Part shown: piece by piece, positions 1 through 14,696 of the stretch | How positions within the stretch are numbered: position 1 is the first letter of the stretch | How the letters are laid out: every line of letters begins with the position of its first letter | Source of the DNA: Lachnospiraceae bacterium | Lineage (GTDB): Bacteria; Bacillota; Clostridia; Lachnospirales; Lachnospiraceae | Length of the DNA stretch: 14,696 nucleotides | Reading direction: 5' to 3' | Assembly (NCBI GenBank): GCA_017444545.1 | Contig: JAFSWJ010000297.1 | Coordinates: forward strand, 1 to 14,696 | The notes under the pieces: model-generated | Told to the model about the DNA's origin: nothing | What the model saw: only the letters and a program-made list of their open reading frames with translations | Database searches by the model: none | Translations under genes and position numbers: made by a program

Positions 1-284
1 AGGCGACCGGAGAAAAGATCCCGGAAGGCTTTACTCTGAAGGCTGTTGAGCAGGATCCGAATTATTCGGCGACCTTTGTTATCCCGGATCTTGTCAGCGA
101 GGAACTGACAGAAGGCGAGATGAAGGAAATGGCCGGCGGTATAAGCTTCATACTTGGTATTTCGGCGTGCGCTGCGGCCGTGGCAGTAGCAGGATGTCCT
201 GCCGATGCATGTGCGGCGGCAGGATGTGCATTTGATGCGTGCGCAGCCCAGGCCTGCGGAGCAAAGGGTCATACAGGATGCTGA
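1..284 (+). CDS. NHLP-leader RiPP precursor peptide, 5' partial (precursor 1)
   Basis: The reading frame is open from base 3 and ends at TGA 282-284; the start lies left of the window. The 93 visible residues are the end of a nitrile-hydratase-alpha-like leader (NHLP type) closing at Met-Ala-Gly-Gly (visible residues 43-46), then a 47-residue core. The leader aligns closely with precursor 2 downstream: both have ATG(E/K)(K/E)IP, EQDP and a proline-containing segment before MAGG, so they are paralogs. The core begins with a hydrophobic stretch (ISFILGI) and then becomes rich in Ala, Gly and Cys. Its cysteines are at core positions 10, 19, 24, 29, 34, 39 and 47, so five fall exactly five residues apart. 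Cleavage after Gly-Gly is inferred from the family. The two radical SAM genes downstream are the likely modifying enzymes. The mature product is unknown. Confidence 0.85.
   Translation, partial: ATGEKIPEGFTLKAVEQDPNYSATFVIPDLVSEELTEGEMKEMAGGISFILGISACAAAVAVAGCPADACAAAGCAFDACAAQACGAKGHTGC
192..266 (+). repeat. Five cysteine pentads in the core of precursor 1
   Basis: Five consecutive five-codon units encode (A/G)-C-x-x-x, for example GCPAD, ACAAA and GCAFD. Residue 3 after each Cys is Asp, Ala, Asp, Gln and Lys in order. The codons vary (tgt and tgc, different Ala codons), so the period is kept at the protein level and is not a recent perfect DNA duplication. Confidence 0.8.
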
Positions 285-294
285 TATTATAAAC

Positions 295-312
295 CGGAAC
301 ATTTTTGTTCCG
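295..312 (+). other. Short hairpin between the two precursor genes
   Basis: CGGAACA (295-301) pairs with TGTTCCG (306-312) around a TTTT loop, 7 base pairs. An A-rich tract follows directly instead of a U tract, so it is a poor terminator. It may stabilise or space the precursor mRNA just ahead of the strong ribosome binding site of precursor 2. Confidence 0.45.
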
Positions 313-342
313 AAAAAATAATTTTTAAGGAGGATACATTTT

Positions 343-654
343 ATGAGTTGGACACAGAAGGACATGGAAAAGAGTTATCAGGATCTGCTTTTGAAGGCAG
401 TAACAGACGCTGATTTCAGGAAAGAGCTTCTGGCAGATCCCAATGCAGCCATTTCAAAGGCTACAGGCAAGGAGATCCCCGCTGATTACAAGATCCGCAT
501 CATCGAGCAGGATCCCGCATATCAGGCAACCTTCTTCCTTCCCGAATTTGCAGGCGAAGAGGTTTCCGAGAATGAGCTTACCGCAATGGCAGGAGGATCA
601 TGCGGTGCAAATGCATGCGCAGCAAACGGATGCGCAGGTCAGGTAACAAAGTAA
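343..654 (+). CDS. NHLP-leader RiPP precursor peptide (precursor 2)
   Basis: A 103-residue peptide with a near-perfect ribosome binding site AAGGAGG (327-333), nine bases before the ATG. Residues 1-85 form an NHLP-type leader (acidic and helical, with LLADP, IP, IEQDP and FFLPEF motifs) ending in Ala-Met-Ala-Gly-Gly at 81-85. The core is residues 86-103 and starts SCGANAC. Its cysteines at 87, 92 and 97 have the same five-residue period as precursor 1. Family knowledge predicts that the leader guides maturases to the core and is removed after Gly-Gly. The immediate downstream genes are two radical SAM enzymes and a membrane protease. Whether both precursors are modified identically, or act as a two-component product, cannot be told from sequence. 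Confidence 0.9.
   Translation: MSWTQKDMEKSYQDLLLKAVTDADFRKELLADPNAAISKATGKEIPADYKIRIIEQDPAYQATFFLPEFAGEEVSENELTAMAGGSCGANACAANGCAGQVTK
598..642 (+). repeat. Three cysteine pentads in the core of precursor 2
   Basis: Three consecutive units encode SCGAN, ACAAN and GCAGQ. Each has Cys at position 2 and a polar Asn or Gln at position 5, matching the pentad pattern in precursor 1. Confidence 0.8.
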
Positions 655-671
655 GTATCGGTTTTTCAGGG

Positions 672-700
672 ATCGGGCAGGATTTTCCTGCCCGATTTTT
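672..700 (+). terminator. Hairpin with U tract between precursors and enzymes (attenuator)
   Basis: ATCGGGCAGGA (672-682) pairs perfectly with TCCTGCCCGAT (686-696) around TTT, followed by TTTT to base 700. This is an intrinsic-terminator shape with a strong stem and a fairly short U tract. No convincing promoter lies between it and the next gene, so partial read-through would give high precursor and low enzyme levels, as is common for RiPP clusters. Full termination with an unseen promoter is the alternative. Confidence 0.75.
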
Positions 701-719
701 GTACAGATAATGAGCCGGG

Positions 720-753
720 TGGAAATATGCATGCCTGCACGCAAATATTTCCA
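720..753 (+). repeat. Imperfect inverted repeat upstream of the radical SAM gene
   Basis: TGGAAATAT (720-728) is the exact inverse of 745-753. The inner bases 729-733 pair with 738-742 except for one A-C mismatch, and AA (743-744) is bulged. No T run follows, so it is not an obvious terminator. It may be an RNA structure or a protein site in the 133-base gap between precursor 2 and the maturase. Confidence 0.5.
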
Positions 754-787
754 TTTGGGAAAAAGCAGCAAAAAGGATTAGCGTGAA

Positions 788-2674
788 ATGAGAAAAAACA
801 AGGCGGATGTTGTTCTGATCCAGATGCCCCATACATGGCTCAACCCATCTCTTGCACTGGGACTTTTAAAGGCGGATCTGCATGCGGAAGGTATTTCAAA
901 TGAGATCATCTACGCTTCTCATCATTATATCGACTTTATCGGCAAAAAGCTTTACAAAAAAGCCGAGAGATGTCTTGATCCCATAGATTGTGCATGGGAG
1001 ATGCTTTTTGCGCCCTTCACGGATTTTGAGCCCATGGAGGATGCTCTGTCCGTCATTGAAAAGATCTGCCGGTCAAAGAGCGTATTTTATTCGCAGTACA
1101 GGGAAAGGTTTTCATCGGAGGAGCTTTGGGATATCCTTAAAGGACTCTGGCCTGTACTTCTTGAAAAAACCGACAGTTTTCTTGAGTATGAAGCGGAACT
1201 TATACTAAAAAGAAAGCCGAAGGTTGTGGGATGTTCCGTGCTGACTGAACAGAGAAATGCTTCCTTTGCGATGCTTAAAAGGATAAAGGAAAAGCAGCCT
1301 GAGGTTGCAACGATCATCGGGGGAGGGCTTTTTGCAGGAGATGCCGGACCTGCAGTTTCCTCACATCTGCCCTCCATTGATTACGTTTTTTCAGGTGAGG
1401 GAGACGGGGCGCTCGGAAAGGGCTGCGCCCTGATCATGAAAGGCAAAAGAGAGGAACTATTGCTACAGCATCCCGAATTTCTCGTTCCCGGAGCCCCGGC
1501 TGTAAACAGGGCGGTAAAAGATATGAATGATGTTCCCGTCCCTGATTATACGGAGTACTTTGCCCAGCTTAAAAAAGACGGATTTGTGCCGGATGACGGC
1601 CTTGTCCTTATTATGGAATCCTCAAGGGGATGCTGGTGGGGACAGAAAAACAGATGCAGGTTCTGCGGACTTCATTCCTGTCAGGATACTTTAAGACACA
1701 GAAAAAAGTCGGAGGACAGGGTGTGGAAGGAACTGAACATACTCCGGAAAAAATACGGTGTGTCGAAGTTTATCTTTTCGGACTGTATCATTGACATGGG
1801 ATTTGTCAAAAATCTTCCCGAGGATCCGCCGGATGAAAGACGGGGACTCAGCATACTTGCAGAATGCAAATCAAACCTCAGGGATGAGGACATGAGAAGA
1901 CTTAGGAAAAACGGATTTACGCGTCTGCAGCCCGGGATAGAATCGCTTTCGGATGAGCTTTTAAACCTCATGAACAAGGGAGCATCAACCATAGACCAGC
2001 TTGCCTGCTTAAAGTATGCCAGAAAATACGGAGTGGGATTGTACTGGAATATAATCTATGCACTTCCGGGAGAAAAAAAGGAGTGGTATGAAGGTATGCT
2101 TGAGATCATGAAGCATATCCATCATTTCCAGCATCCGACAGGGATGCTTCCCATGATGCTCATGAGAAACAGTGTGTTTTTTGAGGATCATGAAGCTTTT
2201 GGGATACATACCGTCCGTACACGGATCAATGAAAGGGCATGTGATCCGGATATAGATTTTTCTTTCAGGACTGCCTATGTTTTTGAAACTCCGGATGTTA
2301 CAGTGGATGAGGATCTGGAAGAAAGGCTTTTTGCGGAGTTTGAAAGCTGGAGAAGGGACTACAGGTCAGGGAAGAACCTCATCATGAGCGAGACTGAGGA
2401 CTGTACCCTGATAAGGGATACCAGGGGATCGGGGTTAAGAAAGGTCTTCCGGCTCACCGGTGCTGCAAGAAAGATAAACGAACTTGCCTTTGAGACGGTA
2501 TCGGAAAAGCGGGTCATGGAAGAAATGCATGGATGCTACAGTGAACCGGAGATACAGGATGCGATCGACATGCTGACCAGAAACCGGCTCCTTTTCAGGC
2601 AGAACGGACGGTTACTGTCTCTGGTTCTTCCCGAAAACAGATGGATGCCTGCGGACAGAGGAACGGAGGGATAA
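788..2674 (+). CDS. B12-binding radical SAM RiPP maturase (RiPP maturation radical SAM protein 1 type)
   Basis: A 628-residue protein with an N-terminal Rossmann-like cobalamin-binding region. Its clearest part is residues 144-215, with PKVVGCSVL, IIGGG and the SGEGDG motif at 202-207. A radical SAM domain follows. The cluster-binding cysteines are 282, 290 and 293 in the stretch SSRGCWWG...CRFCGLH, a CX7CX2C spacing rather than CX3CX2C. This SRGCWWG form is typical, from family knowledge, of radical SAM enzymes encoded beside NHLP precursors. A C-terminal domain after about residue 540 resembles a small winged-helix module and may contact the leader. The expected chemistry is radical-based core modification such as C-methylation, but the reaction cannot be assigned from sequence. 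The start ATG is preceded by AAAGGA. The stop overlaps the next start as TAATG, so translation is coupled. Confidence 0.85.
   Translation: MRKNKADVVLIQMPHTWLNPSLALGLLKADLHAEGISNEIIYASHHYIDFIGKKLYKKAERCLDPIDCAWEMLFAPFTDFEPMEDALSVIEKICRSKSVFYSQYRERFSSEELWDILKGLWPVLLEKTDSFLEYEAELILKRKPKVVGCSVLTEQRNASFAMLKRIKEKQPEVATIIGGGLFAGDAGPAVSSHLPSIDYVFSGEGDGALGKGCALIMKGKREELLLQHPEFLVPGAPAVNRAVKDMNDVPVPDYTEYFAQLKKDGFVPDDGLVLIMESSRGCWWGQKNRCRFCGLHSCQDTLRHRKKSEDRVWKELNILRKKYGVSKFIFSDCIIDMGFVKNLPEDPPDERRGLSILAECKSNLRDEDMRRLRKNGFTRLQPGIESLSDELLNLMNKGASTIDQLACLKYARKYGVGLYWNIIYALPGEKKEWYEGMLEIMKHIHHFQHPTGMLPMMLMRNSVFFEDHEAFGIHTVRTRINERACDPDIDFSFRTAYVFETPDVTVDEDLEERLFAEFESWRRDYRSGKNLIMSETEDCTLIRDTRGSGLRKVFRLTGAARKINELAFETVSEKRVMEEMHGCYSEPEIQDAIDMLTRNRLLFRQNGRLLSLVLPENRWMPADRGTEG
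2665..2669 (+). promoter_or_regulatory. Ribosome binding site fixing the SPASM maturase start
   Basis: GGAGG lies four bases before ATG 2674. An in-frame ATG at 2641 has no such site and would extend 11 codons into the upstream gene, so 2674 is preferred. Confidence 0.7.
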
Positions 2675-4065
2675 TGTATTACAGATTGACGGATGATTAC
2701 ACCCTGCATTCATTTTTGTACAGGAACTACTATCTCTATCATCGAAGTAAACCTGAACCGTCACAGATAAACGAAAAGGATTTCATGCTCCTTCTTGATT
2801 GTGATTCAAAACATGATCTGATCGAAAGTGAACCGATCCATATCCTGACAGACAAGGGGATCATAGAACCCTGCGGCAAAGGGGAGGCTTCATCCGGCAG
2901 GGTATTTCATCAGCATCATGAGCATCGCTATGTTCAGGCGATCAACCTCATGGTCACCGGAAAGTGCAATTATAACTGCCTGCACTGCTTCAATGCTTCC
3001 GACAACGCAGACCGCATGGAGGAATGGGAGTTAAAGGATCTTGTAAGGCTTTTTGAGGAAGCGGCATCATGCGGGATACACTCCGTAACCCTGACAGGCG
3101 GTGAACCCATGCTTCATCCGCATTTCAGGGAAATAGTGCAGGAGATCAAACGAAACGGTCTGGTGCTTGAAAAGCTTACGACAAACGGATTTTTCATAAA
3201 TGAAGACATCCTCGATATGTTTTTGGAAATGGGGATCTCCCCCCAGATAAAGATCTCCTTTGACGGGATCTATCATCACAATTACATGCGCGGGCACAAG
3301 GGGGCTATAGAGAGTACGCTGTCCGCATTCCGGCTTTGTAAAAAAAAGGGCTTTGATACATTTGCCCAGACACAGGTCTTTAAAGACAATCTGCCAACCA
3401 TGAAGGACACCCTTTGTCTTCTCGAGGATGCGGGAGTGAAGACAATGCGGATAATAAGAACAACGCCCCCTCCCCGCTGGGCACTGACTCAGCCTGAGGG
3501 AAGTCTGTCCTTTGATGAATATTTTGAAGCCATGATGGATCTTGCAAAATGGTATATGGGCACAAGGCATGAAGCAGATCTGATCATGTGGCGCTTTCTT
3601 GTACTGTCATCAAAAAGAGGGACTTATCATATGATAAATGTCACACAGAAGGACGGAATTTACCGGCCTGCTTCATCAGTGTGTCTGGGCAGCCGTATGA
3701 TGATGGCCATCACCTGCGAGGGGGATGTTATTCCGTGCATGCAGCTTGGAGGGATCCTTTCGGATCTGGGAGTTAAATTTGACAGTTTGAAAGAACGGTG
3801 TCTTACCGATATTATAAAGGAAGGCAGATGGCTTGATGCCGTATGCCGCAACCGCTACTGGCTCCGTGAGAATAACAGGAAATGTGACGAATGTGAGTGG
3901 TTCGGATACTGCGGCGGAGGATGCAGGGCTTTGGGCATACTTGATTCGGATGTGAGAAAGGGGATCTATGAAAGCAGTGCTTCAGATCCACTGGCCTGTG
4001 TCTTTTTCAAAAACGGCTGGTTTGAAAGGATAAAGGAAGAGTTTAAGGATTATGAAGAAGTATGA
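2674..4065 (+). CDS. Radical SAM/SPASM peptide maturase
   Basis: A 463-residue protein from ATG 2674. Residues 1-90 form a divergent N-terminal segment that could be a leader-recognition domain. The radical SAM motif GKCNYNCLHC gives Cys98, Cys102 and Cys105 in the classical CX3CX2C spacing, followed by TLTGGEP (SAM-binding GGE). The C-terminal SPASM region has the usual cysteine series: C in SSVCLG, ITCEGDVIPC, CDEC, then YCGGGC and a final DPLAC. It therefore probably binds two auxiliary Fe-S clusters. SPASM maturases typically cross-link peptides, for example Cys thiol to carbon (sactipeptides, ranthipeptides). The Cys-rich cores upstream fit a thioether-forming role, but that is inference. 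The gene overlaps the upstream stop by one base and the next gene by 14, indicating one operon. Confidence 0.87.
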   Translation: MYYRLTDDYTLHSFLYRNYYLYHRSKPEPSQINEKDFMLLLDCDSKHDLIESEPIHILTDKGIIEPCGKGEASSGRVFHQHHEHRYVQAINLMVTGKCNYNCLHCFNASDNADRMEEWELKDLVRLFEEAASCGIHSVTLTGGEPMLHPHFREIVQEIKRNGLVLEKLTTNGFFINEDILDMFLEMGISPQIKISFDGIYHHNYMRGHKGAIESTLSAFRLCKKKGFDTFAQTQVFKDNLPTMKDTLCLLEDAGVKTMRIIRTTPPPRWALTQPEGSLSFDEYFEAMMDLAKWYMGTRHEADLIMWRFLVLSSKRGTYHMINVTQKDGIYRPASSVCLGSRMMMAITCEGDVIPCMQLGGILSDLGVKFDSLKERCLTDIIKEGRWLDAVCRNRYWLRENNRKCDECEWFGYCGGGCRALGILDSDVRKGIYESSASDPLACVFFKNGWFERIKEEFKDYEEV

Positions 4066-4717
4066 TATGGCCGGACTTGCTTCAGGTCTGGCAGGGATTT
4101 TCATCGTGGTATATGCCGTAAATCTTTTTTACGGATATGTTCTGGGAGGGCTGTCTGTTCTTTTGAGGATGCCTTTAATGGTGGTTGCCTATTGGAGTAT
4201 TGCCCTTGTTCCCTGTCTCATATCACGATACCTGAAAGACAGAGCATCGGATCTGGGTTTTAAGGGAAATGAGGTTTGGCGCCAGCTGTTTACAGGTATC
4301 CTGACCGGCGCGGGCATGTCTGTCGTTTTAACTCTTGTTCCTCACCTTGCAGGTTTTGGGGAATATGTTGACAATGAGCGCAGGTACATATACCTGTGGC
4401 AGTTTATTTTTGAATTTGTCTATTGTATCGGTGCTGTGAGTCTGGTGGAGGAGTTCTGTTTCCGTGGATTTGTTTTTGCCCGTATAAAAAATCTGACCGG
4501 AAGGGAAAGCCTTGCAATAGCGGGTTCGTCGGTCTTTTTCGGTCTGTTTCATATGTTTTCGGGAGATCCATTGCAGCTTGTCATCACATCAGCCATAGGA
4601 GTTTTTTTCTGTCTTTGCAGATCAAAACTGAAGTACTGTTCCACGCTTTCCCTTATTATTGCCCACGGCATCTATGATGCCATGATCTCTGTCTGGTCAT
4701 CCGTGTTTTTTTCATGA
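4052..4717 (+). CDS. CPBP-family intramembrane metalloprotease
   Basis: A 221-residue polytopic membrane protein of the CPBP (CAAX protease and bacteriocin-processing, Abi) family. Hydrophobic segments run through about residues 8-32, 40-58, 78-98, 115-132, 153-168 and 175-190. The three conserved motifs are present: EEFCFRG (Glu133, Glu134, Arg138), FGLFH (Phe163, His167) and HGIYD (His205, Asp209), so the active site looks intact. It overlaps the SPASM gene by 14 bases and closes the cluster. By context it may cut the leader from the modified peptide or give self-protection, both roles known for CPBP proteins near bacteriocin genes. ATG 4052 has only a weak ribosome binding site; ATG 4064 is an alternative. 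Confidence 0.85.
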   Translation: MKKYDMAGLASGLAGIFIVVYAVNLFYGYVLGGLSVLLRMPLMVVAYWSIALVPCLISRYLKDRASDLGFKGNEVWRQLFTGILTGAGMSVVLTLVPHLAGFGEYVDNERRYIYLWQFIFEFVYCIGAVSLVEEFCFRGFVFARIKNLTGRESLAIAGSSVFFGLFHMFSGDPLQLVITSAIGVFFCLCRSKLKYCSTLSLIIAHGIYDAMISVWSSVFFS

Positions 4718-4728
4718 GCATGGGAAAG

Positions 4729-5028
4729 CTAATACAGAAGTCTGATCCTGATATTTGAAAAAAATACATACCAGACGACAAGAAGGATATGGAAAAGTAA
4801 TATGCCCGGAATGCTTATGAGAAACTTTTTTTTCTTTGTCTTGTGGTGGAATATGAACATACCTGCAAGAGCGCCGACGGAACCGCCAATAACGGCAAGC
4901 CAGATGAGAGCGGCCTCGCTGATCCGCCATTTTCCGGCCTTTGCCAGAGCCTTGTCAATGCCGTAGACCGCAAGGGCGATGAGATTTATGGATATGAGAT
5001 AAATAATGAAGATCTTTTCTATCGTCAT
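4729..5028 (-). CDS. DUF1294 small membrane protein
   Basis: A 99-residue protein with three likely membrane segments (about residues 5-23, 40-60 and 70-90). The DUF1294 signature is clear: YGIDKALA, then WRISE, then GGSVGALAGM and HHKTKKKKF. The function of this family is not established. It starts seven bases after the recombinase stop on the same strand and lacks a strong ribosome binding site, so translation is probably coupled to the recombinase. It converges on the protease gene with an 11-base gap and no recognisable terminator. Confidence 0.85.
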   Translation of the reverse strand: MTIEKIFIIYLISINLIALAVYGIDKALAKAGKWRISEAALIWLAVIGGSVGALAGMFIFHHKTKKKKFLISIPGILLFHILLVVWYVFFSNIRIRLLY

Positions 5029-5035
5029 TTTCCGA

Positions 5036-6079
5036 TCAGTCCTGGCTCAGATTTCTGACAGCCTCGATGGAGGCCTCGGTACTTGTGACATAGTGCATGG
5101 TGCTGGAGATGGAAGAGTGCCCCATGAGCTTCTGGACCTTTTCCACATCACCGGTCTTCATGAGCATGGTTTCCGCAAAGGTTGTACGGAGCTTGTGGGG
5201 AGTGATGCGGTCAGCCTTGTCGGGCACGCAGCCGTACATATATTTTTTCACCAGTTTTTCCACGGATCTGACACTGATCCTCTGCCCGGATCTGTTCAAA
5301 AATACAGCCGGTTCGTTCTTTGGCGGGTTATACAGTTCCCTTCCGTTTTCGATATAGTCTGCAAGTACTTTTTCCGCATTGTCCGACATATAGACAGTAT
5401 CAAAGTTTCCTCCCTTGCGGTGGACGCTGATGCCGTGCTTTGAAAAATTCACATCGTTCAGGTTCATGCCCACAAGCTCGGAAACACGGATACCGGTATC
5501 CAGGAAGATGGTACAGATAGCCGTGTCTCGTTTTGAGGCTTTGATATCGTGAAATTTCAGCTGGTTTCTGGTAAGCCCCAAACCTGTGGATACAGTATTT
5601 ATAAGATCCTGTTTTTCGTCTTTTTCAAGGTAGATGATCTCCTTTTTTTTGACCCTGCCGCGTTTTATCATCTCAACCGGATTTGTGCTGATATAACCGT
5701 GGGCGGTCAGGTAGGAAAAGAGACGGTTGAGGCTTACCATATAATGCATGATGGTGGTCTCGCTGCATACCGAAAGACCGCTGTTGCTGTTTCTTTTCTT
5801 TGGCATTCGAAGGTCATGAAGAAATTCGGCGATATCCTCATCCGAAAGTTCTCCCATATCCTCAACGGTGATCTCTTTCAGACCCTTTTTTGAAAAATAC
5901 GGATTGTTTTCAAGGAGAAAATCAAAAAAGGTATGAAGCTGGCTGGCATAGGAATAAAGAGTCATGCCGGAAAGATGGTTTTCCTCCGACATGAAAAAAC
6001 TCCGCACGAAACGCGGCATGTCCTTATTTATCGCCTCGGCCTTGAAACGGGCCTCGTTTTCCCTGTCTTCCTTGTACAT
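5036..6079 (-). CDS. Tyrosine recombinase (XerC/D-like integrase)
   Basis: A 347-residue site-specific recombinase. The N-terminal core-binding (SAM-like) domain spans about residues 20-130 and the catalytic domain about 150-340. All catalytic residues are visible: Arg198 in TGIRVSEL, Lys222 in RKGG, His295 and Arg298 in TPHKLR, His321 in MGHSS, and nucleophile Tyr330. The enzyme should be active. At 347 residues it is longer than the roughly 300 of XerC/XerD, with extra sequence in the N-terminal half. It could be a chromosome dimer resolution homolog or a mobile-element integrase; no excisionase, phage genes or att repeats are visible. The ATG at 6079 has GGAG seven bases upstream. It is transcribed towards the RiPP cluster and away from rplU. 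Confidence 0.9.
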   Translation of the reverse strand: MYKEDRENEARFKAEAINKDMPRFVRSFFMSEENHLSGMTLYSYASQLHTFFDFLLENNPYFSKKGLKEITVEDMGELSDEDIAEFLHDLRMPKKRNSNSGLSVCSETTIMHYMVSLNRLFSYLTAHGYISTNPVEMIKRGRVKKKEIIYLEKDEKQDLINTVSTGLGLTRNQLKFHDIKASKRDTAICTIFLDTGIRVSELVGMNLNDVNFSKHGISVHRKGGNFDTVYMSDNAEKVLADYIENGRELYNPPKNEPAVFLNRSGQRISVRSVEKLVKKYMYGCVPDKADRITPHKLRTTFAETMLMKTGDVEKVQKLMGHSSISSTMHYVTSTEASIEAVRNLSQD

Positions 6080-6116
6080 GAAGCATCTCCAGAAATAATG
6101 ACAATCCTCCGGTCCA

Positions 6117-6145
6117 ATCTTATGTAACCCTGTTTATGATAACAA
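6117..6145 (-). promoter_or_regulatory. Possible promoter of the recombinase gene
   Basis: Read on the minus strand, TTGTTA (6140-6145), a 17-base spacer and TAAGAT (6117-6122) match the vegetative promoter at 4/6 in each box. The site lies 38 bases before the start codon. Confidence 0.4.
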
Positions 6146-6209
6146 AAACCGGAAGACATGTCCATAGATTTTCCGTTAATCCTGTTGTTTTTTTGAAAAC
6201 AGTAAATGC

Positions 6210-6238
6210 TTGACAAATGCGGGTCCAATTGGTATTAT
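6210..6238 (+). promoter_or_regulatory. Vegetative promoter of rplU-prp-rpmA
   Basis: A perfect -35 TTGACA (6210-6215), 17-base spacer and -10 TATTAT (6233-6238) predict transcription from about 6245. This leaves an untranslated leader of about 83 bases before rplU. Confidence 0.85.
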
Positions 6239-6244
6239 TTGACG

Positions 6245-6318
6245 GTATGCCGCATGGAAAGGTAAAAGTGGCTTTTGTTATGAAGCCCACCGAAAACAGC
6301 GAGTTTTGAGATAAGGAG
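6245..6318 (+). promoter_or_regulatory. Structured 5' leader of rplU, candidate L21 autoregulatory leader
   Basis: The leader can form a stem of 6268-6274 with 6283-6290 (GTGGCTT with AAG-C-CCAC, one bulge) and a second short stem AAAAC (6293-6297) with GTTTT (6303-6307), just before the ribosome binding site. Low-GC Gram-positives are known to have an L21 leader RNA at this place. I infer a similar element from position and fold only; I have not matched it to the family consensus. Confidence 0.4.
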
Positions 6319-6320
6319 GT
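6313..6320 (+). promoter_or_regulatory. Ribosome binding site of rplU
   Basis: AAGGAGGT ends seven bases before ATG 6328. The in-frame GTG at 6319 falls inside this site, so it cannot be the start. Confidence 0.85.
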
Positions 6321-6327
6321 GTGCCGG

Positions 6328-6636
6328 ATGTACGCTATTATTGCAACAGGCGGAAAGCAGTACAAGGTCAGCGAAGGCGATGTGATCAAGGTAGAAAAGC
6401 TGAAAGCCGAAGAAGGTGAGACCGTTACATTTGATGAAGTCCTTGCAGTAGGCGGTGACAAACTCACGGTTGGCAATCCCACCGTCGAAAAGGCATCTGT
6501 AGCAGGCAAGGTCCTGAAGCAGGGCAGAGACAAAAAGGTCATTGTTTACAAGTACAAGAACAAGGGCGGTTATCACAAAAAGAACGGACACAGGCAAGCA
6601 TACACGGAAGTGCAGATCGACAAGATCAATGCTTAA
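6328..6636 (+). CDS. rplU: 50S ribosomal protein L21
   Basis: A 102-residue protein starting [14 protein letters not shown], the canonical L21 N-terminus. The conserved C-terminal [15 protein letters not shown] stretch contacts 23S rRNA. The length equals the family norm. It is first in an operon with prp and rpmA, a fixed Firmicutes arrangement, and is driven by the strong promoter at 6210-6238. The ATG at 6328 is chosen for its spacing from AAGGAGGT and for family length. Confidence 0.97.
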
Positions 6637-6661
6637 TTGTGAAGAGAACTGATCTCACCAT

Positions 6662-6982
6662 ATGATAAATGTAAGGGTCATCAGAAAAAACGGAAAGATC
6701 CGCGGTTTTTTGACGGAGGGGCATGCGATGTTTGACAGCGCCGGAAAAGATATCATCTGCGCTGCGGTGAGCATACTTACCATCAATACCGTCAATGCCT
6801 TTGAAACCTTCCTTCCGGAGGAAAAAACGGAAGTTGAGGTTGATGAAGAAAAGGGCAGGATCGAATGTGTCTTTGCTGAGGAACCTTCTGAAAGGGCAGT
6901 ACTTCTGCTTGATACCTATTTCCTCGGTATCAGAGGGATAGAAGAGGAGTATGGCAGGGATCATCTGAAACTTGTAGACTGA
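6662..6982 (+). CDS. prp: Ribosomal-processing cysteine protease Prp
   Basis: A 106-residue homolog of B. subtilis YsxB and S. aureus Prp. The catalytic pair is visible: His21 in EGHAMF and Cys33 in DIICAAVS. In Firmicutes Prp removes the N-terminal extension of L27 before ribosome assembly. Its expected substrate is encoded next door: rpmA at 7008 begins with the NLQFF-Ala recognition sequence. It lies 25 bases after rplU and 25 before rpmA. Ribosome binding near its ATG is weak (GAAGAGAAC is the only purine run), so expression may be lower than that of the ribosomal proteins. Confidence 0.94.
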
Positions 6983-6994
6983 TGGAAAGATGAA

Positions 6995-7001
6995 AAGGAG
7001 G
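6995..7001 (+). promoter_or_regulatory. Ribosome binding site of rpmA
   Basis: AAGGAGG ends six bases before ATG 7008. The upstream in-frame ATG at 6990 overlaps this region and would add six residues before the conserved L27 N-terminus, so it is rejected. Confidence 0.85.
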
Positions 7002-7007
7002 CAGGAG

Positions 7008-7295
7008 ATGTTAGGATATAACCTTCAATTCTTCGCTCATAAAAAGGGAGTCGGATCGACAAAGAACGGTCGTGATTCCGAAGCAAAGAGGCTGGGAGCA
7101 AAGAGGGCCGACGGACAGTTTGTAAAGGCAGGAAATATCATTTACAGACAGCGCGGCACACACATTCATCCCGGCAAGAATGTGGGCCGTGGCGGAGATG
7201 ACACGCTTTTCGCACTGGTGGACGGAGTCCTTCGTTTTGAGAGAAAGGACAAGTTCAGAAAGCAGGCAAGCGTTTACGAAGTCGAAGCAAAGTAA
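7008..7295 (+). CDS. rpmA: 50S ribosomal protein L27 with cleavable N-terminal extension
   Basis: A 95-residue L27. It begins [17 protein letters not shown]: the first nine residues are the Firmicutes-type extension, and the Prp cut is expected between Phe9 and Ala10, exposing the mature N-terminus that reaches the peptidyl transferase centre. The [15 protein letters not shown] and [16 protein letters not shown] motifs are canonical. The gene ends this transcription unit at a strong terminator 5 bases downstream. Confidence 0.97.
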
Positions 7296-7300
7296 TCTTT

Positions 7301-7333
7301 AGTCCCGGACCTTTCACAGGTCCGGGACTTTGT
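7301..7333 (+). terminator. Intrinsic terminator after rpmA
   Basis: AGTCCCGGACC (7301-7311) pairs perfectly with GGTCCGGGACT (7319-7329) around a 7-base loop, and the downstream strand continues TTGTT. It closes the rplU operon. Confidence 0.85.
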
Positions 7334-7341
7334 TAATTTCA

Positions 7342-8718
<1,377 letters not shown>

Positions 8719-8729
8719 AGAGGAAAAAC

Positions 8730-9026
8730 ATGAAATTATCCAGTTCACAAAGAGCATATCTGAGAAGCCTTGCCATGACCATGGATACCATTTTACAGAT
8801 CGGAAAGGGATCCATCACTCCGGAATATGTGAAGGCGGCGGATGAGGCTCTGGAAAAGAGAGAACTCATCAAGGTAGGAGTATTGAAAAACTGTCCCGAT
8901 GATGTAAAGGAGATAGCGCAGACTCTGGCTGAAAGGACCAAGTCGGTGCTTGTTCATGTGATAGGAAAAAAGATAGTACTGTACAGACCGCGGAAAAAGG
9001 ATCCCGTGATCGTGCTTCCGAAATGA
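8730..9026 (+). CDS. yhbY: CRM-domain RNA-binding protein YhbY
   Basis: A 98-residue single CRS1/YhbY (CRM) domain protein. The start LSSSQRAYLRSLA and the GKGSITPEYVKAADEAL region hold the conserved GxxG-like RNA-binding loop. ELIKVGVLKN and the C-terminal GKKIVLYRP complete the fold. It is associated with pre-50S particles. It starts 11 bases after obgE, with AGAGGA as ribosome binding site. Confidence 0.93.
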   Translation: MKLSSSQRAYLRSLAMTMDTILQIGKGSITPEYVKAADEALEKRELIKVGVLKNCPDDVKEIAQTLAERTKSVLVHVIGKKIVLYRPRKKDPVIVLPK

Positions 9027-9033
9027 ATGTGAT

Positions 9034-9636
9034 ATGAGGACAGGGATATTCGGCGGAACCTTCAACCCCATACATACCGGACATCTGATGCTTGCAGAGC
9101 AGGCATACAGTTCCTTTGTGCTTGACAGGGTGTTTTTCATACCCAGCGGCAGATCATATTTCAAGGATGATATAAAGATGCCGGATGCAGCTGTCAGGTT
9201 TGAAATGTGCAGGCTGGCCTGTGAAGGAAATGAACATTTTCATGTCCTTGACACAGAGACAAAAAGACCGGGAAATTCCTATACCTGTGAAACCCTCGAG
9301 GAATTAAAGGGGATGTATCCGGATGATGAGTTTTTTTATATCGCAGGCTTTGATTCCTTTGCCGAACTGGGACATTTTAAGGATCCTGAAAAGATATTTG
9401 CGCTTTCAAGGATCGTCGTAGCGGCACGAAATGATGGAACTGACATTTCTGCTATCAAAATTAATTATGAGAGTAAATTCGGGGCAAGGGTGGATATCCT
9501 TGATATGCCAAGGATCGATATCTCGTCAAGCATGATCAGGCAGTATATCAAAGAGGGCAGGTCAGTGAGATACTATCTTCCCGGCCGGGTTGAAAAATAT
9601 ATCATGGAAAACGGCATATATACGGAAAGCATATGA
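9034..9636 (+). CDS. nadD: Nicotinate-nucleotide adenylyltransferase
   Basis: A 200-residue NadD, which adenylates nicotinate mononucleotide with ATP to deamido-NAD in NAD synthesis. The nucleotidyltransferase signature GGTFNPIHTGH is at residues 7-17 and ISSSMIR at 163-169. Length is normal for the family. The start lies 7 bases after yhbY with no good ribosome binding site, so it probably depends on translational coupling. Its last 4 bases overlap yqeK. Confidence 0.95.
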   Translation: MRTGIFGGTFNPIHTGHLMLAEQAYSSFVLDRVFFIPSGRSYFKDDIKMPDAAVRFEMCRLACEGNEHFHVLDTETKRPGNSYTCETLEELKGMYPDDEFFYIAGFDSFAELGHFKDPEKIFALSRIVVAARNDGTDISAIKINYESKFGARVDILDMPRIDISSSMIRQYIKEGRSVRYYLPGRVEKYIMENGIYTESI

Positions 9637-10211
9637 AAGAAAGCACCATAGAACTGCAGAAAAAAGTGAAAAAATGTCTTGATAAGGAGCGCTACAGGCA
9701 CACCCTCGGAGTGGCCTATACGGCTTCCGCTCTGGCCATGAGGTATGGAGAGGATTCAGAAAAAGCCTTTGTTGCCGGATTGCTCCACGACTGTGCAAAA
9801 TGCATTCCGAATGATGAAAAATATGAACTCTGCCGTGAATATGGCATAGAGCTTTCAAAGTCCGAACTGGAGATCCCGTCCCTTGTACATGCAAAGCTTG
9901 GGGCTTATCTTGCAAGGAACAGATATGGCATAGAGGATGAGGATATCATAGCCTCTGTCAGGACTCATACGACGGGAGAGCCCGGGATGTCACTGCTTCA
10001 AAAGATCATCTTTTCGGCAGATTATATAGAACCCAACAGAAGTGAGGCACCGGACCTTTTTGAAGTCAGAAAAGAAGTCTTTGATGATATCGACCGCGGA
10101 GTATACAGGATCCTTTCCGATACCCTGAAATATCTTGACAGAAAAGGCGGAAAGATAGATCCCATGACACAGAAGACCTATGAATACTATAAGGATTTGA
10201 GGAGAGAATGA
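9633..10211 (+). CDS. yqeK: YqeK-type HD hydrolase, symmetrical diadenosine tetraphosphatase
   Basis: A 192-residue HD-domain protein. The metal ligands are visible: His23 in YRHTLGV, His52-Asp53 in LLHDCAK, His86 in VHAKLGA, His112 in THTTGEPGM and Asp130 in SADYIEPNR. The HTTG and ADYIEPNR motifs are specific to YqeK, which splits Ap4A symmetrically to two ADP. It overlaps nadD by ATGA and rsfS by ATGA, so the three are translationally coupled. The neighbourhood nadD-yqeK-rsfS is standard in Firmicutes. Confidence 0.94.
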   Translation: MKESTIELQKKVKKCLDKERYRHTLGVAYTASALAMRYGEDSEKAFVAGLLHDCAKCIPNDEKYELCREYGIELSKSELEIPSLVHAKLGAYLARNRYGIEDEDIIASVRTHTTGEPGMSLLQKIIFSADYIEPNRSEAPDLFEVRKEVFDDIDRGVYRILSDTLKYLDRKGGKIDPMTQKTYEYYKDLRRE

Positions 10212-10540
10212 TATTGGAATCAAAAGAAAAAGCAGATATTGCCATTGCAGCGCTTGAGGATAAAAAAGGTGAGGATGTAAAGATCATAGATGTTTCATCC
10301 CTGACCGAGATCGCTGACTATTTTGTACTTGCTACAGCAAACAATAAGAACCAGCTTGAGGCCCTGGTAGATGCCGTGGAGGAGAGAATGGGGAAAAACG
10401 GCATCATACCAAAGAATATAGAGGGGAGGCCTCAGGATAATACCCAGTGGATATTGATGGATTATAATGACATCATAGTCCACATTTTCACGAAAGAGGG
10501 ACGTGATTTCTACGACCTTGAAAGGATCTGGAAGAAATGA
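10208..10540 (+). CDS. rsfS: Ribosomal silencing factor RsfS
   Basis: A 110-residue RsfS/DUF143 protein that binds L14 and blocks subunit joining when nutrients are low. The conserved segments are DVSSLTEIADYFVLATA, the EGRPQDNTQWILMDYNDIIVHIF region and FYDLERIW at the end. It is last in the packed operon. A convergent gene ends 25 bases downstream; no T-rich terminator hairpin is visible in that gap. Confidence 0.95.
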   Translation: MILESKEKADIAIAALEDKKGEDVKIIDVSSLTEIADYFVLATANNKNQLEALVDAVEERMGKNGIIPKNIEGRPQDNTQWILMDYNDIIVHIFTKEGRDFYDLERIWKK

Positions 10541-10564
10541 CCCGGCCCGGCAGAGGCTGATGTA

Positions 10565-10930
10565 TCATTTCATCGCGTAGAAATAGGGTATTATCAGATG
10601 ATCACCGGCATGGATGTCATTGATGTCATCAAGGTTGTTCAGTCTGACAACCTCATTGATGTATTCCTTTTTACCGGAATATTCGGAGGAGATATACCGG
10701 GCGGCGATACTTGAGAGGGTATCGCCCTTTTTGATCTCAATACTCCTGTAGTATTTGGAACGGCTGCCGGCCGGTGTCTTCTCATCTGCAAAGGAACGGG
10801 TGGAAAGGGAGGACGTCGCTGCGACGACTATGATGGAGAAAACAGCAGAGAACATGACAAACCTGCGTCGAAGCTCCTTCTGTCTGCGGATCCCTGCTCT
10901 TTTCAAAACCTTTGAACCTGCTGTATTCAT
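10565..10930 (-). CDS. LysM membrane-anchored protein, YneA-like SOS cell-division inhibitor candidate
   Basis: A 121-residue protein with a basic N-terminus, one hydrophobic anchor (about residues 25-43) and a C-terminal LysM domain (about 62-115: YRSIEIKKGDTLSSIAARY ... INEVVRLNNLDDINDIHAGDHLIIP). LysM binds peptidoglycan, so the protein should face the wall. This layout and the position divergent to lexA match YneA of Bacillus, which halts division during the SOS response. Length is close to the roughly 105 residues of YneA. Its promoter is covered by LexA-box-like sites. The start at 10930 is chosen because GAGGAGG lies 8 bases upstream; a longer frame to 11020 would run through the promoter and is rejected. 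YneA identity rests on architecture, context and regulation, not on alignment. Confidence 0.85.
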   Translation of the reverse strand: MNTAGSKVLKRAGIRRQKELRRRFVMFSAVFSIIVVAATSSLSTRSFADEKTPAGSRSKYYRSIEIKKGDTLSSIAARYISSEYSGKKEYINEVVRLNNLDDINDIHAGDHLIIPYFYAMK

Positions 10931-10938
10931 TGTCTTTT

Positions 10939-10945
10939 CCTCCTC
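10939..10945 (-). promoter_or_regulatory. Ribosome binding site of the LysM gene
   Basis: GAGGAGG on the minus strand, 8 bases before ATG 10930; it decides the start. Confidence 0.8.
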
Positions 10946-10954
10946 AAAACAGTG

Positions 10955-10968
10955 CGAACGTTTGTTCT
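10955..10968. promoter_or_regulatory. LexA box A, at the LysM-gene transcription start
   Basis: CGAAC-GTTT-GTTCT contains the perfect core GAAC-N4-GTTC of the Gram-positive SOS box. It lies just downstream of the predicted minus-strand -10. Confidence 0.8.
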
Positions 10969-10975
10969 GTTTTTG

Positions 10976-11004
10976 ATTATATCGAACATATTTTCGAAAG
11001 TCAA
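10976..11004 (-). promoter_or_regulatory. Promoter of the LysM (yneA-like) gene
   Basis: On the minus strand, -35 TTGACT (10999-11004), a 17-base spacer and a perfect -10 TATAAT (10976-10981). The spacer contains LexA box B completely, so repressor binding would exclude RNA polymerase. Confidence 0.85.
10983..10996. promoter_or_regulatory. LexA box B, inside the promoter spacer
   Basis: CGAAC-ATAT-TTTCG has one mismatch to the GAAC-N4-GTTC core. The 17 bases from 10983 to 10999 are repeated exactly at 11014-11030. Confidence 0.8.
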
Positions 11005-11013
11005 GTATTTTTT

Positions 11014-11027
11014 CGAACATATTTTCG
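11014..11027. promoter_or_regulatory. LexA box C, upstream of the LysM-gene -35
   Basis: The same 14 bases as box B, 31 bases away, about three helical turns, so both could be bound on the same face of the DNA. Confidence 0.8.
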
Positions 11028-11037
11028 AAACAAATGT

Positions 11038-11065
11038 TTGCTTTTTTCTCCCGATATGTTAGAAT
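11038..11065 (+). promoter_or_regulatory. Probable lexA promoter with extended -10
   Basis: TTGCTT (11038-11043), a 16-base spacer and TAGAAT (11060-11065) preceded by TG at 11057-11058, giving TGT-TAGAAT. Transcription should begin near 11072, leaving an untranslated leader of about 115 bases. Confidence 0.6.
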
Positions 11066-11070
11066 AATAT

Positions 11071-11084
11071 AGAACTTATATTCG
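11071..11084. promoter_or_regulatory. Weak LexA-box-like site D at the lexA transcription start
   Basis: AGAAC-TTAT-ATTCG has seven of the eight GAAC/GTTC core bases. Its position at the predicted lexA start fits autorepression. Confidence 0.55.
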
Positions 11085-11186
11085 ATTCGGGGGAACTGTG
11101 CCTGAATAACCCGTCAGGGGTAGTCTGGAATATGGAAAGATTATTGATGAACAGTTATACCGGACGGATCAGTCGGAGGTGAAAAA

Positions 11187-11801
11187 ATGTCACAGGGAAA
11201 GATCACGAAAAAACAGGAGGAGATCCTGAAGTATATCAAGGAACAGATACTTGAAAAGGGTTATCCGCCGGCAGTCAGGGATATATGCGCGGCAGTCGAT
11301 CTGAAATCAACATCATCCGTCCATGCGCATTTGGAGACTCTTGAAAAAAACGGATATATCAGGAGAGATCCCACAAAGCCCAGAGCCATAGAGATACTTG
11401 ATGATGATTTCAATCTGACGAGGCGTGAAGTTGCAAACATACCTCTCATAGGAAATGTGGCTGCAGGTTCACCGATACTTGCAGAGCAGAATATTGAAAA
11501 CTATTTTCCCATGCCTGTGGAGATGGCACCCAATGCCCAGTGCTTTGCACTGAAGGTCAGGGGAGACAGTATGATAAACATCGGTATCAATGACGGGGAT
11601 TTCGTTTTTGTAGCACAGACAAATACAGCAGACAACGGCGACCTGGTCGTGGCCCTTGTTGAGGACGGAGCCACGGTAAAGAATTTTTACAAAGAGAACG
11701 GACATATCCGGCTTCAGCCTCAAAATGACGACTACGAACCCATCATCCTTGACAATTGCAAGATCCTCGGAAAGGTATTCGGAGTATTCCGGCTGTACTG
11801 A
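11187..11801 (+). CDS. lexA: SOS repressor LexA
   Basis: A 204-residue LexA. The N-terminal winged helix-turn-helix (1-70) has YPPAVRDICAAV and the recognition helix region STSSVHAHLETL, which binds GAAC-N4-GTTC operators. The C-terminal S24 peptidase domain has the self-cleavage bond Ala93-Gly94, Ser128 in RGDSM and Lys165, so RecA-stimulated autocleavage should work. GGAGGTG lies 5 bases before the ATG. Four operator-like sites precede it, shared with the divergent LysM gene. Confidence 0.97.
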   Translation: MSQGKITKKQEEILKYIKEQILEKGYPPAVRDICAAVDLKSTSSVHAHLETLEKNGYIRRDPTKPRAIEILDDDFNLTRREVANIPLIGNVAAGSPILAEQNIENYFPMPVEMAPNAQCFALKVRGDSMINIGINDGDFVFVAQTNTADNGDLVVALVEDGATVKNFYKENGHIRLQPQNDDYEPIILDNCKILGKVFGVFRLY

Positions 11802-11856
11802 TTGGATGAGAGTACATAGATGCTTGAATGAAAGGAGCTTGACAGCCCTACGGATA

Positions 11857-11888
11857 TTTGTTCGTATAATATAAATTATGCGAACAAA
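11857..11888. repeat. Near-perfect 14-bp palindrome downstream of lexA
   Basis: TTTGTTCGTATAAT (11857-11870) and ATTATGCGAACAAA (11875-11888) flank an ATAA loop; 13 pairs are Watson-Crick and one is a G-T wobble. A-rich sequence follows on the + strand and no T tract on either side, so it is not a standard terminator, though it could end or protect the lexA transcript. It contains GTTCG and CGAAC, the LexA half-sites in reversed order. The gap 11802-11923 holds no gene. Confidence 0.6.
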
Positions 11889-11923
11889 AAGCGGTATATG
11901 CGATCATGGAGATACATATAATA

Positions 11924-11950
11924 AAAACGGCCTGCAGTTCAGGCCGTTTT
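11924..11950 (-). terminator. Intrinsic terminator of the EAL gene
   Basis: AAAACGGCCTG (11924-11934) pairs with CAGGCCGTTTT (11940-11950). Read on the minus strand the stem is followed by a T-rich tail. The stop codon TGA of the EAL gene (11939-11941) lies in the loop and stem. Confidence 0.8.
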
Positions 11951-13648
11951 GTCGTAGCTCATATACCAGTCAAGGAATTCATCGAATATGATCGGTTTTG
12001 AATACAGATAACCCTGGAAAAACGAAACCGAGAAATTATTTTTCAGATAGTCCCTCATTTTTGCGGTCTCAACACCTTCCACACAGACCTTTTTTCCAAG
12101 CTCAGTTGCACAGGTCGTGATGGCTCTCAAAAGACATTGCTTTGGGATGTCATTTTCTATATTGATCACAAAGCTGCGGTCGATCTTTACCTGGTCCACG
12201 GGAAGCTCCATCAGGAGGTTCAATGCCGAATAACCTGTTCCGAAATCATCGAGGGCCGTCTGCATACCCGAGGATTTGAAAAAGATCATATCGTTTCTAA
12301 GCAGATTCATATCCCTGAGTCTGCATCTTTCTGTGAGCTCAAGCTTCAGGTTTTCTGCAGGAAACTCTTCTTCTTTTATTATACGGTTCAGGGCTGATTT
12401 GAAATCAGTCCGCTGAAGCTGGGGATAAGCCAGATTGACATTTACTACGAACCCGGGATTTTTCTTTATCAGCTCCTTGGTATCGTGCATTGCTGTGCGC
12501 AGTATCCAGTTTCCCAGTTCAAAAAAGATGGGATCCCTTTCAAGCCAGGGTATGAAATCATTTGGAGGAACCACACCGTATTTTTTGTTTCTCCAGCGAA
12601 GCAGCGCTTCCATGCCGCTGACTTTGTTCGTGTCTGCATCCACTATAGGCTGATAACACAGGTAAAAACCTTCAAAATTGCTTGCAATGGCCGTCCTGAT
12701 GGCATTGAGGATCTCCAGACGCCTGTTGCTTTCGTTTAAGAGGTCGTTTTCAAACACCTGAAGCTCTGCCAGCTTTTCCTCTTTTGCAACTGCCAGAGCA
12801 TAGAGAGCACTGTTGTAGATGGTATTGGGATCGGTTGAAAACTCGTTTGCCAATATGGCACCGCCGCATATCTCGAGCGCTATCAGTATATTCTTGATGT
12901 AGAGGCTGTTATAGAGCCTGTCGCGCAGATTGTTGAAAAGTTCCTTTATTTCCTTCAGATCATGTCGCTCGGCATCAAAAACAAGGGCGGTTTTGACTCC
13001 CTCGCACCGAAAGACCAGAGCATCTGTCCCAAGCTTTAATACAAATTCCGAAACCTCCTTCAGCACCTGATTTCCGAACCGGTACCCATACATCCTGTTG
13101 ATCTCGGTAAAATTCAATATGCCGATAAGCACCAGATAATAGGGCTTTTTTTCATGTGTGAATTTTTTCAGGGTATCAAGGAGATTGTTTCTGTTGTAAA
13201 GACCGGTCACCGGATCTATTGTAGCCGTCGCTTCATGGTTTATGAAGGTGGCCACAAAAAAGACAGGGTTTTTGTCCTTGTCAAGGATCAGCTTTCCTCT
13301 GCAGGATACGGTCACATATATCCCGTCCCTGTTTTTCACACGGTATACCAGGTCGTGAACAAAGGAATCATATTTTCCGGGTTCAACCCGGATGCTGTTT
13401 ACAAAAAGCTCCCTGCTGTTTTCTTCGATCCTTTCAGTCCATATGGGACCAAAATTATGGATCATATTTCCGGGCAGATCAAAATAATCCACGGCTGCCT
13501 CGGACAACATTGTCATATCGGTCGGCAGATGTGTGATGGAAAAAAAGACATTGTCTGCGCATTGGGAAAATGATCTGAATATCTCGCCGAAAAATTCTGA
13601 AAGCAGTTCGGATTGAAAAACATCCATGTTTTCTGATACACTGCCCAT
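11939..13648 (-). CDS. PAS-GGDEF-EAL protein, probable c-di-GMP phosphodiesterase
   Basis: A 569-residue cytoplasmic-looking protein without a clear membrane segment. A PAS-like sensory domain covers about residues 25-140, a GGDEF domain 143-300 (DPVTGLYNRN start) and an EAL domain 312-565. The GGDEF signature is replaced by EGVKT (216-220), so cyclase activity is unlikely. The EAL motifs are present: EALLRW (Glu347), NVNLAY (Asn404), LELTE (436-440), DDFGTGYS (Asp467, Asp468), Lys488 in VKID, EGVET (Glu524) and QGYLYSKP (Gln545). It probably hydrolyses c-di-GMP, with the GGDEF domain acting as a sensor. GGAGGT lies 7 bases upstream of the ATG. Confidence 0.92.
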   Translation of the reverse strand: MGSVSENMDVFQSELLSEFFGEIFRSFSQCADNVFFSITHLPTDMTMLSEAAVDYFDLPGNMIHNFGPIWTERIEENSRELFVNSIRVEPGKYDSFVHDLVYRVKNRDGIYVTVSCRGKLILDKDKNPVFFVATFINHEATATIDPVTGLYNRNNLLDTLKKFTHEKKPYYLVLIGILNFTEINRMYGYRFGNQVLKEVSEFVLKLGTDALVFRCEGVKTALVFDAERHDLKEIKELFNNLRDRLYNSLYIKNILIALEICGGAILANEFSTDPNTIYNSALYALAVAKEEKLAELQVFENDLLNESNRRLEILNAIRTAIASNFEGFYLCYQPIVDADTNKVSGMEALLRWRNKKYGVVPPNDFIPWLERDPIFFELGNWILRTAMHDTKELIKKNPGFVVNVNLAYPQLQRTDFKSALNRIIKEEEFPAENLKLELTERCRLRDMNLLRNDMIFFKSSGMQTALDDFGTGYSALNLLMELPVDQVKIDRSFVINIENDIPKQCLLRAITTCATELGKKVCVEGVETAKMRDYLKNNFSVSFFQGYLYSKPIIFDEFLDWYMSYDKTA

Positions 13649-13700
13649 TCATATACCTCCGAACGGTCAGCTCTCCCCCAAAAGCTGTCCGCATAACCTT

Positions 13701-13729
13701 ATTTTATCACATACGGCTAAAAATGTGAA
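13701..13729 (-). promoter_or_regulatory. Probable promoter of the EAL gene
   Basis: On the minus strand, TTCACA (13724-13729), a 17-base spacer and TAAAAT (13701-13706) with an extended TG one base upstream of the -10. The -35 lies inside the last codons of the upstream gene. Confidence 0.6.
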
Positions 13730-14409
13730 CCGGCAGACAAAAGAGACTGCATATCCCCGTCATAGATATCAAGTCTTCTGATCATCAACGACAGGGGGTC
13801 AAATTCCGATCCGTATTTTTCATGGAAGTATTCCATGATAAGCGCCGGTTTCACGCTGTTGGCGCTGGATGCGTTAAGTCTCATGAATATGCTTTCACCG
13901 CGGATCTCAAGCTTATATACAAGCTCCTTTAGTTCCAGATCACGGCTTGCCTTTTTGGTTTTCTTGACTATACGTACACTTTCACTTGAATTGAAATCTT
14001 CTATGGCTTTTTTGAGGTCAAAGGAAGGCAGATGCTCCTTTCTGAAGGATACAAGATAATCCGCGGCAAAAACGGATGCCATGGCGTTTTTTGACTTTTC
14101 AGGCAGCTTCACGCAGTCTGCTATCTCTATCCCGTCAACGGAAAATGAATTAAGTGAGGATACGATCTTTTCCGAGGACCATCCATCACACCTGTTATCT
14201 ATAAGCTCCAGATCAAAGTATTCGCCTTCGCTTTCAACACCGACCCCCAAAGCCTGGGCAAAGGACATCTTCTGATGAGGCGAAAAGCCCTCGGAATATG
14301 CCACGGGTATGCCGGCCCTGCGCAAAAGCTTCTGGAAAAATCTCATGGTATCCAGATGTCCGATGAATTTCACCGGTCCGGATTTTTTGAACCTGATCCT
14401 AACCTTCAT
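13717..14409 (-). CDS. Radical-SAM-linked DUF2344 protein
   Basis: A 230-residue protein of the DUF2344 family (TIGR03936 type). The conserved N-terminus is visible: RIRFKKSGPVKFIGHLDTMRFF, then RRAGIPVAYSEGFSPHQKMSFAQALGVGVESEGEYFD. The family is found almost always next to, or fused with, a B12-binding radical SAM protein, and here it overlaps the end of such a gene by 4 bases (ATGA). Its biochemical role is not established; an RNA-related role is sometimes assumed. It is in a pair, not fused. Confidence 0.92.
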   Translation of the reverse strand: MKVRIRFKKSGPVKFIGHLDTMRFFQKLLRRAGIPVAYSEGFSPHQKMSFAQALGVGVESEGEYFDLELIDNRCDGWSSEKIVSSLNSFSVDGIEIADCVKLPEKSKNAMASVFAADYLVSFRKEHLPSFDLKKAIEDFNSSESVRIVKKTKKASRDLELKELVYKLEIRGESIFMRLNASSANSVKPALIMEYFHEKYGSEFDPLSLMIRRLDIYDGDMQSLLSAGSHF

Positions 14410-14696
14410 GCCCCGGCCTCATTTCTTTTTTCAAAACAGACTCCGCCGCCAAAGGCTGCAGCACCGCAGCCGCTGCATTTTTCACGGCAATTTGGAGTTA
14501 CTTTGCCGTCCTTTGCGTTCAGATATTCCTTTTTCAAAAACTCCTTTGAGACACCGACATTGATGAAATCCCAGGGAAAAGCTTCATCAAGGCTCCTTTC
14601 ACGAAGTGTATAAAAATCCCTGTCGATCCCGTTTTTTTCAAAAGCTTCACACCAGAGGTCATACCTGAAGCACTCCGACCAGGAATCAAAACGGCA
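14406..14696 (-). CDS. B12-binding radical SAM protein (TIGR03960 type), C-terminal part only
   Basis: The last 96 codons are in the window; the rest lies beyond the right edge. The visible end carries the family's C-terminal features: FDSWSECF, YTLRERSLDEAFPWDFINVGVSKEFL and a cysteine cluster TPNCREKCSGCGA, which may bind metal. The stop overlaps the DUF2344 start as ATGA. The catalytic radical SAM domain is not visible, so the call rests on the C-terminal signature and on the partner gene. Confidence 0.82.
   Translation of the reverse strand, partial: CRFDSWSECFRYDLWCEAFEKNGIDRDFYTLRERSLDEAFPWDFINVGVSKEFLKKEYLNAKDGKVTPNCREKCSGCGAAAFGGGVCFEKRNEAGA

Follow-up and report, generated by a model that had tools for sequence, protein, structure and literature searches.

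A probable proteusin-type RiPP cluster in a Lachnospiraceae bacterium, with two NHLP precursors bearing pentad-repeat cores and four predicted radical SAM maturases

The stretch of DNA considered here (the window; 14,696 nt, forming the entire contig G000:C190 of a genome assembled as 381 contigs at 66% completeness) probably carries, with a likelihood that might be put at roughly 0.6, part of a proteusin-type RiPP cluster, in which two NHLP precursors with pentad-repeat cores would be acted on by four radical SAM maturases to give thioethers, D-residues and C-methyl groups, with export by a C39-type transporter. Within this best explanation we infer every reaction, the order of the reactions, the joint action of two peptides and any biological activity.

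Gene layout of the window

The cluster genes of the window lie on the forward strand between positions 1 and 4717. Since the window is a whole contig, the 5' part of precursor 1 and everything upstream of it are missing, and the first gene (precursor 1, type I; 3–284) is open at the contig start, its C-terminal part comprising the end of the leader, GG and a translated 47-residue core with seven cysteines (core 1; 141–281). This is followed by precursor 2 (short type; 343–654), having an 85-residue NHLP leader and an 18-residue core with three cysteines at a spacing of five (core 2; 598–651), and then by genes for a predicted B12-binding radical SAM peptide C-methyltransferase (788–2674), a predicted radical SAM/SPASM RiPP maturase (SPASM-2; 2674–4065) and a CPBP/Rce1-like intramembrane protease (4052–4717). 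The first two of these three genes have one base in common (TAATG), and those for SPASM-2 and CPBP overlap by 14 bases; the start of SPASM-2 was set at 2674 rather than 2641 from the length of its relatives (463 aa). A sequence-only reading of this DNA had described two NHLP precursors, a B12 radical SAM enzyme, a SPASM enzyme and a CPBP protease, with the last three overlapping, and this is confirmed by the gene positions and by matches to TIGR03793, TIGR03975 and Pfam.

Between the precursors and the maturases lies a hairpin (667–701, forward strand) with a 16-bp stem, the 3' arm of which ends in a run of T (−27.2 kcal/mol, z −5.98, computed for 655–715). It may be a leaky terminator, letting more precursor than enzyme be made; it is absent from the output of a simple terminator scan, and the window gave no Rfam match at gathering scores.

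The upstream half of the cluster

The window holds the right half of the cluster only. A second contig from this genome (G000:C136) carries the left half, which is colinear with a close relative (L002; G026:C23 is the same DNA), and this relative extends 2.2 kb farther upstream than the window. Going outward, L002 has a full copy of precursor 1 (133 aa, L002:2111–2512, 99% identical to the part in the window), a 441-residue PoyD-family protein and the final part of a further SPASM enzyme (SPASM-1). G000:C136 is 96% identical to this stretch and ends 21 bases into precursor 1, so that the gap between it and the window, the two contigs being unjoined, is about 97 bases. Because of the colinearity with L002 a single cluster may be read, with the predicted order acetyltransferase-like protein, SPASM-1 (449 aa), PoyD-type enzyme, precursor 1, precursor 2, B12 enzyme, SPASM-2 and CPBP. 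The acetyltransferase-like protein is a 47% match to a protein of L078 that carries a GNAT match, and in this same relative a further contig (G026:C231) has an ABC exporter relative ahead of the corresponding gene.

Since SPASM-1 and a PoyD-type epimerase sit directly upstream, there are four radical SAM enzymes rather than two, and these, one of them a predicted epimerase, seem to act on the precursor pair. The sequence-only reading had counted two radical SAM maturases; both are present, but the count was too low because the contig ends there.

The precursors and their cores

Precursor 2 matches the NHLP leader model TIGR03793 at 52.2 bits, over the cut-off of 50.9, and has an 88% identical copy in L078, while precursor 1 scores 23.4 bits for the cut part and 47.5, just below the cut-off, for the full L002 copy; both leaders end in AGG. 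In the two cores together (core 1 being taken from the L002 copy) six of the eight Cys–Cys spacings are exactly five, against a shuffle mean of 0.69, and none of 20,000 shuffles reached six.

A profile search, in which scoring was limited to the 7,994 candidates with the most shared words, gave 434 proteins at E ≤ 1e-3, the best 120 of which were listed. For statistics on cysteines, 128 precursor sequences were gathered from capped best-match lists (and so are not a random sample) and 120 distinct cores kept, those dropped because the GG rule gave no core being P0134, P0141, P0147, P0166, P0183 and P0219. Among these 120 cores a spacing of five accounts for 204 of 400 (shuffle mean 30.6; none of 500 shuffles reached 204), the next commonest being nine (101) and six (40). 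In the pentad, D stands three residues after Cys in 92 of 205 cases, with K, Q, N and A making up most of the rest.

Type I cores have a hydrophobic start and S-A-C-A-A-A-[VI]; short-type cores have no hydrophobic start and often begin C-L-I-D-G, whereas precursor 2 of the window is short without that start. The pattern-based split into types I and II is rough, and put P0195, P0223 and P0245 on the wrong side. In four type I/short pairs (P0150/P0230, P0167/P0226, P0168/P0232 and P0178/P0241) the reported contig sizes are equal, which suggests that the members of each pair share a contig. Because both precursor types occur in the same genomes and the contig sizes of these pairs coincide, the product is likely to be two peptides. 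The precursor of G024 is single, with 459 residues and a core of about 200 (P0145), and as such runs against any general two-peptide rule.

SPASM-1 and the PoyD-type enzyme

SPASM-1 has a radical SAM motif and a Cys-rich C-terminus, and among solved structures it comes closest to CteB, which forms thioethers (E 1.9e-21). Its nearest NCBIfam models are CefB, Clo7bot and TIGR04463, at 193–227 bits against cut-offs of 525–600, while against the PapB model it scores 113–131 bits (cut-off 340); being far below every equivalog cut-off, it cannot have a bond type transferred to it. It is most likely to be the enzyme acting on the core cysteines, since it accompanies precursors of this kind in each of the five strong-match genomes, as opposed to two of the five, of one lineage, for SPASM-2.

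It might be supposed that this is simply the known Cys-every-fifth system CefA/CefB, in the sense of NCBI, with extra enzymes. The Cys spacing agrees with that name, CefA (NF038108) is the model in NCBIfam to which the cores show a match, and CefB (NF038107) is the top model for two of the three full SPASM-1 proteins scanned. However, the matches to CefA are weak (window precursors 16.8 and 15.9 bits, L002 15.7 and 15.6, P0145 27.4; cut-off 30) and those to CefB lie far below its cut-off of 600 (213.9, 227.1 and 193.0 for the three full proteins, 99.7 for the L002 fragment), and the NHLP leader, epimerase and methyltransferase are additions here. By curated score the cluster is not CefA/CefB, a family of which no mention was found in the open-access literature searched. 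When 299 genomes of the family were searched with CefA, seven matched at E ≤ 1e-3, one of them over the cut-off, and the contexts of matches in G337, G379 (two places), G182, G221 and G195 (those in G189 and G206 not being among them) gave no relative of the cluster genes. The identification with CefA/CefB is accordingly judged quite unlikely.

The PoyD-type enzyme was scored against TIGR04517 (cut-off 325) in four cases, of which L002 (333.9) and G188 (344.8) are over and G012 (319.8) and G024 (313.3) under; the copy in G000, outside these four, is 96% identical to that of L002. All five sequences (four lineages) have the cluster cysteines 130, 134 and 137 together with Cys 178 and Cys 294, and PoyD itself is described, in the part of the source consulted, as using a hydrogen-donor Cys (PMC8326336).

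The B12 enzyme and the CPBP protease

The B12 enzyme scores 438.3 bits against TIGR03975 (cut-off 281.85) and has a Cx7Cx2C cluster motif, CWWGQKNRCRFC, at residue 282, this being the motif given in the available text of PMC5682303 for the polytheonamide and bottromycin C-methyltransferases. At the limits used, neither it nor the PoyD-type enzyme has a solved-structure relative by sequence. Family scores and motifs support the earlier view of an NHLP RiPP cluster with both a C-methylation-type and a SPASM-type maturase.

The CPBP protein matches PF02517 (Rce1-like/CPBP) at 53.8 bits (cut-off 22.4), has the motifs EExxxR, FxxxH and HxxxD, and has a 49% relative in L078. It is likely to serve as a helper protease or in immunity; a role as the main leader protease is less likely because C39 transporters cleave long GG leaders (PMC10885120, as far as the text consulted goes).

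SPASM-2

SPASM-2, the SPASM enzyme of the window itself, has a radical SAM motif and a Cys-rich C-terminus, and scores 75.6 bits against Pfam Radical_SAM (cut-off 29.5) and 18.8 against SPASM, under the cut-off of 21.5; among the 25 models listed no equivalog is over its cut-off. An AF2 model (pLDDT 92.3, 44 sequences) resembles anSME, SkfB, SuiB and CteB.

In eight of nine loci the SPASM-2 relative has a GG-leader ORF no more than 110 bases away. Random intervals gave a mean of 1.4 of nine, with none of 2,000 trials reaching eight, and among the remaining long ORFs of these loci 4 of 54 had such a neighbour. The GG rule overlooked L028, and for L025 it counted a weak 78-aa ORF and not the zinc-ribbon-like one. 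When nine precursors beside SPASM-2 relatives were scanned, three were over the Nif11 cut-off, one more was under it, and none matched NHLP. SPASM-2 looks, by its neighbours elsewhere, like an enzyme recruited into an NHLP cluster.

These observations bear on a second alternative, in which, in line with the sequence-only reading, the B12 methyltransferase and SPASM-2 would define the product (C-methylation plus a cross-link), the upstream enzymes being minor or serving another product. The overlap of the B12, SPASM-2 and CPBP genes is as expected of one translational unit, SPASM-2 has a dN/dS of 0.22, and the equal reported contig size (11,894) of a SPASM-2 relative (P0004) and a family precursor (P0125) hints at a second co-occurrence. 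Against this, among the five strong-match genomes SPASM-2 is found only in G000 and G026, which are of one lineage, and in G012, G024 and G188 the related cluster is without it; the SPASM-2 relative of G012 sits on another contig, next to a different small GG ORF (L025), and relatives of SPASM-2 in general adjoin GG-leader ORFs of other kinds. In the genome neighbourhoods of the maturases, which the earlier reading had proposed as a check, SPASM-1 and PoyD are present in five of five but SPASM-2 in only two of five, and this alternative is considered unlikely.

Related clusters in other genomes

A search with the precursor profile A1 gave matches at E ≤ 1e-3 in 8 of 48 genomes from the genus, in 7 of 397 from the family and in 15 of 398 from the phylum; at 1e-8, 3 of 344 from the order matched. 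Strong matches with a Cys-rich core occur in five genomes (G000, G026, G012, G024 and G188), in all of which SPASM-1 and PoyD adjoin one another beside the precursors. The B12 C-methyltransferase is present in four of the five (G000, G012 and G024 by family score, G026 by 95% identity), none being seen in the 25 kb examined in G188; C39-peptidase exporters are present in G012 and G024 (Pfam) and in G188 (57% match), and both precursor types in G000, G026, G012 and G188, the last having one type I and two short.

Matches confined to the leader (E 1e-4 to 1e-6) in G046, G037, G047, G032 and five further genomes were not counted as members. In the phylum set, which gave 15 matching genomes, only G000 was taken as a member, and among the remaining 14 the context examined was that of G634 (L081), which has two NHLP precursors with cores devoid of Cys. 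Two further genomes were likewise not counted: G967 (E 1e-11, L109) has a distant SPASM enzyme (30%) and cores of the form GCGC..., while G901, from another family (E 3e-25), has two loci (L107 and L108) with SPASM-1 relatives at 48% and 44%, each with an NHLP precursor. The L107 core has C-x4-C and the core of the second locus, GCSLSIFRMC, is without the pentad. Neither locus has a PoyD relative, nor does L107, in the 19 kb examined, have a relative of TIGR03975; the B12 enzyme of L108 scores 116.6 against TIGR03975 (cut-off 281.85), its nearest model being ApyD, at 275 against 750. As G901 has a SPASM-1 relative and an NHLP precursor without PoyD, the minimal shared unit is, on this comparison of loci, SPASM-1 plus an NHLP precursor.

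This last point also weighs on the idea that the cores undergo no covalent remodelling at cysteine. In that view they would be secreted as Cys-rich peptides, either metal-binding or disulfide-forming, and the radical enzymes would be limited to epimerisation and methylation. The cores are indeed very Cys-rich and of low complexity, and that of G024 (P0145) runs to about 200 residues, but a CteB-type SPASM-1 is the one enzyme common to every related locus, even where PoyD and B12 enzymes were not seen (L107), and such an arrangement is judged very unlikely.

Selection and movement

Seven cluster genes or gene parts (including those on C136 and part of SPASM-1) compared with L002 have dN/dS of 0.01–0.26 and no stops, and the cluster genes are under purifying selection. 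For the cluster dS lies at 0.06–0.22, against 0.49 for obg, which was the one flanking gene compared, and nucleotide identity to L002 is 94–98.8% over 1–6000 and 83–92% over 6001–11000, but 97.6% at 7001–7500. Such a pattern fits interspecies exchange of the cluster region, with uneven substitution as an alternative. Carriage on a mobile element was considered and set aside: viral contigs gave 44 pattern-matched stretches, none confirmed as a relative of the precursor family, and plasmids gave no relative of precursor 1.

Comparison with known systems

Proteusins such as polytheonamide (PoyA, PoyB/PoyC, PoyD) have in common with the present cluster an NHLP-like leader, a PoyD-family epimerase and a Cx7Cx2C B12 C-methyltransferase (PMC8326336, PMC5682303). 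They differ in that here there are short Ala/Gly/Cys pentad repeats and two SPASM enzymes, none being described in proteusin pathways in the parts of these sources consulted. By its predicted leaders and enzymes the cluster resembles a proteusin pathway, with putative thioether-type SPASM enzymes added.

A SPASM maturase beside a Cys-containing precursor, one criterion for sactipeptides and ranthipeptides, is found for both SPASM-1 and SPASM-2. Those families (CteB–SCIFF, freyrasin PapA/PapB, SkfB and thuricin CD, the last being a two-peptide case in the source text available) are alike in that their GG-type precursors, rich in Cys, are substrates of SPASM maturases. Unlike them, no equivalog score is reached here, and the D three residues after Cys is a minority feature, as described above.

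NHLP clusters with radical SAM genes have been predicted in anaerobes before, a 2014 study (PMC4289311) having described NHLP or Nif11 precursors with a peptidase-transporter and several radical SAM genes; the word "epimerase" does not appear in its main text, and no core with Cys at every fifth residue was seen in the part consulted. Poly-cyclopropylglycine (PMC9062424) and the marine Bacillota proteusins (PMC10931772) are, from the text available, different systems. The sequence-only reading had recognised no characterised product with these cores, and none turned up in the open-access literature searched, nor did a description of this combination of enzymes and precursors.

Proposed pathway

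For the proteusin-type pathway preferred here, the substrate would be the two paralogous NHLP-leader precursors, with cores repeating the pentad C-[AG]-A-x-A. SPASM-1 (CteB/CefB-like) would most likely form thioethers between the evenly spaced cysteines and carbon atoms of residues close by, the PoyD-type enzyme would convert chosen L-residues to D-residues, the TIGR03975 enzyme would methylate unactivated carbons, perhaps those of the hydrophobic segment with which core 1 begins, and SPASM-2 would add one further modification. A C39-peptidase ABC exporter would then cut after GG and secrete both peptides, probably as a pair, with CPBP as putative helper or immunity protein.

It is possible, if doubtful, that the product is a hypermodified, probably two-peptide proteusin of a new class, in which an Ala/Gly-rich pentad with thioethers at each fifth residue, D-residues and C-methyl groups would form a rigid rod or helix. 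As regards a rod or helix, the core is extended to some 200 residues in relatives (P0145).

Implications

If the proposed pathway is true, one peptide would receive three or four radical modifications (epimerisation, C-methylation and one or two kinds of cross-link). The related clusters would then form a natural series, from SPASM-1 with a C-x4-C precursor (G901), through the addition of PoyD (G188) and of the B12 enzyme (G012, G024), to that of SPASM-2 in the lineage of the window, and such a series would make it possible to test directly in what order radical SAM enzymes work on a regular repeat and how they influence one another. A homologous precursor (P0164), which bears the name Blautia producta in the protein database and lies on a 6.35-Mb contig, points to a possible culturable source.

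Flanks of the cluster

Over positions 1-11000, the window and the DNA of a close relative from another species (L002) resemble each other more in the cluster and recombinase region than in the housekeeping flank, with dS values of 0.06-0.22 as against 0.49 in obg, and this may point to recent exchange. Directly after the RiPP cluster, on the reverse strand (4729-6079), lie a DUF1294 gene and a gene for a XerS-like tyrosine recombinase. A similar pair in genome G012 (L100:1375-2723) occupies the opposite side of its cluster, implying that the neighbourhood has been rearranged. Further downstream (6319-7295), the genes appear to encode the ribosomal proteins L21 and L27 together with a Prp-like protease. 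This L27 would carry the N-terminal extension NLQFFA, as in those Firmicutes whose L27 is trimmed by Prp.

Related precursors

Very long NHLP precursors are represented by P0145 (459 aa; L079:12248-13627), P0139 (219 aa), P0141 (224 aa) and P0239 (at least 205 aa), in the cores of which the Cys pentad recurs many times over; P0145 also has an extended acidic tail at its C-terminal end. Cores of this size are unusual for a RiPP.

Small GG-leader proteins with zinc-ribbon-like cores (pattern CPxC...CxxC) adjoin relatives of SPASM-2, the window's own radical SAM/SPASM enzyme, at L027:10446-11863 and L025:10870-11067, and a weak relative (23%) of the CteB/CefB-like SPASM-1 at L101:5504-5821. It is possible that all three are RiPP precursors based on a zinc ribbon.

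One type I precursor of the same family as the window's, P0164, is named in the protein database as coming from Blautia producta, on a 6.35-Mb contig, and this species is a possible culturable source.
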